A stretch of 64,000 bases of DNA, from positions 1 through 64,000 of the forward strand of contig JAUWMR010000012.1 in NCBI GenBank assembly GCA_030613055.1. The letters run 5' to 3'. Position 1 is the first letter of the stretch. Each line of letters opens with the position of its first letter. This document shows, in pieces, positions 1-64,000 of the stretch. The notes beneath the pieces were generated by a model, which saw only the letters and a program-made list of their open reading frames with translations, ran no database searches and was not told the origin of the DNA. The position numbers and the translations under genes are program-made. The DNA is from Desulfobacteraceae bacterium. GTDB taxonomy: Bacteria > Desulfobacterota > DSM-4660 > Desulfatiglandales > Desulfatiglandaceae.

Positions 1-1
1 G

Positions 2-211
2 ACACGAAATTGGGCGGCAAAACTGGCCAAAAAGAGCCCTGTTGCCTTGCAGCTTAGCAAAAAGGCGTTTTACGCCGCGGCAGACCTGGACTATTACAAG
101 TCATTCGAATACATGAATGAGGCATTTGGCCGACTCTGCACCGCGGAAGACGCCCAAGAGGGCATAAAGGCCTTCCTGGAAAGGCGAGACCCGGTGTGGA
201 AGGAACGTTAA
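2..211 (+). CDS. enoyl-CoA hydratase/isomerase family protein, C-terminal part
   Basis: The window opens inside this gene, and only about 69 C-terminal codons before the TAA at 209-211 are visible. The pattern SPVALQLSKKAFY, then an acidic helix and a closing FLERRDPVWK, is the usual end of crotonase-fold enoyl-CoA hydratases: the C-terminal helices after the active-site domain, with the AEDAQEGIKAF segment typical of the family. Such enzymes hydrate trans-2-enoyl-CoA in beta-oxidation or related acyl-CoA routes in the cytoplasm. The catalytic residues lie outside the window, so the exact substrate cannot be judged. Confidence 0.8.
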   Translation, partial: TRNWAAKLAKKSPVALQLSKKAFYAAADLDYYKSFEYMNEAFGRLCTAEDAQEGIKAFLERRDPVWKER

Positions 212-239
212 TAAGATATCATTGTGTTGAAAGTTTATT

Positions 240-932
240 GTGGGCAAAGGAAAACTTGGAGGCCGCGTCCTCAAACAAAGGGTTTTAAAACTGCTGAAAT
301 CAACAGACTTTGACTTGTCGTTGGAAGAGTTATGCCAAGTTCCAGCCCGCCAGGTGATTAATCCCCTTTTTTCCTTCCTTTATAATAGTGATGAGCAGGT
401 AAGATGGCGAGCAATCACTGCCATGGGGGCGGTTGTGGCAAAACTTGCCGATGAAGATATGGAGGCTGCCCGGATAATAATGCGCAGGCTTATGTGGAAC
501 CTGAATGATGAATCCGGGGGCATAGGCTGGGGTTCTCCTGAGGCCATGGGGGAAATCCTGGCCCGTCACGAGGGTCTTGCAAAAGAGTACGCCAGGATCC
601 TTATATCCTATGCCCGCGAAGACGGTAACTTCCAGGAACATGAACTAATGCAGCGAGGTGTGCTCTGGGGTATCGGAAGGCTCTCCCAGGTCAGGCTTGA
701 TCTCATAAAAGATAGCGTTCCATATTTAATTCCGTATCTGAAATCCGGTGACGCCACCGTCAGGGGCCTGGCGTCATGGATTATGGGATTGCTTATGGTT
801 CAAGAGGCTCGCCCAGACCTTAAACGGCTTGAAGGGGATAATGCCGAGCTTCAAATGTACATGGAACGGAAGCCTATTACACGCAGTGTGAAAGAGCTGG
901 CACAAGAGGCATTAAAAAGACTGCCGTCCTGA
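240..932 (+). CDS. HEAT-repeat protein of the DVU0298 type
   Basis: A 230-residue soluble protein with a GTG start at 240. It is built of paired helices resembling HEAT/armadillo repeats (for example the segments around VRWRAITAMGAVVAKL and VRGLASWIMGLL). The central stretch GGIGWGSPEAMGEILARH resembles the DVU0298 family of sulfate reducers and other Desulfobacterota, as I recall it. HEAT proteins are scaffolds; no catalytic motif, signal peptide or membrane segment is visible. It follows the enoyl-CoA hydratase by 28 bases and may be co-transcribed with it. The molecular role is unknown. Confidence 0.75.
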   Translation: MGKGKLGGRVLKQRVLKLLKSTDFDLSLEELCQVPARQVINPLFSFLYNSDEQVRWRAITAMGAVVAKLADEDMEAARIIMRRLMWNLNDESGGIGWGSPEAMGEILARHEGLAKEYARILISYAREDGNFQEHELMQRGVLWGIGRLSQVRLDLIKDSVPYLIPYLKSGDATVRGLASWIMGLLMVQEARPDLKRLEGDNAELQMYMERKPITRSVKELAQEALKRLPS

Positions 933-1021
933 CTCCATTTCCCACTTGACGATTGTGAGAAGAACGAGTATATTTACCACCATCGTAAATTACTCGCTTG
1001 TATTTTAAGATAGAGGTAAAA

Positions 1022-2161
1022 TTGGTTGATTATCTACACCGGTACATAGAAAAGGCGGTTTCCGACGATGTAAAACGCAAAATGGTTTTTGTCGGTGGAC
1101 CGCGACAGTCCGGGAAAACCACCATGGCCAAGTGGCTCTGCGATACTGCTGGGTTTGATGTAGGCAAGCGGTATCTGAACTGGGATTCACCAGAGGACAG
1201 GGAAAATATTATCATCGAGAGATTTCCCGCTGGCCCAGGATATCTGGTCCTTGATGAAATTCACAAGTATTCCCGCTGGAGACAGGTGGTAAAAGGCCTA
1301 TATGATAAGCGCGGCGATGAACTGAATATTCTCGTTACAGGGAGTGCACGGCTTGACCATTACCGTCGTGGTAGCGATTCCCTGCAGGGACGATATCATT
1401 TTTTCCGGCTTTTTCCTCTGACGTATGCTGAACTTGACATGCCAGTCCCATCAACTGTAAGGGACCTTCTTATCTATGGAGGATTTCCCGAACCGTTCAT
1501 GCTGCATTCAGTAACGCAGAGTAAACGATGGAGCAGAGAATATCGTTCGCGAATTGTCAGGGAAGAGCTGGCTGACCTTGAGAATGTTCAGGATCTAGGC
1601 ATTATTGAAAAAATGGTACTGCGTCTTCCTGAACTGGTTGGTTCTCCGCTCTCAATTAATGCCTTGAGAGAAGATTTACACGTCTCCCATCAGTCAGTAT
1701 CGCGGTGGATTGTTATGCTTGAGAATCTTTACATGGTTTTCAGGATATATCCATTTGGGGCACCCAAAACAAGGGCAGTCAAAAAAGAGGCAAAGCACTA
1801 TCATCTTGACTGGACAGTTGTTAAGGACATGGGAAAGCGATTTGAAAACCTTGTTGCCTGTCATCTTCTGAAATGGTGCTTTTTTCAGCAGGATTCCAAG
1901 GGCAGGGATATAGAGCTTCGCTATTTCAGGGATGTAGACAGACGAGAGGTGGATTTCGTTATTGTTGAAGATGGAAATCCTGTTCATTTTATAGAATGCA
2001 AAAAATCGGGGAAAAGTCTTAGCCGATCACTTTGCTATCTAAAAGTTCGTTTCCCTTCTGTACGAGCCACACAGGTATCACTTGAAAATGATATGGATCT
2101 GATTGCAAAGGAAGGTATCCGTATGTGTTCAGCCCACTTGTTTCTATCTGATTTCATATGA
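1022..2161 (+). CDS. AAA-family ATPase with DUF4143 domain
   Basis: A predicted P-loop ATPase of the AAA_14/DUF4143 group. Walker A is GGPRQSGKT (residues 25-33), Walker B is YLVLDEIHK, and the sensor-like LVTGSAR follows. The C-terminal half has the DUF4143 pattern and ends in a restriction-nuclease-like core (EVDFVIVEDG then FIECKKSGK). The frame is open from a TTG at 998, but the TTG at 1022 has AGAGG a few bases upstream and gives the usual short N-terminus before the DYLHRYIEK segment, so I use 1022. Members are common, often single genes of unknown function. It stands alone here, 90 bases after the HEAT protein. Confidence 0.85.
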   Translation: MVDYLHRYIEKAVSDDVKRKMVFVGGPRQSGKTTMAKWLCDTAGFDVGKRYLNWDSPEDRENIIIERFPAGPGYLVLDEIHKYSRWRQVVKGLYDKRGDELNILVTGSARLDHYRRGSDSLQGRYHFFRLFPLTYAELDMPVPSTVRDLLIYGGFPEPFMLHSVTQSKRWSREYRSRIVREELADLENVQDLGIIEKMVLRLPELVGSPLSINALREDLHVSHQSVSRWIVMLENLYMVFRIYPFGAPKTRAVKKEAKHYHLDWTVVKDMGKRFENLVACHLLKWCFFQQDSKGRDIELRYFRDVDRREVDFVIVEDGNPVHFIECKKSGKSLSRSLCYLKVRFPSVRATQVSLENDMDLIAKEGIRMCSAHLFLSDFI

Positions 2162-2203
2162 ATTCTTGCGCTAAAACATCCTCACGGTTTGGAGCATATA
2201 ATT

Positions 2204-2995
2204 ATGCGGGTTTCTAATTCACCGATCATAAATAAGCTGCAGCTTGAACGCCTTTATGTTCTCTATAACTCACGCAAATGGGTTCATCCCGATCCCCTTG
2301 AATTCCTTTACGATTACGGAGATTTCAAAGACAGGGAAGTGGCAGGTCTGATTGCATCGTCACTTGCCTATGGGAGGGTTGCTCAGATACTTAGAAGCGT
2401 ATCAGGCGTCCTTGAAAAAATGGGGCCGTCTCCTTACGATTTCCTGGTGTCCACCACGCCCTCATCCCTCAGGCGTATTTTTTCGGATTTCAAACATCGT
2501 TTTACCAACGGAGAAGACCTTGCTTTGATGCTTATGGGAGCAAAATCCGTAATCAAACGGTTCGGCTCCCTTTACAACTGCTTCCTCTCCGGCTTCAATG
2601 ATGATGACGAAACGGTCCTCAAAGGGCTCTCTTATCTGGTAAACGAACTCAGAACCAACATGAACGGCAGAAGGAACAGCCTCTTACCCTTGCCTGAAAA
2701 GGGCAGTGCATGCAAGAGATGGAACCTATTCTTACGCTGGATGGTGAGAAAGGATCATGTGGACCCCGGTGGATGGAATAAAGTAAATCCCGCCAAGCTG
2801 ATTGTCCCCTTGGACACCCACATGCACCGCATATGCCTCTTATTGAAACTTACAGGACGGAAAAATGCGGACATGCGAACGGCCATGGAGATCACCGGTT
2901 CATTTCGGAAAATAGTGCCCGAAGATCCTGTCCGGTACGATTTCGCTCTAACCCGGCCGGGGATTCGAAAAACGAAAGAGGAAGTATTCAAATGA
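2204..2995 (+). CDS. TIGR02757 (DUF2400) family protein
   Basis: About 263 residues, near the usual family length. Recognisable features are the N-terminal DPLEFLYDYGDFKDREVAGLIASSLAYGR block (quoted in pieces: DPLEFLYDY, then DREVAGLIA), the central CKRWNLFLRWMVRKD helix and VPLDTHMHRI, all typical of TIGR02757. The fold is a helix-hairpin-helix glycosylase-like domain by family knowledge, but no activity is established. The ATG at 2204 has GGAG about ten bases upstream and is preferred to the in-frame TTG at 2189. The stop overlaps the ATG of the following gene remnant (ATGA at 2992-2995), which suggests the two were once translationally coupled. Confidence 0.85.
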   Translation: MRVSNSPIINKLQLERLYVLYNSRKWVHPDPLEFLYDYGDFKDREVAGLIASSLAYGRVAQILRSVSGVLEKMGPSPYDFLVSTTPSSLRRIFSDFKHRFTNGEDLALMLMGAKSVIKRFGSLYNCFLSGFNDDDETVLKGLSYLVNELRTNMNGRRNSLLPLPEKGSACKRWNLFLRWMVRKDHVDPGGWNKVNPAKLIVPLDTHMHRICLLLKLTGRKNADMRTAMEITGSFRKIVPEDPVRYDFALTRPGIRKTKEEVFK

Positions 2996-3196
2996 AAGCC
3001 GCATTTACTATAATACCTGCCGAGTCGAAGAGGCTAATCGCAAAGGCTGTCGCAGAAGGGAAGACATAAAAATAGCAAAACAAAATGCCACATCATCCTC
3101 AACGGTGGGACAACGAATGGCTACATAGCTCAAGAATTTCTTGGGATGAGAGAACTTGAACCCCATAAATTCGAAAATTGTTTGGAGAAGACATAA
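2992..3196 (+). pseudogene. remnant of a small conserved gene, twice frameshifted and truncated
   Basis: The first frame reads MKAAFTIIPAESKRLIAKAV and stops at 3069. A +1 frame continues DIKIAKQNAT, and a third frame continues IILNGGTTNGYIAQEFLGM, ELEPHKFENCLEKT, ending at a TAA that shares a base with the ATG of the next gene (3196). Joined, the pieces make a sensible N-terminus of about 68 residues with a Gly/Thr-rich loop, as seen in a family I remember from sulfate reducers (TPAESKRLIAKAV followed by IIxNGGTTNG), but without its C-terminal part. At least two indels are needed, so it is called a decayed gene. Sequencing error could explain the frameshifts but not the missing half. Confidence 0.6.
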
Positions 3197-5109
3197 TGCA
3201 TATAGTAAAATTTTTACCGGATGGAAATGAAGTTGAAGTAGAGGACGGTACTACCATCATGGAGGCGGCCGAAAAGGCCGGTGTTTTTGTTAACAGCCTG
3301 TGCGGAGGAAAGGGAGTGTGCGGGAAATGCCGTGTTCAGGTTTCAGATGGTAAGGTAAAGGCTGACAAGCATTCCATAGGTTTTTTATCTAAAGAGGAAG
3401 TAAAGGATGGCTATGTCCTGGCCTGCCAGAGCAAGGTTGACGATAACCTTGAGGTTGTCATTCCGCCTGAATCCCGCTTAGAAGCTGAACAGATCGTAAT
3501 GGAACAACCGGTGGTTGATTATAGTCAACCGGAAAAGGTCGCAGTCGCAAGAGTCCCTTCTGATCCCATGGCTTTTTTTGAACCTTTAGTCCAAAAAATA
3601 TTCCTGGAACTCAAGGAACCCTTTCAAGAAGACAATATTAGTGATATAGAACGAATTATTAGAGAGCTGAGGAAAAGAACCGACTACCAGTCTTTTGAGA
3701 CAACTTTACGCTGTCTCCAGGGCCTGGCCTCTAATCTGCGGGATAATGCCTGGGAAGTTACGGTCACGATTGCCAAGCATGGTGATCTCTGGCGAATATT
3801 ACAGATAGAACCCGGAGATACCAGTTATCAAAACTACGGGCTGGCTATTGACGTAGGAACAACTACTGTTGTTGCCCAGTTGGTAGATATGAAATCAGGC
3901 AATGTTATCGGAGTAGCCGGTAGCCACAATCTTCAGGCCCATTATGGTGAGGACGTCATTTCCAGAATGGTCTTTGCCTGTGGCAGGGAGCGAGGGCTCA
4001 ACCCGCTTCATGAAGCTATTATTAAAAACATCAACAACCTTATCAAGACCTTGACCGATGAAAAGGGAATAGATGTTGAAGATATAACAGCCATTGTGGC
4101 CGCAGGGAATACAACCATGAGCCATCTTCTTTTATCATTAATTCCCTGCTCTATTCGATTTGACCCCTATGTGCCCACAGCCAATATCTTTCCTCAGATA
4201 CGCGCCAGGCAGGTAGGTATAAACATAAACCCGGAGGGGATACTGGAAACGATTGCAGATGTGGCCAGTTATGTGGGCGGAGATATTGTGGCCGGTATCC
4301 TTGCCTGCGGCATAGCCGACAGGACTGAAACAGGAATACTTATAGATGTCGGAACAAATGGGGAAATCGCAATAGGCAATAACGATTGGATGGTTTGCTG
4401 TTCAGCATCGGCCGGGCCCGCTTTTGAGGGTGGAGGCATTAAAAACGGTATGAGGGCCACACGGGGAGCCATGGAGAGGATAATCATCAATAATGGTGAA
4501 GTGAAATATACGACCATTGGCAAGGCGAAACCAAGAGGAATCTGTGGCTCAGGTCTAATTGACTGTATATATGAGTTTGCTCGAAATGGAATTATTGACC
4601 ATGACGGCAAGTTCAATCCCTCCAACAAACATGAGAGGATAATTGAGAAAGACGGTAAGGCCGAATTCATAGTAGCCTTTTCTCAGGAGACAGAAAAAGG
4701 GGAAGACCTGACAATTTCAGAGTCAGACATAAGCAATCTTATCCGATCCAAAGGCGCGGTTTTTGCGGCTATCAAATCCCTTATGGATTATGTGGGCCTG
4801 AAATTTGAAGACATAGAGACTTTTTTCGTAGCCGGCGGATTTGGGAGTTATTTAGATATTCCAAAAGCGATCGGTATAGGACTACTGCCAGACATTGATC
4901 CTAAGAGAATCCAATTTATTGGAAACAGCTCTCTTATGGGCGCTCGCATTGCCCTTTTATCCAGTCATGGCTTTGAGCGCACCATAAAGATCGCAAATAG
5001 TACGACCAATATAGAGCTCTCTACCTACCAGCCTTTTATGGATGAATACGTTGCAGCAATGTTTCTGCCCCATACGGACAGAAGGCTTTTCCCTTCGGTG
5101 AATTATTAA
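3196..5109 (+). CDS. RACo-like protein: 2Fe-2S ferredoxin domain plus ASKHA ATPase domain (DUF4445)
   Basis: A predicted reductive activator of corrinoid proteins. The N-terminal plant-type ferredoxin domain carries C36, C42, C45 and C77 (SLCGGKGVCGKC, then LACQ). A linker follows, then an ASKHA (actin/Hsp70-like) ATPase with GLAIDVGTTTVVAQL near residue 215 and GTNGEIAIG and GGFGSYLD motifs further on. RACo proteins use ATP to drive reduction of Co(II) corrinoid to Co(I) in methyltransferase systems. The ATG at 3196 has GGAGAA upstream and is preferred to a TTG at 3178. No corrinoid protein or methyltransferase is adjacent, so the partner is unknown. Confidence 0.9.
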   Translation: MHIVKFLPDGNEVEVEDGTTIMEAAEKAGVFVNSLCGGKGVCGKCRVQVSDGKVKADKHSIGFLSKEEVKDGYVLACQSKVDDNLEVVIPPESRLEAEQIVMEQPVVDYSQPEKVAVARVPSDPMAFFEPLVQKIFLELKEPFQEDNISDIERIIRELRKRTDYQSFETTLRCLQGLASNLRDNAWEVTVTIAKHGDLWRILQIEPGDTSYQNYGLAIDVGTTTVVAQLVDMKSGNVIGVAGSHNLQAHYGEDVISRMVFACGRERGLNPLHEAIIKNINNLIKTLTDEKGIDVEDITAIVAAGNTTMSHLLLSLIPCSIRFDPYVPTANIFPQIRARQVGININPEGILETIADVASYVGGDIVAGILACGIADRTETGILIDVGTNGEIAIGNNDWMVCCSASAGPAFEGGGIKNGMRATRGAMERIIINNGEVKYTTIGKAKPRGICGSGLIDCIYEFARNGIIDHDGKFNPSNKHERIIEKDGKAEFIVAFSQETEKGEDLTISESDISNLIRSKGAVFAAIKSLMDYVGLKFEDIETFFVAGGFGSYLDIPKAIGIGLLPDIDPKRIQFIGNSSLMGARIALLSSHGFERTIKIANSTTNIELSTYQPFMDEYVAAMFLPHTDRRLFPSVNY

Positions 5110-5136
5110 AGTCCAGGTTTGACATAGCCGCGAAAA

Positions 5137-5160
5137 GGCCCGCCACAAAGACGGCGGGCC
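5137..5160 (+). terminator. hairpin after the RACo-like gene
   Basis: GGCCCGCC pairs with GGCGGGCC across an 8-base loop, 27 bases after the stop codon. No T-run follows on the + strand, so it could be a weak terminator or part of the repeat that begins at 5156. Confidence 0.4.
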
Positions 5161-5195
5161 CCGATAGCGGGATCTACGCTACGCTCCGACAAGCA
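5156..5195 (+). repeat. 40-bp dispersed repeat, copy 1
   Basis: A 40-base stretch containing AGCGGGATCTACGCTACGCT is repeated at 22361-22400 with two mismatches. Both copies lie in intergenic DNA on the + strand. Shorter relatives containing AGATCCCG or its complement occur near 9136, 15191 and 41003. Confidence 0.8.
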
Positions 5196-5235
5196 CAAAA
5201 TACGCAAACATAAAAATGGATCTCAGTAATATTAG

Positions 5236-5415
5236 GTGGTTACTACGCAGAGCATAATATTTTTGAAAGTATTAGAAAAGGACCTTGCCCACTTTTTAAA
5301 ATTCTCTCCATGCGAGAGGCTGCGTTATGTTGAAAAGGAATGGCTGGCCTTTCAGGACTATATCAGGAGATTTGCAGTAACTATGTGTGTTATGGCTTGG
5401 CACGATCAGAGTTGA
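5236..5415 (+). CDS. possible 59-aa protein, convergent with phoU
   Basis: An open frame from GTG 5236 to TGA 5413-5415 encodes a Leu/Arg/aromatic-rich peptide (for example KVLEKDLAHFLKF, then YVEKEWLAFQDYIRRF) with protein-like composition. It overlaps the 3' end of phoU by 26 bases on the other strand and has no strong ribosome site. It could be the remnant of a longer gene. No family recognised. Confidence 0.3.
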   Translation: MVTTQSIIFLKVLEKDLAHFLKFSPCERLRYVEKEWLAFQDYIRRFAVTMCVMAWHDQS

Positions 5416-6073
5416 AGGCATCTTTTCTGTGCCGGGAAATCTCTCCTTCAATCATATAGATTACTTCTTCGGCAATGTTGGTGGCATGATCAGCGATTCG
5501 CTCAAGGTGGCGGGAGATTAGCAGGAGGTTGATAAAATATCCTGCACGGTCAGGCTGGCGGCGGATAGCATCTTTGATCTTATCATAAATGTTGTGATTT
5601 ATTTCGTCCACTTCATCGTCCAGCAGACAAACTTTATAGGCGAGATCAGCATCAAGGTTTACGAGGGCATCAAGGCTGCTTTTAAGCATGGCCCCGGTTT
5701 TTTCTTCCATTATGCGGAAGTCAAATGGAACTGTTATCGGTGGGCGCTTTGAAATATTCTCAACACGTTCAGCAATGTTTACGGCCTCATCACCAATGCG
5801 CTCTAAGTCATTGTTGATCTTTATGACAGCGCTGATGAATCGCAGGTCCACTGCAACAGGCTGGTGCAAAGCAAGGACTTTAAGGCATTCCTCTTCCACT
5901 TCTATCTCGATCTCGTCAATTTCACGGTCCGCGTCTATAATTTTCTTTGCCATATCTCCATTACTGGTCTCATGGGCTTGAATAGCCATTCGGACCCGTT
6001 CTTCTACCATGGTACCAAGTGAAAGGATCTTTTTCTTCAGCTTTTCTATCTCTTTTTGCAAATGTCTTTCCAT
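5390..6073 (-). CDS. phoU: phosphate transport system regulator PhoU
   Basis: A 227-residue helical protein with the two PhoU repeats: N-terminal MERHLQKEIEKLKKKILSLG, the metal-site patterns DREIDEIE and NDLERIGDEAVNIAE, and in the second half SRHLERIADHATNIAEEV. PhoU bridges the Pst transporter and the PhoR kinase and keeps the Pho response off when phosphate is ample. It is the last gene of the pst cluster on this strand, 72 bases after pstB, with GAGG upstream of the ATG. A perfect hairpin lies in the gap before it. No phoR or phoB is visible in the window. Confidence 0.95.
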   Translation of the reverse strand: MERHLQKEIEKLKKKILSLGTMVEERVRMAIQAHETSNGDMAKKIIDADREIDEIEIEVEEECLKVLALHQPVAVDLRFISAVIKINNDLERIGDEAVNIAERVENISKRPPITVPFDFRIMEEKTGAMLKSSLDALVNLDADLAYKVCLLDDEVDEINHNIYDKIKDAIRRQPDRAGYFINLLLISRHLERIADHATNIAEEVIYMIEGEISRHRKDAFNSDRAKP

Positions 6074-6115
6074 AAGTTTTTACCTCAACAGCTTACAGCT
6101 GATTGCTGATCGCTA

Positions 6116-6143
6116 CCCCAATTGAGCTTCCGCTCAATTGGGG
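6116..6143 (-). other. perfect 12-bp hairpin between pstB and phoU
   Basis: CCCCAATTGAGC and GCTCAATTGGGG are perfect inverted arms around a 4-base loop. They fill most of the gap between the pstB stop and the phoU start. No T-run follows toward phoU. It could protect or cut the transcript and so set different levels of PstB and PhoU. Confidence 0.6.
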
Positions 6144-6145
6144 TA

Positions 6146-6907
6146 TTAACCAAAACGTCCGGTGATATAATCTTCTGTCTGTTTAAGACTGGGACGGGTG
6201 AACAGGGTATCGGTTTTGCCAACCTCTACAAGGTTTCCCAGATAAAAGAAAGCTGTAATATCGGAAACCCGTGCCGCCTGCTGCATATTATGCGTTACTA
6301 TGATTATGGTGTATGTCTTTTTTAATTCATGGATTAATCCCTCGATCTTTTGAGTGGCTATGGGATCCAGGGCCGAGCAGGGCTCATCCATCAGAATCAC
6401 TTCAGGCTCCACGGCAAGTGCCCGTGCAATGCAGAGGCGTTGTTGCTGACCTCCTGAAAGACTGAGGGCTGTGTCATGAATCCTGTCTTTTACCTCATCC
6501 CATAAAGCAGCCTGTTTCAGGCTCCTTTCCACCCTTTCCGTAATAAATGAATTATTCCTGTTGCCGTTTACCCGAAGGCCGTATGCAACATTTTCAAAAA
6601 TGCTCTTTGGGAATGGATTTGGCTTTTGAAACACCATGCCGATACGACGGCGAAGTGTGACAACATCTACATTGGGGTCGTAAATGTCCTGATTATCCAA
6701 TAAAATCTTCCCTTCCGCTCGACTATAAGGGATCAGATCGTTCATCCGGTTCAGGCAGCGTAATAGAGTGCTTTTCCCGCATCCTGATGGGCCGATTAGG
6801 GCAGTTACCTGATTTAAATAACAGTCAAGGGAGATATTGATCAGTGCATGGAAATCACTGTAATAAAAATCCAAATCTTTTATTGCCATTTTTAATGATT
6901 CATCCAT
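6146..6907 (-). CDS. pstB: phosphate ABC transporter ATP-binding protein PstB
   Basis: A 253-residue ABC ATPase, the usual PstB length. Walker A is GPSGCGKST (39-47), the Q-loop region is [20 protein letters not shown], a PstB hallmark, the signature is [15 protein letters not shown] and Walker B is [12 protein letters not shown], followed by the H-loop [15 protein letters not shown]. It powers high-affinity phosphate import through PstCA at the inner membrane. It lies third in the pst transport set after pstS, pstC and pstA. A repeat-filled gap of about 320 bases separates it from pstA, unusual within a pst operon. The start could also be the internal ATG at codon 7. Confidence 0.97.
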
Positions 6908-7226
6908 CTCTAAGCCCTAGTTGAGTAGTTAAATGGTTGAGTTGTTGAGTAGGTTACATTTTTTTACTGAACGAATATATAACTTATTACTGGTGGCATA
7001 AAATAGTTTACATTTCTATCATTCAAGACATCTTTATTAAATCTGTAGTGCAGGACTTTAGCCCTGCCAGTAGATGCAGCCCTAAAGGACTGCGCTACCA
7101 GCCAGCCTCGCCTGAGGCGAAGCCAACCCGTCTGCCTCGCCTGCGCGAGAGCAATTGCGTGCAGGGATTCTTTAGATGCAGACAATTATGTGCTCTGGGT
7201 AATAACAACATAACGAATCAGCCAGT
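6908..7226. repeat. repeat-filled gap between pstA and pstB
   Basis: No gene seen. The gap holds a GTTGAGT/AGTTAAAT-type low-complexity run (about 6918-6955) of the kind also found near 26315, 26460, 52712 and 52843. It also holds an imperfect inverted pair at about 7047-7106 (TAGTGCAGGACTTTAGCCC against its complement) and a CGCCTGAGGCGAAG palindrome near 7110. Confidence 0.65.
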
Positions 7227-8183
7227 TCACTGCATCCTCCTTCTGAGGCGTGCCCTGTAGACAATGGCAACCAGATTTAATCCCAAAACAAGGACAATAA
7301 GCACAAGCGCTGTGCCATATTGGAGATGCCTTGTGGCCTCGATTTCTGTGCCGGCCGTGGCAAGCACATAGACATGATAGGGAAGGGTCATGATTTCATC
7401 AAAAATAGAAGATGGCAGAGAAGGTGTATAAAATACAGCCGCGGTAAACATTATGGGCGCCGTTTCTCCAGCGGCCCGGCTGATACCCAAAATCGCCCCA
7501 GTAAGGATACCGGGCAGAGCAGCGGGCAAAACTACCCGATTGATTGTTTGCCACTTGGTAGCGCCAAGGCCAAGAGAGGCTTCCCGATATGTGTCAGGAA
7601 CGGCCCGAAGGGCCTCCTCAGAGGCCCCGATAATTACCGGCAAGGTCATTACCCCAAGGGTCAGGGCTCCAGACAATATGCTCACTCCGAATTGTAACCA
7701 GACCACAAAGAAGGCCAGACCAAAAAGACCGAAGATTATAGAGGGAACTCCTGCAAGGTTATTGATCCCTAACCGGATTATCCGGAGCAACCGGCCGGGT
7801 TTGGCATATTCATTAAGATAAATAGCAGATGCAACTCCTATGGGAAGGGCGACCAGAATAGCGCCCAGGCTGAGGCAGACGGTCCCAACAATACAGGGCA
7901 GGATACCCCCTTTGGTCATGGATTCCATGGGCGGCTGTGTCAGAAACGTCCAGTTGATAGCCCGCCATCCTCTTGAAACAAGAAAGTACATAATGATCAA
8001 CAGTGCGACACCATTAATGGCGGCCGCAATCCTGAATAGTCCGAACATTGAGGCTTGAACAAATTTACGCCTCCCCTGAAGACCATTTGATTGGTCCGTG
8101 TTTACTAACCTTTCTTTCACTCTTTCATTCCCCATTCCGCAATCCGAATTCCAAAATCTATTTTTAGAGTGTTGCAGCTCCAA
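7227..8183 (-). CDS. pstA: phosphate ABC transporter permease PstA
   Basis: An integral membrane permease with about six hydrophobic segments and the binding-protein-dependent transport loop REASLGLGATKWQTINRVVLPAALPG (EAA motif, REASLGLGA onward). The profile SRGWRAINWTF near the N-terminus and the C-terminal LVLGLNLVAIVYRARLRRR are typical of PstA. It forms the phosphate channel with PstC. The frame opens at a TTG at 8183, overlapping the end of pstC by 20 bases; an ATG at 8135 or a GTG just after it may be the true start, because codons 1-16 cover a repeat-like AATTCGGATT stretch. Confidence 0.95.
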   Translation of the reverse strand: MELQHSKNRFWNSDCGMGNERVKERLVNTDQSNGLQGRRKFVQASMFGLFRIAAAINGVALLIIMYFLVSRGWRAINWTFLTQPPMESMTKGGILPCIVGTVCLSLGAILVALPIGVASAIYLNEYAKPGRLLRIIRLGINNLAGVPSIIFGLFGLAFFVVWLQFGVSILSGALTLGVMTLPVIIGASEEALRAVPDTYREASLGLGATKWQTINRVVLPAALPGILTGAILGISRAAGETAPIMFTAAVFYTPSLPSSIFDEIMTLPYHVYVLATAGTEIEATRHLQYGTALVLIVLVLGLNLVAIVYRARLRRRMQ

Positions 8184-9078
8184 CCTGCCTGTATTTATGC
8201 GCTATGTGATCTGCCAGAAGGTTAAAGAGCAGAGTAAAGGCAAATAATACAATCCCAGTAGCAAACAGCGCATAATAGTGATCCCCCCTGAAAGGGGCCT
8301 CTGCCATCTCAGCGGCAATGCTGGCCGGCATGGGTCTCACCGGGTCAAATAGGGAAGCAGGAATAAGAGTTGCACCACCAGCAACCATGAGTACTACCAT
8401 GGTCTCCCCAATGGCCCTGGACATCCCTAAAATGATGGCCGTGCTAATGCCGGAAATGGATGCTGGAATGATTACTCGCCAGATTGTTTCCCAGTGAGTA
8501 GCACCCAGGGCAAGAGACGCCTCTTTGAGTTCTATAGGCACACTGAAAATAGCATCTTCAGAGATGCTGCAAATAGTTGGGATAGACATAAAAGCCAACA
8601 TCAGCGATGCATTAAAAAGATTCAGGCCGGTGGGAATATCAAGGATTTCTTGAAGAAAGGGGGCAAAGACCACCATGCCAAAGAATCCGATCACCACGGA
8701 AGGAATGGCTGCCAGGAGCTCTACAATCGGTTTAACCCACTCCCGCACCCTGTAAGAGGCCGCCTCTGCAAGATAAAGAGCGGTCAGCACCCCCAGGGGA
8801 ATGGAAATTATAGAAGCCACAGCAGTGACTGATATGGATGCAGCGATCAGTGGAAAAATGCCGAAATCAGGGGGATCATCAGTGGGATACCAGTATTTAC
8901 CAAAGAGAAAATCATGGACAGAAACTTCCTTGAAAATAGGTATGCCTTCCATGAAAAGGAACAGGACGATCAGGCCAAGCGTTGTTATTGAGGCAAGGGC
9001 GACACCAAAAAAAGCGATTCGGATTGCCTTTTCCCTTCTTTGGCGGATATTTACTGTTTTACCACCCTCCTTTCCCAA
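8164..9078 (-). CDS. pstC: phosphate ABC transporter permease PstC
   Basis: A 304-residue permease with about six membrane segments. The early segment reads ASITTLGLIVLFLFMEGIPIF, quoted here only as its PstC-like FMEGIPIFKEV part; the EAA loop is KEASLALGATHWETIWRVIIP. It pairs with PstA to carry phosphate across the inner membrane. The start is a TTG at 9078 with AGGGG about 14 bases upstream; no ATG is near. It precedes pstA with a short overlap and follows pstS by about 240 bases of repeat-rich DNA. Confidence 0.95.
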   Translation of the reverse strand: MGKEGGKTVNIRQRREKAIRIAFFGVALASITTLGLIVLFLFMEGIPIFKEVSVHDFLFGKYWYPTDDPPDFGIFPLIAASISVTAVASIISIPLGVLTALYLAEAASYRVREWVKPIVELLAAIPSVVIGFFGMVVFAPFLQEILDIPTGLNLFNASLMLAFMSIPTICSISEDAIFSVPIELKEASLALGATHWETIWRVIIPASISGISTAIILGMSRAIGETMVVLMVAGGATLIPASLFDPVRPMPASIAAEMAEAPFRGDHYYALFATGIVLFAFTLLFNLLADHIAHKYRQVGAATL

Positions 9079-9139
9079 TTTATTTCTTTATTCCCCTTAC
9101 TAATGAGAGATGCTGGTTTCTGGATACTGGTCGAAGATC

Positions 9140-9260
9140 CCGTCTTTAGCGGGGATGAGATATGGAATGGATTGTTTTATCCAGCATCGAGCATCCCCGC
9201 CTGCCGTTCCTGCCCGCAGTACGGCAGGCGGGCGGCGGGCAGGCAGCATCCAGTATCGCT
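9140..9260. repeat. GC-rich palindromic repeat between pstS and pstC
   Basis: A CCCGT-ctttA-GCGGGG element near 9139-9157 is followed by a CCTGCCG/CGGCAGG palindrome cluster at about 9199-9243. Related CCTGCCGT...CGGGCAGG units occur near 26335 and 32070. The fold could help set different levels of PstS and the permease. Confidence 0.55.
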
Positions 9261-9318
9261 TCGCCTTAACCAATGGAGTATGTGTCTCACCAACTCGTCG
9301 GTTTGAGGCCAAGCTTTG

Positions 9319-10137
9319 CTAATACAGAGGCACAAACCCGGCATCGCGCACGTATTTTTGACCTTTTTGTGGGTGCACAACAAAATTGATGAATTTGAGC
9401 GTATCACCCTTGGGCCAGCCTGACGTAAACATATAGAGGGGGCGACTAATGGGGTATGACCCGTTCAGTGTAGTTTCCAGAGATCCTTTAATACGATTCA
9501 CCATCAAGGGCTTCACATTATCATTCATATACCCAAGTCCGATGTAACCAACGGCGTTTTTGTTATTTGCAACTGCCTGCACAATAGCGCCGTTGGAAGC
9601 CTGAAGCAGGGCCCCTGGAAACACCCTCTCCTTCTTCATTACTTTCTTGGACCAGACCTCGTATGTCCCGGAAGAAGTATCGCGGGAAATAACCACAACG
9701 GTCCTGTCCGGCCCACCCAACTCTTTCCAGTTCTTGGTTTTTCCCATATAGAGATCTTTTAGTTGAGCCATGGTGATATTCGTTACGCTGTTGCTGGGAT
9801 GAACTACAGGCACGATACAGTCGTATGCCACAGCAAAAGGAACCGGATATTTCCCTCTTTCCACAGCTAGTTTAATCTCCTTATTTTTAATAAATCGGGA
9901 GCTGTCCGCAATATCGGTTGACCCATCAATGAGGGCCTTGATTCCATTACCTGAGCCGCCACCGGAGATGGATATTTTAACGTCCGGATGTTGCTTCATA
10001 TAGGCTTCCGCTACTTTCTGAGCAATTGGAAGCACTGTCGTGGACCCTTTAATTACTATGTTGCCTGCGTAAGCGAGACTCGCGATCAAACACAAGGCTA
10101 CGGCAAACGTAACTACTGAAAACCCTTTGAATTTCAT
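9319..10137 (-). CDS. pstS: phosphate ABC transporter substrate-binding protein PstS
   Basis: A periplasmic phosphate-binding protein of 272 residues. The signal peptide covers about residues 1-24 (cut after SLAYA). The ligand-binding motifs are KGSTTVLPIAQ and SGGGSGNGIKALIDG, with SSRFIKNKE and SRDTSSGTYEVW further on, as in PstS of many Proteobacteria. It captures phosphate for PstCAB. The ATG has a strong GGAGGGAAAG site. Upstream lie four 11-bp repeats interpreted as a Pho box (10181-10224), so induction by phosphate limitation is expected. Confidence 0.96.
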   Translation of the reverse strand: MKFKGFSVVTFAVALCLIASLAYAGNIVIKGSTTVLPIAQKVAEAYMKQHPDVKISISGGGSGNGIKALIDGSTDIADSSRFIKNKEIKLAVERGKYPVPFAVAYDCIVPVVHPSNSVTNITMAQLKDLYMGKTKNWKELGGPDRTVVVISRDTSSGTYEVWSKKVMKKERVFPGALLQASNGAIVQAVANNKNAVGYIGLGYMNDNVKPLMVNRIKGSLETTLNGSYPISRPLYMFTSGWPKGDTLKFINFVVHPQKGQKYVRDAGFVPLY

Positions 10138-10180
10138 ATCTTTCCCTCCGTTAATCCATATTTTGAAAATAAGTTAACTC

Positions 10181-10224
10181 TAAATTGTTAGACTTTTGTT
10201 AGAATCCTATTAATGTCTGATTAG
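10181..10224 (-). promoter_or_regulatory. putative Pho box upstream of pstS (4 x 11 bp)
   Basis: Read toward pstS, four consecutive 11-mers are CTAATCAGACA, TTAATAGGATT, CTAACAAAAGT and CTAACAATTTA. Each has TAAY at positions 2-5. The 11-bp period is that of PhoB sites, and nine bases after the last unit comes TATTTT, a fair -10. The core differs from the E. coli CTGTCAT but is shared by four other upstream regions here. Confidence 0.7.
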
Positions 10225-10531
10225 CGACCCTTCACCATCACCTCCTTTGCATCTAAAGCCTTTCGATAAAAATGCCTGCTATTAAAAGAAATTTGCGTCT
10301 CTTCAAAACGCTCTTCAAGTCAATCGCCTTTCTCCGGTGAATCAATGACGCCGCATGATAAATTAAACTGAGGGGGATAGAGAGATGGCCCCCTATCCCC
10401 GACACCCGTCCGCTTGGGGAGGAGGGTGAAAAAGCAATGAAACATATGGTGGAAGCTAAGCCGCAATTGTTAGGCGCTCATTAAGGGAGAGTTAAGACTT
10501 TATGAAATGATAGGTAAGAGGTGTGGTCAGT
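10225..10531. other. gap upstream of pstS
   Basis: No gene seen. A GGGGATAG/CTATCCCC stem at 10374-10401 with a 12-base loop could end transcription of the HAD/GDPD gene, but no T-run follows on the relevant strand. Confidence 0.35.
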
Positions 10532-12013
10532 TTAGGCATTCTGCGGGAGGTTGGAGATAATGTATTCATAGTGTTTATATCTTTCCCCTGATCCCCTTCC
10601 AAAGTAATGCCATTTGGGGAAATTAAAATCCGAGGTAATGGATCTCGGCAAAAGAAGAACGGTTTTCAGAAAAGATTCCAGATCAGGGACATCATAAATA
10701 TTCACTTCAAATCCGAACCGATCTGTCCGGTCAAGCACTTTTCGCAAATGGAGAGTATGCCACTTTATGGAAAACCGGCTGATTCCCCAATCTTTAAGCG
10801 TGCTAAGGATTTTGTTAGCCTTGGCAGGGTGGCTTAATATGAGTGGTGTTATGTGATTAATGGGACATTGTATAATGGCTGAGGGATATGCCTTTCTCAG
10901 TTTACGAAAACCTTTTTCCTTGAGCAGGTCAACATTAGCGTTAAACCATAAATGTGCATCTTCAAGCGTGTGGATCTTGAGCAGTTCAAGAACACTGTCA
11001 ACAAGAGTTCCATTTTCTTTAAGGTCAAGCTTTATGGATTTGCCCATGGCTTTGAGACGATCCACCACATCCTTCAATAAAAGAAGATCCTCGTCATCAC
11101 TGAGCGGCATTTCAGCAAAAGAGTCGTGACGAAGGATGATATCTCTATTCGATGGATCTATGCATACATCACATTCAGCCCATTGGATATTGGCGCCAAG
11201 AAATTGCCTTAAGTTAGCTTCATCATTGACGCCGTGCCATACAAACTGGATATGCCGGGGCAATGCCTTTTCTTTAATCAACTCTGTGATGTCATAAACA
11301 TTTCCGCTCACCGAGCCTTCTGGTAACTTTTTTCTTTTCGATTCAAAAATCGTATTGGCATGGAGAAGGAGAACCTCTTGATGTGGATCAACTTTAGATA
11401 TGGAATTTAGGTTTTCAGGTTCATTATCCACTACGGCAAAGACCCTATAACCGGCCCCTTGGAAATGAAGTACGCCAGCGGCCTTGATATCCGCCACATT
11501 TTCCTCCCATCCGTATGGATTCATATACAGGAGACTATTTGTGAATCGAACCTTGTATTCACCTCCAAGACTGTTGAGTGATCGCAAGGTTTGCGCTCTC
11601 AAAATTTCAGGCCTTCCAGTGTTTAGCGCGACAGATGTGTTGGGCTGCATCTGAAACCACCTGATGACTTCCATGACCCCGGCAAATGGCCGATGGGAGG
11701 CCAATATGGCGTTAGAAGACCAGCGATGATCCTTATACCATCGCAGGATTTCCCCATTGTATTTGTTCGGGATCTTCAATTTTGCGAGCAGTTTTTCCGC
11801 ATGATTTTCGTGGATTGTGATATCTCCAATTCTCAAGTTTTGAAAAAAGAGAGTGGCATGCTCCTGGTCAAAGGATTTGAGGACATGAAGGATCATATGT
11901 CGCATGTCAAGGATCGTGCCATCGATGTCAAAAAGAATCATCAATCTGTCTCCCTGGCATAGACCTCTTATTTTTTCATAATGTAAAGCAAGTTTTTTCA
12001 TCCAGCTATTCAT
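10532..12013 (-). CDS. two-domain protein: HAD hydrolase plus GDPD-like (DUF2181/menorin-like) domain
   Basis: A 493-residue cytoplasmic protein. The first half is a HAD phosphatase: ILFDIDGTILD with D29 and D31, later LNTGRP (motif II-like) and FAVVDNEPEN (motif IV-like). The second half starts near residue 257 with FVWHGVNDEANLRQFLG, then WAECDVCIDPSNRDIILRHD and KLDLKENG, resembling the TIM-barrel of glycerophosphodiester phosphodiesterases, closest to DUF2181/FAM151. A fusion of two phosphoester-acting domains fits phosphate scavenging. The ATG at 12013 has TGAGGAG upstream, and three 11-bp Pho-like repeats lie 54 bases further up. No signal peptide is seen. Substrate unknown. Confidence 0.75.
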   Translation of the reverse strand: MNSWMKKLALHYEKIRGLCQGDRLMILFDIDGTILDMRHMILHVLKSFDQEHATLFFQNLRIGDITIHENHAEKLLAKLKIPNKYNGEILRWYKDHRWSSNAILASHRPFAGVMEVIRWFQMQPNTSVALNTGRPEILRAQTLRSLNSLGGEYKVRFTNSLLYMNPYGWEENVADIKAAGVLHFQGAGYRVFAVVDNEPENLNSISKVDPHQEVLLLHANTIFESKRKKLPEGSVSGNVYDITELIKEKALPRHIQFVWHGVNDEANLRQFLGANIQWAECDVCIDPSNRDIILRHDSFAEMPLSDDEDLLLLKDVVDRLKAMGKSIKLDLKENGTLVDSVLELLKIHTLEDAHLWFNANVDLLKEKGFRKLRKAYPSAIIQCPINHITPLILSHPAKANKILSTLKDWGISRFSIKWHTLHLRKVLDRTDRFGFEVNIYDVPDLESFLKTVLLLPRSITSDFNFPKWHYFGRGSGERYKHYEYIISNLPQNA

Positions 12014-12066
12014 GGATACTCCTCAATTTAAATTTTTAATATTCAGCATTTAGAGTTAAATATATA

Positions 12067-12099
12067 AGTCAGATTAAATTCTTATTAAGAAGCTATTAG
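12067..12099 (-). promoter_or_regulatory. putative Pho box upstream of the HAD/GDPD-like gene (3 x 11 bp)
   Basis: Read toward the gene, CTAATAGCTTC, TTAATAAGAAT and TTAATCTGACT follow one another exactly every 11 bases with TAAT at positions 2-5. The -10 element is not clear: TATATA follows at once. Confidence 0.65.
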
Positions 12100-12113
12100 G
12101 ATTTTAATAATAA

Positions 12114-12593
12114 TTAATCTTCGGCCTTATCATCCTCCGGGCTGAATTGGACTGCCAGTGCACGAACTACACCAAGACAGAGTATTACAAATCCAAAGGC
12201 AAGTAATGTTTGCCATGAGATGCTCTCCTGCCCGTAGAGTTTCACTATAAGTTCCCGGATTACAAAGACAATGGCAGGATTGACCATTGTATGGAGCCTG
12301 AATCGGTGGGACTCAAAGTATTCTATAAAGCTTCTAAATAATTCGATGATGACTAAGAAGGTGAGAATGTCTGTGACCACAGTGTTAAAAGATTGTCCAA
12401 TCGGTTGACTATCCAAAAACGCCTTCATCCCATAAAGTATCCTGATGAGACCAATGGCCAGTACCAGGATAATATAGATAACGAGGACATTGATGATGTA
12501 TTGGAGCGATTTACGAAATACCTGCTGGGCATCTGGCAATTTCAAAACTGATCTTTCTCTTATTTTGTAATAGTTCACCGGTTTAATCGCCAA
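12114..12593 (-). CDS. psiE: phosphate-starvation-inducible PsiE family protein
   Basis: A 159-residue membrane protein with about four hydrophobic segments, among them VLVIYIILVLAIGLI and SWQTLLAFGFVILCLGVVRA. The family pattern TDILTFLVIIELFRSFIEYFE with HRFRLHTMVNPAIVFVIRELIV is typical of PsiE. PsiE is phosphate-regulated in enterobacteria, but its biochemical role is not known. It lies upstream of the HAD/GDPD-like gene on the same strand. Four Pho-like repeats on its coding strand at 12643-12686 support phosphate control. Confidence 0.85.
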   Translation of the reverse strand: MAIKPVNYYKIRERSVLKLPDAQQVFRKSLQYIINVLVIYIILVLAIGLIRILYGMKAFLDSQPIGQSFNTVVTDILTFLVIIELFRSFIEYFESHRFRLHTMVNPAIVFVIRELIVKLYGQESISWQTLLAFGFVILCLGVVRALAVQFSPEDDKAED

Positions 12594-12595
12594 CC

Positions 12596-12622
12596 TACTG
12601 TAGGAGCGGCTTTAGCCGCGAC
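12596..12622 (+). repeat. REP-like palindrome
   Basis: CTGTAGGAGCGGCTTTAGCC forms a small palindrome directly upstream of psiE. Close relatives occur at about 24455-24478, 24805-24835 (inverted) and 29022-29050, all intergenic. Confidence 0.65.
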
Positions 12623-12642
12623 CTCGAATCAAAGCATATGTA

Positions 12643-12686
12643 TCGAAGATTAAGACTCAATTAGGAACATATGAAAGTATCATTAG
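12643..12686 (-). promoter_or_regulatory. putative Pho box upstream of psiE (4 x 11 bp)
   Basis: Read toward psiE the units are CTAATGATACT, TTCATATGTTC, CTAATTGAGTC and TTAATCTTCGA. Three of four carry TAAT at positions 2-5 with an exact 11-bp period. Confidence 0.6.
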
Positions 12687-12769
12687 TTTTTTGGGAAGAT
12701 GGTCACAGTTTTAGGGGATCAATAAGAGATGGAGTAGAGTTTACCCATTACCAGGAATTCTTTTAGATT

Positions 12770-12813
12770 ATAACAAAATCCTAACCTGACGGTAATAAGG
12801 GTATAACAAAACC
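12770..12813 (+). promoter_or_regulatory. putative Pho box upstream of the 45-aa peptide gene (4 x 11 bp)
   Basis: ATAACAAAATC, CTAACCTGACG, GTAATAAGGGT and ATAACAAAACC stand in exact 11-bp register with TAAY at positions 2-5. TATGAT (12823-12828) follows after nine bases as a good -10. The first open frame downstream is the small gene at 12902. Confidence 0.7.
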
Positions 12814-12901
12814 CCGGTTATTTATGATCATGTGAAAGGGGAAAAAAGCACATAAATTGACAGAACGCACATAAACAAACCTCAATGGGATTTTAAATAT
12901 C

Positions 12902-13039
12902 ATGAAATTCATTTCTGGATTGTCAATATTAATAATCATATTTTCTATGGGCATGTTCTATTACAGTTCATGTAAAAAGATTGCCGATGATCTTGTGCGT
13001 AAAATTATCGAAGAAAAAGATGATATGACTGAAAATTAA
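12902..13039 (+). CDS. small membrane-anchored peptide, 45 aa, probably phosphate-regulated
   Basis: Starts at ATG 12902 and ends at TAA 13037. The N-terminus is a single hydrophobic segment (FISGLSILIIIFSMGMFYY), followed by SSCKKIADDLVRKIIEEKDD, a short charged helix. It may be an uncleaved anchor, or a lipoprotein-like signal with the Cys at residue 24. The ribosome site is weak. The Pho-like box and -10 upstream argue that the frame is expressed. No family recognised. Confidence 0.5.
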   Translation: MKFISGLSILIIIFSMGMFYYSSCKKIADDLVRKIIEEKDDMTEN

Positions 13040-13125
13040 CGCCATCTTAATAACAATATAACATTGATGCGCCTTAAGAATATTAAAGAAAATGAGCAAA
13101 CCGAAAACAGAAGAGGATGGTAAGT

Positions 13126-13332
13126 ATGGAAAAAATAGTGATTTTGACCGAGCAATCGGAGCCTGATCAAGATTTACTTGCGTTGCTCAATGGGCTGTTT
13201 CCTGATTGCGAGATCCAAATTGGTTCCAAGGGGACTGAGACTTTTGGGGAGCATCCTGCCAGTTGTTTTCCTTTCCAATTACGAAGAATACAACAGGGAA
13301 GGAACCATGGCGAACATTTTAGTTCAAAATAG
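13126..13332 (+). CDS. small protein of unknown function, possibly frameshifted
   Basis: From ATG 13126, after AGAGGATGG, the frame gives MEKIVILTEQSEPDQDLLALLNGLFPDCEIQI and further residues, about 68 in all (quoted as MEKIVILTEQ and LNGLFPDCEIQI). Near codon 35 the neighbouring frame takes on a more protein-like look (LLGSILPVVFLSNYEE) and runs to 13381, including MANILVQNSGFLVKM after its own GGGAAGG site. One indel near 13220-13260 would join both into about 85 residues. Whether this is a real short gene or a decayed one cannot be told. No family recognised. Confidence 0.35.
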   Translation: MEKIVILTEQSEPDQDLLALLNGLFPDCEIQIGSKGTETFGEHPASCFPFQLRRIQQGRNHGEHFSSK

Positions 13333-13493
13333 CGGCTTCTTGGTAAAGATGTCTATCGAGGTTTTTTTCCAAGAGCCGTAATCCCAAGGGCTTGACACCA
13401 CAAACATCTCCTCCCCACAACTGTTCAATAGAAAATGTAGCACTAACCATCTCCGCCATAATTGCTGGAACTGGCTGTCGATCATTTTAAATG

Positions 13494-13537
13494 TTAACGG
13501 AAATTTAACATTGCCTTAATCAAAACCTAAACAAAGC
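13494..13537 (+). promoter_or_regulatory. putative Pho box upstream of the porin (4 x 11 bp)
   Basis: TTAACGGAAAT, TTAACATTGCC, TTAATCAAAAC and CTAAACAAAGC follow each other with an exact 11-bp period; the first three have TAAY at positions 2-5. A long leader of about 185 bases separates it from the porin ATG. The leader includes an inverted pair CTAAAAAC/GTTTTTAG (about 13556-13588). Confidence 0.65.
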
Positions 13538-13725
13538 TGTAATAGATAAGTCCAATCTAAAAACGGAAGTTCCGAAGGGAGTTTTTAGAGTAATGCCTGA
13601 ATAATGTTTAGGAGAGAAATGAAGAGTTCAGGTATGATTTCAAGAGGAAAGGGGGTGACTCGGGGTATATATTTCGCTTGATTTATTTAGTATTTAATTA
13701 AAAATAACTTTAGGAGGAAAGAGTA

Positions 13726-14940
13726 ATGAAAAAAGTTTTTTTGTTAGCGATCACTGTTGTGCTCGTAATGACTTTTGCGGTTCCGGCCATGGCCAAGGTC
13801 ACAATCGGTGGTATCGTGTACGTAGATGCTTTCTGGACGCACAGGGATGCGGACCATATGCAAAGGGTAGTGGGAAGAGCAAATGACTCATCCCAGACCC
13901 GGTTTAATCTGGACGTACCCTCGTGTTCCAGGCTTTTTGCAAAGTGGATCAGCAAAGAGGGTAATGTTGGAATGCATATTGAATTCGGGATTGACGGCGA
14001 GGCAAGCGGTGAGAATGTCGGAACCCGTCATGCATTCGGCTGGTGGCAGATAAACGACATCTTCAAGCTGATCGTCGGCCAGACCAGTGAGACCTTTGCC
14101 AAATTAGCCCCGACCGCTCAGCTGATGGGTGGCGAAGCTGCGGGCGGAAATGTTCATGTCATCGGTTACGGGTTTGGCAACTTTGGAAACGACAGGGAGC
14201 CGCGCGTTCAGATTAATGCCAAGCTGACCGATAATTTCTCCCTTGACGTCTCAGCCGTGTATATGAGGGTCAACGGCGCGCAGAGATTACCTGCCGGTGT
14301 CAGTGTATTAGCAGGAACATGGGCCGCGGCCGAGGAAGAGAGCTGCATGCCCAAGTTTGAGGTCTTGCTCACGGCAAAGTTTGGTCCGGTCACCATTTAT
14401 CCGTCCTTTATGTACTACAAGGCTAAATATGCCAGAGACGCTGGAACAAGTGCAAATGTTTGGGCGCAGGACGATGACGAAATCATGGCCTATGGCTGGG
14501 CCATCCCGGTCAAGTTCGCTTACGGTCCGTTCTCCCTTGCAGCGGAATATGTGATGGGTGAAAACATCGCTGCTGCAGGTGGCGGTGCCTTGACTCAACT
14601 GACTTACGCATGGGATGCCCAGGGCGATACCAGGGTAGTTGCCAACTCTGAAGTAAATGCCTTCTGGATTGATCTGGGTTATACCATTTCTCCCCTTGCA
14701 TCCCTCCATTTTGTCTGGGGTATGCAGGATGAGGAATTGGACAGAGAGGGTCTTGCCAACGACATGGTGCGTGAAAGTGACATGTGGGGCCTTGCACTGC
14801 CTCTAAGGGTTGCCCCGCACTTTACGATTACTCCTAACTACTTTGTGTATGACTGGGGTGATCAGGAAGACGGTGGTGTAAATCTAGGTGGATTGGGCAA
14901 AGAGACCTTGGTTGGTATACAGTTTATGGTGGCCTTTTAG
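13726..14940 (+). CDS. outer-membrane porin, probably phosphate-starvation induced
   Basis: A 404-residue beta-barrel protein. The signal peptide is MKKVFLLAITVVLVMTFAVP to AMA (1-23). The mature part alternates hydrophobic and polar residues and ends in IQFMVAF, the terminal Phe recognised by the BAM machinery. It has an AGGAGG ribosome site and a double terminator after the stop, so it is transcribed alone. The upstream Pho-like box and the nearby pst/psiE genes suggest that it admits phosphate or phosphorylated solutes across the outer membrane. Substrate preference cannot be read from sequence. It is not recognisably OprP or PhoE. Confidence 0.8.
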   Translation: MKKVFLLAITVVLVMTFAVPAMAKVTIGGIVYVDAFWTHRDADHMQRVVGRANDSSQTRFNLDVPSCSRLFAKWISKEGNVGMHIEFGIDGEASGENVGTRHAFGWWQINDIFKLIVGQTSETFAKLAPTAQLMGGEAAGGNVHVIGYGFGNFGNDREPRVQINAKLTDNFSLDVSAVYMRVNGAQRLPAGVSVLAGTWAAAEEESCMPKFEVLLTAKFGPVTIYPSFMYYKAKYARDAGTSANVWAQDDDEIMAYGWAIPVKFAYGPFSLAAEYVMGENIAAAGGGALTQLTYAWDAQGDTRVVANSEVNAFWIDLGYTISPLASLHFVWGMQDEELDREGLANDMVRESDMWGLALPLRVAPHFTITPNYFVYDWGDQEDGGVNLGGLGKETLVGIQFMVAF

Positions 14941-14960
14941 GGCATAAACCTATAAACCCC

Positions 14961-14980
14961 GGGCCTGTTTAATCAGGCCC
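14961..14980 (+). terminator. first hairpin after the porin
   Basis: GGGCCTG and CAGGCCC pair around a 6-base loop just after the stop. No T-run follows; the stronger terminator comes directly afterwards. Confidence 0.5.
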
Positions 14981-14984
14981 TATG

Positions 14985-15026
14985 AAAAGCCCTCTTCTCC
15001 AGGCCGGAGTTGAGGGCTTTTTGGTT
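14985..15026 (+). terminator. intrinsic terminator after the porin
   Basis: AAAAGCCCTC pairs with GAGGGCTTTT around an inner CTCC/GGAG stem, and a T-rich stretch follows. Good bidirectional-looking terminator. Confidence 0.85.
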
Positions 15027-15587
15027 TTGACTATCGGTCGTTTAGATTCAATGTCATTGACTTAAAGCGTAGCGCAGGGCTTCAGCCCTGCGCTACATTG
15101 GAAGACGCCTGCGCCGGTTCGGGCCCATAAGCTAATGACATTGCGTTTAGATTGTGATTATATTCCTGAACCCTAACGTTGCAAAATTCGAGGGTCGAAG
15201 ATCCCGTAAAAGCGGGAAGATGCGGCACTCTCGGTGCCGTATTGTTTATGCAACATTAGGGTAAACTTTCAGGGGCATGGACTTCAATTGGAGCAATATG
15301 AATATCAGCGGCATGCTGCCGGACTTGCCACAGGTCGTAAGCGGCCTGTTCCCGTAGCCAGGGTTCGGCGGGCAGGTCCAAACTTTAAGTGTTTTTCGTT
15401 GGATATTGGTTGTTGATAATTGGACATTGGATATTTTTTCACTCTATCTCTTCGTGTCCTTTGTGGTAAAAATTATGCTACGATATATTGAGCTGTTACT
15501 CTGCGCCTAAAATTTCATCCATGCTCAAATCTAAGGTACGAGACATCTCGCTAATTTTTTGTACACCTTGAACCTTTGTCTTTACAC
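15027..15587. repeat. gap with several dispersed repeats
   Basis: No gene seen. Contents: a GTAGCGCAGGGC palindrome (15069-15096) set between AATGTCATT and AATGACATT; a CGAAGATCCCG/AGCGGGA unit near 15191-15212; a CGGCAC/GTGCCG hairpin near 15222-15240; and at 15377-15467 an inverted copy of the 91-bp repeat found at 31979 and 33173 (contains CTCTTCGTGTCCTTTGTGGT). Confidence 0.7.
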
Positions 15588-17159
15588 CTACTGTAGATCA
15601 TATACAATCACCTGGCCCCTGGCTGATTTGCCGATAATGGATTTGGGCTTTGCCGTAAGTCCCACGACAAGTTCTTTATTTCCGTCATGGTCTATATCAC
15701 ACAGGCTATAGCCGGTAATGGTCCCGGAAACCTTTTTGGTCTGAAATTTTGTTGACAGACCGGCCCTGTCCCATGAAAGGAAATGCACCCTCCCGCTTTC
15801 AAAGTGCCTGAATTTCTCTACCAGCCGGCGAACGCTGGATTTACTCTTTGAGATGACCACCTCGTTTTGGCCGTCCGCATCCACGTCGGATATAAATATC
15901 GGGGGCGAAAAGTGGATCCATTTTTCATCTCCGGCCTGTATGCCCGGTACCACCAGGTGTGTATCAATCCCGCCGAAAGGCTCGTCGCTCTCCCAGATCT
16001 CCTCGCCGTCCTGGTCAAAGAGAAACAGGTATTCCGTGTCCGGGTACAGGACGAGTGTATGCACCTTGTCCGACTTTATAATGTGACCCTGAACAAAATT
16101 GAATACATTGGCCTTTGCTGTGGGCAGGTTCAAAGCCTCACCCCTGCTAAAAGCACCACCTTTTCGATCAAATGTGTAGATATAGCGCCTGAAACCGCCT
16201 CCGGCTATCCTGGACTGGCCGATTAGGGTCTTGCCCCTGCCCGGCAGATCGACAACTCTGAAGAGCCATTTCTGGCGTTTCAATATAGTCGCCAGTTTCG
16301 CGCCCCGCATTTCAAGCACAAACGAGGACACATAGTCTTTTGTAAGATTGCTTACGTATATCTCCGCCTTTCCGTTCCCATCGAGATCGGCCACAGAGAC
16401 ATAGACAAAATTGGAAGACATCCACCCCGTAAATGTCGTAATTAGCGCGAATGCGTTCTCGGTCCACCTGTAGACATATACCGTATCGCTGTCAATAAAG
16501 ACTATCTCCTCTTTGCCGTCTCCATCCACGTCACCTGTATCGAGGCTGACAATAGCGGTCTTGAAGCGCTGGGCGTGAGCCACATCTCCCCCTTCAAGCC
16601 TGTCCTTGACCTTTACGAGTCCGCCGCGCCCTCTATCGGTCTGGGGACCCATGGCATATTCCTGGGGACGGACATATCTTCCTAATATCTTGTCGTTTAT
16701 GTCTTTGGCGAACTGGTTGACTGTCGGGATGACCTCATCCATCCCCTTTGACTGGTTAAAGGCGGTAACCAGTTCCGCTCCCTTAGTTACATCTAAGATC
16801 TTTGCGTCAATGCTGACGCTGTCACCGAAAATGGTCAGGCTGCCCATAATAACGTAATCCGCTTTCAGGGCCTTTCCGATCTCAAGGGCGGTACCCCTGT
16901 TAATGGTGCGTCCGAATTCCTCTGCCTTTTTCCGGACCTTCCTGTCTTCCATGGGCTCCACCTTATCCTTCCAGCTAAGCCTGGACGCGAGCATGTCCAT
17001 AATACCTTTTTGGAGAAAGGTAAGGTCCCGGTCGGCATTCATGGTAAAGGGCAAAATAGCGACCTTTTTAGGCCCTTCAGCCGAAGATGCAGGGATCATG
17101 ATGAGGGTAAAGATTAGGGCAATAATAACGGTTGATATGGTGATTTTTTCTTGTTTCAT
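15588..17159 (-). CDS. exported FG-GAP/VCBS repeat protein with TolB-N/FlgO-like N-terminal domain
   Basis: A 523-residue protein with a signal peptide (about 1-27, ends PASSA). The first domain, KKVAILPFTMNADRDLTFLQ through ALKADYVIMGSLTIFGDSVS, resembles the TolB-N/FlgO-like fold of periplasmic proteins. The C-terminal part holds at least four FG-GAP-type calcium-binding repeats: DVDGDGKEEIVF, DLDGNGKAEIYV, DVDADGQNEVVI and DIDHDGNKELVV, spaced as blades of a beta-propeller. It is probably periplasmic or on the outer membrane. The ATG has AAAGGAAT upstream. It faces the porin convergently. Function unknown. Confidence 0.8.
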   Translation of the reverse strand: MKQEKITISTVIIALIFTLIMIPASSAEGPKKVAILPFTMNADRDLTFLQKGIMDMLASRLSWKDKVEPMEDRKVRKKAEEFGRTINRGTALEIGKALKADYVIMGSLTIFGDSVSIDAKILDVTKGAELVTAFNQSKGMDEVIPTVNQFAKDINDKILGRYVRPQEYAMGPQTDRGRGGLVKVKDRLEGGDVAHAQRFKTAIVSLDTGDVDGDGKEEIVFIDSDTVYVYRWTENAFALITTFTGWMSSNFVYVSVADLDGNGKAEIYVSNLTKDYVSSFVLEMRGAKLATILKRQKWLFRVVDLPGRGKTLIGQSRIAGGGFRRYIYTFDRKGGAFSRGEALNLPTAKANVFNFVQGHIIKSDKVHTLVLYPDTEYLFLFDQDGEEIWESDEPFGGIDTHLVVPGIQAGDEKWIHFSPPIFISDVDADGQNEVVISKSKSSVRRLVEKFRHFESGRVHFLSWDRAGLSTKFQTKKVSGTITGYSLCDIDHDGNKELVVGLTAKPKSIIGKSARGQVIVYDLQ

Positions 17160-17270
17160 ATTAATTCCTTTTATCTTTCAAATGTTTATTATCAAGCTGA
17201 ACATAAATTATCCCTGTACCATACTAAGCCTTCAATTTTCAATATCTTAGTCCTTCCAATGACGTTCTTT

Positions 17271-17522
17271 TCACCCTTTCAGGATGCCGTAAAACTGACC
17301 TGAATGATCAGTCTTATTTCCTACCTTGGTGCCGCAAAATTTACAACGGTATTCGTATTTGTCTCCTTCAGGTAAAACAAGGAGCAGGAATTTTCTGACG
17401 GGTACGGCCCGGCCGCACTTAGGGCAGTAAAGCTCCATGGCCTCCAGTTCTTGAAAAGTCGCCGGTTGCTTATCATGTGCGGGCCGATTGGCGGGAACGA
17501 ATTTGAATTGACCGTTATGCAT
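17271..17522 (-). CDS. small zinc-ribbon protein
   Basis: About 83 residues from ATG 17522, which has AGAGG eight bases upstream; a GTG at 17528 is the alternative. Two CxxC pairs (YCPKCGR and YRCKFCG), about 30 residues apart, form a zinc ribbon. The region before them is charged. No enzyme motif. Similar orphan zinc-ribbon proteins are common in Desulfobacterota. Role unknown. Confidence 0.65.
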   Translation of the reverse strand: MHNGQFKFVPANRPAHDKQPATFQELEAMELYCPKCGRAVPVRKFLLLVLPEGDKYEYRCKFCGTKVGNKTDHSGQFYGILKG

Positions 17523-17735
17523 GAACACAACCTCTGGGTTTTTTCGTGGAATTTGTTGAAAAATATTTGCCTTGATAGAAATGTTAATGCATATTAGTAG
17601 TGAAATTATTCAAAATCAAGCCCTTTTAGGGTATGTATTACAACTTCATAGGTTATAAGGTTTAATATTCAGGGGTTCAACCTGGGTTAACTGTTCGATA
17701 AATCAACCACTTAACGATGTCTGAAGGAGGACATT

Positions 17736-18140
17736 ATGAAGGTAAAACATATTGACCACATCGGTATCGCGGTTAAGAGTATTGAGAAGGCGGGAAAATT
17801 TTATACGGATATTATGGGGTTTAAGATTGAGAATATTGAGAACGTGTCCGACCAGAAGGTAAATGTTGCATTTTTGCCGATTACGGATAGTGAGGTTGAG
17901 CTTCTGGAATCCACCGATCCTGACGGCCCGGTTGCAAAGTATATCAATGCACGGGGTGAAGGAATCCAGCACATCGCCTTTCGCGTTGAGAACATAGATG
18001 AGGCCCTCAAGGAACTAAAGGGAAAAGGGGTCCGGTTGATCGATCAGGAGCCGAGGGCAGGCGCCGGAGGCGCAAAGATTGCCTTTATTCATCCCAAAGA
18101 AACCAGCGGTGTGTTGGTGGAGATCTGCGAAAGAGATTAG
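17736..18140 (+). CDS. mce: methylmalonyl-CoA epimerase
   Basis: A 134-residue vicinal-oxygen-chelate (glyoxalase-fold) protein of normal length. It opens KHIDHIGIAVKSIEKAGKFY and contains the metal-ligand positions H7 and the late GEGIQHIAFRVENIDEAL and VLVEICER segments of methylmalonyl-CoA epimerases. It converts (S)- to (R)-methylmalonyl-CoA, linking propionyl-CoA and succinyl-CoA. A strong GAAGGAGG site precedes the ATG. The mutase and carboxylase genes are not in the window. Confidence 0.92.
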   Translation: MKVKHIDHIGIAVKSIEKAGKFYTDIMGFKIENIENVSDQKVNVAFLPITDSEVELLESTDPDGPVAKYINARGEGIQHIAFRVENIDEALKELKGKGVRLIDQEPRAGAGGAKIAFIHPKETSGVLVEICERD

Positions 18141-18152
18141 GTATAGGGCCGG

Positions 18153-18368
18153 CTAAAAGCGGTAGGTGATCAGTCCATGAGAGGTGTCGTAGGGAGAGAC
18201 GCTGATCTGGACACGGTCCCCTACCATCACCTTAATCCGGTTTTTTTTCATTCGTCCTGATAGCACACCCCTTATGGTGATGTTGTTTTCGCAATCAATT
18301 TCCATGGTGCCGCCGCCTAAAACCCTGGTGACTACACCCTCCACCTGAATTAGATCGTTTCGACTCAA
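18153..18368 (-). CDS. infA: translation initiation factor IF-1
   Basis: A 71-residue OB-fold protein. SRNDLIQVEGVV, RGVLSGRMKKNRIKV and GDRVQISVSPYD are the standard IF-1 segments. It binds the 30S A site during initiation. It lies alone and convergent with the epimerase gene, away from ribosomal-protein genes, which is common in Deltaproteobacteria-type genomes. AAAGGAGT lies upstream of the ATG. Confidence 0.95.
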   Translation of the reverse strand: MSRNDLIQVEGVVTRVLGGGTMEIDCENNITIRGVLSGRMKKNRIKVMVGDRVQISVSPYDTSHGLITYRF

Positions 18369-18498
18369 AATACTCCTTTCCCGGCCAATAAGGCCAGATT
18401 GTGAAAGTTCAGAGTTTTCCGTTTACGAGAGGCATTAAGCTCTGTAACCTTACCATTTTATTTTGTTATGTCAATCAAATGAGTGAGTTTTTTCAAAG

Positions 18499-19128
18499 AT
18501 GGAACCCGGCCAAAGACAAAATAAATTTTCCTTTTCGGAACACCGTATCAAAGATATCTCCGGCGTTATCCTTGCCGGCGGGAAAAGCAGCCGTTTCGGG
18601 AAAAACAAGGCCCTGGAAAAGATCGATGGCGTCCCGTTGATTGAAAGAGTGATCAGAGTGATGCAATCGGTGTTTCAGCACTTAATATTGGTCACTAACA
18701 ACCCTGCCGAATATTCATATCTTGAACTCCCCATGTATGGAGACCTTATTAATGACCTGGGGCCATTGGGAGGGGTTTATACCGCGCTTACAGTAATACC
18801 TAATAACACGGGCTTTTTTGTTGCCTGCGATATGCCGTTTCTCAATCGTGATTTGATTCTACACATGGTAGAGGCTCTGGACGATTTTGACGCGATTGTG
18901 CCCAGGATATCAGGTGAATTAGAGACGCTTCATACCCTGTACAGTAAAAGGTGTCTTCCGTCAATCAGGAGATTGATTGATTTGCGGAAATACCAGATCG
19001 GGATGTTCTTTCCTGAAGTTTCAGTATGTTATATTGATGAAAGCCGGATTCGCTATTTTGATCCGGAGTTAAAGTCATTTATTAATATCAACAAGCCCCA
19101 GGAGCTAAGGAGGATAAATAAAAGATGA
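18499..19128 (+). CDS. mobA: molybdenum cofactor guanylyltransferase MobA
   Basis: A 209-residue nucleotidyltransferase with the MobA signature ISGVILAGGKSSRFGKNKAL (from about residue 20), followed by DLGPLGGVYTAL and FFVACDMPFLN, where the Asp binds metal. It attaches GMP to molybdopterin to make the MGD cofactor in the cytoplasm. The stop overlaps the ATG of the next gene, so both are probably co-transcribed. Relevant here because a molybdenum hydroxylase is encoded at 54-58 kb, although that family usually uses the CMP form. Confidence 0.92.
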   Translation: MEPGQRQNKFSFSEHRIKDISGVILAGGKSSRFGKNKALEKIDGVPLIERVIRVMQSVFQHLILVTNNPAEYSYLELPMYGDLINDLGPLGGVYTALTVIPNNTGFFVACDMPFLNRDLILHMVEALDDFDAIVPRISGELETLHTLYSKRCLPSIRRLIDLRKYQIGMFFPEVSVCYIDESRIRYFDPELKSFININKPQELRRINKR

Positions 19129-20168
19129 TTGAATTAGTACTTGCGGTGGGTTTCGCCATTATTATTTCCGCCGGGTGTTCACTTTTCGAATCGGTCCTCT
19201 ACACCGTACCCACGAGACATATTGAGACCATGGTTCAGGCAGAAAAACTCACGGGAAAGGTGTTTAAGAAAATAAGGGCTGATGTGAAGCGGCCAATAGC
19301 GGCCATATTGTCCCTCAACACCATTGCCCATACCGCAGGAGCTGCCGTAGCAGGGTCGGCTGCAACGGCTGTTTTTGGGTACCAATGGCTCGGATGCTTT
19401 TCCGTCTTTTTCACATTAGCAGTGCTGGTTTTTTCCGAAATAATTCCCAAGACAGCCGGAGTGGTATATGGGAGGTCTCTGGTCTCGGTAGTAGCCTATC
19501 CGTTACAAGGGCTCGTATGGTTTATGAGTCCTGCAATATGGTTGAGCGGCCTGATTACCCGTCTTTTTGCCAGGGGTAAGACCGACGACGCCATTACCGC
19601 AGAGGAAATAGCTGTTATGGCCAGGTTGAGCCTTCGGACCGGGGGCATTCAGACTTATCAGATGCAGGCAATTGAAAATATCCTGACATTGCAAAGCAAG
19701 AGAGTCAAGGAAGTCATGACGCCCAGAACCGTGATTTTTTCACTCAGCGAGCATCTTACAGTTGGGGAGGCAAGCAAACTTCAAACAGGCTGGGAACACA
19801 GCCGGTTTCCAGTTTATGACCAGGATAATGAGGATGTTGTGGGGATTGTGCTCACACAAGAACTTTTTATAGCGGTTGCACAAGGAAAGAAGGATGATTC
19901 CCTGACCGAACTTATGCGTCCGGTACACTTCGTTGCAGAAACGGCCGGGCTAAACAAGGTGTTAATGGAGTTTTTACAATTGAGACAGCATCTTTTTGTT
20001 GTGCTTGACGAATACGGCGGCCTTTCCGGTCTGATCTCGCTCGAGGATATACTTGAGGAAATCTTAGGCAGGGAGATTGTTGATGAATCAGATGAAGTTA
20101 CAGATAAGCGGGAACTCGCAAGGAAACGCCGAAGCATGATTCGTGATAGTTCAACCGTCTATTTTTAA
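19125..20168 (+). CDS. CNNM/CorC-type membrane protein with CBS domains
   Basis: A 347-residue protein. The N-terminal DUF21 domain (about 1-150) has four hydrophobic segments, the first around LAVGFAIIISAGCSLFESVL. A CBS pair follows (TVIFSLSEHLTVGEASKL to FVVLDEYGGLSGLISLEDIL). The end of the CBS region, EDILEEILGREIVDE, matches the CNNM/HlyC/CorC family, linked to Mg2+/Co2+ handling. There is no C-terminal CorC_HlyC domain, so it is the short version. It overlaps mobA by four bases (ATGA) and has an AAGGAGG site. Confidence 0.88.
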   Translation: MIELVLAVGFAIIISAGCSLFESVLYTVPTRHIETMVQAEKLTGKVFKKIRADVKRPIAAILSLNTIAHTAGAAVAGSAATAVFGYQWLGCFSVFFTLAVLVFSEIIPKTAGVVYGRSLVSVVAYPLQGLVWFMSPAIWLSGLITRLFARGKTDDAITAEEIAVMARLSLRTGGIQTYQMQAIENILTLQSKRVKEVMTPRTVIFSLSEHLTVGEASKLQTGWEHSRFPVYDQDNEDVVGIVLTQELFIAVAQGKKDDSLTELMRPVHFVAETAGLNKVLMEFLQLRQHLFVVLDEYGGLSGLISLEDILEEILGREIVDESDEVTDKRELARKRRSMIRDSSTVYF

Positions 20169-21081
20169 CAGGATTTCCAGGCCATTGAAAAATAGAAATA
20201 ATTCCGAATTCCGAATTCCGAATTCGCAATTTGCGCCGACTCTCTGTTTTCCTGGGACAGAGAAGAGCTGTTTTGCCTGTTGCCCTCCCATTCGCTCAAA
20301 GGGATACGAGCACATACAGTATAAAAGCATGGTCCGGAGAGTACTTCGGGAGAACACATTAGCTTTTGCCGGATCGAGCAAAAGTGTCAGGCCCATTACA
20401 GGGCTTAGCTGCTGGGCCCTGGGATATTTAGATAATGAGTACAAGACAGTGGGGTGCCTGCTCCATCCAGCTAAGAACATGGGTGAGGATCTCAGATTCC
20501 GTGTTGACTATGGTGAGAAGTGCAGCCGTGAAAGCTGCCTGGAGGCAAAGACATTTCTTGAACTAAAAACAAGCGAACGGAAATTCTGGCTCAGTCTGAC
20601 AGACGGTCTCGACGCCTTTTCCTATTCAAGCAGGCGGTTTAACCCGCTCTTTAAATTGATGGGGTGGGGGGTGGGACTATTACAACAAATCGCGTTTGAT
20701 GAAAATAATAAGGCCACGACGCGGCATGCCTTTTTTCGCAGATACCCGTTTTTTTCTACCGGACTAAATCCGAGGGCAAATGCCTATGCCCTCAGGCAGG
20801 TTATTGGAAAGTGTAAAATTGATTTGTTAAAGTCGGACGCATTTCGGGTTCGGTTTGAGGCGTTTTCCGGGTGTATTTCGGTCCGGCTAAAAGATGGAGT
20901 ATTTCCCAGTCCGGAGGCGCCTTATACGCATCTTTTAGGCCTTGATCGACAGTTCCTGGATTTTTTGAGGTTATCGGCAGGCATATCAAGGATTGAGGCG
21001 GAAGAGGCACTTCGATTGAAGGAGATAGTGGACACGGCTATCACTGAATTCAAATCGGAAGAAAGTGATCGAATCCCCTGA
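20143..21081 (+). CDS. cysteine-rich protein of unknown function
   Basis: About 312 residues if the GTG at 20143 is used, overlapping the previous gene by 26 bases. Codons 20-28 cover a CCGAATT triplicate repeat, so the true start may lie downstream. A Cys-rich block SCFACCPPIRSKGYEHIQY is followed by SCWALGYLD, VGCLLHP and CSRESC, about eight Cys that look like a metal or Fe-S site as in YkgJ-type proteins. The C-terminal half is ordinary and ends with acidic residues. It overlaps thiL convergently by 32 bases. No firm family assignment. Confidence 0.6.
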   Translation: MIVQPSIFNRISRPLKNRNNSEFRIPNSQFAPTLCFPGTEKSCFACCPPIRSKGYEHIQYKSMVRRVLRENTLAFAGSSKSVRPITGLSCWALGYLDNEYKTVGCLLHPAKNMGEDLRFRVDYGEKCSRESCLEAKTFLELKTSERKFWLSLTDGLDAFSYSSRRFNPLFKLMGWGVGLLQQIAFDENNKATTRHAFFRRYPFFSTGLNPRANAYALRQVIGKCKIDLLKSDAFRVRFEAFSGCISVRLKDGVFPSPEAPYTHLLGLDRQFLDFLRLSAGISRIEAEEALRLKEIVDTAITEFKSEESDRIP

Positions 21082-22075
21082 CATCAAGCTGTTCTTCAAC
21101 GCCATCATGACTGAGTATCGTAAGATCCTTTCCTTTCGTGATTTCGCCTACCCTGTAGATTGGACAGGGAGTACTGTCCTGAAATATTTTCTCAAATGAA
21201 GCAATATTTTTTTCGGGGACTGTGATAAGGAGTTTGTAATCCTCTCCGCCTGACAGGGCCAGCTCATAAGGATCGAAGTTGTTGATTTGAGCAAGGGCAG
21301 ATAGTTCTTTTGAGATAGGAAGGGCGTCACGATTCAGCCTTGCGCCTGTATGGCTCGACTCACAGATATGGTGAAGATCTGGTACAAGACCATCGCTTAG
21401 ATCGATCATAGCAGAGGCCAATCCGGACCTGGCAATCATACTGCCAGCTTCCAGGTACGGGACCGGAATATTGTGGGCCTCTATCAGTCTGGAGGCAATG
21501 GGCTCGGGTGCGGAAAAAGAATTCCTGATCAGTTTCAACCCTGCTCCCGAATCACCAAGGTTCCCGGTCACATAAATGCCGTCACCCTGCCTGGCACCGT
21601 CCCTGTACAAAACCTCCGTTTTGTTAGCATCACCTATAGCAGTCACGCTGATCATCAGCCCGCCCGGAGAGGCAGAAGTGTCGCCCCCCATGAGATTTAT
21701 TCTGTATCTCTTGCACATGTTCTTGATTCCCCGGTAGATAGATTTGAGCGTTTCAACGCTCATGGTATTAGGGATCGCCAGAGATAAAAACAGGCATAAC
21801 GCTTTTCCGCCCATCGCTGCAATATCGCTTAAATTTACAGCAACCGCCTTTTGACCTAATTGTTCAGGCAGGATTTTTCCCATAATGAAGTGCACGTCCT
21901 CAACAAGCACGTCCGTGGTAATCAGGAGGACCCTGTTTTCATATGGCCCAATGACGGCGCAGTCATCACCAATGCCCCTGATCATTTTTTCAGATGAAAA
22001 CTGGCAGTTGTCCATGATAGACCGGATAAACGCGAACTCTCCGATGTCCTCTATTTTCAGGTCTTTATTTCCCAT
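21050..22075 (-). CDS. thiL: thiamine-monophosphate kinase
   Basis: A 341-residue ATP-dependent kinase making thiamine diphosphate from thiamine phosphate. Motifs are IGDDCAVIGPYENR, LLITTDVLVEDVHF, GQKAVAVNLSDIAAMGGKAL and GLASAMIDLSDGLVPDL, with the late LALSGGEDYKLLITVP, all diagnostic. The frame is open from 22183, but the first 36 codons translate the palindromic repeat (VIPAKAGIHE is a well-known spurious peptide), so ATG 22075 (MGNKDLKIEDIGEF) is taken as start. No strong ribosome site is visible. Confidence 0.93.
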   Translation of the reverse strand: MGNKDLKIEDIGEFAFIRSIMDNCQFSSEKMIRGIGDDCAVIGPYENRVLLITTDVLVEDVHFIMGKILPEQLGQKAVAVNLSDIAAMGGKALCLFLSLAIPNTMSVETLKSIYRGIKNMCKRYRINLMGGDTSASPGGLMISVTAIGDANKTEVLYRDGARQGDGIYVTGNLGDSGAGLKLIRNSFSAPEPIASRLIEAHNIPVPYLEAGSMIARSGLASAMIDLSDGLVPDLHHICESSHTGARLNRDALPISKELSALAQINNFDPYELALSGGEDYKLLITVPEKNIASFEKIFQDSTPCPIYRVGEITKGKDLTILSHDGVEEQLDVRGFDHFLPI

Positions 22076-22145
22076 TTTATTACAGCGGTATATTTGGTAA
22101 AAATGTATCTGCTCAATAAATCGTAGTAAGTGCCTTTGCATACCA

Positions 22146-22227
22146 ACCTCATGGATTCCCGCTTTCGCGGGAATGACAGGCACTTATAACCCTCCGGCAT
22201 TCCCGCGAAAGCGGGAATCCATGAGGT
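22146..22227. repeat. MITE-like palindromic element with 30-bp perfect arms
   Basis: The arms 22146-22175 and 22198-22227 are perfectly inverted (each contains ATTCCCGCTTTCGCGGGAAT, itself a hairpin) around a 22-base spacer. It is the same 'cattcccgcg' repeat class as at 36880-36966, 45660-45737 and 54265-54341. Confidence 0.85.
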
Positions 22228-22360
22228 ATACCCTAAATATTAAGATGATACGTTAAAATTTTAGTCTTCCATTAAAAGTGATTTTGATCGTATATGCAAA
22301 CAATTTTCATAACAGTTCACTATAGGATAAGTATTTGACAGGATAACCCCGCGTTCCGCG

Positions 22361-22400
22361 GGGCCCCGACAGCGGGATCTACGCTACGCTCCGACAGGCA
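22361..22400 (+). repeat. 40-bp dispersed repeat, copy 2
   Basis: Matches 5156-5195 at 38 of 40 positions, same orientation. It is preceded by a CCCCGCG/CGCGGGG palindrome. Lies in the gap between thiL and the next gene, which otherwise shows no gene. Confidence 0.8.
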
Positions 22401-22484
22401 TGGATAAACATGATTTTTCTTAAATTCCTGTAAATTCTGTCAAAAAAACTTTTTGAAAAACATAAAGGGTTACCGTGCTATAAT

Positions 22485-23396
22485 ATGACTATGGAAAAGG
22501 AGATCATTCGTTTTATTGAGGAGAAAGGCCCTTCGACCGGATCGGAGTTATTTAATGCCTTTGGAAACGAGGGAATTATGCTGTGGCGAACCTGCAGGCT
22601 TTCCCAATATCTGAATATTTGGAACACAGGCAGGCATTACCTCAGATTGGATCGCAGGATCAAGGGCTTTGCCCGTCTTTCGCCTTCAATATTGAGGGAA
22701 TTTTTAACCTACTCGATAGTTGGCCTTTCCGGGGATTTAAATTCACTGGAACGCAGAGCTCAGGCCGTGTTATCGCACATCGAGGACGTAAGCAGGACCA
22801 AACTTGAACTGGCGTATAGAACCGTTTCCGGCCTGACAAGCCGGTTTGAAAGCGAATGGTCCCTCAAGCATCATGCCTGTTTTATCATAGGGGGAGATAT
22901 TGTCTATAATATGGCGCATGATGTCCCCCGGCCGGAGAGGAGCACGGGAAAACTGGTCAACGGATCGGATATAGATCTGGTTGTTATACTGGATGACCTG
23001 GTCCCTGAGGGCATGATGAAAAGGCTGGATGATGCTTTATTCCAGGAGAAATACAGGCTTCTTATTACCCCGCATATCAGAGAAGAGATCGATTATGTCG
23101 TGAAAAAGGTAGCGCGTGTCCGTGAGCAGGTCCGGTTCAATACATTCAGGCATATGGTCGCGTGCAAGATTCTTCATGAAGGAACCCTGCTTTACGGGAG
23201 TGAGGAGATTTTCAGCGCCATAAAGGCCCTTTTGAAGGAGAGGGGTGTTAAAGAAAAGCTTGAAGATTTAGAAAAAAGAGCCAGGGTATTTCGAGGGGAT
23301 GCAGAAATATTACTCCTTCACGATGATCCTGATAAGCTGAAAGAAGAAAGTTCGCACCTTTTTTACTCGACCGAGGAATCAGAGGAGTTTGATTGA
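22485..23396 (+). CDS. nucleotidyltransferase-fold protein with N-terminal winged helix
   Basis: A 303-residue protein; the ATG at 22485 or the one at 22491 may be used. Residues 1-80 look like a winged helix-turn-helix (IIRFIEEKGPSTGSELFNAF). The middle holds FIIGGDIVYNMAHD and VNGSDIDLVVILDD: a GS-type motif with DxD acidic residues, as in polymerase-beta-like nucleotidyltransferases. The C-terminus is helical and charged. It might act on RNA or small molecules or be part of an uncharacterised regulator. No close family recognised. Confidence 0.6.
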   Translation: MTMEKEIIRFIEEKGPSTGSELFNAFGNEGIMLWRTCRLSQYLNIWNTGRHYLRLDRRIKGFARLSPSILREFLTYSIVGLSGDLNSLERRAQAVLSHIEDVSRTKLELAYRTVSGLTSRFESEWSLKHHACFIIGGDIVYNMAHDVPRPERSTGKLVNGSDIDLVVILDDLVPEGMMKRLDDALFQEKYRLLITPHIREEIDYVVKKVARVREQVRFNTFRHMVACKILHEGTLLYGSEEIFSAIKALLKERGVKEKLEDLEKRARVFRGDAEILLLHDDPDKLKEESSHLFYSTEESEEFD

Positions 23397-23406
23397 CAAG
23401 GTTTGA

Positions 23407-24288
23407 TCAGCCCAGCTCGATATCCCGATGTGTCAGCGTAATCTCGCGGTTTAGATGCGTCAGGCGTGATTGGATCTCTTCTGCCATCGTTACCGAACGG
23501 TGTCGTCCTCCGGTGCATCCCACGGCAATGGCCAAATAGGATTTGCCTTCCTTTTCAAAAAGCGGGATCAAATATTCGAGGAGGGAACAGTATCTGTCAA
23601 GAAACTCCTGTGTCTCATCCCATTTCTTCACAAATTGTTGTACCTGTTCATTCAGGCCATCTAATTTTTTTAGTTCGGGAATAAAGAATGGATTAGGGAT
23701 AAATCGGACATCCACAAGCAGGTCTGATTCAAGGGGTATACCATACTTGAAACCGAACGAAAGGATGGCAATCCGCATCCTCTCTGTCTTAAGGCCCCTG
23801 TATGCATGCCGAACAATAAGCTCTTTAAGCTCGTGAACAGTGTAGTGCGATGTGTCTATGATCTTGCTTGCAGATGCCCTTAATTCCTTGAGTTGCTCCT
23901 TTTCTGTCCTGATACTGTTTAACAGATTGTTTTGCTTACTGGCTGGATGCTGTCTGCGTGTCTGGCTATAGCGTTTCAATAAAATATCTTCTGAGGCCTC
24001 CAGGAATAAGACCTCCATATTGTAGCCCTCCTCCTGTAGCCCGGCAAATATCTCCAGGTATTTTTCAAGGAATTTTTTCTGCCTGAGATCAATGCCCAGC
24101 GCGAGTTTCTGGATTTCTGAAACGCCTCCGGAACCGAGTTCTAAGAATTTCGGCAGCAGCGTGATAGGCATGTTGTCCACGCAGAAATATCCTGCATCCT
24201 CAAGGGCATTGATAGCTATGCTTTTCCCTGAGCCGGAAAGACCCGTAATTATGATAATGCTCAGGTTTTTGACTTTGTCTAATATCAT
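23407..24288 (-). CDS. rapZ: RNase adapter protein RapZ (YvcJ family)
   Basis: A 293-residue P-loop protein. Walker A is GLSGSGKS (16-23), followed by ALEDAGYFCVDNMPITLLP, then a Walker-B-like FLEASEDILLKRYSQTRRQHP, and the C-terminal GCTGGRHRSVTMAEEI loop that defines the family. RapZ binds nucleotides and in enterobacteria controls GlmS synthesis by steering decay of a small RNA; elsewhere its role is less clear. Here it is 750 bases from an amino-sugar cluster that encodes no GlmS. The link is suggestive only. Confidence 0.93.
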   Translation of the reverse strand: MILDKVKNLSIIIITGLSGSGKSIAINALEDAGYFCVDNMPITLLPKFLELGSGGVSEIQKLALGIDLRQKKFLEKYLEIFAGLQEEGYNMEVLFLEASEDILLKRYSQTRRQHPASKQNNLLNSIRTEKEQLKELRASASKIIDTSHYTVHELKELIVRHAYRGLKTERMRIAILSFGFKYGIPLESDLLVDVRFIPNPFFIPELKKLDGLNEQVQQFVKKWDETQEFLDRYCSLLEYLIPLFEKEGKSYLAIAVGCTGGRHRSVTMAEEIQSRLTHLNREITLTHRDIELG

Positions 24289-25041
24289 TTTTCAAAGCCG
24301 GCTATGGTAAAGGCCGTTCATCAAGAAGCCATATCCAACTAATACAGGCTTGCGTGAGATCTCAATTTAACTGAATTCAAAGGTTGTTTTCAATGAAAAA
24401 ATGCTTTTGCCGTATCAATTGCGGCTTCCTTAAGCTGTAATCGTTCACCGTCCCCTGCAGGAGCGGATTTATCTGCGATTTTCGTAATAGCTTAGCCCTT
24501 TGAAAACAGGACCGGGACGTGGGGGCCTCTTTTTTAAAAGCCGCATCACAAATTCACCTAATGCCAGCAACACGCCCCCTGGGCTTTGACCATGGGCTCG
24601 AAAAAGGCAGGGATGACGGTCTTAATCATGAAGATTCCTGTATGCGGCTGTCCGTTGCTTGAATTTCAGGTCCTAACTGCCGTGCCATGTAATGATGTAA
24701 GCATATGCGGCTTATAAAAAAGAGATCCCCATATCCCCGCAATTCGTAATCTGTTTTTTCAAAGTGCTAAAATGTTACCGATTTTCAAATGGCGTTAATG
24801 TCCCAGGTCGCGGTTAAAACCGCTCCTACAGCAGGTTTATAATTCAGCCTGTGAGCAGTTACCAAAAGGAATTTATCAGAGACTAAGAACTTGACAAAGA
24901 ATTGAGTTCCCCATATATGTGATTTCAAATTTAAGAAATAGGTAACACTTTAGTTTTTTGAAGAAAAAGCATGGATTATAGGGCATGCCTGCCGGGCTGC
25001 GGACAGGTCTGAACCTGTAAATGCCTACAAGGAGGGAGTAG
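24289..25041. repeat. 750-bp gap with a large imperfect inverted-repeat element
   Basis: No gene seen. Arms of about 62 and 73 bases (24485-24546 and 24705-24777) are imperfect complements: both hold CTTTGAAAA, GGGG-CTCTTTTTT and AAGCCGCAT. A further solo copy of the same arm lies at about 45791-45845. REP-like GCAGGAGCGGATTTATC (24455-24475) and an inverted relative (24805-24835) flank it. This looks like a non-autonomous mobile element. Confidence 0.6.
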
Positions 25042-26310
25042 TTGGAACTTAAACCCAGGTGCCAGGATAAAACAATACAGCTCCTTGAAAAAGGAGTGGA
25101 TATCCCTAACGCCCTGTCCATTGATATCGGTGAGGAAGTCAATGTGGATCGGATTTCAGGGAATGGCGTAAAGATATATCCTGGTTGTCGCATTTATGGT
25201 GAAAAAACAGTCATCTCGGAAGGCGCCAGGATTGGGCGCGAAGGCCCCGTAACTATTGAGAACTGCCAGGTCGGCCCCCAGGTTGAATTGAAAGGGGGAT
25301 ATTTTAACAGTGCAGTTTTTCTGGAAAAATCAAGCATGGGTTTTGGCGCTCACGTGCGTGAGGGTTGTATCCTCGAGGAACAGGCAAACGGGGCCCACTG
25401 CGTTGGCCTGAAGCAGACCATCCTGCTGCCCTTTGTTACTCTCGGCAGCCTGATTAATTTCTGCGACTGCCTTATGTCCGGCGGTACCAGCCGAAAGAAC
25501 CACAGCGAAGTCGGCAGTTCATACATCCATTTCAACTTCACCCCTGATGCTGACAAGACAACTCCATCGCTCATTGGGGATGTGCCCCGTGGTGTAATGC
25601 TCAACCAGCGCCCGATCTTTTTGGGTGGCCAGGGCGGCATAGTAGGGCCGATACGCCTTGGCTACGGCAATGTGGTCTCAGCCGGCACAATTCTTCGCAG
25701 AGACTACACCGAGGACAATAAGCTGATTATTGGAAAAAGCTATCATGGTGCTGTAATTGACTTTGTTCCCAGGGTGTATCGTAATCTTTCTCGTATAGTG
25801 GAAAACAACATTCTTTACATGGCCAATCTGATGGCGCTCGAGCAATGGTACATTAATATACGCAGGCCTTTTTTCAGTGCTCAGGAATTTGGCGAGCTGG
25901 TTTATGCCGGAGCGCTCGACAAGCTGATGCTGGCCAAAAATGAACGCATCAAACGGCTTAAGGCCATGGCCGATAACATGTCATTGTCGACTGAAAAAGG
26001 CAGACCCAATGACAAAGTGGCCGCTGCCAGGGGTGAGCTCCGCGACAAGATCGAGGATGTCTGTGAATTGTTCACAGGGAATCTTGCCAACACTGCAGGT
26101 GTTGAGCAGCGCGACAATTTTTTAGCTTCATTTCGTGATCAAATGAAAAAAAATACAGGGACCTACATCGAGGTTGTTCAAAACCTGCCGGCCTTTGTTG
26201 CGAAAGAGGGAACTTTGTGGCTCGATCTGATTGTTGACCGTTTTTGCGGCCGTGCGTCTGCGATGTTGCCTTTGCTGGACTTATTCGAAAAAAGGATAAT
26301 TCAGAGATAG
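25042..26310 (+). CDS. left-handed beta-helix protein, UDP-GlcNAc pyrophosphorylase-like
   Basis: A 422-residue protein with TTG start after GGAGGGAG. Residues about 40-230 show hexapeptide repeats (VKIYPGCRIYGEKTVISEGA, IGREGPVTIENCQVGPQVEL), the turns of a left-handed beta-helix as in the acetyltransferase half of GlmU. A GLKQTILLPFVTLGSLINFC stretch and the helical C-terminus are as in proteins annotated UDP-N-acetylglucosamine pyrophosphorylase in sulfate reducers. The LxxGxGxRM motif of true pyrophosphorylases is absent, so an acetyltransferase or helper role is just as likely. It is followed by glmM and a GlcN-6-P deaminase. Confidence 0.65.
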   Translation: MELKPRCQDKTIQLLEKGVDIPNALSIDIGEEVNVDRISGNGVKIYPGCRIYGEKTVISEGARIGREGPVTIENCQVGPQVELKGGYFNSAVFLEKSSMGFGAHVREGCILEEQANGAHCVGLKQTILLPFVTLGSLINFCDCLMSGGTSRKNHSEVGSSYIHFNFTPDADKTTPSLIGDVPRGVMLNQRPIFLGGQGGIVGPIRLGYGNVVSAGTILRRDYTEDNKLIIGKSYHGAVIDFVPRVYRNLSRIVENNILYMANLMALEQWYINIRRPFFSAQEFGELVYAGALDKLMLAKNERIKRLKAMADNMSLSTEKGRPNDKVAAARGELRDKIEDVCELFTGNLANTAGVEQRDNFLASFRDQMKKNTGTYIEVVQNLPAFVAKEGTLWLDLIVDRFCGRASAMLPLLDLFEKRIIQR

Positions 26311-26535
26311 TCAAACAGTTGAGTTGTTGAGTCCCCGCCTGCCGTCCTGCGGGCAGGGTTGAGTCGTAAAACAAGTCCCGCTTCGGCGGGAGTAGAGATT
26401 CAACTATATTAAGTGTCCGATTTTTAGGCATACGATATGAATTCAAATAATAACAGCCACTTAACTACTTAACAAATCAACTACTTAACGAAGTCCGCAA
26501 TTACATAGATCCATCAGGATTAAGGAGAGAAACAC
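26311..26535. repeat. repeat pair upstream of glmM
   Basis: An AGTTGAGTTGTTGAGT run (26318-26333) faces an ACTTAACTACTTAAC run (26461-26475). Between them are CCTGCCGTCCTGCGGGCAGG and CCCGCTTCGGCGGGA palindromes. Same arrangement as at 52712-52871. Confidence 0.65.
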
Positions 26536-27885
26536 ATGGGTAAATTGTTCGGAACCGACGGAATCAGGGGGGAAGCCAATCGCCACCCAATGGACGCTGC
26601 CATGGCCTTTTCCGTAGGCCAGGCCGTTACACATCTGCTAAGAAAAGAGCATCGCCGTATACGGGTTATCATTGGCAAAGACACACGAATTTCCGGTTAT
26701 ATGCTGGAGAGTTCGCTTGAATCGGGAATAACCTCCATGGGAGGGAATCCCTATCTGGTCGGTGTGTTGCCAACTCCCGGTATCGCGTTCATCACACAAA
26801 GCATGCGGGCCGATGCAGGTATCGTGATTTCAGCATCGCACAACCCATACCAGGACAATGGTATCAAGATATTTTCAGGTGATGGTTATAAATTATCCGA
26901 TGAGCAGGAAGAGATTATTGAAAATCTTATCTTAGAGGGAAAACTGCCCGAAATGGTGCCCCGCGCCAGGGAGATGGGCCGCGCAAAGCGAATTGACGAT
27001 GTTCTCGGCAGGTACATTGTTTTTTTGAAAAACACATTTCCACGCAATCTGTCAATGGAGGGGATGAAGATTGTTATGGATGTTGCCAACGGTGCTGCTT
27101 ATAAAGTGGCCCCCGAGGCATTTATCGAGATGGGAGCTGATGTCCAGGTTATCCATGACAGCCCTGATGGGATCAATATCAACGATCAATGCGGCTCGCA
27201 ATATACAAAAGACCTCAAAAGGCGGGTTATTGAAAGCGGCGCTGCCATTGGCCTGGCCTTTGATGGTGACGCCGACCGTTTAATAGCAGTAGATGAAAGA
27301 GGAAATGAGATAACCGGTGACCAGATTTTGATCATTTGCGCCAAAATGCTCAAAGATCAGGGCAAGCTATTGAACGACATGGTTGTCAGCACCGTGATGA
27401 GCAATCTGGGGCTTGGCATCGCCTGCAAGAAGTATGGGTTCAGGGGCCATGCCTCCAGGGTTGGTGACCGCTATGTCCTGGAGGATATGAAACGGTTAGG
27501 CGCGGTAATTGGGGGCGAGGATTCAGGCCACATCATTTTTCTCAACCATCACACCACAGGTGATGGCATAGTCACCGCCATGCAACTGATCGCGGCGATG
27601 ATCAGGGAGGACAAAATGCTTTCGGAACTGGCCGCGATGATGGACATTTATCCTCAAAAGCTGATCAATGTTGAGGTAAAGGAAAAGCCGGAGATTTCTA
27701 CGGTACTACAGGTAGTGGAGGCAATCAAAGACGTGGAAACCGAATTAGGCGATCAGGGCCGTGTATTGGTACGTTACTCCGGGACACAAAACGTCTGTCG
27801 TGTAATGGTAGAGGGCCCAAGCGAAGATCAGACAGATAAATATTGCGAACAGATTGCAGATGTGATCAAAGCTGTTCTCGGGTGA
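26536..27885 (+). CDS. glmM: phosphoglucosamine mutase GlmM
   Basis: A 449-residue alpha-D-phosphohexomutase. It opens KLFGTDGIRGEAN; the phosphoserine loop is VISASHNPYQDNG with S101; the metal loop is AFDGDADRL; the sugar loop is IGGEDSGHI; the phosphate loop is RYSGTQNVCRVM. GlmM converts glucosamine-6-P to glucosamine-1-P for UDP-GlcNAc, peptidoglycan and lipid A. AAGGAGAG precedes the ATG. The 54-base gap to the next gene suggests one transcript with the deaminase. Confidence 0.96.
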   Translation: MGKLFGTDGIRGEANRHPMDAAMAFSVGQAVTHLLRKEHRRIRVIIGKDTRISGYMLESSLESGITSMGGNPYLVGVLPTPGIAFITQSMRADAGIVISASHNPYQDNGIKIFSGDGYKLSDEQEEIIENLILEGKLPEMVPRAREMGRAKRIDDVLGRYIVFLKNTFPRNLSMEGMKIVMDVANGAAYKVAPEAFIEMGADVQVIHDSPDGININDQCGSQYTKDLKRRVIESGAAIGLAFDGDADRLIAVDERGNEITGDQILIICAKMLKDQGKLLNDMVVSTVMSNLGLGIACKKYGFRGHASRVGDRYVLEDMKRLGAVIGGEDSGHIIFLNHHTTGDGIVTAMQLIAAMIREDKMLSELAAMMDIYPQKLINVEVKEKPEISTVLQVVEAIKDVETELGDQGRVLVRYSGTQNVCRVMVEGPSEDQTDKYCEQIADVIKAVLG

Positions 27886-27938
27886 TGTTGCATTTTTAAC
27901 AGGCCCCTGGCTCTCAGCGATTATCAAGGAGATGACGA

Positions 27939-28898
27939 ATGCCAATCAAGGTTCTCGTGACGCGAAATTTCAAGCATATGAGTGAAGTGGCAGCGGAAGT
28001 TGTCAAGAAGGGTATCATTCAAACGCTTAGAAGAAAAGAGGACTGTGTTTTAGGGTTGGCAACAGGAAATTCACCTACCGGGCTTTACAGGCATATGGCA
28101 AAGGAGGCCAACGCCGGGGAATTTGACAGCAAAAGGATCAGGAGCTTCAATCTCGATGAGTATGTGGGTCTCCCTGGCGAAAACGCACAGCAGCGTTTAA
28201 TGCATCCGGAAAGCTACTGCTATTTCATGATTCAGGAATTTTTTGGCCTCCTTAACAATAAATTTGCTGAAACCAGTGTTCCCTATGGAGGCCTGATCGA
28301 TCAAAAACAGTTGGTCCATGAACTCGAAGCTCATCCCGAGGATTGGAGCGAGGTGGGGGCCGATGCAGGCAGGTCCATTGTCATTAAAGTAAAGCCGGTA
28401 TCCCCGTATCTGGCGTGGATACGCAAGGACATATTAGGGGGGTACGCGCTAAAAATTAAAAAGGCCGGTGGCATTGATTTGCAGATCATCGGTGTTGGAG
28501 GTAGGGGACATGTGGCTTTCCATGAATCGGGCATCCCGATTGCCGGCAGCAAGGTTATGCTGGTAAAGCTGGACGAAAACACGGTTGCCAATGCCGTATC
28601 CGACGGCCATTTTCCCTCGAAAAATGAATGCCCCCGCTACGCCATAAGCATGGGCGCCCAGCTCGTCTACAAGGCCAAAACGGTAGTGCTACTGGCTTCA
28701 GGAAAGAGGAAGACCGAACCGGTTGCTGACTCATTATTAGGAGAACCAACCCCGGATGTCCCAATATCCTATGGGCAAAAGTATGCTGAAAAAGGCGGCA
28801 ATCTGATTTATGTGATTGATAGACATGCCGGACGACAACTGCTTAACAACAGAAAGGTTCTTATACGGAAAGGAATAAGAGTTCAAAACCTTCTGTGA
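27939..28898 (+). CDS. nagB: glucosamine-6-phosphate deaminase
   Basis: A 319-residue protein, longer than the usual 240-270 residues because of an insert around residues 100-155. LGLATGNSPTGLYRHM, IRSFNLDEYVGLPG (catalytic Asp), GVGGRGHVAFHESG and the closing region match NagB. NagB interconverts glucosamine-6-P with fructose-6-P and ammonia. Next to glmM and with no GlmS seen, it might work in the biosynthetic direction; this is inference. AAGGAGA lies upstream of the ATG. A terminator follows about 165 bases downstream. Confidence 0.88.
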   Translation: MPIKVLVTRNFKHMSEVAAEVVKKGIIQTLRRKEDCVLGLATGNSPTGLYRHMAKEANAGEFDSKRIRSFNLDEYVGLPGENAQQRLMHPESYCYFMIQEFFGLLNNKFAETSVPYGGLIDQKQLVHELEAHPEDWSEVGADAGRSIVIKVKPVSPYLAWIRKDILGGYALKIKKAGGIDLQIIGVGGRGHVAFHESGIPIAGSKVMLVKLDENTVANAVSDGHFPSKNECPRYAISMGAQLVYKAKTVVLLASGKRKTEPVADSLLGEPTPDVPISYGQKYAEKGGNLIYVIDRHAGRQLLNNRKVLIRKGIRVQNLL

Positions 28899-29063
28899 GA
28901 AAAACCCTAAAAGCAGAACAGCGCTATTTCCGCCGTGCAATGATTATCCGATGAACTCGCCTTTTTGACTCCCCTACAAAAAATCTCGCAAATTACAAAT
29001 GGTGTAACAACTGTTTAAGGGCCACTGCAGGCGCGGATTTATCCTCGATTCTTTCATGGCATG

Positions 29064-29100
29064 AAAGGAACGGGTTGTAGCCGAACCGTTCCTTTTTTTT
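29064..29100 (+). terminator. intrinsic terminator after the amino-sugar cluster
   Basis: AAAGGAACGG pairs with CCGTTCCTTT around a 12-base loop, and a run of eight T follows. Confidence 0.85.
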
Positions 29101-29171
29101 AAATATTGACACCCAGTTACGCTTTCCATATGCTATTAAATTAAAATGAAAATTCAGTCAGTGAATTCCTT

Positions 29172-30368
29172 ATGACAAGTGTTTATCAACCGTCACCTAT
29201 GCTTCCCGAAAAAAGATTGAAGATTGCCATTCTTATCCGCCAGTTTGTAACAACTGGGGGAGCTGAAAAATATGCTGTGGAAGTGACCAGGCGCATGGCC
29301 CGGGAGCATGATATCCATGTATTTGCCCAGGAATGGATTTTTAACGGAGACGAGCATATCACCTTTCATAAGATCCCGAGGTTTTTCACAAGACCAAGTT
29401 TTTTGAACCAGCTTCTCTTTTCATATTTTACTCGCAGGTTCCTGGATTCCTCTTTTGATATTATCCATTCTCACGAACGCGCATGTCATTTTGATGTGTT
29501 GACAGTACATTGTCCCTGTTTTCGAACATTCATTACAATACAAAAAAGTTTCTGGCGGAGATCAGTTATCTGGCTCTCGGTAGCCTTGAGCCCCCGCAAG
29601 TTGTCCTATCTCTGGCTTGAAAAAAAGCAGTTTACATATAAAGAAGGCAGGTTTTTTATAGCAGTATCAGAGATGGTAAAGAAGAACGTCCAGGCGAACT
29701 ATCCACTCCCTGATGAATGTTTCGGAATTGCCTATCCGGGCGTGGACAGTAGCCTGACTATACGTGCGGACAGTCATCAGGGAGAGAAATCTCTCCGCTC
29801 TGAATTTGGCATTGGATATGATGACCTGGTCATCCTGTTTGTGGGCACCGAATTCAAGAGAAAAGGCCTTGATGGGCTGCTTGAGGGATTTGCCCTTATC
29901 CGCCGTTCCGGCATGAAACTTATAGTTGCCGGTGGTGGTGAGAAAAAAAGCCATTATGCAAGGAAGGTAAAGCGTCTGGGGATTGAAAATGAAGTCTTGT
30001 TTTTAGGGCTGGTTGAAAACATAGAAGATGTATACTCTGTTGCCGATATCTATATTCTGCCGACCCTGTCAGAACCGGCAGGTATGGCGCCGTTAGAAGC
30101 CATGTTATGCGGTATTCCGACTGTTTTAAGTTGTTCCAGGTTTGCGGGCATTGCGGAATGCATAAAGAACGGGGAGGCGATTATACTTGAACGTCCTGAC
30201 AATGCAGGGGAAATTGCAGATTCGTTACGCAGGTTGATGAACAGGGGTCTTAGAAACGAGTTGGGCAGGAAGGGACATCAACTGGCAGAGAAATTGACGT
30301 GGGAAAACACAACGAAGGAAACACTGGCCATGTATTACAAGGTGCTGGAAGCCAAGAGCGGCAGATGA
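29172..30368 (+). CDS. glycosyltransferase family 4 (LPS core type, WaaG-like)
   Basis: A 398-residue GT-B enzyme. It begins KIAILIRQFVTTGGAEKYAVEV, quoted as FVTTGGAEKYAVEV, the acceptor-side signature of RfaG/WaaG-like transferases; HSHERACHFDVLTVHCP follows. The donor-side region has LFVGTEFKRKGLDGLLEG and the retaining-GT E-x7-E motif in LPTLSEPAGMAPLEAMLCG. It probably adds a hexose to the inner LPS core at the cytoplasmic face. It is divergent from the other LPS genes (30390-36271) on the opposite strand. Confidence 0.88.
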   Translation: MTSVYQPSPMLPEKRLKIAILIRQFVTTGGAEKYAVEVTRRMAREHDIHVFAQEWIFNGDEHITFHKIPRFFTRPSFLNQLLFSYFTRRFLDSSFDIIHSHERACHFDVLTVHCPCFRTFITIQKSFWRRSVIWLSVALSPRKLSYLWLEKKQFTYKEGRFFIAVSEMVKKNVQANYPLPDECFGIAYPGVDSSLTIRADSHQGEKSLRSEFGIGYDDLVILFVGTEFKRKGLDGLLEGFALIRRSGMKLIVAGGGEKKSHYARKVKRLGIENEVLFLGLVENIEDVYSVADIYILPTLSEPAGMAPLEAMLCGIPTVLSCSRFAGIAECIKNGEAIILERPDNAGEIADSLRRLMNRGLRNELGRKGHQLAEKLTWENTTKETLAMYYKVLEAKSGR

Positions 30369-30389
30369 AATCATAAAAGGGCTAAAGTG

Positions 30390-31133
30390 TTACATGTTTT
30401 CCTTTTTTGCACTAACGATAATGGTTCGGCCCAGGAGCATGCCCACGGAGTTTGTTGCCTTAACCAGCCTGAAATTTTTTTCGTCCATTGTGTGATATTT
30501 TGATATTTCCTTCTTGAGAGCTAATGTCCCTAACATTTTTACAGGTAAAAGAAAAAAGACAAGCTTTGCGATTCCCGAGCGCTGGTATCTATCGAAGGAC
30601 AGGGAGACAGAGGAGAAACCTGACTCAAGCAGGGCATGAGCAAGATAGAAATACGGCACAGGGGTAATATGCCCCGTGGCAGAATGCAGCATCCTGTTTC
30701 CAACGGGCAAAGGACCGAACAGGTCCGGAAACCCGAACCACAGATAGCGAAGGCGGGAGTTAATGGTGAGGACATTGGGCGTGCTCAATATGCATATTCC
30801 ACCGGGTTTGAGGACACGGTAAATTTCTGTAATTAACTCCCTGTAGTTTTCCATGTGTTCGATGAGTTCGGTTGCCGTGACAATATCAAAGGAATCATCC
30901 TGGTAAGGAAGTTTTTCGCTATTCAAATCAACCGTTTCCACGGTTTGGCCACTCAATTCCATCAGTGTGGGTGTATAATCACAGGCGTGGGATTGCACTC
31001 CAAAATGCTCATTGAACAATTCAATAAGGCGGCCGGAGCCCGCCCCGATGTCCAGATGTGTATTCAGCGGGTTTTTCAAATGGGCTGTGTTGGCTAACCT
31101 AAAAACCGCTTGATATATTTTTTCTGTGCTCAT
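30390..31133 (-). CDS. class I SAM-dependent methyltransferase
   Basis: A 247-residue Rossmann-fold methyltransferase. Motif I is LDIGAGSGRLIELF (about 26-39), the post-motif acidic DLNSEKLPYQDDSFDIVTA follows, and EHMENYRELITEIYRVLKPG is motif III-like. The type is Methyltransf_11/UbiE-like, common in polysaccharide clusters, where it may methylate a sugar. It starts 3 bases after the stop of the GT2 gene upstream, so it is co-transcribed with it. Substrate unknown. Confidence 0.85.
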   Translation of the reverse strand: MSTEKIYQAVFRLANTAHLKNPLNTHLDIGAGSGRLIELFNEHFGVQSHACDYTPTLMELSGQTVETVDLNSEKLPYQDDSFDIVTATELIEHMENYRELITEIYRVLKPGGICILSTPNVLTINSRLRYLWFGFPDLFGPLPVGNRMLHSATGHITPVPYFYLAHALLESGFSSVSLSFDRYQRSGIAKLVFFLLPVKMLGTLALKKEISKYHTMDEKNFRLVKATNSVGMLLGRTIIVSAKKENM

Positions 31134-31136
31134 GCC

Positions 31137-31922
31137 TTATTCTTTCTCCCCGTAAGGAAGATCGGTTCTTGAGGTGCCATACACGATAGTCTCTCTAAGC
31201 TTGGCGTATTTCATAAAAGAGCCGCCAGCATTAAGAACGGAAATTATAAACCCGTCAAAGCCCTCAAGTACACCCAATTCGAGGATGAATGTCCTCAAGA
31301 ACATCCAGGAGCCGTGAGAAAGAGGTGCTAAGGGGCCTGCACGTTTCCCGTTACTTAGCATTTCCTGTGCTGCCAGGCTGGAATATGTCTCAAGCTTGTG
31401 TATAAGATCCGAGTAATTCCGAAAACTGTAATGTTCGATAGAAATGTCGAGTTCCTTAACAGGGTCATCTGAAATCCAGCTTTCGTGAACAAGATGATCG
31501 CTGAAACGGCCCCGGCGGCGATCAACGAGACGGACGATGCGATCCGGCCACCACCCGCAATAACGGATCCAGCGGTTGTGGAAAAAGTTCTTTCTATTAA
31601 AACTATACGCCGCAATTTCCTGTTCAGGATGAGCAATAATTTCCATGATTGTATGTTTTGTGTCCGCGGGAATCCGTTCATCCGCATCAAGTATCAGGAC
31701 CCATTCGTTTTGGCAATTGTCAACCGCGAATTGTTTCTGCTTGGCATAGCCTCGCCATGGTTCAAATAGAACCCTGCATCCGAAAGAACGGGCGATGTCA
31801 ACCGTGTTGTCATTGCTCCCGGAGTCCACAACCAACACCTCCTCAGCGAAGGTTACACTTTCCAGACAACGGGTAAGACGGTCTTCTTCGTCCTGGGCAA
31901 TGATGGCGATTGAAAATGGCAT
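31137..31922 (-). CDS. glycosyltransferase family 2 (WaaE/KdtX-like)
   Basis: A 261-residue inverting GT-A enzyme. It starts SIAIIAQDEEDRLTRCLESV, with the donor site VLVVDSGSNDNTVDIAR and the DxD-like ILDADERIP. RWIRYCGWWPDRIVRLVDR with HESW is typical of the WaaE/KdtX group, which adds a beta-glucose or heptose to inner-core heptose. Lies in a minus-strand LPS operon with methyltransferases. The start ATG overlaps no other gene; upstream is the 91-bp repeat at 31979. Confidence 0.88.
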   Translation of the reverse strand: MPFSIAIIAQDEEDRLTRCLESVTFAEEVLVVDSGSNDNTVDIARSFGCRVLFEPWRGYAKQKQFAVDNCQNEWVLILDADERIPADTKHTIMEIIAHPEQEIAAYSFNRKNFFHNRWIRYCGWWPDRIVRLVDRRRGRFSDHLVHESWISDDPVKELDISIEHYSFRNYSDLIHKLETYSSLAAQEMLSNGKRAGPLAPLSHGSWMFLRTFILELGVLEGFDGFIISVLNAGGSFMKYAKLRETIVYGTSRTDLPYGEKE

Positions 31923-31978
31923 TTCGCAAAGACACTCCGTATAATAGTAACAGATTAATATATCGGTGTATAATTTTT

Positions 31979-32069
31979 ACCACGAAGGACACGAAGAGAC
32001 AGAGTACAAAAATATCCAATTTCCAATTATCAATAACCAATGTCCAACGAAAAATACTAAAAACTTGGA
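31979..32069 (+). repeat. 91-bp dispersed repeat, copy A
   Basis: Begins ACCACGAAGGACACGAAGAG and ends AAAACTTGGA. It recurs in the same direction at 33173-33262 and inverted at 15377-15467, with about 90% identity by eye. All three lie between genes. Confidence 0.85.
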
Positions 32070-32126
32070 CCTGCCCGCCGTACGGCAGGCGGGTATTGGA
32101 TATTATCTCACGGTCGCATCCACATT

Positions 32127-32206
32127 TCTTCGTGTTCTTCGTGGTGATTAATTCCCTTTCATTTTAGGCAGGGCACTGTTATGGACAGAAAGCCCCTGGT
32201 TATTGA
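32127..32206 (+). repeat. left arm of an 80-bp inverted repeat flanking a methyltransferase gene
   Basis: Complementary to 33112-33191 at 73 of 80 positions (for example GCACTGTTATGGACAGAAAG in this arm, with its exact complement in the other). It ends 12 bases before the stop codon of the gene at 32219-33082 as read on the + strand. Confidence 0.9.
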
Positions 32207-32218
32207 GAAGACAAAGTT

Positions 32219-33082
32219 TTAATATGGTTTTCTCAAAAAGGCCAGCAGTTCATGCCCCTTGCCAGACCATACTGCGGGGCGGTTAAGTAATTCTGAGAAT
32301 AGCTTGGCCGCGCGATAACATACGAGCGGGATTTCCCCTTTTTGATAGAAGGAAACCCGGCGTGTTTTTATGTCTTCTACTACAAAACCGGAGCGCTTGG
32401 CGATTTTCTGAATAGAGAGAGGGTTAAAGAAGCTGATGTGTCCACCATGCTCTGCAATACTAAAGTAATCCCAGCGGGCTTTCATGAATCGGACTGTCCA
32501 GCTATCGGCATTTCCGGTCCTGATGACCAGGAGACCGTTCTTACGCAAAATTCGATGGCATTCTTTCAGCAGGTTCAACGGGTCCTTCAAATGCTCAATA
32601 ACCTCAAAAAGCGTTACCACATCAAACGATTCCCGTGGGAGCCGGATATCCTGAAGGAAGCCCTGGTAGACCTTAAGGCCCAGTTTTATTGCCGTTCTAA
32701 CTGGAGCCTGTGAAGGCTCCACCCCTTCAGCATTCACCCCCAGGTCACCGGCAGTAGATATAAATGCGCCGCTCGAACAGCCGACATCAAGCAAGCTGAT
32801 GTCATTTCGCTTTTTGCCTGAAAGCCGTTCGATCTTTTTCATCAACTTTTTTGTATGCCTCAAAAGCCTTACAGCCGCCCTGCCGGAAGGCAGTGTCCCT
32901 TTGGGATCATCGAATTCCTTCATGGAGTTCCAGAATAGCTCTTCACTACACTGGCTCACTAATTGGCCGCAATCCGGGCAGCGTTTCAGCGGTCCTTCCG
33001 GGGAGACAATGTCTGTCTCCCTGAAACCGGAATGACACCCGGCGGGGCATGCTATGACATAATCGTTACCGGAGTTATTCAT
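32219..33082 (-). CDS. class I SAM-dependent methyltransferase with N-terminal zinc site, in an inverted-repeat cassette
   Basis: A 287-residue protein from ATG 33082, which has AAAGGGA upstream; the open frame reaches further up only through repeat DNA. An N-terminal cysteine site (IACPAGCHSGF, then KRCPDCGQLVSQC) probably binds zinc. The Rossmann core follows: LLDVGCSSGAFISTAG, FDVVTLFEVIEHLKDPLNLL and LRKNGLLVIRTGN. Such enzymes modify sugars in LPS clusters. The gene alone is enclosed by 80-bp inverted repeats. The neighbours on both sides are on the same strand, so it is in the operon-like direction now. Confidence 0.82.
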   Translation of the reverse strand: MNNSGNDYVIACPAGCHSGFRETDIVSPEGPLKRCPDCGQLVSQCSEELFWNSMKEFDDPKGTLPSGRAAVRLLRHTKKLMKKIERLSGKKRNDISLLDVGCSSGAFISTAGDLGVNAEGVEPSQAPVRTAIKLGLKVYQGFLQDIRLPRESFDVVTLFEVIEHLKDPLNLLKECHRILRKNGLLVIRTGNADSWTVRFMKARWDYFSIAEHGGHISFFNPLSIQKIAKRSGFVVEDIKTRRVSFYQKGEIPLVCYRAAKLFSELLNRPAVWSGKGHELLAFLRKPY

Positions 33083-33111
33083 GATATCCCTTTGGGAAAT
33101 ACCACCTTTAA

Positions 33112-33191
33112 TCAATAACCAGAGGCTTTCTGTCCATAACAGTGCCCTGTATAAAATGAAAGGGCCTTGATCACCACGAAGGACACGAAGA
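33112..33191 (-). repeat. right arm of the 80-bp inverted repeat
   Basis: Pairs with 32127-32206. It lies 30 bases upstream of the methyltransferase ATG and overlaps the start of the 91-bp repeat copy B, so the promoter side of the gene is repeat DNA. Confidence 0.9.
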
Positions 33192-33262
33192 GACAGAGTA
33201 TAAAATATCCAATTTCCAATTATCAATAACCAATGTCCAACAAAAAACACTTAAAACTTGGA
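33173..33262 (+). repeat. 91-bp dispersed repeat, copy B
   Basis: Direct-orientation relative of 31979-32069, with one base deleted. Together the two copies bracket the cassette. Confidence 0.85.
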
Positions 33263-33355
33263 AATTGAGCATTCGATATTGGATATTATCATACAGCAGG
33301 TTAGCGATTAAACCGTATTACATATTTTGTAGCCATGGGCTTTTGCGAACAGGGA

Positions 33356-34270
33356 TCATGGCTTCTTCCGTGCTACGAGAGTTACGTAATCCGAAAGCTC
33401 AAACCTCTGGGTCAAGGATATGGCCGTCCTTGCCAAATAACCGTCGGCTCCGTCCTTAAGGAGATGAGACCAGAATTCGAAAAGGACGGGTTCAAATCCA
33501 CAGACCCTCATCAAGGAAGAAAGGCTTTTTTTGTTAAAAGAGTATATGTGCCATGGAAATCCAAAATGTTTGAAATCGTCCTTTTTAATGCCCTTACGGC
33601 ATAAAAGTGACTTGAAGCGGTTGGATATACCTTCATGATTGGGAACGTCAATAAATATATATCCGCCTTCTTGCAACAGGTCACGGCACCGCTTGACCAG
33701 CTCAACCAGGTTGTAAACATGCTCCAGAACGGCCCATACAACCATTCCTTTGTACCTGTAACCCGGATCGAAATTCTCGAGAAGGCTGTTGTGCAGCGAC
33801 ATCCCAAATTTTTTACGCCCGATTTCAACAAGCATTTTGCTCGGGTCGATTCCCTCAACATTCAGGCCCTGTTTGGAGGCTTCAAGACAGAAAAGGCCGA
33901 TACCACAACCTACATCAAGGACTCTGTCTTTTTCGGTCAAAAAACGTTTTAAAAGCTGGATTTTCAGTTTTTGTGAAATATAGGACCTGTTCCGGTTATC
34001 CTTTTTCCACGTTTCATATGACCACCCGTCATAAAAGGAAGGGTCAATGAATGCCTCATTCTCATAGATCTTAAGGAGAGATTCTTCAGTGAACCGCGGG
34101 GAGGCGTACATAATACTGCATTCGGGACATTGCCAGATGCCTATCCCAGCAGATTTTCTGAAAATGAGTTTCGGTTCTTTGGGAGGATCACATATGGGAC
34201 ATAACACATTTTCTAATTTCCCTGTAAATTCACCGCATTTAATATATCTATCATCACTGGACTCTGTCAT
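33356..34270 (-). CDS. class I SAM-dependent methyltransferase with N-terminal zinc ribbon
   Basis: A 304-residue protein. The N-terminal zinc ribbon has VLCPICDPPKE and IWQCPECSIMYASPRF; the Rossmann domain has VLDVGCGIGLFCLEASKQGL and WAVLEHVYNLVELVKRCRDL, then GGYIFIDVPNHEG. The C-terminal part ends LSDYVTLVARKKP. The zinc-ribbon plus methyltransferase layout is like that of sugar C-methyltransferases and many LPS/capsule enzymes. It starts 5 bases after the stop of the O-antigen ligase gene, so the two are co-transcribed. Exact substrate unknown. Confidence 0.85.
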   Translation of the reverse strand: MTESSDDRYIKCGEFTGKLENVLCPICDPPKEPKLIFRKSAGIGIWQCPECSIMYASPRFTEESLLKIYENEAFIDPSFYDGWSYETWKKDNRNRSYISQKLKIQLLKRFLTEKDRVLDVGCGIGLFCLEASKQGLNVEGIDPSKMLVEIGRKKFGMSLHNSLLENFDPGYRYKGMVVWAVLEHVYNLVELVKRCRDLLQEGGYIFIDVPNHEGISNRFKSLLCRKGIKKDDFKHFGFPWHIYSFNKKSLSSLMRVCGFEPVLFEFWSHLLKDGADGYLARTAISLTQRFELSDYVTLVARKKP

Positions 34271-34275
34271 TTTCT

Positions 34276-35520
34276 TTATTCATCCTTAAATGTGACGGAA
34301 GAAAATCCCTGTTGGAGCCCGGTTACGAGAGCGAGAAGCATGAGCGTACCGGCATCCAGGATTTGAGTATCCACAAATCCGCTGATAAAAATAACAAGGG
34401 CTGTTGACAGGACAAAAAAGCCCAACGGAGTCTGCCTTTTTCTCCAGCCGTTTTTTATCATTTCCGCGAAAAACCACAAAAGGACAATAAGGCCAATAAC
34501 ACCAAAACTTACCGCCATATACAGAAAGGAATTATGGGGGTGTGAAATAGCGGGCCACTCCGGTTTCCCTCTTTCTTTCATCACAGTCTGGTATCCACCT
34601 GTCCCGACACCAAAGAGGGGGTTATCAAGGAAAATGTGTACAGCACCGTACCACATGTAGAATCTGTCTTGATGTTCAGAGTACTCTTTGCCCCAGGCCG
34701 AGCTTGCGTCTGCGTTCCAATGATATACCAGCTCTGATTTTGTCTTGGATATGCGTTTCCTGACGGTTGGGGAAAGACACATCATCCCAAATATCAACAC
34801 GCAAACAAGGAGAATCTTAAAAGGAGCAAATCCAGGAAAAAGATTGCGGACAATTAAAGGGGATACAAGGACAAAGGTGAAGAAACCGACTCTTCCTTCA
34901 AGAATTATCAAATGAAAGAGGTAGCCTGTTATAAGTATTAATAAGAGAATCTGCGTTTTTCTTTTTTTTGCTTCTCTGAAATAGTATGAGGAGATGAGTA
35001 TTCCTAATATCAAATATATGGATAGCGTGCTGTACCCCAGGCCGAACCCGTAATAATAATAAGAATCATAGAACCTGGTTGCAGGCACCAATCCGGCAAG
35101 CTGCAATATGGCCGCTAAGACGTTGACGGCCAATCCTAAGAGAAACGCCTGGATTAGCCTTTCGGATGAATGAATTCGAAAAGAAATGGAGGCCACCACA
35201 ATGCAGTAAATCCAGTAGTGTGTTTTCTGGGCAAACTTGATGCCAAGACCTGCCGGATCAGGTGTGTACAAAAGCCCGATCCATGGCAGTGCAATGAAAA
35301 ACAGGACGGGCAAAAACCAGGTTTTTCTTGCCAAATCACGGCATGATCGTATTGCCTCGCCTGACAGAAGCCAGATCAGAGCAGCAATCACCCCACATAA
35401 GGTTGGAGGGGATGTGCCTAAAGGTATTGAAAAAAAAGCGGCCTGGACGACATAAAATACCAGATCATTTGCCTGAATTCCTTTACTTTTGTACCAGGCC
35501 ATTGGAACAGAAATATTCAT
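34276..35520 (-). CDS. O-antigen ligase family protein (WaaL/Wzy-like)
   Basis: An integral membrane protein of about 414 residues with ten or more hydrophobic segments and a large periplasmic loop with HQDRFYMWYGAVHIFLDNPL and GVGTGGYQTVMKERG, ending ISHPHNSFLYMAVSFG; the HPHN pattern is the conserved O-antigen ligase/polymerase feature. It joins O-antigen to the lipid A core, or polymerises it, at the periplasmic face. The start may be ATG 35520 or 35502; either overlaps the upstream GT2 gene. Confidence 0.85.
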   Translation of the reverse strand: MNISVPMAWYKSKGIQANDLVFYVVQAAFFSIPLGTSPPTLCGVIAALIWLLSGEAIRSCRDLARKTWFLPVLFFIALPWIGLLYTPDPAGLGIKFAQKTHYWIYCIVVASISFRIHSSERLIQAFLLGLAVNVLAAILQLAGLVPATRFYDSYYYYGFGLGYSTLSIYLILGILISSYYFREAKKRKTQILLLILITGYLFHLIILEGRVGFFTFVLVSPLIVRNLFPGFAPFKILLVCVLIFGMMCLSPTVRKRISKTKSELVYHWNADASSAWGKEYSEHQDRFYMWYGAVHIFLDNPLFGVGTGGYQTVMKERGKPEWPAISHPHNSFLYMAVSFGVIGLIVLLWFFAEMIKNGWRKRQTPLGFFVLSTALVIFISGFVDTQILDAGTLMLLALVTGLQQGFSSVTFKDE

Positions 35521-36271
35521 TTGACTCAATTGTCTTTTTTAGGAGTTGATCATTACGGCTAAGTTGCGCCCTATTGTTCTCTTTATGCCACAGATGAAAA
35601 CATATAGCCATAAACCGGTGTTCCTTTCTCTTCAGGCCGTATTTAAAGAACCGGACAGCGAGTTCGGAATCCTCTCGACCCCAGCCCGCAAAATCCTGGT
35701 TAAAGCCGTTAACAGCCACTATGTCGTTTTTATAAAAACCCATGTTACAGCTTTTAATCCCGCTCAATCTGGTTGAAACTGAGGCAGGAAATCCGGGCAG
35801 TCGAATCAGATGATGGGCATTTGATATGTCCCCTGATAACAAATATTTTAAGAGCATTGAAATTGTATTTGCATGTTCATGAGAAAAACGAGGAGAAAGC
35901 CTTTTGCTTATCAGGACCCTTTTTCCTTGAATAAAAAAGCCATGCTCTGCCAGTGCGATATGATCTTCAATAAAATGACGGGTCGGCATACAGTCTCCAT
36001 CTAATAGAATGATATATTCACCCGTTGTTTTTTCTATAGCATTATTTCTGATCCATCCGGCCCTGAATCCCCGGTCTTCCTGCCATACATGGCATAGCCT
36101 GAACCGTGTATTAGATAGAAACCTTTCTATCAATTCTGACGTTTGGGGGCCGGAGCCGTCATCGGCGATGATCACTTCATCAGGCAGTCGGGTCTGATCC
36201 TGGAGTGACCCCATAATCTTTTTCAAGGCGTCTGGTCGGTTATATGTGGTGACAATTACTGACGTCTTCAT
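35483..36271 (-). CDS. glycosyltransferase family 2 with galactosyltransferase-type C-terminal region
   Basis: A 262-residue GT-A enzyme. SVIVTTYNRPDALKKIMGSL opens the nucleotide-sugar domain, with IIADDGSGPQT and the DxD motif LLDGDCMP. FAGWGREDSELAVRFFKYGL matches the C-terminal domain of galactosyl/chondroitin-type transferases (Glyco_transf_7C), which carries the catalytic acidic pair. First gene of the minus-strand LPS set; its 3' end overlaps the ligase start by about 38 bases, suggesting coupling. Confidence 0.88.
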   Translation of the reverse strand: MKTSVIVTTYNRPDALKKIMGSLQDQTRLPDEVIIADDGSGPQTSELIERFLSNTRFRLCHVWQEDRGFRAGWIRNNAIEKTTGEYIILLDGDCMPTRHFIEDHIALAEHGFFIQGKRVLISKRLSPRFSHEHANTISMLLKYLLSGDISNAHHLIRLPGFPASVSTRLSGIKSCNMGFYKNDIVAVNGFNQDFAGWGREDSELAVRFFKYGLKRKEHRFMAICFHLWHKENNRAQLSRNDQLLKKTIESNEYFCSNGLVQK

Positions 36272-37248
36272 GTTAAAGCTTTATTTTTTTGTGGTTGAAC
36301 ATTTGCCGTAAGAAAACCCGCTATTCATAAATCCTATATTAATAACTAACAGAATTTATTATGAATTAAGGGAGAATAGGGAAAATTCATTTACGTGTCA
36401 AGGCAAAACATATCTCCTGGCTGCTGAGGATGAATGGCGGAACGCTCAAATCGAATGAGAATTCCACGACGGCCTTGTCCTTCAACGCCTCACGAGATAC
36501 CCTGGAAAGCAGGATGCCTGTTTTGGCAAGATGTTTCAAGATGCTCCGCAGTATGATATGAGTATCTTTCATTTGCCCAGCCTGATACTTTTATTACCAC
36601 AGCCTGGATCGGCATCTCAACTAATAAGGTTTCAGTTGAACGTGGCGATCATCCATGGGAAAAATTTTCTTGCATCTGAAAAAGGCTGTTCATAAAATAA
36701 AACATTATTTATTACCATGCAGGTATTTCTTTTTAGACAGGATAACAGGATACACATGATCTTAATCCAGTTGATCGAAAATAGGAAATGCCTAAAGTGA
36801 GAAGATACAAGGCCACTATTTTAGCTCACTTTGGGCACTTTAAACTTTAACAGTCTCGTAAAAAGTCAAAATCACGTCACTCCCGCCCCGCATCAAGTGC
36901 GGGATAAACTACAGCGGGAGTCCATAATTATCTGAAATCACTGGATTCCTGCTTTCGCAGGAATGACAGATAAGGGAAAATCCGACTTTTTACGAGTTCA
37001 TCAACTTTAACTCACTCACACTAATCAACAACTTGTTGCAACGCGAAAACCTGTAGGTCTATTTTTTAGTTTTGGAGAGAGAAAGGTTGAAGATAAATAT
37101 AAAGTAAAGGATTCAAATTGAGAGATCAACAAGATAAGAAAAACTATCCTGTTCTTCCTGTTAATCCTGTCAAGAAGAACTGAAGTGATAAACATTTTTT
37201 TAGAAAATTCGTGATATACTGATTGGAAAGACAAAAGGAGATCTTGTC
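36272..37248. other. long gap between the LPS genes and hsp20
   Basis: Nearly 1 kb without a convincing gene. A 61-codon minus-strand frame at 36387-36572 (begins MKDTHIILRSIL) has GGGCAA upstream but no recognisable family. A MITE-like element is at 36855-36995. GACAGGATAACAGGAT (about 36735) and CCTGTTAATCCTGTC (about 37157) are common short repeats. Just before hsp20, TGATATACTGA is a possible -10. Confidence 0.5.
36855..36995. mobile_element. MITE-like element, copy 1 (TIR CTCGTAAAAAGTC)
   Basis: CTCGTAAAAAGTC at 36855-36867 is perfectly inverted at 36983-36995. Inside are CACTCCCGC...GCGGGAGT and ATTCCTGCTTTCGCAGGAAT hairpins. A second copy with one mismatch in the left TIR is at 45633-45758. 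At 141 bp it has no coding capacity. Confidence 0.8.
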
Positions 37249-37695
37249 ATGACCAAATTAACTCTGTGGAAAAACCAGGAGATGAGTAAGTTAAGAAAGG
37301 ACATGGACAATCTTTTCTCCCGGTTGTGGTCCAGTTTTGGGGTGTCTGTCTTTCCCGGTGAAAGGGCCGGAGCGCCCTATATAGATCTATCTGAAGCTGA
37401 AGATACACTTACGGTTAAGGTCGAGCTTCCGGGGATAAATCCCGAGGATATGAATATTTCCGTTGAAAATGACGTATTGACGATAAGTGGTGAGAAGTAT
37501 GATGAAAACATTGAGGGAAACGGATACTACCACAGGGTTGAAAGGAGATTCGGCTCATTTTCGCGTGCTGTTCGACTGCCCTGCAGGGTAAAAGTTGAGG
37601 AAATCAAGGCCACATATAAGAAGGGCATTTTGTATATCGTGATGCCTAAATGCAAACCTGAAGAGCCCCGTAGCATAAAGGTTGAAGTCACATAA
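37249..37695 (+). CDS. Hsp20/alpha-crystallin small heat shock protein
   Basis: A 148-residue small heat shock protein of usual size. The alpha-crystallin domain covers about 45-145: APYIDLSEAEDTLTVKVELP, GINPEDMNISVENDVLTISG, and FSRAVRLPCRVKVEEIKATY with GILYIVMPK. It holds unfolding proteins for refolding or proteolysis. AAAGGAGAT precedes the ATG. It lies 42 bases before a Lon-family protease gene, a sensible stress pairing. Confidence 0.93.
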   Translation: MTKLTLWKNQEMSKLRKDMDNLFSRLWSSFGVSVFPGERAGAPYIDLSEAEDTLTVKVELPGINPEDMNISVENDVLTISGEKYDENIEGNGYYHRVERRFGSFSRAVRLPCRVKVEEIKATYKKGILYIVMPKCKPEEPRSIKVEVT

Positions 37696-37737
37696 AGCGA
37701 GGAAATTGAGATAACATATATAACAGGGAGGTCATGG

Positions 37738-40224
37738 ATGCCCGCGAAGAAATCATATAACGAGATTCCAGTAAAAAAACTCAGATGGCGGCTTTCCCCT
37801 ACCAGCCTGCCCTTTAAAACCACTGATGAGCTTAAGCCTTTAAAGGCAATCATCGGGCAAGACAGAGGTGTTGAGGCATTCCGTTTTGGGATGGGCATGG
37901 AGAAACAGGGTTACAATGTATTTGTCACAGGAATGGCAGGAACCGGCAGGATGGCTACGGTTAAAAAGTTGATAAAGGAGATATCCAAAAATGATCGAAT
38001 CCCGGATGATCTTTGCTATGTCAATAATTATGAAAACCCGGAATCCCCTTTTCTTATTCGCTTAAAAAAGGGAAACGGAATCGCGTTCAAAAAGGCCGTA
38101 CATGACCTTGTTGAGACCTTGAAGAAAAAGATCCCGCAGATTTTCGAAAGCCAGGAATACATAAGTGCAAAAAAGGAAGTTATGCAGGCATACGAAGCCC
38201 AGGGAAAGAGTTTTTTCAAGATTCTTGACCAGAAGGTAAAGGAACAAGGATTCACTCTGGTAGACATTCAAATGGGGCAGGTCAAGCGGCCGGAAGTGAT
38301 GCCCCTTGTTGATGGGAACCCTGTTAATATTGATCAGCTTGAGGAGATGGTGGAAAAAGAGAGATTCCCAAAAGAGGAATATGAAAAGCTAAAAGAAAAA
38401 CAGGCGAAACTGAGAGAGCAGATTGATACGATTTTTCTTGATCTCAGGGACCTTCAAAAAGAAGTACAGGAAAAGATAGAGAAAATGGACCGTGTGATGT
38501 TCATTGAAACCGCGTCTCAACTGGCAGTGCCCCTGACAAAAAAATTCAAGAGCGAACCGGTAAGGAAGTACATTAGTGCGATGCTGGAAGATATGGCGGG
38601 CAACCTGGATATTTTCAGGCCCCAGTCCCAGCCGGCCATACCGGGGATGTTAACCCTGCTGCCGGAGGGCGATCGTTTTCAGCCATATCAGGTCAATCTT
38701 CTTGTGGACAACAAGGATCAGAAGGGGCCGCCGGTTATCGTTGAAACGTATCCCACCTATCGAAACCTTTTCGGGGCCATTGAACGGGTTGTTGACCGGA
38801 GCGGGATATGGCGGACAGATTTCAGCAAGATCAAAGCGGGCTCACTAATCAAGGCCAACGGCGGTTACCTGGTTATTAATCTTATAGATGCTATTGTGGA
38901 ACCGGGTGTATGGCGGGCTCTCAAGCGGGCCTTGAAAAGCGAAAAACTCGAGATCGAGACCTACGACCCTTTTTATCTGTTCACTACGAGCGGGCTGAAG
39001 CCTGAACCGATTGATCTGGACGTCAAGGTGGTTGTTGTCTCCGATCCATACCTTTATCATTTACTTCAGGCTTTTGATGAAGATGTCAAAAAAATATTCA
39101 AGGTAAGGGCTGACTTTGATACTTCAATGAAGAAAAATGAAAATAACATTCAGCAGTATGCTGAATTTATCAGGATGAAAACAAAAGAAGACAAAATAAG
39201 ACCTCTTGACAGGACTGCCGTGGCTGCCTTAGTGGAGGAGGCGGTGCGTATGACCGGAAGGCAGGAAAAGATATCAACCAGTTTCCCGGACATCACTGAT
39301 CTGTTGCGTGAAGCAGATTTCTGGGCCGGTCAGGAAAAGGAACCTACGATACAGGAAAGCCATGTGGATAAGGCCATAGAGTCCAGGATATACAGATCCA
39401 AAATGATTGAGGAACATATTCAGGAAATGATTGACCGGGGGACTTTGATGATTGATGTGGAAGGCGAAGTATTGGGGCAGGTAAATGGCATGGCCATTTA
39501 CAATCTTGGTGATTATATGTTCGGTAAGCCCTCCAGGATTACAGCCTCCACCTCTATGGGCCGTGCAGGAATTATAAACATTGAGCGAGAATCAGATATG
39601 TCGGGCAACACCCACAATAAAGGCGTCCTTATCTTAAGCGGGTACCTTAGAGAAAAATATGCCCAGGACAAACCGCTGACAATAAGCGCCAGCATTGCCT
39701 TTGAACAGTCCTACGGCGGGGTGGATGGGGACAGTGCCTCATCCACTGAAATCTACGCGTTACTGTCCAGCCTGTCGAAAGCCCCTATCAGGCAATATAT
39801 TGCTGTTACAGGTTCGGTCAATCAAAAAGGAGAAATACAGGCCATAGGTGGTGTTAATCAGAAGATCGAGGGATTCTATGATTGTTGCCGGGTGAAGAAG
39901 CTTACTAAGAAACAGGGTGTTATGATCCCTGAGAGCAATGTCAAAGACCTGATGCTTCGCAAGGATGTTGTAAGGGCTGTGAAAAAAGGCCAGTTCCATG
40001 TCTATCCGGTGAAAACTATTGATGAAGGCATTGAAATTCTCACAGGGAAAAAGGCAGGAGAAAGAAAGGCGGACGGTAGTTTTCCAAAAGGAACGATCAA
40101 TTATTTAGTGGATCAAAAACTAAGGGAATTAGCTGAGGGCCTTAAGAAATTCGGAGACAAGGAAAATAATAAGAAGAAAAAGGCAAGGACAAGGAAAAAA
40201 AGTGCGGCCAAGAAAAAAAATTAA
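37738..40224 (+). CDS. Lon-family (LonB/AAA_32) ATP-dependent protease
   Basis: An 828-residue protein. The N-terminal part has a P-loop-like VTGMAGTGRMATVKK, altered from the canonical GKT, then a long charged helical insert (about 140-250). The proteolytic domain contains GVDGDSASSTEIYALLSSLS with catalytic S666 and IGGVNQKIEGFYD with K709, the Lon Ser-Lys dyad. ITASTSMGRAGIINIERES is also typical of this branch. A Lys-rich tail ends the protein. It probably degrades damaged proteins. The ribosome site is GGGAGG, and hsp20 lies upstream in the same direction. Confidence 0.92.
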   Translation: MPAKKSYNEIPVKKLRWRLSPTSLPFKTTDELKPLKAIIGQDRGVEAFRFGMGMEKQGYNVFVTGMAGTGRMATVKKLIKEISKNDRIPDDLCYVNNYENPESPFLIRLKKGNGIAFKKAVHDLVETLKKKIPQIFESQEYISAKKEVMQAYEAQGKSFFKILDQKVKEQGFTLVDIQMGQVKRPEVMPLVDGNPVNIDQLEEMVEKERFPKEEYEKLKEKQAKLREQIDTIFLDLRDLQKEVQEKIEKMDRVMFIETASQLAVPLTKKFKSEPVRKYISAMLEDMAGNLDIFRPQSQPAIPGMLTLLPEGDRFQPYQVNLLVDNKDQKGPPVIVETYPTYRNLFGAIERVVDRSGIWRTDFSKIKAGSLIKANGGYLVINLIDAIVEPGVWRALKRALKSEKLEIETYDPFYLFTTSGLKPEPIDLDVKVVVVSDPYLYHLLQAFDEDVKKIFKVRADFDTSMKKNENNIQQYAEFIRMKTKEDKIRPLDRTAVAALVEEAVRMTGRQEKISTSFPDITDLLREADFWAGQEKEPTIQESHVDKAIESRIYRSKMIEEHIQEMIDRGTLMIDVEGEVLGQVNGMAIYNLGDYMFGKPSRITASTSMGRAGIINIERESDMSGNTHNKGVLILSGYLREKYAQDKPLTISASIAFEQSYGGVDGDSASSTEIYALLSSLSKAPIRQYIAVTGSVNQKGEIQAIGGVNQKIEGFYDCCRVKKLTKKQGVMIPESNVKDLMLRKDVVRAVKKGQFHVYPVKTIDEGIEILTGKKAGERKADGSFPKGTINYLVDQKLRELAEGLKKFGDKENNKKKKARTRKKSAAKKKN

Positions 40225-40236
40225 AAACCCCTTTTG

Positions 40237-40752
40237 ATGAACATAAGACAACCACTTCTTTCAAGTCCTATAGAAGAAAAGATTGCCTGGGCCGAAAATT
40301 GCTATGAGAAATATGGCAGGCGGCTTTTTGAAGACAGGACCATTACTGATCTTTTAGCAAGGTTACAAAGGGCCATTCAGGGCTCCCGTAAGGAGATGAC
40401 AGCGGCGGGGATTGTCGATTTGTGCAGGGAATGCGAGCTGAACGAAGGCGGATCATGCTGCGGCGCCGGGCTGGAAAATAAATACGATGGATGGCTTCTT
40501 CTGATTAATCTCCTCTTAAACGTAAGACTTCCGGAGAAAAGGCATGACCCTAAGAGCTGTTTTTTCTTGGGAAATACAGGGTGTATGCTTCAAGCCCGTC
40601 ATGTGATCTGCGTCAATTACGTCTGCAAAAAAATTACAGACCGCATTGATCCCGAGGCAATTAAGGCACTGCGTGAAAAGGAGGGGGAGGAGCTGAACGC
40701 TCTGTTCCTCCTGCATGAACGGATCAAGGGCGTCAGCCGGCACTGGAAATAG
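40237..40752 (+). CDS. cysteine-rich protein of unknown function (possible Fe-S or zinc site)
   Basis: About 171 residues. The Cys patterns DLCRECELNEGGSCCGAGLE, SCFFLGNTGCMLQ and VICVNYVCKK give at least eight Cys arranged like YkgJ-type zinc/iron chelatases (CxxC...CC...C). The N-terminus is helical. ATG 40237 follows the Lon gene by 12 bases and has no clear ribosome site, so it may be translated by read-through of ribosomes from lon. Similar in style to the gene at 20143, but not a clear paralogue. Role unknown. Confidence 0.65.
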   Translation: MNIRQPLLSSPIEEKIAWAENCYEKYGRRLFEDRTITDLLARLQRAIQGSRKEMTAAGIVDLCRECELNEGGSCCGAGLENKYDGWLLLINLLLNVRLPEKRHDPKSCFFLGNTGCMLQARHVICVNYVCKKITDRIDPEAIKALREKEGEELNALFLLHERIKGVSRHWK

Positions 40753-41030
40753 CCTTAGCTGATTTCTTTGAAGATGTTGGAAAGGCATGGAGGGGATATG
40801 GGGAATCTATCGGAAAGACTGAATTTTTTGACAGGATTAATCCCGCCAAGGCGGGACACAAGTGCCTAAAGTGATCTAAAGTGCCTAATCCCGCCACGGC
40901 GGGACTAAAGTTAATGAATTCTGATATTTTTAAAAAAAATTACTCTATTACACCAATTAGCCAGAAAGAGGGGGCAAAGCAAGGCCACGTCCTCCCCCGC
41001 ATAGCGGGATCTTCGATGGGCGTGGATTCT

Positions 41031-42887
41031 TTACTCTGTTATCCCGTCTAATAATCCAGATATAGGGACCGCCAGGCTGAGGTAACGGTCTCCTTCACTA
41101 AATATCAGGCGCTTATCCACCATCATCTGCAAAAATGGTCTTACCTTATCCTCCCCAAAACCGGGAAACCGGGCAAGGATCTCCGCTATAGATCGCTGGG
41201 TCTGGCAGAACAGGTAGATCTTCCTTGAGGTATCTTTCAGCCTGTGGGTCATGTCATTGCTTTTATTCCGTCTGTGGCGAATGATCATAAAATCACGTCC
41301 GTCCTGATAAGAAAGAATCGGGCCGCTCCCCGGCGTATCGTGAAGCCGGTAATAGCTCGTTTTCCATTCCTGAAGCTTTTTCTTGACCGGTTTCCATATG
41401 CGGTTCTGATGCCTTACGCCTCCTTGATACCCTTGAATAATAAGGCTGAGATTGCGCAGAACTTCTGGTGGAAAAAGATGGCTGTAATACGGGTGGTTAC
41501 CAACCCTTTTGAGACCATAGGCATGAGGCATCTGCCAGACTGGGCTGCCGTAACCCAGCCAAAAGGGAACGCCTTTAATTGGCCTAAACGGGCGTGCAAA
41601 TTCAAGATTCCATATGGTATCGGCTATATCATCATTATCGCTTAACGGGAAGTTAAGTATCATGTTGCCGGTCAAATCCGGCAGCCCTGGGGTCTCGCAG
41701 TTTTTCATAATCTCCATGTTGTCCATGACAGAGGTGCCCTTGTTGAGTTTTTTAAGGAGGCTGGTACTCAAGGATTCTATGCCCACCTGGACTTCATGCA
41801 TTCCGGCAGCACCCATAGAGGCAAGGGTTTCAACAGGCGTAGTAGCACGGATTTCGGCAAAGAGCCGAAAATCGTTTTTGAGCTTTTTTATTCCCTCAAA
41901 CAATTCCTTCTGGCCCTTTGAAGGCAGAAGATTGTCCATAAAGGATACGGAGAGGATTTTATGCTTTTTGGTGAGGCTATCTATTTCGGAAATTGTCCTG
42001 TTCAGGGATTTGGCGCGATACCCGTGCCACTGGAGGTTTAGATTGCAAAAGGCACAACCCGAAGCCCCCTCAGGGTTGACGCTTTTGCGCCACCAGCAGC
42101 CGCGCGAGATTTCCATGGGAATTTTGGGGAGGAACGTCTTATTTGTCCGCAAGGACCTCACCTGGTTGAAGTAGTCGTCATATTCGGGAACCGGCAATTC
42201 GTCCAGATTGGATATCTGGGAGATTTCTTGATCCGGCAGAACATTATGACGTGAAACCAGGCCAGGAATCGAAACCATGCGGGAGTCGCCTTGAGTGCCT
42301 GTCAGGGATTTGATTAAATGAACAAGCGGCAATTCCCCTTCCCCGCGGATCACGAAGTCGATCTCCGGAAAGCAATTAAGAAGACTCTGTCCCATATCTC
42401 CGGCACATGCTGATCCCCCTACAATGATCTTTAAGGTCGGGGCACGCTTTTTTACTTCCCTGATATAGTAAAGGGAGCTTGTCAGTTGGCCGAAGCATAT
42501 AGAGAATCCTGCCAGGATGTAGCGGTCCCAGTCCTCCTGATCAAGTATGGAGCTGGATGATACTTCGAGTGCTCGGCAGAGAGCGCAAAAGTCACAGTCA
42601 TTGACAAAGGGCACGCGCAAAGCCTTTTTTCTCCAAAACCGTTCAACAATATCAATGCGATCAGGGTACAAAAGGGCGGCATAGGGTGTCTCTGCAAGCC
42701 AGGTCCTCTCTGAGATCTGACCATAGAGATCGTAGCCTAAGTCTTCTGCAATACCTAAGTAAAAATGACGGGTATTTACTTCTAAGCCTGGCAGTTTCTG
42801 TCTTATGAAGGCCTTGAGTGCGCCCAATTGAACAGAAGGGCGGTTGAATAAGGGCCATGGTGTGGAAACAAGGGCAACTGGGTTCAT
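41031..42887 (-). CDS. B12-binding domain radical SAM protein, RiPP maturation radical SAM type
   Basis: A 618-residue protein from ATG 42887; an in-frame GTG at 42902 is possible. It begins VALVSTPWPLFNRPSVQLGA, as in RiPP-maturation radical SAM C-methyltransferases (TIGR03975-like). The B12-binding Rossmann part contains KIIVGGSACAGDMGQ and VIRGEGELPL. The radical SAM cluster motif is SRGCWWRKSVNPEGASGCAF followed by CNL: CX13CX2C, longer than the CX7CX2C I recall for the family. EVQVGIESLSTSLLKKLNKG is the SAM-binding region. A strong terminator lies directly upstream, so the gene is separate from iorB. No precursor peptide was identified nearby. Confidence 0.82.
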   Translation of the reverse strand: MNPVALVSTPWPLFNRPSVQLGALKAFIRQKLPGLEVNTRHFYLGIAEDLGYDLYGQISERTWLAETPYAALLYPDRIDIVERFWRKKALRVPFVNDCDFCALCRALEVSSSSILDQEDWDRYILAGFSICFGQLTSSLYYIREVKKRAPTLKIIVGGSACAGDMGQSLLNCFPEIDFVIRGEGELPLVHLIKSLTGTQGDSRMVSIPGLVSRHNVLPDQEISQISNLDELPVPEYDDYFNQVRSLRTNKTFLPKIPMEISRGCWWRKSVNPEGASGCAFCNLNLQWHGYRAKSLNRTISEIDSLTKKHKILSVSFMDNLLPSKGQKELFEGIKKLKNDFRLFAEIRATTPVETLASMGAAGMHEVQVGIESLSTSLLKKLNKGTSVMDNMEIMKNCETPGLPDLTGNMILNFPLSDNDDIADTIWNLEFARPFRPIKGVPFWLGYGSPVWQMPHAYGLKRVGNHPYYSHLFPPEVLRNLSLIIQGYQGGVRHQNRIWKPVKKKLQEWKTSYYRLHDTPGSGPILSYQDGRDFMIIRHRRNKSNDMTHRLKDTSRKIYLFCQTQRSIAEILARFPGFGEDKVRPFLQMMVDKRLIFSEGDRYLSLAVPISGLLDGITE

Positions 42888-42910
42888 AATTCTCAATGAC
42901 ACATAAAAGA

Positions 42911-42946
42911 AAAAAAGGGAGGGACCATCTGGAAAAGGCCCCTCCC
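42911..42946 (-). terminator. intrinsic terminator after iorB
   Basis: On the minus strand GGGAGGGGCC pairs with GGTCCCTCCC around a 10-base loop, followed by six T. It ends 9-24 bases before the start of the radical SAM gene. Confidence 0.9.
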
Positions 42947-43015
42947 AAAGTATAATAAAAGGGTAAAGCTTGTGTTCATTTGCATCAGAGGAGGCTACCT
43001 AACCGCTCACCTCAC

Positions 43016-43603
43016 CTAATTCGCGTTTTCCATTCCCAGGCCAAAAGCCTTCAGATTAGATTCTAAAAATGCTTTCTTGGTTGAAGTTGAGATGGTCTTT
43101 TTCATATCTTCCGCGCCGATGGGAATTGTTCCGGAGCCGATAAGAGCGCCCAACATTACCATATTCAGGGACAGAACATTGCCGGCCTCTGCCGCCATGG
43201 CATTTCCGTCAAGGGCGATAACTTTTTTTACCTTGCCTCGAATCATGTCCAGGGTTTTATCCACCGATGGATATGTCCCCTGGCCAACCGTAACAGTGAA
43301 CGGCGGTAGGGGGCTGGTATTTGTAATGACAACGGTGTCTTTGTTGCATTTTACAAGGGCCCGAAGCGTCTCAACAGGCTCAAACCCTATTAATACATCG
43401 GCTTCGGCATTAGAGACGATCGGGCTTGTGACGTCGCCCAATAAAACGGCCGATTCCACGATTCCGCCTCGCTGGGCCATGCCATGTATCTCACTTACCA
43501 CAGCGGGTACGCCTAAGGAGAGAGCTGCCTCCCCTACCAGACGTGAGGCAAGAAGGTTTCCCTGACCGCCTACGCCGATAAATACCAATCTCCTTGTTTC
43601 CAT
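43016..43603 (-). CDS. iorB: indolepyruvate ferredoxin oxidoreductase, beta subunit
   Basis: A 195-residue gamma-type subunit of 2-oxoacid:ferredoxin oxidoreductases. It begins RLVFIGVGGQGNLLASRLVG (GxGGQG motif), followed by EIHGMAQRGGIVESAVLLG and GFEPVETLRAL. With IorA it oxidatively decarboxylates aryl pyruvates (indolepyruvate, phenylpyruvate) to aryl-acetyl-CoA, reducing ferredoxin. It is 137 bases downstream of iorA on the same strand and is followed by a terminator. Confidence 0.94.
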   Translation of the reverse strand: METRRLVFIGVGGQGNLLASRLVGEAALSLGVPAVVSEIHGMAQRGGIVESAVLLGDVTSPIVSNAEADVLIGFEPVETLRALVKCNKDTVVITNTSPLPPFTVTVGQGTYPSVDKTLDMIRGKVKKVIALDGNAMAAEAGNVLSLNMVMLGALIGSGTIPIGAEDMKKTISTSTKKAFLESNLKAFGLGMENAN

Positions 43604-43740
43604 ATCTATTCTCCCGTTTTGTTTGACTGATTACATTAACGTAACACTTCTGTTTTAATCCTTGATTGTGGGTTCGTAAAAATAGTCAAGTGAGCGACGA
43701 AGTCGCGTTATATAAAATAATCGAACATAGTGCGGTTGTT

Positions 43741-45591
43741 TTATTCTTTTAATGGTAGAATCGCGTTTTCAGGACATACCTGAGCACATACAGAACACGC
43801 AGTGCAGAGATTCTTATCGATCTCAACCTGCTCGCCATCCAGATACATGGCCGGACAGGCTAACAAGTTAATGCAGTCCCGATGGTTTTTACACTTATTG
43901 TGATTGATATAGAAGGGCCTGGACTTTTTGAACTGGCCCATGGCCTTTGCAAAAAGCGGGCACGCCTCTTTTGAAATAATTACCGATATGCCGTCATATT
44001 CCATAGTAGCTTTGACAGATTCAATTGTCTTCTTCAACTTAAACGGTTTAACCACATGTACGTCTTTGACACCGCAGCCCCGGACAACTTCTTCGACAGA
44101 GAGCTGCGTAAGATCAACCCCCATGGGCTCCGTATTCACCCCGGGATGTGGCTGATGACCTGTCATTGCAGTGGTTCCGTTGTCAAGGATCACTAAGGTG
44201 AATTTGTGATTATTATGTACTGCATTTACGAGCCCGGTGATGCCTGAGTGGAAAAAGGTAGAATCGCCAATAAACGAGACGACCTTTTGATCCGTGGCCT
44301 GGGAAAAACCGCAACCGGTGCTGACTGATGAACCCATGCAGATGACAAGGTCGGCCATGGAAATGGGCGGCAGAAGGCCGAGTGTGTAACAACCGATATC
44401 AGTGGGATAGACAGCATCAGGTCCATATACCTGCTTGACCGAATAGTAGGTGGCCCGGTGGGGGCACCCTGCGCACAGATTCGGCGGCCTTCCCGGGAGT
44501 TCAGGGACTTCTGATAGATCAAGAATTTCAGTCCCCTTGTAATCCACGCCAAAATATTCGGCAACGGCCTTTCTGATCATGCCTGGATCATATTCAAAGA
44601 GTCGGGAAAGGCCTGCAATGCCTTTTCCCTTGATTGGAATAGTGATCCCGCTTTCCTGGGCAATAGCCTTTAGGTCGTTTTCCATGACCGGTTCCAGTTC
44701 TTCAACCACAAGCACCTTGTCAACCTTCTTCATAAAACGGGTGCAGAGATCTTTGGGGAGGGGCCATGAAAACTCCAATTTGAGGATGCTGACCTTGTCT
44801 GATATCCCGAGATCCGAAACCGCGTCACTCACGTAATTGAAGCTCACGCCATTTGCCACAATACCCCATTTCCCGCTACCGACGATCGTGTTACCGGGCC
44901 AGTTCTCGGATTTCTCTAATGCCCGGTCATATTTCTCCAAAAGCAGCTTGTGAAGGTTCCTGGAGACCGCGGGCACTGCCACGAAATGGAAGGGATTTTT
45001 CTGGAACGTATCCTTGGTCTTGATGGGCTTTAAGTCGCCTAATTTAACCGCTGCACTTATGTGGTTCAAACGTGTAGTTGTCCTGATGATTACCGGAAGT
45101 TCCAGCTCTTCCGACAAATCAAAGGCAGCAACGGTAATATCCTTCATTTCCTGGACATTTGTCGGTTCCAGCATTGGCAGGCTGGATAACCTTGCGTAAT
45201 ACCGGTTGTCCTGCTCATTCTGGCTGGAGAAACAGAAAGGATCGTCCGCGTTGATGATGACCATGCCGCCCTTGACACCGACATAGGCTAAGGTCATCAA
45301 AGGATCGGACGCAACGTTGAGCCCTACGTGTTTCAGTGTTACCATGGTCCTAAGGCCCGCGATGGCAGCGGCCGCGCCTACCTCCATGGCTACCTTTTCG
45401 TTTGTGGAATACTCAAAATAGATATCCGTCTCCTTGCCCATCTTGAAAAACTGTTCGGGAATCTCGGAGGAGGGCGTTCCAGGGTAGCAGGTGACAAATG
45501 ATACACCTGCTTCAAGGGCGCCGCGCGCAATGGCCTCATTACCTAAAAGAAGCATCTCCTTTCCCGAATTCTCTATCAATAACTTGTGCAT
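43741..45591 (-). CDS. iorA: indolepyruvate ferredoxin oxidoreductase, alpha subunit
   Basis: A 616-residue TPP-dependent enzyme. The pyrimidine domain contains TCYPGTPSSEIPEQF and MEVGAAAAIAGLRTMVTLKH; the TPP-binding region is CAGCPHRATYYSVKQ and GDSTFFHSGITGLVNAV with FTLVILDNGTTAMTGHQPHP. The C-terminus has two ferredoxin-type clusters, C-x5-C (CKNHRDC...CP) and CTACSVCAQVCP; the first is incomplete in spacing, as usual in IorA. A strong GGAGGAAA site precedes the ATG. Works with IorB in anaerobic aromatic amino-acid catabolism. Confidence 0.96.
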   Translation of the reverse strand: MHKLLIENSGKEMLLLGNEAIARGALEAGVSFVTCYPGTPSSEIPEQFFKMGKETDIYFEYSTNEKVAMEVGAAAAIAGLRTMVTLKHVGLNVASDPLMTLAYVGVKGGMVIINADDPFCFSSQNEQDNRYYARLSSLPMLEPTNVQEMKDITVAAFDLSEELELPVIIRTTTRLNHISAAVKLGDLKPIKTKDTFQKNPFHFVAVPAVSRNLHKLLLEKYDRALEKSENWPGNTIVGSGKWGIVANGVSFNYVSDAVSDLGISDKVSILKLEFSWPLPKDLCTRFMKKVDKVLVVEELEPVMENDLKAIAQESGITIPIKGKGIAGLSRLFEYDPGMIRKAVAEYFGVDYKGTEILDLSEVPELPGRPPNLCAGCPHRATYYSVKQVYGPDAVYPTDIGCYTLGLLPPISMADLVICMGSSVSTGCGFSQATDQKVVSFIGDSTFFHSGITGLVNAVHNNHKFTLVILDNGTTAMTGHQPHPGVNTEPMGVDLTQLSVEEVVRGCGVKDVHVVKPFKLKKTIESVKATMEYDGISVIISKEACPLFAKAMGQFKKSRPFYINHNKCKNHRDCINLLACPAMYLDGEQVEIDKNLCTACSVCAQVCPENAILPLKE

Positions 45592-45908
45592 GTTTTCCTC
45601 CGGCTATATTTAGGGTTATTATATTTGACAAACTCGTATAAAGTCAGAAAGGACCCGTTTTCGTCATTCCCGCGAAGGCGGAAATCCGGTAATCACGCCT
45701 ATGGCGGGCCTGGACTCCCGCCTTTGCGGGAGTGACGGCCTTGGAGACTTTTTACGAGACCATCAAATTTGGTTTAACATTTTAGCTCTTTTAAAAAAGA
45801 GATCCCCATGCCCCATTCCTGTTTTCAAAGGGCTATCGTGTTACGATTGTTTAGGAATTAACTGTTTAAAGCGGCGTAGCCGCGTTTCATAAAATCGCGA
45901 AAGCGATT
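45592..45908. repeat. repeat-rich gap upstream of iorA
   Basis: No gene seen. Holds the MITE-like copy 2 (45633-45758) and a solo arm (about 45791-45845, AAAAAAGAGATCCCCATGCC) of the element at 24485-24777. Confidence 0.7.
45633..45758. mobile_element. MITE-like element, copy 2 (TIR CTCGTAAAAAGTC)
   Basis: Left end CTCGTATAAAGTC (45633-45645), right end GACTTTTTACGAG (45746-45758). The inside has CGTCATTCCCGCGAAGGCGG and its near-complement CCCGCCTTTGCGGGAGTGACG part. 126 bp, no coding capacity. Same ends as 36855-36995. Confidence 0.8.
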
Positions 45909-47480
45909 TTATATCTTAAAACTTTCTGCCATGCCGGCGTATTTCTTTCTGAGTTTGGGCTTTTCAATCTTGCCAGTGGGATTCCTGGGCACATCATCAA
46001 AGAAGATGGTCCGGGGCCTTTTATATCGAGGTAGAGCCTCACAATAGGCCATGAACTCTTCTTCGGTCATCTCCTGTCCCGGTTTTACCTTGACAATGGC
46101 GGCCACAATCTCGCCTAAACGCTCGTTGGGGATACCGATAACAGCGGCATCCTGTATCTTTTGGTTCTCCATGAGAAAATCTTCTATCTCCACCGGAAAG
46201 ATATTCTCACCGCCCGTGATGATAACGTCCTTTTTCCTGTCCACGAGCCAGATGAACCCATCCTCATCCACACGGGCCATGTCGCCGGTAAGGAGCCATC
46301 CGTCAAAGATGGTATCCTTTGTGGCCTCCGGATTTTTATAATACTCGCTCATCACGCCGGGCCCCTTGACCATGAGTTCTCCCGGTTCACCTTTTGGAAC
46401 CTCTTTTAAGTCATTGTCCACCATTTTGTATTCCCAGTCAAAGCCAGGTACACCAATTGCCCCTACCTTGTGCAGGTTTTCAATTCCAAGATGAACGCAG
46501 CCTGGGCCCGTGGTCTCGCTCAACCCGTAATTGGTATCATAATCGTGATTGGGAAAGACCTTTTTCCAGTTCTTGACAAGACTGGGGGGTACAGGCTGGG
46601 CACCGATATGCATGAGTCTCCATTGGTCGAGTTGGTAATCTGAAAGGGAAACATCTCCGTTTTCAATGGCAATCAGAATGTCCTGAGCCCAGGGCACCAA
46701 CAGCCAGACAATAGTGGCCTTTTCTTCGGACACGGCTTCAAGTATCCACTCCGGTTTAACGCCTTTTAATATGACCGACTTAGCACCCACGATGAAATTT
46801 CCGAACCAGTGCATCTTGGCGCCAGTGTGGTAAAGAGGCGGGATGCAAAGAAAATTATCTTCATGTGTCTGGTTGTGATGGCGGTTTTCAATGATGCAGG
46901 CAAATTCCAGGTTCCTGTGGGTCAAAAGGATGGGTTTCGGCTGTCCGGTTGTACCGGATGTAAAATAGAGGGCTGCTTCGTCCAAAAGGCCAACAGGCAC
47001 ATCGGGATTGTCAATGGAGCCTGTTTTTAAAAAGGCATCAAAGGACTCTGCATAATCCGGTTTCAGACCGTCAGGACCCACAAACACATAGTCCTTGATG
47101 CTTTGCAAATCGTCCTTAATGGCATTTACACGTTCCACAAACTCCTCGCCAAATATCATGGCCTCGGCCTCGGCGATCTCAGCGCAGTACCTTATTTCAT
47201 CTGCCATGAACCTGAAATTCAAGGGAACGGCCCATGCACCTGTTCTCAGGATTCCAAAATAGGCAGGTAGCCATTCCAGACAGTTCATCATAAGGTGAAT
47301 TACCTTGTTCCCCTTTTTGATTCCCCTGGCGATTAGCGCGTTGGCCACCCTGTTCGCCATATCATCAAATTCTTTCCACGTGATGGATACCCTTTTGTCC
47401 TTTGCAGGCTCTCTTTCGATAAGGGCGACTTCATCTCCATACATCCTGGCATTCCTTGCCAAAATCTCAGATATAATCAT
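45909..47480 (-). CDS. AMP-binding acyl-CoA ligase
   Basis: A 523-residue ANL-superfamily enzyme. The AMP loop is ALYFTSGTTGQPKPILLTHRN (YFTSGTTGQPKP); DTNYGLSETTGPGCVHLG is motif A5; GWLLTGDMARVDEDGF and DRKKDVIITGGENIFPVEIE the hinge region; the C-terminal lysine is in PRNPTGKIEKPKLR. It makes an acyl-CoA from a carboxylate, ATP and CoA. Upstream of iorAB on the same strand, it might activate or regenerate aryl acetates, with ATP formation if reversed; the distance (over 300 bases) makes co-transcription uncertain. Confidence 0.9.
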   Translation of the reverse strand: MIISEILARNARMYGDEVALIEREPAKDKRVSITWKEFDDMANRVANALIARGIKKGNKVIHLMMNCLEWLPAYFGILRTGAWAVPLNFRFMADEIRYCAEIAEAEAMIFGEEFVERVNAIKDDLQSIKDYVFVGPDGLKPDYAESFDAFLKTGSIDNPDVPVGLLDEAALYFTSGTTGQPKPILLTHRNLEFACIIENRHHNQTHEDNFLCIPPLYHTGAKMHWFGNFIVGAKSVILKGVKPEWILEAVSEEKATIVWLLVPWAQDILIAIENGDVSLSDYQLDQWRLMHIGAQPVPPSLVKNWKKVFPNHDYDTNYGLSETTGPGCVHLGIENLHKVGAIGVPGFDWEYKMVDNDLKEVPKGEPGELMVKGPGVMSEYYKNPEATKDTIFDGWLLTGDMARVDEDGFIWLVDRKKDVIITGGENIFPVEIEDFLMENQKIQDAAVIGIPNERLGEIVAAIVKVKPGQEMTEEEFMAYCEALPRYKRPRTIFFDDVPRNPTGKIEKPKLRKKYAGMAESFKI

Positions 47481-47775
47481 AACATGGCTCCTTTAAAAAG
47501 CTATAATTTAGCTACAAAGTAACTGTAAGAAATTATTTTTATACTGTCAAGAAAAATGCAATTCTCGCCCATATCTCAATACAATTCACACTTAAAAAGT
47601 TTTCTATATTTAGTCCTAATGAAGTTTCACCTCAAACAGACGATTTTATGTGTATTTATTAAATTATAAGATTTTCGTCTATGAAGATTGATACAGGATA
47701 CGGGCAGAATATAAGGACAGCCTCCTAGGGGGAACGAAATAACGGGGTTATGGATGAGACTTGAGTGTCTGATTC
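47481..47775. other. gap without recognisable feature
   Basis: AT-rich, 295 bases, no gene, repeat or hairpin that I can support. Confidence 0.5.
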
Positions 47776-48456
47776 TCAGAGGCGTGTTTTTGCCATGGGG
47801 GCAAAGGGTGAATTGCTGTACTCTTCAACAAAATTTTTAAGGACCTTTTTTTCTTTCTCAGGCTTGTTATAGAGCCGGTAAAGGCGTGCGAGGCTGAACA
47901 TGGCCGTCTCCCTGAATGGATCATCGCGGTTCTCTATAATTGGAATCAGGATGTCTATAGCCCCTTTCAGGTCCCCTTTAGCTTCATAACATCCGGCTAA
48001 GGCGAGATTTGTGAGAGATTCATATTGTTTATCCCCGGAAACCTTTTCCAAGTACCTCCTGTAAAAGGCAATGGCTTCATCGTACCTTTTTTCAAGGAAT
48101 TTGATATATGCGATTTGGGGCAGGGCCAACCTGGCAGCCTTTGACATGCCATAATTATTAATGACTGCTTCAAATAATTCTTGTGATTTTTTCAGTTCTT
48201 CAGGGTCCAGATCAACTTTCAGACTTTTTCCAAAGGTATAAAAGGCGGTATTATAGGCATCCTGACCGTGTTTATTTTCGTAGCGGAGGTATGAGTAGAT
48301 TGCCAGATAGCCAATAATAATTATGGCTATCGCCAATCCGACGTATTGAAGCTCTCGAACGTGGGTGCTGAAAAAGTTGATCGCCTTGCTTGAAAATGTC
48401 AGGAATTCATCCGGTCCTTTCAGAAATTCTTTTCTGCTTACTTTTTTCTTTGCCAA
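47776..48456 (-). CDS. single-pass membrane protein with TPR domain (YfgM-like)
   Basis: A 226-residue protein with TTG start after AGGAGAAC. An N-terminal basic segment (MAKKKVSRKEFLKG), one membrane helix at about 37-58 (YVGLAIAIIIIGYLAIYSYL), and a periplasmic part with TPR-like repeats (KFLEKRYDEAIAFYRRYLEK, NLALAGCYEAKGDLKGAID and TAMFSLARLYRLYNKPEKEK). This layout resembles YfgM, which works with SecYEG and PpiD, but assignment is only by architecture. Stands alone. Confidence 0.75.
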   Translation of the reverse strand: MAKKKVSRKEFLKGPDEFLTFSSKAINFFSTHVRELQYVGLAIAIIIIGYLAIYSYLRYENKHGQDAYNTAFYTFGKSLKVDLDPEELKKSQELFEAVINNYGMSKAARLALPQIAYIKFLEKRYDEAIAFYRRYLEKVSGDKQYESLTNLALAGCYEAKGDLKGAIDILIPIIENRDDPFRETAMFSLARLYRLYNKPEKEKKVLKNFVEEYSNSPFAPMAKTRL

Positions 48457-48674
48457 CTGGTTCTCCTGTTTTTACATAGGTCAATTGAAACGTTCAACAC
48501 CGTTGTTCTGATAACAAACGCCTGCATTTCAGTCAAGGTAAAAAGATTTCTTGTTTTTATGCGCTTTTAGTTTGATAATCGTGCCAGTTCGCAGGGTCCA
48601 GGGGTCAGGGAACAGATACAAGTAATGTCTGTCACACAGATCCCATATTGCTCACGCGAAAGGAGATGCAATCG

Positions 48675-49313
48675 GTGTCACATCTGGACAGTTTTCTGGA
48701 TTTCCTGAATACACTTCCTGATTATCTTATTTATCTCATTCTTGGTATTAGCGCATTTGTGGAGAACGTATTTCCCCCTATTCCGGGGGATACTATTATC
48801 GCATTCGGGGCATTCCTTGTCGGCACCCAGAGGCTGCATTTCCCCGGCGTGTATTTTTCAACTACCCTCGGCAGTCTTGCCGGCTTTATGTTTCTTTTCT
48901 GGGTCGGTGGATATCTTGGAAGACGATTTTTTATTGAAAGAGATTTCCGGTTTTTCAAAGCACAGGATATCATCAGGGCTCAGGATTGGTTCCGGAAATA
49001 CGGCTACCTGCTAATTCTTTTAAACAGATTCTTACCCGGGGTGCGCTCTGTCATATCCATCGCGGGCGGCATTTCAAGGCTCAGTGCTTTAAGAGTTACG
49101 TTTTTTGCGCTCTTAAGCTGTGCTGTATGGAATCTTATCTGGATCTCCTTTGGTTTTATGTTAGGCAGTAACTGGGATACGGTCAGAGGCAGGATGGACT
49201 ATCTTATGGCCCGTTATAATTTAGGAATCTTTATTTTTTTCGGCCTGTTGATCCTGCTTTTTTTGCTCAGGAGGTTCGTTAAAAGATTTCACCAACGGAC
49301 CACGGACAACTGA
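48675..49313 (+). CDS. DedA family (SNARE-associated/VTT domain) membrane protein
   Basis: About 212 residues from GTG 48675, which has AAAGGAG eight bases upstream; a TTG at 48648 and ATG 48666 are in frame but sit badly with respect to that site. DedA features: ENVFPPIPGDTIIAFGAFLV, GSLAGFMFLFWVGGYLGRRF, NRFLPGVRSVISIAGGISRL and SFGFMLGSNWDTVRG. Four to five membrane segments. DedA proteins include undecaprenyl-phosphate flippases and are needed for envelope stability. Monocistronic here. Confidence 0.9.
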   Translation: MSHLDSFLDFLNTLPDYLIYLILGISAFVENVFPPIPGDTIIAFGAFLVGTQRLHFPGVYFSTTLGSLAGFMFLFWVGGYLGRRFFIERDFRFFKAQDIIRAQDWFRKYGYLLILLNRFLPGVRSVISIAGGISRLSALRVTFFALLSCAVWNLIWISFGFMLGSNWDTVRGRMDYLMARYNLGIFIFFGLLILLFLLRRFVKRFHQRTTDN

Positions 49314-49527
49314 CAACGGACGGGGAGGTTGCAGGAAACAAGCCTTCCCTCATTTTGAAATAGTGCCTGTACCTTTTTGAAACAGGATTTCAAGTGATAT
49401 CCTGAATTGCAAGATAAAACATTTGATATTGAAAAATAACTGTGCTATTGAAATGCCGATTAAAGCATGTAATTTTTTTCTCAAGCTTTTATAATAGGGA
49501 CAAAACATTTAAGAAAGGAGATTGAAT

Positions 49528-50436
49528 ATGACAGCAAAACTGATCAAAGGAACTGAAATCCGGGATCTAATCCTCAAAGAAATCGAAGAGGATGTGAAGA
49601 AAATCAAAGATGAGCACGGTGTGGTGCCCGGGCTGGTGACCATCTTAGTGGGCGAAAGCCCGGCCTCCATATCTTATGTTACAGCAAAGATCAAGACGGC
49701 CAAAGGGCTCGGTTTCAAAGAGATCCAGGACAACCAGACAGAGGATATTTCCGATGAGGATTTACTGGCCCTGATTGATAAGTACAACAATGACGATTCA
49801 ATTCATGGCATACTCGTCCAGTTGCCGCTCCCGAAACAGATTGATGAAAAGAAGATATTAAATGCCATTGATCCTGATAAGGACGTGGATGGTTTTCACC
49901 CTGTCAATGTGGGCCGTCTGATGATCGGCGGGTCCGAGGTCAAATTCGCGCCCTGTACCCCTGCAGGCATCCAGGAAATGATTATCCGGGCCGGCGTGGA
50001 GACGAGCGGTGCGGAGGTCGTGGTTGTGGGCCGTTCCAACATCGTGGGCAAGCCGATTGCCAACATCATGCTCCAGAAGGCCGATGGCGCCAATTCAACG
50101 GTTACAGTGATTCATACCCGCACAAAGGATATGGCAGCTCACTGCAAACGGGCGGATATCCTGATTGTTGCGGCAGGTGTTCCAGGCCTTGTAAAGCCCG
50201 AGTGGATCAAACCGGGTGCATGCGTCATTGATGTAGGTGTTAATCGTGTTGGAGAAAAGATCAGTGAAAAGACCGGCAAAAAGATTGCAATACTCAAAGG
50301 TGATGTGGATTTTGATGCGGCCAAAGAGATAGCCGGATTCATCACACCAGTACCTGGCGGCGTAGGTCCCATGACCATCACCATGCTCATGAAAAACACC
50401 CTCAAGTCGCTTAAGTTCTCGCTGGGAATCGTGTAG
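49528..50436 (+). CDS. folD: bifunctional methylenetetrahydrofolate dehydrogenase/cyclohydrolase FolD
   Basis: About 302 residues. VPGLVTILVGESPASISYVT and K in YVTAKIKTAKGLG are the catalytic region; GILVQLPLPKQIDEKKIL and DVDGFHPVNVGRL are the signatures; VVVGRSNIVGKPIANIMLQ is the NADP-binding site; PVPGGVGPMTITML ends it. It converts 5,10-methylene- to 10-formyl-tetrahydrofolate, used in biosynthesis and in the Wood-Ljungdahl methyl branch. ATG 49528 has AAGGAG upstream (a TTG at 49522 is in frame). An intrinsic terminator follows. Confidence 0.96.
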   Translation: MTAKLIKGTEIRDLILKEIEEDVKKIKDEHGVVPGLVTILVGESPASISYVTAKIKTAKGLGFKEIQDNQTEDISDEDLLALIDKYNNDDSIHGILVQLPLPKQIDEKKILNAIDPDKDVDGFHPVNVGRLMIGGSEVKFAPCTPAGIQEMIIRAGVETSGAEVVVVGRSNIVGKPIANIMLQKADGANSTVTVIHTRTKDMAAHCKRADILIVAAGVPGLVKPEWIKPGACVIDVGVNRVGEKISEKTGKKIAILKGDVDFDAAKEIAGFITPVPGGVGPMTITMLMKNTLKSLKFSLGIV

Positions 50437-50460
50437 AAAGGACCCCGAAAGCTATAAGAC

Positions 50461-50502
50461 AAAAGGGGATCGGACTTTTGGACTCCAATCCCCTTTTTTT
50501 AT
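50461..50502 (+). terminator. intrinsic terminator after folD
   Basis: AAAAGGGGAT pairs with ATCCCCTTTT around a 17-base loop, with seven T at the end. Confidence 0.88.
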
Positions 50503-50577
50503 TCTGCGGAAATGAAATGGTTCCTGATATCAGGGACCGGTTTATTTTTAGACCATTGGCCGTCGAGGCGGTGAAGC

Positions 50578-50763
50578 CTACGCCCTTTGAGTGGACCCTG
50601 TGGGCTTTCCGGCAATGACATAATAATAGTAAACGATAGCAATGATTATCTCTAAGATGAGGACAGCAATCCAGGACCCGAACCATACCCAGATAGCAGC
50701 GCCAAAAACAAATCCTGGAATAATCATAACGATTCCTATACCGATTTTTCTTGCAATTTCCAT
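50578..50763 (-). CDS. small membrane protein, 61 aa
   Basis: From ATG 50763 with AGGAGA upstream. Two hydrophobic segments, IGIGIVMIIPGFVFGAAIWV and WIAVLILEIIIAIVYYYYVI, joined by WFGS, and a short polar tail (AGKPTGSTQRA). Inner-membrane location expected. No family recognised. The upstream extension to 50826 is not used because of the ribosome site. Confidence 0.6.
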   Translation of the reverse strand: MEIARKIGIGIVMIIPGFVFGAAIWVWFGSWIAVLILEIIIAIVYYYYVIAGKPTGSTQRA

Positions 50764-50922
50764 TTGGTGTCTCCTGTGCGTTTCGTGATAATACAAGATT
50801 GAGGGCGAATTATAGGGAAATACCAAGCCAGGGTCAAGCGTTTAACGGGAATAAAATTCGCTTGATTTTGACCAGCAAAATAAGGTAAATTTAGTCTATG
50901 TAAAGTTGCGTATTTTGAGACT

Positions 50923-51035
50923 CGGGGCGTGGCGCAGTCTGGAAGCGCATCCCGCATAGGAATGCGGGAGTGCCGGGGAATGATAAATCAGAAATTAACT
51001 TTTTCGTATGTGATGAAGAGATAAGAGAAGAGACT
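50923..51035 (+). repeat. tRNA-Pro-derived tandem unit 1 (113 bp)
   Basis: Starts with the first 27 or so bases of the tRNA-Pro gene (CGGGGCGTGGCGCAGTCTGG, then AAGCGCA: acceptor 5' strand and D arm). It then departs: the anticodon arm is CCCGC-ATAGGAAT-GCGGG, there is no T arm and no matching acceptor 3' strand. A 60-base spacer follows. A tRNA pseudogene. Confidence 0.85.
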
Positions 51036-51148
51036 CGGGGCGTGGCGCAGTCTGGAAGCGCATCCCGCATAGGAATGCGGGAATGTCGGGGAATGATAAA
51101 TCAGAAATCAACTTTTTCGTATGTGATGAAGAGATAAGAGAAGAGACT
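51036..51148 (+). repeat. tRNA-Pro-derived tandem unit 2 (113 bp)
   Basis: 110 of 113 positions agree with unit 1 (changes only near 51089-51093 and at one base near 51111). It ends exactly where the intact tRNA begins, so three tRNA 5' halves stand 113 bases apart. Confidence 0.85.
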
Positions 51149-51225
<77 letters not shown>

Positions 51226-51249
51226 GCCTAAATATCCAGCTAACAAGAG

Positions 51250-51415
51250 AAATGGCGGTCAAACCTCAACTATTGACTAAGTCATTTGAGGTTTCTATGG
51301 AGGTGTTATGTTTAGACCTATCCTCGTAGATTATCTTGTTTCTTGAGAAGCATATGACCAATAAATTCAGCGATGATCAGGACAATAGTAAATAGTTGAG
51401 GTTTGACCGCCATTT
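51250..51415. mobile_element. 166-bp element with perfect 25-bp terminal inverted repeats
   Basis: AAATGGCGGTCAAACCTCAA plus CTATT (51250-51274) is exactly complementary to 51391-51415. The inside holds no more than a 12-codon frame (MFRPILVDYLVS). Lies 25 bases after the tRNA-Pro and 9 bases before the stop of the aminotransferase gene. A MITE or the relic of an insertion sequence. No clear target duplication seen. Confidence 0.8.
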
Positions 51416-51423
51416 ACTTTCGG

Positions 51424-52674
51424 TTAGTATTTTTCTTTCACATACGCCAGGGATTCCTCAATGGCCGTCAGGGTCAATTTCAGGTCTTCTTCCGTGTGTC
51501 GAAAGCTGATATAGGCGTGGTGGTACGGTGAGAAGAAGAACCCTTTACGGATGAGCTGCGTATAGAAGTCTTTGCGTTTGCCTTTGTATGCCCCTGTTTC
51601 GTCCTTTTTAAAGGTGATGTAGAACATGGGGGCCACGCCGGTCAACTCGGCTCCCACATCATATTTGTCGAGGAGCGCCCGGATTTTCTCGATGAAGCGG
51701 TCGCCCTTTTCCCAGATATTCTCGAGCACTTTGTCCCGCTCAAGGATTTCTATGGTCTTAAGCGCGGCGACAAAGCCTTTGCTGTTCGGAAAAAAGGTTG
51801 ACGAAATAAAAAGCTTGTCCGAGGCCGCCATCATGACGTCCTTCTTACCGGTCACAACAGAAATCGGATATCCGTTGGCGATCGCCTTTCCAAGCACGGT
51901 AAGATCGGGAGTCACTCCGTAGAGCTCCTGCGCGCCGCCCATTCTGAGTCTGAAGGCGGTCCGTATCTCATCATAGACCAGCACCGCACCGTACTTGTCT
52001 GCAAGATCTCTTGCGCCTTCAAGAAACCCTGGATTGGGTTCCTGCATCTTTTGATGGTTTGGATGACCGAACGGCGTCATGATGATTGCAGCCGTTTCAT
52101 CACCATGCGTCGCCATCAGCTCTTCCAGCTGATCGAGTCTATTGTATTGAAATTCAAATACATCTTCGTAAAATTTCGAAGGAATCCCGCCTTTCATTTC
52201 AACGCACCAGTCATGCCAGCCATGGTAACCGCAACGCATTACTTTGATTTTGCCGGTATAGGCTCTTGCAATACGAATAGTTGCGGTGGTGGCGTCGGAG
52301 CCTGTTTTCAGGAAAATGCTCATCTCGGATGAGGGCACAATTTCGGTCAGCTTCTTCGCCAGCGCATTCTGGAATTTTTGTGTCAGCGTGAAACAGAAAC
52401 CTTTTTCTTTTATCTGTTTACAAACGGCGTCATCCACCTCTTCTTCAAGGTAACCGAGGATGATGGGGCCGTAACCGCACAAGAAATCGATAAATTCGTT
52501 GCCGTCAACATCCGTCAGGCGGCAGCCTTTGGCGGTTTCAAGAAATATGGGGTATTCTCCTTCGATAAAATCGCCGGGCTTTCTGGCCCCGAGAACGCCT
52601 CCCGGCACCAGCCCGGACGCTTCTTCGAAGAGTTCACGGCTCTTGGTGATGTTCAATTTTTGAGCCTCTTTCAT
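51424..52674 (-). CDS. class III aminotransferase (glutamate-1-semialdehyde aminomutase-like)
   Basis: A 416-residue PLP enzyme. ELFEEASGLVPGGVLGARKP opens like HemL; FLKTGSDATTATIRIARAYTG and CGYHGWHDW are the phosphate-side motifs; VLVYDEIRTAFRL holds the PLP Asp; LGKAIANGYPISVV holds the Schiff-base Lys. It is not the housekeeping HemL by context, and residues such as FGHPNHQKMQEPNPGFLEG are unusual. It probably transaminates an omega-amino or beta-amino compound. It precedes, by distance only, a set of genes with a saccharopine-dehydrogenase-like enzyme and a molybdenum hydroxylase. Strong AGGAGA site. Confidence 0.88.
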   Translation of the reverse strand: MKEAQKLNITKSRELFEEASGLVPGGVLGARKPGDFIEGEYPIFLETAKGCRLTDVDGNEFIDFLCGYGPIILGYLEEEVDDAVCKQIKEKGFCFTLTQKFQNALAKKLTEIVPSSEMSIFLKTGSDATTATIRIARAYTGKIKVMRCGYHGWHDWCVEMKGGIPSKFYEDVFEFQYNRLDQLEELMATHGDETAAIIMTPFGHPNHQKMQEPNPGFLEGARDLADKYGAVLVYDEIRTAFRLRMGGAQELYGVTPDLTVLGKAIANGYPISVVTGKKDVMMAASDKLFISSTFFPNSKGFVAALKTIEILERDKVLENIWEKGDRFIEKIRALLDKYDVGAELTGVAPMFYITFKKDETGAYKGKRKDFYTQLIRKGFFFSPYHHAYISFRHTEEDLKLTLTAIEESLAYVKEKY

Positions 52675-52705
52675 GGAAAGTCTCCTGCAATATGTTAGAC
52701 TTCAG

Positions 52706-52872
52706 GCCTCGTTAAGTGGTTGAATGGTTGAGTAGTTAAGTGGTTAAATTCACGGGCATATTTGTTTTTAGTCCCGCCGTGGCGGGAGACATTTATCATT
52801 TTGATGTTTATAACCTACTGAAATTATAACAAATATTTTCCAACTCAACCACTTAACCACTCAACTATTTGA
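52706..52872. repeat. inverted pair of GTTGAGT/GTTAAGT runs
   Basis: GTTAAGTGGTTGAATGGTTG and onward (52713-52746) faces CAACTCAACCACTTAACCAC and onward (52841-52871). A CCCGCCGTGGCGGGA palindrome lies between. Low-complexity runs of the same kind occur near 6918 and 26318-26490. Confidence 0.75.
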
Positions 52873-54021
52873 CTATATCTGGACTTCAAACATGGATGAT
52901 ATTTTTTCCGTCTGGTGGATTCTTGCGCCTCGCTTCAAGAACGCCGCAAGGAATTTGTCCGGATCAATGCAGCCTTCAGGAGCGGTCACTCCCTTTTCGG
53001 TCACATCCCCGGCATTCATCATGAGCGCTGCGATGGATGCGGGAAGGCCCGTCCCGGGAGCCATCCTTCCCACCATATCGGCTGTGTATGTAACCTTTTT
53101 ACCGCCTCGCTCACCTTTGACAATGACTTTGAGGCCCGAAGACTGCGGACCGTTGTCTCTCCCTTCGGGGATGGTCTCCCAAAGCTTGAGCGTCAGGTCG
53201 TAGGGTATTACGGTCGTGCCGTTGATATCCTTCGGTTCTTTACTCAAGAGACCCATATCTTTTTGTTCTTTGATCAGTTCGTCCACCCAGGGAGGTATGA
53301 GCGCCCCTTTGATTATGACATTTTTTACCCCTTTGATATACTTGGGGATGGTCAAAGGCTGAGGGTGACCCACGTAGCGAACATGGCACGTCCCTAAGGG
53401 TTCCAGGAACTCTTCCGCCACTGGTTCGGTCCCGCCTTCAACATGTACCAGTTTACCGTTGATATACTGCGGGATCTTTCCGAGGGTCATATGAAGACCG
53501 TGGTCCCAGGCGGCGCCTGAAAGTTCGGCAATGGCCACTACCCAATAAAGGTAAATCTCTTCAACACTGTCCAGACGATCCGCATACCACTTCACCAGGA
53601 CATTGTTGGTTCCCGGGTCGGATCCCATACCCGTAAGAACAGTAATGCCGGCTTCTCTCGCCATTTCATCTATCTCGGAGTTGAAAAGGATTTCGGTTCC
53701 CTCGTAATCATCACAGATATCAATATAGTTGACCCGCACCTCAACCGCGGCCCTGGCTACCGGCACGGCTGTCTTGTAAAAGGGGCCCGCGCAGTTGATT
53801 ACAACATCCGAGTCCTTGAATGTATTTATCATGCCGTTATGATCGTTTACGTCCATCTTGACCAGGGTGACCTTTGCGCTCTCGCGTAATTTCGGCGCCA
53901 ATCTTTCCGGGTCCGGATACAAGTCTCCAAGGACAACATCCGTGACCGGTTCTTGTTTTATCAGGTCCCGGGCCACGCCCTGCCCCATACCCCCTGCTCC
54001 GCCCAATACGAATGCACGCAT
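52873..54021 (-). CDS. saccharopine dehydrogenase-like NAD(P)-binding oxidoreductase
   Basis: A 382-residue protein. It begins RAFVLGGAGGMGQGVARDLI (GxGGxGxxxA Rossmann motif), then SDVVINCAGPFYKTAVPVAR and ITVLTGMGSDPGTNNVLVKW, typical of the saccharopine dehydrogenase family (lysine or amino-acid C-N dehydrogenases). The C-terminal domain includes MVGRMAPGTGLPASIAALMM. It may oxidise or reduce an amino acid handled by the adjacent aminotransferase. AGGAGG lies before the ATG. Confidence 0.85.
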   Translation of the reverse strand: MRAFVLGGAGGMGQGVARDLIKQEPVTDVVLGDLYPDPERLAPKLRESAKVTLVKMDVNDHNGMINTFKDSDVVINCAGPFYKTAVPVARAAVEVRVNYIDICDDYEGTEILFNSEIDEMAREAGITVLTGMGSDPGTNNVLVKWYADRLDSVEEIYLYWVVAIAELSGAAWDHGLHMTLGKIPQYINGKLVHVEGGTEPVAEEFLEPLGTCHVRYVGHPQPLTIPKYIKGVKNVIIKGALIPPWVDELIKEQKDMGLLSKEPKDINGTTVIPYDLTLKLWETIPEGRDNGPQSSGLKVIVKGERGGKKVTYTADMVGRMAPGTGLPASIAALMMNAGDVTEKGVTAPEGCIDPDKFLAAFLKRGARIHQTEKISSMFEVQI

Positions 54022-54225
54022 GTTTTACTCCTCCTTTACGTCGAGGTATTCCGTTTGAATCAAAGAACTCCGGCAGCCCCTGCGCCCGGCTAAGAGCGCG
54101 TGCGCCGGTTCCTCTTTGACGGAATGTCTATGTGGTTTTGCGGCTGGCTCTCGTAGGAGCAGGCGGACCGCGCCGATCCGTTCGTGGGGGACCCGCGCGC
54201 CTGAATTCCCAACCGCGACTTTTTT
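54022..54225. other. GC-rich gap upstream of the saccharopine dehydrogenase-like gene
   Basis: No gene seen. The base composition becomes clearly GC-richer here and stays so through the molybdenum hydroxylase genes. Confidence 0.4.
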
Positions 54226-54381
54226 CTAGTGTCATGTCATCTAAGTAATGTCGTAAAAATGGCTGTCATTCCCGCGAAGGCGGGAATCCAGAAACACTGA
54301 AGTAGCCCAAAATACTGGATTCCCGCCTTCGCGGGAATGACGAGTGCCCGATACGATATTTCACGCATGATACGACACTAG
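54226..54381. mobile_element. MITE-like element supplying the stop codon of the 2Fe-2S subunit gene
   Basis: Outer ends CTAGTGTCATGTCAT (54226-54240) and ATGATACGACACTAG (54367-54381) are complementary at 12 of 15 positions. Inside, 54265-54291 and 54315-54341 are perfect 27-bp inverted arms (GTCATTCCCGCGAAGGCGGG and its complement). The TAG stop of the next gene (54378-54380, minus strand) is part of the right end. Confidence 0.75.
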
Positions 54382-54857
54382 GTCTTTGGAGTTTCTGTGG
54401 ATGACGCTGCCTCCACGGCTTCGACAATCTTCTTGTAACCGGTGCATCGACACAGATTGGATGAAATGGACCGGATGATCTCCTCTTTGGTCGGTCGTGA
54501 GTTTCTGTCCAGCAGGCCTTTGGCCGTAAGTATCATGCCCGGAGTGCAGAACCCGCACTGAACCGCGCCTTTCTCCATGAAGCTCTCTTGAACGGGGGCA
54601 GGCTTCGTTCCGTCCGCCAAACTTTCGATGGTCGATACCTCGGAGCCCTCCAGTTCGGCGGTCAGCACTATACATGATCGCGTGGGAAGTCCATTAAGAA
54701 GCACCGTGCAACTCCCGCAGGCGCCGAGCCCACAACCGTCCTTGGTACCGGTCAGTTCCAATCGGTCTCTCAGGGTCTCAAGCAAGGTTTCGGAAGGCTT
54801 GACATCCAACTCCATGGCCTCTCCGTTCACCTGTAATTTGACTTTGAATAGCTCCAT
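54378..54857 (-). CDS. molybdenum hydroxylase small subunit, 2[2Fe-2S] (CoxS-like)
   Basis: About 159 residues. The plant-type ferredoxin domain has CGLGACGSCTVLLNG with an earlier GTKDGCGLG; the C-terminal helical 2Fe-2S domain has VQCGFCTPGMIL and NLCRCTGYKKIVEA. It passes electrons from the molybdenum site to FAD. The last six or so codons and the stop abut an inserted repeat, so the C-terminus (SSTETPKT) may not be ancestral. The ATG overlaps the stop of the FAD subunit gene. Confidence 0.93.
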   Translation of the reverse strand: MELFKVKLQVNGEAMELDVKPSETLLETLRDRLELTGTKDGCGLGACGSCTVLLNGLPTRSCIVLTAELEGSEVSTIESLADGTKPAPVQESFMEKGAVQCGFCTPGMILTAKGLLDRNSRPTKEEIIRSISSNLCRCTGYKKIVEAVEAASSTETPKT

Positions 54858-55801
54858 CACTTCGCCCCTTCCATCACCTTGTTGACAAGCCTTCCGGCTA
54901 ACACGGGAATCATCCGTTTCCTGTATTCGGGATCGAGGACCGTATTACCGACAGGCCTTACCTGTTTAAGGACCGCCTCGATGGCCTCTCCGATTGCATC
55001 GTGCGAGGGTTGTTTCATTTCAACCAGATACGGCTTGGGCCCGACGGCTCCTACGGCGAGTTTGCCCGTCCCGTCCACAAATGAAAACGCCGCGCTCAAG
55101 AGAGGATAGTCAATGGCGCCCCGAACCCGCAGCTTTTCGTAACCCCCGACGCTCTTCTTCTTCGGAACGAAGATTGCGGTGAGAATTTCACCAGGTTGAA
55201 GGTCGAAGGGCTTGTCCGCCTTGTTCGTATAGAGTTCCTCCAGATTGAGGCGTCTCACCTCGTCGGGTCCGGAGAGCTCCATCTCCGCAGACAGCGTACA
55301 CAAAGCGGGGGCATTATCGCTGCAATAGTTTGCGAAGCAGGTCTTGGCGCCCGGGACGGCATTGCAGCTCTCACCGCCCATTTTCAGACAAAAGCCCTTG
55401 GATCTGCGCCAGGATTCCGATTGGTTATAGAAGAGGCATCGGGAATTCTGAAGCAGGTTGCCGCCGATTGTGCCCCTCATTTGGAGGGATTCACACGAAG
55501 TCGCCTCGAGGGAAGCCTCGAGCGCAGGAAAGTAGTCTCGAACGAGGTCGTTTTGTTTGAGGTCGAAGATCCGTGCCAGGGCCCCGATCCTGATCCAGTC
55601 GCCTTGATCCTCTACTGTTGTGAGCGGGGCAATGCGCTTCAGGTCGATGACGGCTTTGGGCTTTTCAAGCCCCAGTTTCATACGAGGAACCAGATCGGTC
55701 CCCCCGCTGAGGTAAACGGCCTCGCCTTGGAACTCCCGGTAAAGCCGGACGGCTTCCTCAACATCCTTTGGGCTTCTAAACTCAAATTTCGAGGTTATCA
55801 T
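54857..55801 (-). CDS. molybdenum hydroxylase FAD subunit (CoxM-like)
   Basis: A 314-residue FAD-binding domain protein. KFEFRSPKDVEEAVRLYREF opens the fold; AVYLSGGTDLVPRMKLGLEK is the FAD pyrophosphate motif; LRGTIGGNLLQNSRCLFYNQ, quoted as RGTIGGNLLQNSRC, is the second. The CYxxS-type extra cysteine region (CLFYNQSESWRRSKGFCLKM, then CNAVPGAKTCFANYCSD) is as in 4-hydroxybenzoyl-CoA-reductase-like and some xanthine-type subunits and may hold an additional Fe-S cluster. It overlaps both neighbours by one to four bases; clearly one operon. Confidence 0.92.
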   Translation of the reverse strand: MITSKFEFRSPKDVEEAVRLYREFQGEAVYLSGGTDLVPRMKLGLEKPKAVIDLKRIAPLTTVEDQGDWIRIGALARIFDLKQNDLVRDYFPALEASLEATSCESLQMRGTIGGNLLQNSRCLFYNQSESWRRSKGFCLKMGGESCNAVPGAKTCFANYCSDNAPALCTLSAEMELSGPDEVRRLNLEELYTNKADKPFDLQPGEILTAIFVPKKKSVGGYEKLRVRGAIDYPLLSAAFSFVDGTGKLAVGAVGPKPYLVEMKQPSHDAIGEAIEAVLKQVRPVGNTVLDPEYRKRMIPVLAGRLVNKVMEGAK

Positions 55802-58080
55802 GATTTACCTCCACCTTTCGCGGCGTCGAGAGCCTTTAGGACCCGGTCCGGGGTAAGCGGGAACTCGTTAAGGGGCACTCCCAGAGCGTTGTGAGCCGCG
55901 CAGACCACCGCGCTGTAAGCGTTCATGCGCGTTGTCAGACCTCCCTCTTTAGCGCCGAAGGGACCCTCCGGATCGTTCGAGCAGACAATCAGGGCTTCGA
56001 TCTCAGGCATGTCGCAGGCGAGCGGCATCTTGTATTCGAGGAGGTCGGGATTGAGCAGCAGGCCTTCGGTCCACCGGGTCTCCTCCGTGAGGACTGCTAC
56101 CCCGGCTTGCTGGATCGACCCCTCGATCTGCCCTTCTACCGCCATGGTGTTGATCGGGTTTCCACAGTCGTGGGCGGCGACAAAGTGCGGGATGCGTATT
56201 TGCCCGGTCTCTTTGTCCACAGTTACTTCCGCGACCGAGCAACCGAATGAGAAGGTCCCCGCCATTTGACCGTACGGATTCTTGATCCATTCCCGCTGGA
56301 AATCGACTTTCGGCATATATGCACCCGTAGCGGCGATGGGTTTCCCCTGAAAAAACGCTTCACGGACAATCCACCGCAGGGGCATGCTCTTCGCAGGGTC
56401 TGTTTTCGAGATGATCGTTCGATCCCTTATGTCGAGGTCTTCCTCGGGATGATTCATCTTGGTCGCGGCGAAGCCCAGTATTTGGCGCTTGGCGTCCTCA
56501 CACGCGCGCTTCACTGCGTTTCCTCCGACAAACGAAGCGGCCTGCGAGTACGCTCCGGGATCGAGATTCGTCACCTCACTGTCCGCATTGACCAGGTTAA
56601 TGTCTTCAACGGGGATCCCGAGCACCTCGGACGCTATCTGTATCGCCATGGATTCATTCCCCATTCCCGTGTCGCAGATGCCCGTCACGATGGTCGCCTG
56701 TCCGTCGTCATTTAGTTTGACGTAACACGCGGAGCCGGACCTGAATCCCATGGGGAAGCCGCACATGACGGCGACGCATCCCATGCCGATTCCCTCTCCT
56801 TCGTTTAGCCCGGCCCGTTTCTCCGTCCAATTGGCCTGTTCGGCCGCCTGTCGTATGGGTTCCTCAAGGCCTCCACTGATGATCACGGATTTTGTGGCCG
56901 TCTCTTCCCCGACTTTGAGCCCATTTTTGAGCCGTATCTCCATGGGGTCCATGCCCAGCTCCTGGGCGATCATGTCAAGCTGCATTTCGTTGCCGCAGAG
57001 GAAGGCCCTGCCGTGGGCTCCATACATTCCGCGTATTCCCTTGTTGGTGATCGCTCGATATCCGTTGTATCTGACGTTCGGGAATCGGTAGGCTTCCTCA
57101 TAGACGTAGTACGGAATCGACGTGGCGATGGGTCCGGTGCTGCTGTAAGCACCGCCGTCATAGACAACGCGGAACTCCTTGGCCGTGATGGTGCCGTCTT
57201 TCTTGACCCCTGTTTTGATCGTCGCCTTTATGTCGTGAACCTGCCGCGTACAGGCGGCGTTTTCCTCTCGCGTCAGAACGAGCTTGACCGGACATCCCGA
57301 CTTTATGCTCAAGAGGGACGTCACGAGGTCTCCGGGAGATACTTCGGAGCGAGAGCCGAAGTGACCTCCCACGTTGATACGTCGAACCCGCACTTTATTG
57401 AGGGGCATTTTCAGCAGATTGGAGAGCGCCTTGGCGCGCACGTGCTGCGCGGCGTTGGGCATCCACAGGTCCATGTACCCGTTGGCGTAGGAGGCTACGA
57501 CCGCGTATGGTTCGAGCGTCGAGTAGGCTTCACCCGCGGCCTGGAACGTGTCTTCCCGTACGAGATGCGCCTGGGCGAAAGCCTCGTCCACTTCACCGAC
57601 TTCGATGTGTACATGAATGTTAATGTTATTGGCGTACTCCTCATGAATCAGGGGCGCGCCCTCTTTCATGGCCTCGTCGGGATTGAAGACCGCAGGCAGG
57701 GGCTCATAATCGACCTGGATAAGATCGAGGGCCTCCAGCGCCGTCTCTTCGTCTACGGCCGCGACGCCTGCCACATCCTCCCCAACGTATCTGACCCTAT
57801 CCACCGCTATCATCGGATGGTCCTGCGTGTATTTGAAGACGCCCCATTTGACGCCGTGCGCATCGGCCGCCGTCACGACGGCCTTCACGCCGGGGAGTCG
57901 CAGCGCCCTGCTTGTGTCGATATTGAGAATTTTCGCGTGCGGATGAGGGCTTCGCAGCACCTTCGCGCAGAGCATCCTGGGAAACTTGAGGTCGGCCGTG
58001 AAGTTAGCGCTCCCGGTTACCTTGGCGAGGCTGTCCGTCCGTGTCATCCGCGTGCCTACAATGGTGTATTCCCTGTCCAT
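55798..58080 (-). CDS. molybdenum hydroxylase large subunit (CoxL/xanthine dehydrogenase-like)
   Basis: About 760 residues from ATG 58080, with AAAGGA upstream; the open frame extends to 58242 without a better start. It opens IVGTRMTRTDSLAKVTGSAN; the Mo-site motifs include NVGGHFGSRSEVSPGD and GMYGAHGRAFLCGNEMQLDM; the late GPFGAKEGG holds the catalytic Glu. No AYRCSFR loop, so it is not aerobic CO dehydrogenase. It probably hydroxylates an N-heterocycle or aldehyde, with MCD cofactor. First gene of the three-subunit operon. The DNA is GC-richer than most of the window. Confidence 0.92.
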   Translation of the reverse strand: MDREYTIVGTRMTRTDSLAKVTGSANFTADLKFPRMLCAKVLRSPHPHAKILNIDTSRALRLPGVKAVVTAADAHGVKWGVFKYTQDHPMIAVDRVRYVGEDVAGVAAVDEETALEALDLIQVDYEPLPAVFNPDEAMKEGAPLIHEEYANNINIHVHIEVGEVDEAFAQAHLVREDTFQAAGEAYSTLEPYAVVASYANGYMDLWMPNAAQHVRAKALSNLLKMPLNKVRVRRINVGGHFGSRSEVSPGDLVTSLLSIKSGCPVKLVLTREENAACTRQVHDIKATIKTGVKKDGTITAKEFRVVYDGGAYSSTGPIATSIPYYVYEEAYRFPNVRYNGYRAITNKGIRGMYGAHGRAFLCGNEMQLDMIAQELGMDPMEIRLKNGLKVGEETATKSVIISGGLEEPIRQAAEQANWTEKRAGLNEGEGIGMGCVAVMCGFPMGFRSGSACYVKLNDDGQATIVTGICDTGMGNESMAIQIASEVLGIPVEDINLVNADSEVTNLDPGAYSQAASFVGGNAVKRACEDAKRQILGFAATKMNHPEEDLDIRDRTIISKTDPAKSMPLRWIVREAFFQGKPIAATGAYMPKVDFQREWIKNPYGQMAGTFSFGCSVAEVTVDKETGQIRIPHFVAAHDCGNPINTMAVEGQIEGSIQQAGVAVLTEETRWTEGLLLNPDLLEYKMPLACDMPEIEALIVCSNDPEGPFGAKEGGLTTRMNAYSAVVCAAHNALGVPLNEFPLTPDRVLKALDAAKGGGKS

Positions 58081-58382
58081 AAGACATCCTTTTGCACTAG
58101 GTGATAAGAAGTTGTTTTTTTGAGTTCGAAGTATAGAGAAATTCCCATTTTGGGTCAAGGCAAAAATGGCTACAAAATTTATTGGCCATGGCAAAATTGT
58201 GTTTGACCGCTCACCCATGGCTACTAAGGTAACCTGATCCAATATTTATCAGGATAGGACTCCAAATTCATTTTCTGGAAACGTATATATAGCGTTAATA
58301 TACAGAATTCTTTCTGTTTATTACAATACGTTATGTGCCTGAGATTACCTCCCTGCAAGGCATGTTCAATCCTAAAAAATAA
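58081..58382. other. gap between the hydroxylase operon and hicAB
   Basis: About 300 bases, AT-rich, no gene or repeat that I can support. Confidence 0.5.
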
Positions 58383-58385
58383 CTC

Positions 58386-58413
58386 TTGACAGTGATATCA
58401 ATAATGATACTAT
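58386..58413 (+). promoter_or_regulatory. hicAB promoter with operator palindrome
   Basis: TTGACA (58386-58391), 16 bases, TACTAT (58408-58413). A perfect TATCA-ATAA-TGATA palindrome (58396-58409) fills the spacer and is a likely HicB site. The ATG lies eight bases after the -10, so the message may be leaderless. Confidence 0.65.
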
Positions 58414-58420
58414 ACACAAT

Positions 58421-58681
58421 ATGGCCAAAATAAAAGATATACTTGTACAAATGGTACAGAATCCCAAGGATGTCCGATTCATCGATTTGTGCAAGGTATG
58501 TAACCGTTATTTTGGGGAACCTCGCCAAAGTAGTAGCAGCCACCGAATATACAAAACACCATGGCAAGGCGATCCTCGAATAAATATCCAAAATCATAAA
58601 GGAAAAGCCAAAGCATACCAAGTGAAACAAGTGCTATTGGCCATTGAAAGGCTGGAGGTAGATCATGGCCCTGAAAAATGA
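58421..58681 (+). CDS. hicA: HicA family toxin
   Basis: An 86-residue protein with the HicA pattern: DVRFIDLCKVCNRYFGEPRQ, then SSSSHRIYKTPWQGDPRINI with the catalytic His, then KGKAKAYQVKQVLLAIE. HicA toxins are small dsRBD-fold ribonucleases that cut mRNA until bound by HicB. The gene has no ribosome site and starts at the expected transcript start. It overlaps hicB by 17 bases. Toxin first, antitoxin second, as usual for hicAB. Confidence 0.9.
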   Translation: MAKIKDILVQMVQNPKDVRFIDLCKVCNRYFGEPRQSSSSHRIYKTPWQGDPRINIQNHKGKAKAYQVKQVLLAIERLEVDHGPEK

Positions 58682-58991
58682 TAGATATACATACCGGGTA
58701 ACCTGGTCGGTAGAGGATGATGAGTCTGTTGGTTTGTGTGCTGAATTTCCCAGCTTGAGCTGGCTGGCACCCACACCTGAAGCAGCCTTGAAAGGCATCC
58801 GCAAGGCAGTCGAAGACGTGGTCAAGGATATGCGAGAAAACGGCGAGGCCGTACCCGAACCCATCGCTTGCAGGCACTATAGTGGTAAGTTCTTGGTACG
58901 TGTTCCTCCCGAAGTGCATAGAAACCTGGCAATCAAGGCAGCAGAGTCTGGAGTCAGCTTGAATCGGCTCGCAAGTTCGAAGTTAAGTTAA
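58665..58991 (+). CDS. hicB: HicB family antitoxin
   Basis: A 108-residue protein. The N-terminal part YRVTWSVEDDESVGLCAEFP with SLSWLAPTPEAALKGIRKAV is the partly degraded RNase-H-like HicB fold; the C-terminus LVRVPPEVHRNLAIKAAESG followed by VSLNRLASSKLS is a ribbon-helix-helix that binds DNA. It neutralises HicA and represses the operon, probably at the TATCA/TGATA palindrome. GGAGGTAG precedes the ATG. Confidence 0.92.
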   Translation: MALKNDRYTYRVTWSVEDDESVGLCAEFPSLSWLAPTPEAALKGIRKAVEDVVKDMRENGEAVPEPIACRHYSGKFLVRVPPEVHRNLAIKAAESGVSLNRLASSKLS

Positions 58992-59085
58992 TAAGTGGAG
59001 TTTTGCACATAACGAGCGGGTGAAGGCGGGCAGGTATTACGTTACTATAAAATAGAAAACCTCCATATAATCCTTCAAAAGAGTG

Positions 59086-59114
59086 TTGACAATTATTCAT
59101 ATTTAGACTAGTCT
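59086..59114 (+). promoter_or_regulatory. promoter/operator of the first Phd-PIN module
   Basis: TTGACA (59086-59091), 17 bases, TAGTCT (59109-59114) as -10. The perfect palindrome AGACTAGTCT (59105-59114) overlaps the -10. TTCATATTTAGACTAGTCT is nearly the same in the promoter of the second module at 61774. Confidence 0.7.
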
Positions 59115-59142
59115 GACTAGGTATTTATAATAGGGAGGGATT

Positions 59143-59394
59143 ATGAAAGCAATTTGGAAATTACAAGATGCCAAAGCAAAATTCAGTAAGGTTGTGGAAG
59201 ATGCGTTGAAGATAGGTCCTCAGTATGTGACACGTCGAGGAGCAAAGGCAGTTGTTGTCCTTTCAGTTAGGGATTATGAGGATTTAGTTTCTAATAAACC
59301 AAGTTTCAAAGACTTTCTATTAAACTGTCCCAAAATGGACGAAGATTTTGAAATCGAAAGACGACAAGATTACCCAAGGAGTATCGAACTGTGA
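59143..59394 (+). CDS. Phd/YefM family antitoxin
   Basis: An 83-residue protein. It starts MKAIWKLQDAKAKFSKVVED and continues QYVTRRGAKAVVVLSVRDYE, the Phd/YefM DNA-binding fold, with a C-terminal tail that should wrap the toxin (FKDFLLNCPKMDEDFEIERR). GGGAGGGA lies before the ATG. The stop overlaps the GTG of the toxin gene (GTGA). It is expected to repress through the AGACTAGTCT palindrome. Confidence 0.9.
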   Translation: MKAIWKLQDAKAKFSKVVEDALKIGPQYVTRRGAKAVVVLSVRDYEDLVSNKPSFKDFLLNCPKMDEDFEIERRQDYPRSIEL

Positions 59395-59822
59395 ATTATT
59401 TATTGGATACTTGTGTAATATCAGAGATTGTGAAACCTGCTCCCAGTTCAAGGGTAATTATGTGGATAAATAGTATCCCATCAGAACGATTATTTTTATG
59501 TTCCCTTACCATCGGTGAAATACGAAAAGGATTGACCAAACTCCCTGAATCGAAGAAGAAAGAAAGATTGACAGATTGGCTCAATACCCTATTAGAGAAT
59601 TACCAAGATCGTATTCATTCCATTGATATTACTGTTGCCGAGAATTGGGGCATAATTCAAGGAAAAGCTGAAAAAGAAGGGGTGCCCATGTCTTCAATAG
59701 ACAGCCTTATTGCTGCTACAGCCTATACTCATAATCTCATCTTAGTGTCAAGGAATGAAGAGGACTTTCAAGCAAGTAAATTGTCAATTATCAATCCCTG
59801 GAATGATGAGGAAAATGACTGA
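59391..59822 (+). CDS. PIN-domain toxin, FitB/VapC-like
   Basis: A 143-residue PIN nuclease with a GTG start. Acidic residues are in place: YLLDTCVISEI (D6), SLTIGEIRKGL (E), and SSIDSLIAATAYTHNLILVS with NEEDF (late Asp). It is of the FitB group that pairs with Phd-type antitoxins. PIN toxins cut tRNA or rRNA. Four-base overlap with the antitoxin; intrinsic terminator 28 bases downstream. Confidence 0.92.
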   Translation: MNYLLDTCVISEIVKPAPSSRVIMWINSIPSERLFLCSLTIGEIRKGLTKLPESKKKERLTDWLNTLLENYQDRIHSIDITVAENWGIIQGKAEKEGVPMSSIDSLIAATAYTHNLILVSRNEEDFQASKLSIINPWNDEEND

Positions 59823-59849
59823 GTTTGGGCTAAAAATGGGGTCAAGCTG

Positions 59850-59873
59850 ACCGCCAACAGCGTGGCGGTTTTT
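59850..59873 (+). terminator. intrinsic terminator after the first Phd-PIN module
   Basis: ACCGCC pairs with GGCGGT around an 8-base loop, followed by TTTTT. Confidence 0.75.
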
Positions 59874-60048
59874 CAAAGTCAGTACCCCGCATAAAATTTA
59901 GTGGTATTCCAAAGTTAGTTGCCCCGCAGTGTTGGCGTCAGCTTACCCCGGTCGTTGAGACTGTAGGAAAAGCCTTGAAAGGCCCATTAATAGGGGATAT
60001 AGTTGCTTCCCAAAACAAACAGACCGCTTATACAGTAAGGGGAAGCAG

Positions 60049-60114
60049 ATGGCAATATACAAAGAGTATTTTTACAAACAAGGCAAGTTTATCCCGATAC
60101 ACTTCGACAAGTAA
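60049..60114 (+). pseudogene. possible transposase N-terminal remnant
   Basis: A 21-codon frame MAIYKEYFYKQGKFIPIHFD K-stop after GGGGAAG resembles, from memory, the start of IS1182-like transposases (a basic/aromatic stretch then a FxKQxLPGTFE motif that is missing here). No further coding sequence follows. The 530-base gap 59823-60352 otherwise holds only the terminator and the inverted pair at 60131-60294. Confidence 0.35.
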
Positions 60115-60130
60115 ATATTTCCGTGTATAA

Positions 60131-60294
60131 GGGGACTTTGGTTCCAAAACGATTTAAAAAATAAATATTATTTTAACTTATATAGACTGTATATTTTGGC
60201 CACGATGAAAATCTTATTAAGCTCTACTCCTGCTTTGAAATAAAATTGTGGCTTGATTATCAAGATGGGAAGTCGTTTTGGAACCAACGTCCGC
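60131..60294. repeat. 164-bp AT-rich element with imperfect 25-bp inverted ends
   Basis: 60131-60155 and 60270-60294 are complementary at 22 of 25 positions (core GGTTCCAAAACGA / TCGTTTTGGAACC). The inside is AT-rich and non-coding. Confidence 0.65.
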
Positions 60295-60352
60295 TTTTAC
60301 GTTGATGATTTACGGAGGAAGAGCTAAAGATTAGCGAATAAGGAGAATAACA

Positions 60353-60463
60353 ATGGGCCGAAAAGACAAAGGTGGGAAAAAGCTGAAAAAAAAGGGGCTT
60401 ACCAAAGAAGAAAAGCGAGCCAAGAAGAAAGCGAAAAAGGATCAAAAACGTGAGGGAACTTAG
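60353..60463 (+). CDS. very basic 36-aa protein
   Basis: ATG 60353 with AAGGAG eight bases upstream; stop TAG at 60461. Of 36 residues about 17 are Lys or Arg (MGRKDKGGKKLKKKGLTKEE, then KRAKKKAKKDQKREGT). Such composition suggests RNA or DNA binding, or a ribosome-associated peptide. First of three tiny genes in a row. No family recognised. Confidence 0.55.
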   Translation: MGRKDKGGKKLKKKGLTKEEKRAKKKAKKDQKREGT

Positions 60464-60565
60464 ATTAAGCAGGCAATTAGAACAAAAGAGAATTTAGCTT
60501 GCGTCATAAATCGAAGACTGTGCTTCAATTCAGAATTGCCACGCATAAAAGGGGACGCGGTGAAA

Positions 60566-60700
60566 ATGAAAAGAGGCATGTCAATCGTAATATTTCCAAT
60601 TTTGCCGGTAATGTGTTGCATACCGGTCTTTGCCGATCAGGCCAAAGAAGAAGCGACAGAATCTTGTTCTTGTTATCAGGATGAGAGTGAAGAGAAATAG
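60566..60700 (+). CDS. small exported peptide, 44 aa
   Basis: ATG 60566 (a GTG at 60560 is possible) after AAAAGGGGA. A signal-peptide-like N-terminus (KRGMSIVIFPILPVMCCIPV, cut after FADQ or VFA) is followed by AKEEATESCSCYQDESEEK: acidic, with a CSC pair. Mature part about 22 residues. Role unknown; lies between two other small genes. Confidence 0.5.
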   Translation: MKRGMSIVIFPILPVMCCIPVFADQAKEEATESCSCYQDESEEK

Positions 60701-60704
60701 AGAA

Positions 60705-60845
60705 ATGAAGACGAATTGCGATAAGTGTAAATTACGGAGTCGCGCTGAAAAAAAGCCCAATTCCATACTAGCCAGGATTTGGAAATGGCATATTGGGTGG
60801 TGTCCAGGATGGAAGGCCTATCAAAAAGAGTTGTGCAGGAAATAG
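60705..60845 (+). CDS. cysteine-rich 46-aa protein
   Basis: ATG 60705, stop TAG at 60843. MKTNCDKCKLRSRAEKKPNS is followed by ILARIWKWHIGWCPGWKAYQ and KELCRK. A CxxC pair plus two more Cys, and a Trp-rich middle (WKWHIGWCPGW), make a compact metal-binding fold plausible. I believe close relatives with the HxGWCPGWKAY motif exist in Deltaproteobacteria, but could not check. It starts four bases after the stop of the previous gene. Confidence 0.55.
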   Translation: MKTNCDKCKLRSRAEKKPNSILARIWKWHIGWCPGWKAYQKELCRK

Positions 60846-61080
60846 GGAACTTACATTAAATTATAAGTTTTTGAGCATATTGCTTAATGCCTGATATGTA
60901 AATTCAAGGCAGTCATAAAACAGGCTGCTTCTCTTCGCTTTATCCAACTCTGGGAGATCTGCTATCTTGTCCAGGTTTTTGTGACGCTGAATTCATGTGA
61001 TATCCTAACACTATCAGCAACAAGGCTGAAGTGAGGTGGGGCGTGGGCCAATTGCGGCGATCCTTTTTTCTACTGTTTCA

Positions 61081-61509
61081 TCAATTCGACTTAGCCGTAA
61101 GAATGGGAACATTAATTCGTCTGGCTGCCTCTATTAGTTTAGTGTCTGACGTGGCTATAGGAAAGCCTTTCCTGATTGCAAGATCAAGATATGATGCGTC
61201 ATAGCTCGAAAGATTATTCACCCTTGCCAAAGCCAAAAGCTCCTTCATCATCTTTTCTGGGCGTTCATGCTCCACAATGATCGGAAGTTGGGATAACAAG
61301 GTAATAAACCGAATACTATCTGATTCACTGATCCGCTTTTGCCGTTCTGCCACTAATAAAACATTCACGACCTCAAGGGGCCAGATTGATGGAACTACGG
61401 CAGCCGCTTGCGTAAGCCTGTCCAGAACGATATCGGCGTATTTATTTGTTTCATCTTTAAAACACCATGACATTACAACAGAATTATCGATAACGAAATG
61501 TTCGACCAT
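61081..61509 (-). CDS. PIN-domain toxin, VapC-like
   Basis: A 142-residue PIN nuclease. FVIDNSVVMSWCFKDETNKY has the first Asp (D8), IWPLEVVNVLLVAE the Glu, LSSYDASYLDLAIRKGFPIA the third and ATSDTKLIEAA the fourth acidic residue. It begins directly after the antitoxin gene (ATG at 61509, stop of antitoxin at 61510). Different PIN subgroup from the toxin at 59391 (type VapC with internal SSYDA motif), though the operators are alike. Confidence 0.92.
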   Translation of the reverse strand: MVEHFVIDNSVVMSWCFKDETNKYADIVLDRLTQAAAVVPSIWPLEVVNVLLVAERQKRISESDSIRFITLLSQLPIIVEHERPEKMMKELLALARVNNLSSYDASYLDLAIRKGFPIATSDTKLIEAARRINVPILTAKSN

Positions 61510-61749
61510 TTAACGCCTTCCTTCTTCAAGCATTCCCCGGATTGAGAGTTCGCCAAGACTATGTCTGTCACGGAATTTTCGCAGTTCAATAATGACTGAT
61601 TGGGTATCAACTATCTTTTCGGGATCAGGGGGTTGTAATACGGCTACCGGAACACCATGTTTCGTTATGGTTATTCGCTCGCCCTTGAATACACGCTCCA
61701 GTAATTTGGGCAGATGGGTTTTGGCTTCATATGCACCTACAGTTTCCAT
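61510..61749 (-). CDS. Phd/YefM family antitoxin
   Basis: A 79-residue protein: METVGAYEAKTHLPKLLERV and GERITITKHGVPVAVLQPPD are the Phd DNA-binding part; the tail RKFRDRHSLGELSIRGMLEE binds the toxin. It shares little with the antitoxin at 59143, yet the upstream palindrome AGACTAGTCT is identical. AAGGAG lies before the ATG. Confidence 0.92.
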   Translation of the reverse strand: METVGAYEAKTHLPKLLERVFKGERITITKHGVPVAVLQPPDPEKIVDTQSVIIELRKFRDRHSLGELSIRGMLEEGRR

Positions 61750-61773
61750 AGCATAACTCCTTAGACTGGTTTG

Positions 61774-61807
61774 AGACTAGTCTAATATGAATTGATGAAA
61801 CTGTCAA
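61774..61807 (-). promoter_or_regulatory. promoter/operator of the second Phd-PIN module
   Basis: On the minus strand: TTGACA (61807-61802), 17 bases, TAGACT as -10. The palindrome AGACTAGTCT (61774-61783) overlaps the -10, and a half site AGACTGG follows at about 61763-61769. Confidence 0.7.
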
Positions 61808-61942
61808 CTTTAAGCTAATGTAATAGGGTAGGGCCAAGCTAAGTGATTAATATGCTTGTGGTAATAGGGGACATCCTATATTCTCCTTATTTCCTAACAA
61901 AGGTCAAACGTAGCTCCCTTTTGGAACTGATCCCTATCTTAT

Positions 61943-62872
61943 CTAAAGGCCTCTTTGAGGAAATAACGGTGTGTATCTTCTTGTCTTCAAGTTTACCACC
62001 AGTATTCCAGAGACAATCAACAACAGTGCAAGCAGAATATTGAGGGTGATAGGTTCTCCAAGAACCATTCCTCCCAGCAAAACCCCGGCTATTGGCATAA
62101 TGAAAATAAAAGAATGCAATGAAACGGCGCCGTATTTCTTGAGCAGGTTATTCCATGCCACAAAACCTAAAGCCGCTGTCAGTATACTCTGGTACAAGAG
62201 AGAACCCAGAACTTTCGGATTTACATGTACTATCATTGTACTGTCCCATATAAAACCTGCTAAAAAAAAGAGTGGTACCGAAAATATCATGGGGTAAAGC
62301 ACAATGAGAAAAGGGTCAAATGCGTTTATTATTCTTTTTGTATAAACTGTGTTACAGGCCCATACAAAAGCAGTGATGAGGATCATAATATCCCCAATTT
62401 GAATATCCGTTGTTACCCCCTGTTTACCCAGAAAGACCGAGGCCATTCCTGTAAATCCCATGAAAAGGCCCAAGATCTTCTTTTTCGTAATCCGGTCTCC
62501 TGGAATGAAATAATGAGCCAGGAAAAGGACAAAAAAAGGTTGAAGGTTAATCAACAGGGTTCCACGGGAAGCATTGGTTTTACTGAGCCCAAAATAAAGC
62601 AAGGCAAGCTGTACAGTAAAAAAAATTGAGATAATCAACAATTGATGTACCTGTCCTTTCTTGATGAAAAAAGACCGCCGGGTGATTTTGGCCCAAAGAA
62701 AAATAACAAATGCGGCCATAACAAAACGGAGCCCCGCTGTTGTGAATGCCCCTAACCCGGAAAGGCTGATTTTAATAGCTACAGCATTGGCCCCAAATAC
62801 AATACATAGAAGCGAGGTATAAATGGCAGCCGGAAAAGGAAGTTCCCGATTATTGTGTGTCTCTTCAGCCAT
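61943..62872 (-). CDS. DMT-family transporter with two EamA domains
   Basis: A 309-residue membrane protein with about ten hydrophobic segments in two EamA halves: FGANAVAIKISLSGLGAFTT with LRFVMAAFVIFLWAK in the first, ITAFVWACNTVYTKRIINAF and ALGFVAWNNLLKKYGAVSLH in the second. It probably exports a metabolite or amino acid by proton exchange; substrate cannot be told. The start ATG at 62872 is clear. The small gene at 62911-63078 precedes it on the same strand by 38 bases. Confidence 0.9.
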   Translation of the reverse strand: MAEETHNNRELPFPAAIYTSLLCIVFGANAVAIKISLSGLGAFTTAGLRFVMAAFVIFLWAKITRRSFFIKKGQVHQLLIISIFFTVQLALLYFGLSKTNASRGTLLINLQPFFVLFLAHYFIPGDRITKKKILGLFMGFTGMASVFLGKQGVTTDIQIGDIMILITAFVWACNTVYTKRIINAFDPFLIVLYPMIFSVPLFFLAGFIWDSTMIVHVNPKVLGSLLYQSILTAALGFVAWNNLLKKYGAVSLHSFIFIMPIAGVLLGGMVLGEPITLNILLALLLIVSGILVVNLKTRRYTPLFPQRGL

Positions 62873-62910
62873 TGACTTATAAAACCCCGTCCATACCGTT
62901 TCTTTCTGAA

Positions 62911-63078
62911 TTAAGAATCATCTGCACATCCACAATCATCCCGAATAAATTCAAGGTTTGGTAAATACATTTTCGTTGACTTAAACACAAGGCGAAAGTT
63001 TTTTTCACTGGCCAGCTCATCCACCAAAATGAAATCATGAATATTTTTGATCGTCTCTAACAAAGGATACTCTCCCAT
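62911..63078 (-). CDS. small protein of 55 aa, divergent from the sulfite-reductase-like gene
   Basis: ATG 63078 to TAA 62911. The peptide reads MGEYPLLETIKNIHDFILVD, later FRLVFKSTKMYLPNLEFIRD and DCGCADDS. The composition is protein-like and a CGC motif lies near the acidic end. No ribosome site is seen: an A-rich run precedes the ATG. A CRP/FNR-type palindrome is 22 bases upstream. Possibly co-transcribed with the DMT transporter. No family recognised. Confidence 0.5.
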   Translation of the reverse strand: MGEYPLLETIKNIHDFILVDELASEKNFRLVFKSTKMYLPNLEFIRDDCGCADDS

Positions 63079-63100
63079 TTGTAAAAAAAAATCTCGATTC

Positions 63101-63114
63101 TTGACCTAAGTCAA
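63101..63114 (+). promoter_or_regulatory. CRP/FNR-type operator TTGAC-N4-GTCAA
   Basis: TTGACCTAAGTCAA is a perfect palindrome of the FNR/DNR/HcpR class. TATAAT (63136-63141) places the start point near 63148, so the site is centred about 40.5 bases upstream, the class II activator position for the gene at 63171. It could also control the divergent small gene. Confidence 0.65.
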
Positions 63115-63170
63115 GGAATCCCCTTCGGAAATGCCTATAATAAGAATCATTTTAAGTTGGAAGAGGTCTT

Positions 63171-63968
63171 ATGATGAACTGGAGCAGAGAGGCAAAAGAG
63201 GCATTATCAAGGGTCCCGTTTTTTGTCAGGAAACGGGTGAAGAGGCGTGTGGAAGACGAAGCAGCCCGTTGTGGGGCCAATGAAGTGATTATGGAGTATG
63301 TTAGAACATGCCAGAAGCGGTTCTTAAATCGGATGGAGGACGAGGTCAAAGGTTTTCAGGTAGAAACCTGTTTTGGCCCGACCGGTTGTCCCAACAGGGC
63401 TGTAATCTCCGATGGTCTGCCACAAAAATTGGAAAAAAAGCTCCTGAAAAGAAATTTGAAGGAGTTTTTGAAAAAGCGAGTAAAAGGCCCCTTAAAGATG
63501 CACCACGAGTTTCGCGTCTCTGTTTCCGACTGCCCAAATGCGTGTTCCCGTCCCCAAATCTTTGATGTAGGGCTTATAGGGGCTTGCAGGCCTGAAGTCT
63601 CGGGTGAGCCTTGCACACAGTGCGGGGCCTGTGTGGAGGTATGCAGGGAAAACGCAATATCTCTTGAAAACGATGTCCCCTTTGTAGATGACGAAAAATG
63701 CCTTTACTGCGGTCAGTGCGTGGGCATCTGCCCGACAGGCACCCTGAAGGAGGGCGCTAAGGGTTTCCGAATTCTGGTGGGAGGAAAATTAGGACGACAT
63801 CCCCGATTAGGGACTGAATTGCCCGGTGTTTATAAATTAGAGGATGCATTGAAAGTTGTGGACCGGTGTCTGGACCATTATCAGCACCACTGCCTAAGGG
63901 GCGAGCGTTTTGGCGAGATTCTGGAACGAGCCCCTCTACCACCTTCACACCTGGCCCCCGGCCAGTAA
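63171..63968 (+). CDS. PCP_red plus siroheme-type sulfite/nitrite reductase-like domain plus 2[4Fe-4S] protein
   Basis: A 265-residue protein with GGAAGAGG before the ATG. Residues 1-45 (WSREAKEALSRVPFFVRKRV, then AARCGANEVIMEYV) match the PCP_red domain known from light-independent protochlorophyllide reductase. Then follow CFGPTGCPNRA and VSDCPNACSRPQIFDVGLIG, the Cys pair and siroheme-site region of sulfite reductases, interrupted by a ferredoxin insert CTQCGACVEVCRENAI and CLYCGQCVGICPTGTL (two 4Fe-4S). It is short compared with DsrA/DsrB or AsrC. A redox or sulfite/nitrite-reducing role is likely. The promoter has a CRP/FNR-type site. Confidence 0.85.
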   Translation: MMNWSREAKEALSRVPFFVRKRVKRRVEDEAARCGANEVIMEYVRTCQKRFLNRMEDEVKGFQVETCFGPTGCPNRAVISDGLPQKLEKKLLKRNLKEFLKKRVKGPLKMHHEFRVSVSDCPNACSRPQIFDVGLIGACRPEVSGEPCTQCGACVEVCRENAISLENDVPFVDDEKCLYCGQCVGICPTGTLKEGAKGFRILVGGKLGRHPRLGTELPGVYKLEDALKVVDRCLDHYQHHCLRGERFGEILERAPLPPSHLAPGQ

Positions 63969-64000
63969 TGCCTGCACCTTGGAGTTGGAGAGGGTCTTAG

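Follow-up and report, generated by a model that had tools for sequence, protein, structure and literature searches.

Pho boxes with a species-specific consensus have been described before (PMC4415409). TTAAC-type boxes are already known in cyanobacteria, where the SphR box consists of CTTAACCT plus 3 bp and the pstS2 box of PCC 6803 reads CTTAATTCtatCTTAATTTcgaCTTAATCA (PMC1906773). In the sulfate reducer Desulfovibrio vulgaris a GT(n)AC repeat is known, the PhoB box being the direct repeat (c/t)GT(n)AC (PMC3333781, PMC6456213). For Desulfobacterota beyond D. vulgaris, no description of a YTAAY box was found in the part of the literature that was covered. In the window analysed here, a 64-kb stretch of DNA (contig C75 of the 4.26-Mb genome, in 97 contigs, of an uncultured bacterium of the sulfate-reducer type), tandem 11-bp units with a YTAAY core form seven clusters within 10181-13537, each of three or four units with the consensus YTAAYaanany. 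As judged from the sequence, these clusters are very probably Pho boxes, whose tandem 11-bp half-sites would be bound by phosphorylated PhoB. Between 10.1 and 13.6 kb, the spacing from TAAY to TAAY is 11 in 15 pairs and 22 in nine, while every other spacing occurs 0-4 times; 11 is the sole enriched value and 22 is its harmonic. Exact three-unit matches number eight in the 64 kb, against 0.017 expected under an order-3 Markov model, and 19 in the whole genome; eight of these 19 fall inside about 3.4 kb (binomial p about 1e-20 for 3.35 kb). Pooled over the 25 units of the window, position 1 is T in 12, C in nine, A in three and G in one, and position 3 is A in 24 and C in one.

Each cluster lies on the strand of the gene that it precedes. 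The genes phoU (5390-6073; TIGR02135, E=4e-62), pstB (6146-6907; TIGR00972, E=2e-123), pstA (7227-8183; TIGR00974, E=3e-91), pstC (8164-9078; TIGR02138, E=3e-86) and pstS, for the phosphate-binding protein (9319-10137; TIGR02136, E=3e-83), all on the minus strand, are beyond doubt a pst operon (5390-10137). The pstS box (10181-10224, minus; CTAATCAGACA TTAATAGGATT CTAACAAAAGT CTAACAATTTA), with TAAY exact in all four units, stands 44 nt upstream of the start codon and is the top match of the genome with both models described below; its sequence is identical in the related genome L020 and similar in L021, L023-L025 and L028. A second, distal pstS box, (TTCATAAAGTC) TTAACTCTCCC TTAATGAGCGC CTAACAATTGC, at 10463-10506 (minus), includes a three-unit cluster (10463-10495) that lies between pstS and the GDPD gene; in L020 (5626), and in other relatives with two boxes before pstS, a box stands at the corresponding place. 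The gene at 10532-12013 (minus) encodes a 493-aa protein with a HAD-like N-terminal half and a GDPD/menorin-like C-terminal half, assignments that rest on weak Pfam matches below the family cut-offs (HAD_2, 4.8e-4; Menorin, 8.4e-5); no match was found in the PDB, and its AlphaFold model (pLDDT 42) is too poor for use. Its box, (TTATTAAAATC) CTAATAGCTTC TTAATAAGAAT TTAATCTGACT, occupies 12067-12110 (minus), with TAAY exact in three of three units (12067-12099). The psiE gene (12114-12593, minus), of the phosphate-starvation-inducible E family (PF06146, E=6e-17), is preceded by a box at 12643-12686 (minus; CTAATGATACT TTCATATGTTC CTAATTGAGTC TTAATCTTCGA), in which three of four units are exact and unit 2 reads TTCAT.

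On the plus strand, a box at 12770-12813 (ATAACAAAATC CTAACCTGACG GTAATAAGGGT ATAACAAAACC; TAAY exact in four of four units) precedes the gene of a 45-aa peptide (12902-13039) with a hydrophobic N-terminal stretch, as read by eye, and with homologues in G012 (62% identity) and G022 (51%); a search of Pfam, NCBIfam and PHROGs gave no match. The next box (13036-13068; TTAACGCCATC TTAATAACAAT ATAACATTGAT) precedes an ORF of 69-71 aa for a conserved small protein (13117-13332 as a 71-aa ORF, with a probable start at 13126), which has homologues in L020 (72%) and G012 (70%); the L020 homologue also has a box, at 3646 (minus). Pfam gave no match either for this ORF or for an 89-aa small protein. The last box (13494-13537; TTAACGGAAAT TTAACATTGCC TTAATCAAAAC CTAAACAAAGC), with three of four units exact and CTAAA as unit 4, belongs to a 404-aa porin-like outer-membrane protein (13726-14940) identified by a weak DESULF_POR1 match, an 81%-identical paralogue of which adjoins phoBR on contig C84. 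A receiver-domain gene in the window looks cut down to its first residues. The initial annotation had reported five clusters of exact units with an 11-bp period: all five were recovered with their positions and orientations, and the period held as well, but the clusters at 10463-10495 (minus) and 13036-13068 (plus) had been missed, and exactness is true of the pstS, HAD/GDPD and 45-aa boxes and not of those of psiE and the porin.

A first sequence-only model (R1) was built from 18 ungapped 44-nt sites, seven from the window and 11 from the pst regions of relatives, with the phoBR sites left out of the training. Applied to the 4.26-Mb genome in a search that scores the best 150 first-look candidates and may miss weak sites, R1 gave nine matches with E<0.3, which are the seven window sites, a site before phoB (C84:72058-72097, about 100 bp upstream of the phoB start) and a site after phoR (C84:74879-74916). 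Placement in this genome is nearly exclusive to phosphate genes, and phoBR have boxes as well, as autoregulation would predict. The best PhoB in this genome is encoded at C84:72160-72843; its score against TIGR02154 (246.9 bits) is below the curated cut-off (296.2), and it stands in a phoBR pair, directly followed by phoR, a Cache-like/HAMP/PAS histidine kinase. A second model (R2), made almost wholly of sites from other genomes, with one that copies the pstS site of this genome, recovered eight of the nine R1 sites and added one match with E = 3.4. With a simple matrix, window sites scored 19-28; in a simulated background of 4.3 Mb, two three-unit scores reached 18 or more and none reached 22. 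The -10 element TATAAT follows the last unit by 4 nt at the phoR-side site and by 14 nt at phoB, so that its distance from the box varies between the two; elsewhere no clear -10 was seen. Exact three-unit matches outside the window, the phoR-side site apart, were considered and set aside: several lie inside coding sequence, those in C21, C38 and C87 are simple repeats, and those in C12 and C64 are intergenic and have no phosphate gene.

Among named relatives, the nearest are metagenome assemblies of Deltaproteobacteria/Desulfobacterales; these names, together with established taxonomy, are the basis for calling the phylum Desulfobacterota. In most relatives boxes were found upstream of pstS, often two in tandem as here, and in L023 and G001 a box lies upstream of phoB. 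G012 has a box ahead of a gene run made up of the 45-aa peptide, the 71-aa ORF and a receiver-domain protein, and a separate box (L089) ahead of a homologue of the HAD/GDPD gene (73% identity). Given these boxes at homologues of the small genes, the 45-aa and 71-aa genes seem to belong to the regulon as conserved members, not by accident. Across the phylum, R1 found sites upstream of pstS, phoB, phoU and porins, with matches in 39 of 118 genomes; in the remaining two thirds or so, the boxes may be weak, different or missing, or lost to the filters. At least 17 of 27 inspected phylum loci are at pst, phoB/phoR or phoU (13 by BLAST and four by a PstS signature read by eye), and of the sites in a second set, of 30 other genomes, 18 are immediately followed by pstS or pstC. 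The Pho-box interpretation of the initial annotation is thus supported by boxes at pst, psiE and phoBR in this genome and at phosphate genes across the phylum. Its expectation that a matrix would find further sites upstream of phoB/phoR, phosphatases and phosphonate genes was borne out for phoB and phoR, whose flanks have the only additional sites, whereas no phosphatase or phosphonate gene with a detectable box was found in the scan of this genome. Equally good matches at random intergenic positions, which would have spoken against it, did not appear, the tenth match having E = 1.4, and in relatives and phylum the matches were mostly at phosphate genes. As had been noted, the core does differ from CTGTCAT, the differences lying at positions 1 and 3 in the GTCAY register, but it is not private to one lineage, since it occurs phylum-wide and is near to the cyanobacterial and Desulfovibrio boxes.

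The new element in these data is a covariation between the first base of the half-site and residue 201 of PhoB. In the crystal structure of E. coli PhoB with DNA, Arg201 bonds guanine, and T194 and V197 touch thymines (PMC3973317, PMC3264566). The PhoB of this genome retains V197, R203, T217 and R219 of the E. coli DNA-contact set and differs by S194 and G201; Gly201 is found in this protein and in the relatives read from its family and order. In the first set of genomes, the units of G201 genomes have C at position 1 in 76 cases, T in 37 and G in six, and those of R201 genomes have G in 15, T in 12 and C in none; position 1 is T in 14 of 16 units with H201 and C in 11 of 15 with S201. R2, which was balanced at position 1 against training bias, was run on 394 genomes. 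Among 24 newly matched genomes whose PhoB could be read, G opens the last unit in six of six with R201 and in one of 18 others (Fisher p = 5e-5); with 71 genomes pooled, G occurs in 12 of 14 with R201 and in two of 57 others. Arg201 goes with G, Gly or Ser with C, and His or Asn with T, and residue 201 is followed by position 1 only; as exceptions, G352 and G022 have G201 yet G at position 1. The idea that Gly201 is required for a TAAY-type site was rejected, as nTAAY is found in genomes with R201 or H201 as well. RegX3 of M. tuberculosis has Arg at the position equivalent to 201, and the Streptomyces PhoP box is GTTCACC.

That in Desulfobacterota residue 201 of PhoB sets the first base of the half-site, boxes across the regulon having been rewritten after a change of a single residue, has in our judgement an even chance of being right. 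A PhoB tree from which the recognition-helix columns were left out shows no more than one or two independent switches away from Arg, and therefore phylogeny alone could give the association; a pair test on this tree has no power and cannot reach significance. Moreover, cyanobacterial SphR reportedly keeps the DNA-contact residues and has a TTAAC box (PMC1906773). Shared ancestry with no part for the recognition contact is thus quite possible, if short of probable: against it, residue 201 is the very residue that bonds guanine in the crystal, the base shifts in the expected direction, G being lost with Arg, and the association held in the 24 further genomes matched by the position-1-balanced model. 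With so few evolutionary switches, we regard the covariation as a well-motivated hypothesis and not as proof, and the rule, if true, may be confined to Desulfobacterota.

The same association bears on which protein binds the sites. At least five full-length OmpR/PhoB-type regulators are encoded in the genome, and a close relative has a receiver-kinase gene between psiE and phoR, so a different member of the OmpR family might occupy them; this is very unlikely, however, as the sites lie beside phoBR itself and, across the phylum, beside pstS, and their first base varies with PhoB residue 201. That the clusters are chance or low-complexity repeats of AT-rich intergenic DNA, an idea suggested by the AT-rich core and by the simple microsatellite-like repeats that make up a few of the 11 matches elsewhere, is already refuted by the genome scan, given the enrichment of the 11-bp spacing alone, the crowding of eight of 19 genome matches into 3.4 kb, the orthologous conservation and the near confinement of matrix matches to pho genes.

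With PhoB as the probable ligand, we propose that scarce phosphate would lead PhoR to phosphorylate PhoB, which would bind head-to-tail on a single face of the helix, along the three or four units. Bound PhoB would then recruit RNA polymerase to pstSCAB-phoU, psiE, the HAD/GDPD gene, the two small-protein genes and the porin gene, inducing them at low phosphate by activation and not repression, and would also act at phoBR as a positive feedback. The spelling [C/T]TAAY stands here in place of the GTCAY of E. coli, and its change at position 1 fits the loss of Arg201, which is Gly in this genome, as the presumed cause. These results provide a usable matrix of the Pho regulon for a large and mostly uncultured phylum, for which little was found published past Desulfovibrio vulgaris, and add conserved small proteins to the likely response to phosphate starvation. 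They also offer a simple test case for joint change in a response regulator and its binding sites; the residue-201 rule, if true, would be a readable case of such change in a global regulator and its sites.

The Pho box of E. coli (CTGTCAT plus 4 bp) is likewise built of direct 11-bp repeats in tandem and lies before pst, phoB and psiE. An alignment of YTAAY to CTGTC was dropped for GTCAY, since this register also accounts for the TTCAT and CTCAT units, for the pyrimidine at position 5 and for the tail rich in A; when reading begins at its G, the E. coli unit is GTCAY plus an A-rich stretch, in the same frame as YTAAY plus an A-rich stretch here, where E. coli-like TTCAT or CTCAT units occur in boxes too. 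The differences are C or T at position 1 and not G, so that the enteric G-first GTCA core does not describe the 25 window units, A at position 3 and not C, three or four units and not two, and Gly at residue 201 of PhoB and not Arg. The PhoP box of Bacillus subtilis (TTAACA, 11-bp period) is alike in its TTAAC core and period, with a Firmicute regulator. The D. vulgaris box is an 11-bp direct repeat in the same frame (G1 T2 n3 A4 C5) and has G at position 1, unlike the window boxes and, as far as the box alone is compared, like the R201 genomes here. The SphR box of cyanobacteria shares with the window boxes the 11-bp period, at least three units and the TTAAC core; the similarity is one of site type, between different phyla and with PhoB as the regulator here, and position 1 is T there and mostly C in the promoter-nearest units of the G201 genomes.

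The porin gene of the window (13726-14940, + strand) has a second copy, 81% identical, that adjoins phoBR on another contig of the same genome (C84:75465-76706, - strand; 7466-8707 of locus L046), where it lies downstream of the phoR-side Pho box (C84:74879-74916) and on the strand opposite to it. This box is followed by a gene (+ strand, near C84:75064-75273; L046 7065-7274) for a small, conserved protein, roughly 90 aa long and without any Pfam family. The protein also occurs in the pst region of a relative (L020 2867-3136), and several relatives (loci L075, L078, L080, L085 and L094) have homologues of it close to Pho-box-like sites.

Since the receiver-domain gene located 3' of the 71-aa ORF is whole in genome G012 (L086 704-1265) and a mere fragment in both the window (region 13117-13400) and L020 (3229-3607), partial decay of an operon comprising both genes is suggested.

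Near-perfect, intergenic 11-bp tandem repeats (TAATCTTCyGG; TAACTATAATG) occur elsewhere in the genome, at C87:41391-41416 and C21:55813-55838, neither of them at phosphate genes and one directly 3' of a sensor-kinase gene. Within the window, short GC-rich, repeat-like intergenic stretches at 9180-9245 and 15060-15110 (cctgccgttcctgcccgcag.., agcgcagggcttcagccctgcgct) resemble small dispersed repeats or hairpins.

Three loci of other genomes, L143 (G025), L145 (G022) and L076 (G015), share a site type in which position 1 of the unit is G (GTAATC.. GTAAyAAG..). G022 has this G despite Gly201 in its PhoB, and its site stands upstream of a PHP-domain gene and a homologue of the 45-aa peptide. These G-first sites possibly constitute a separate site class.
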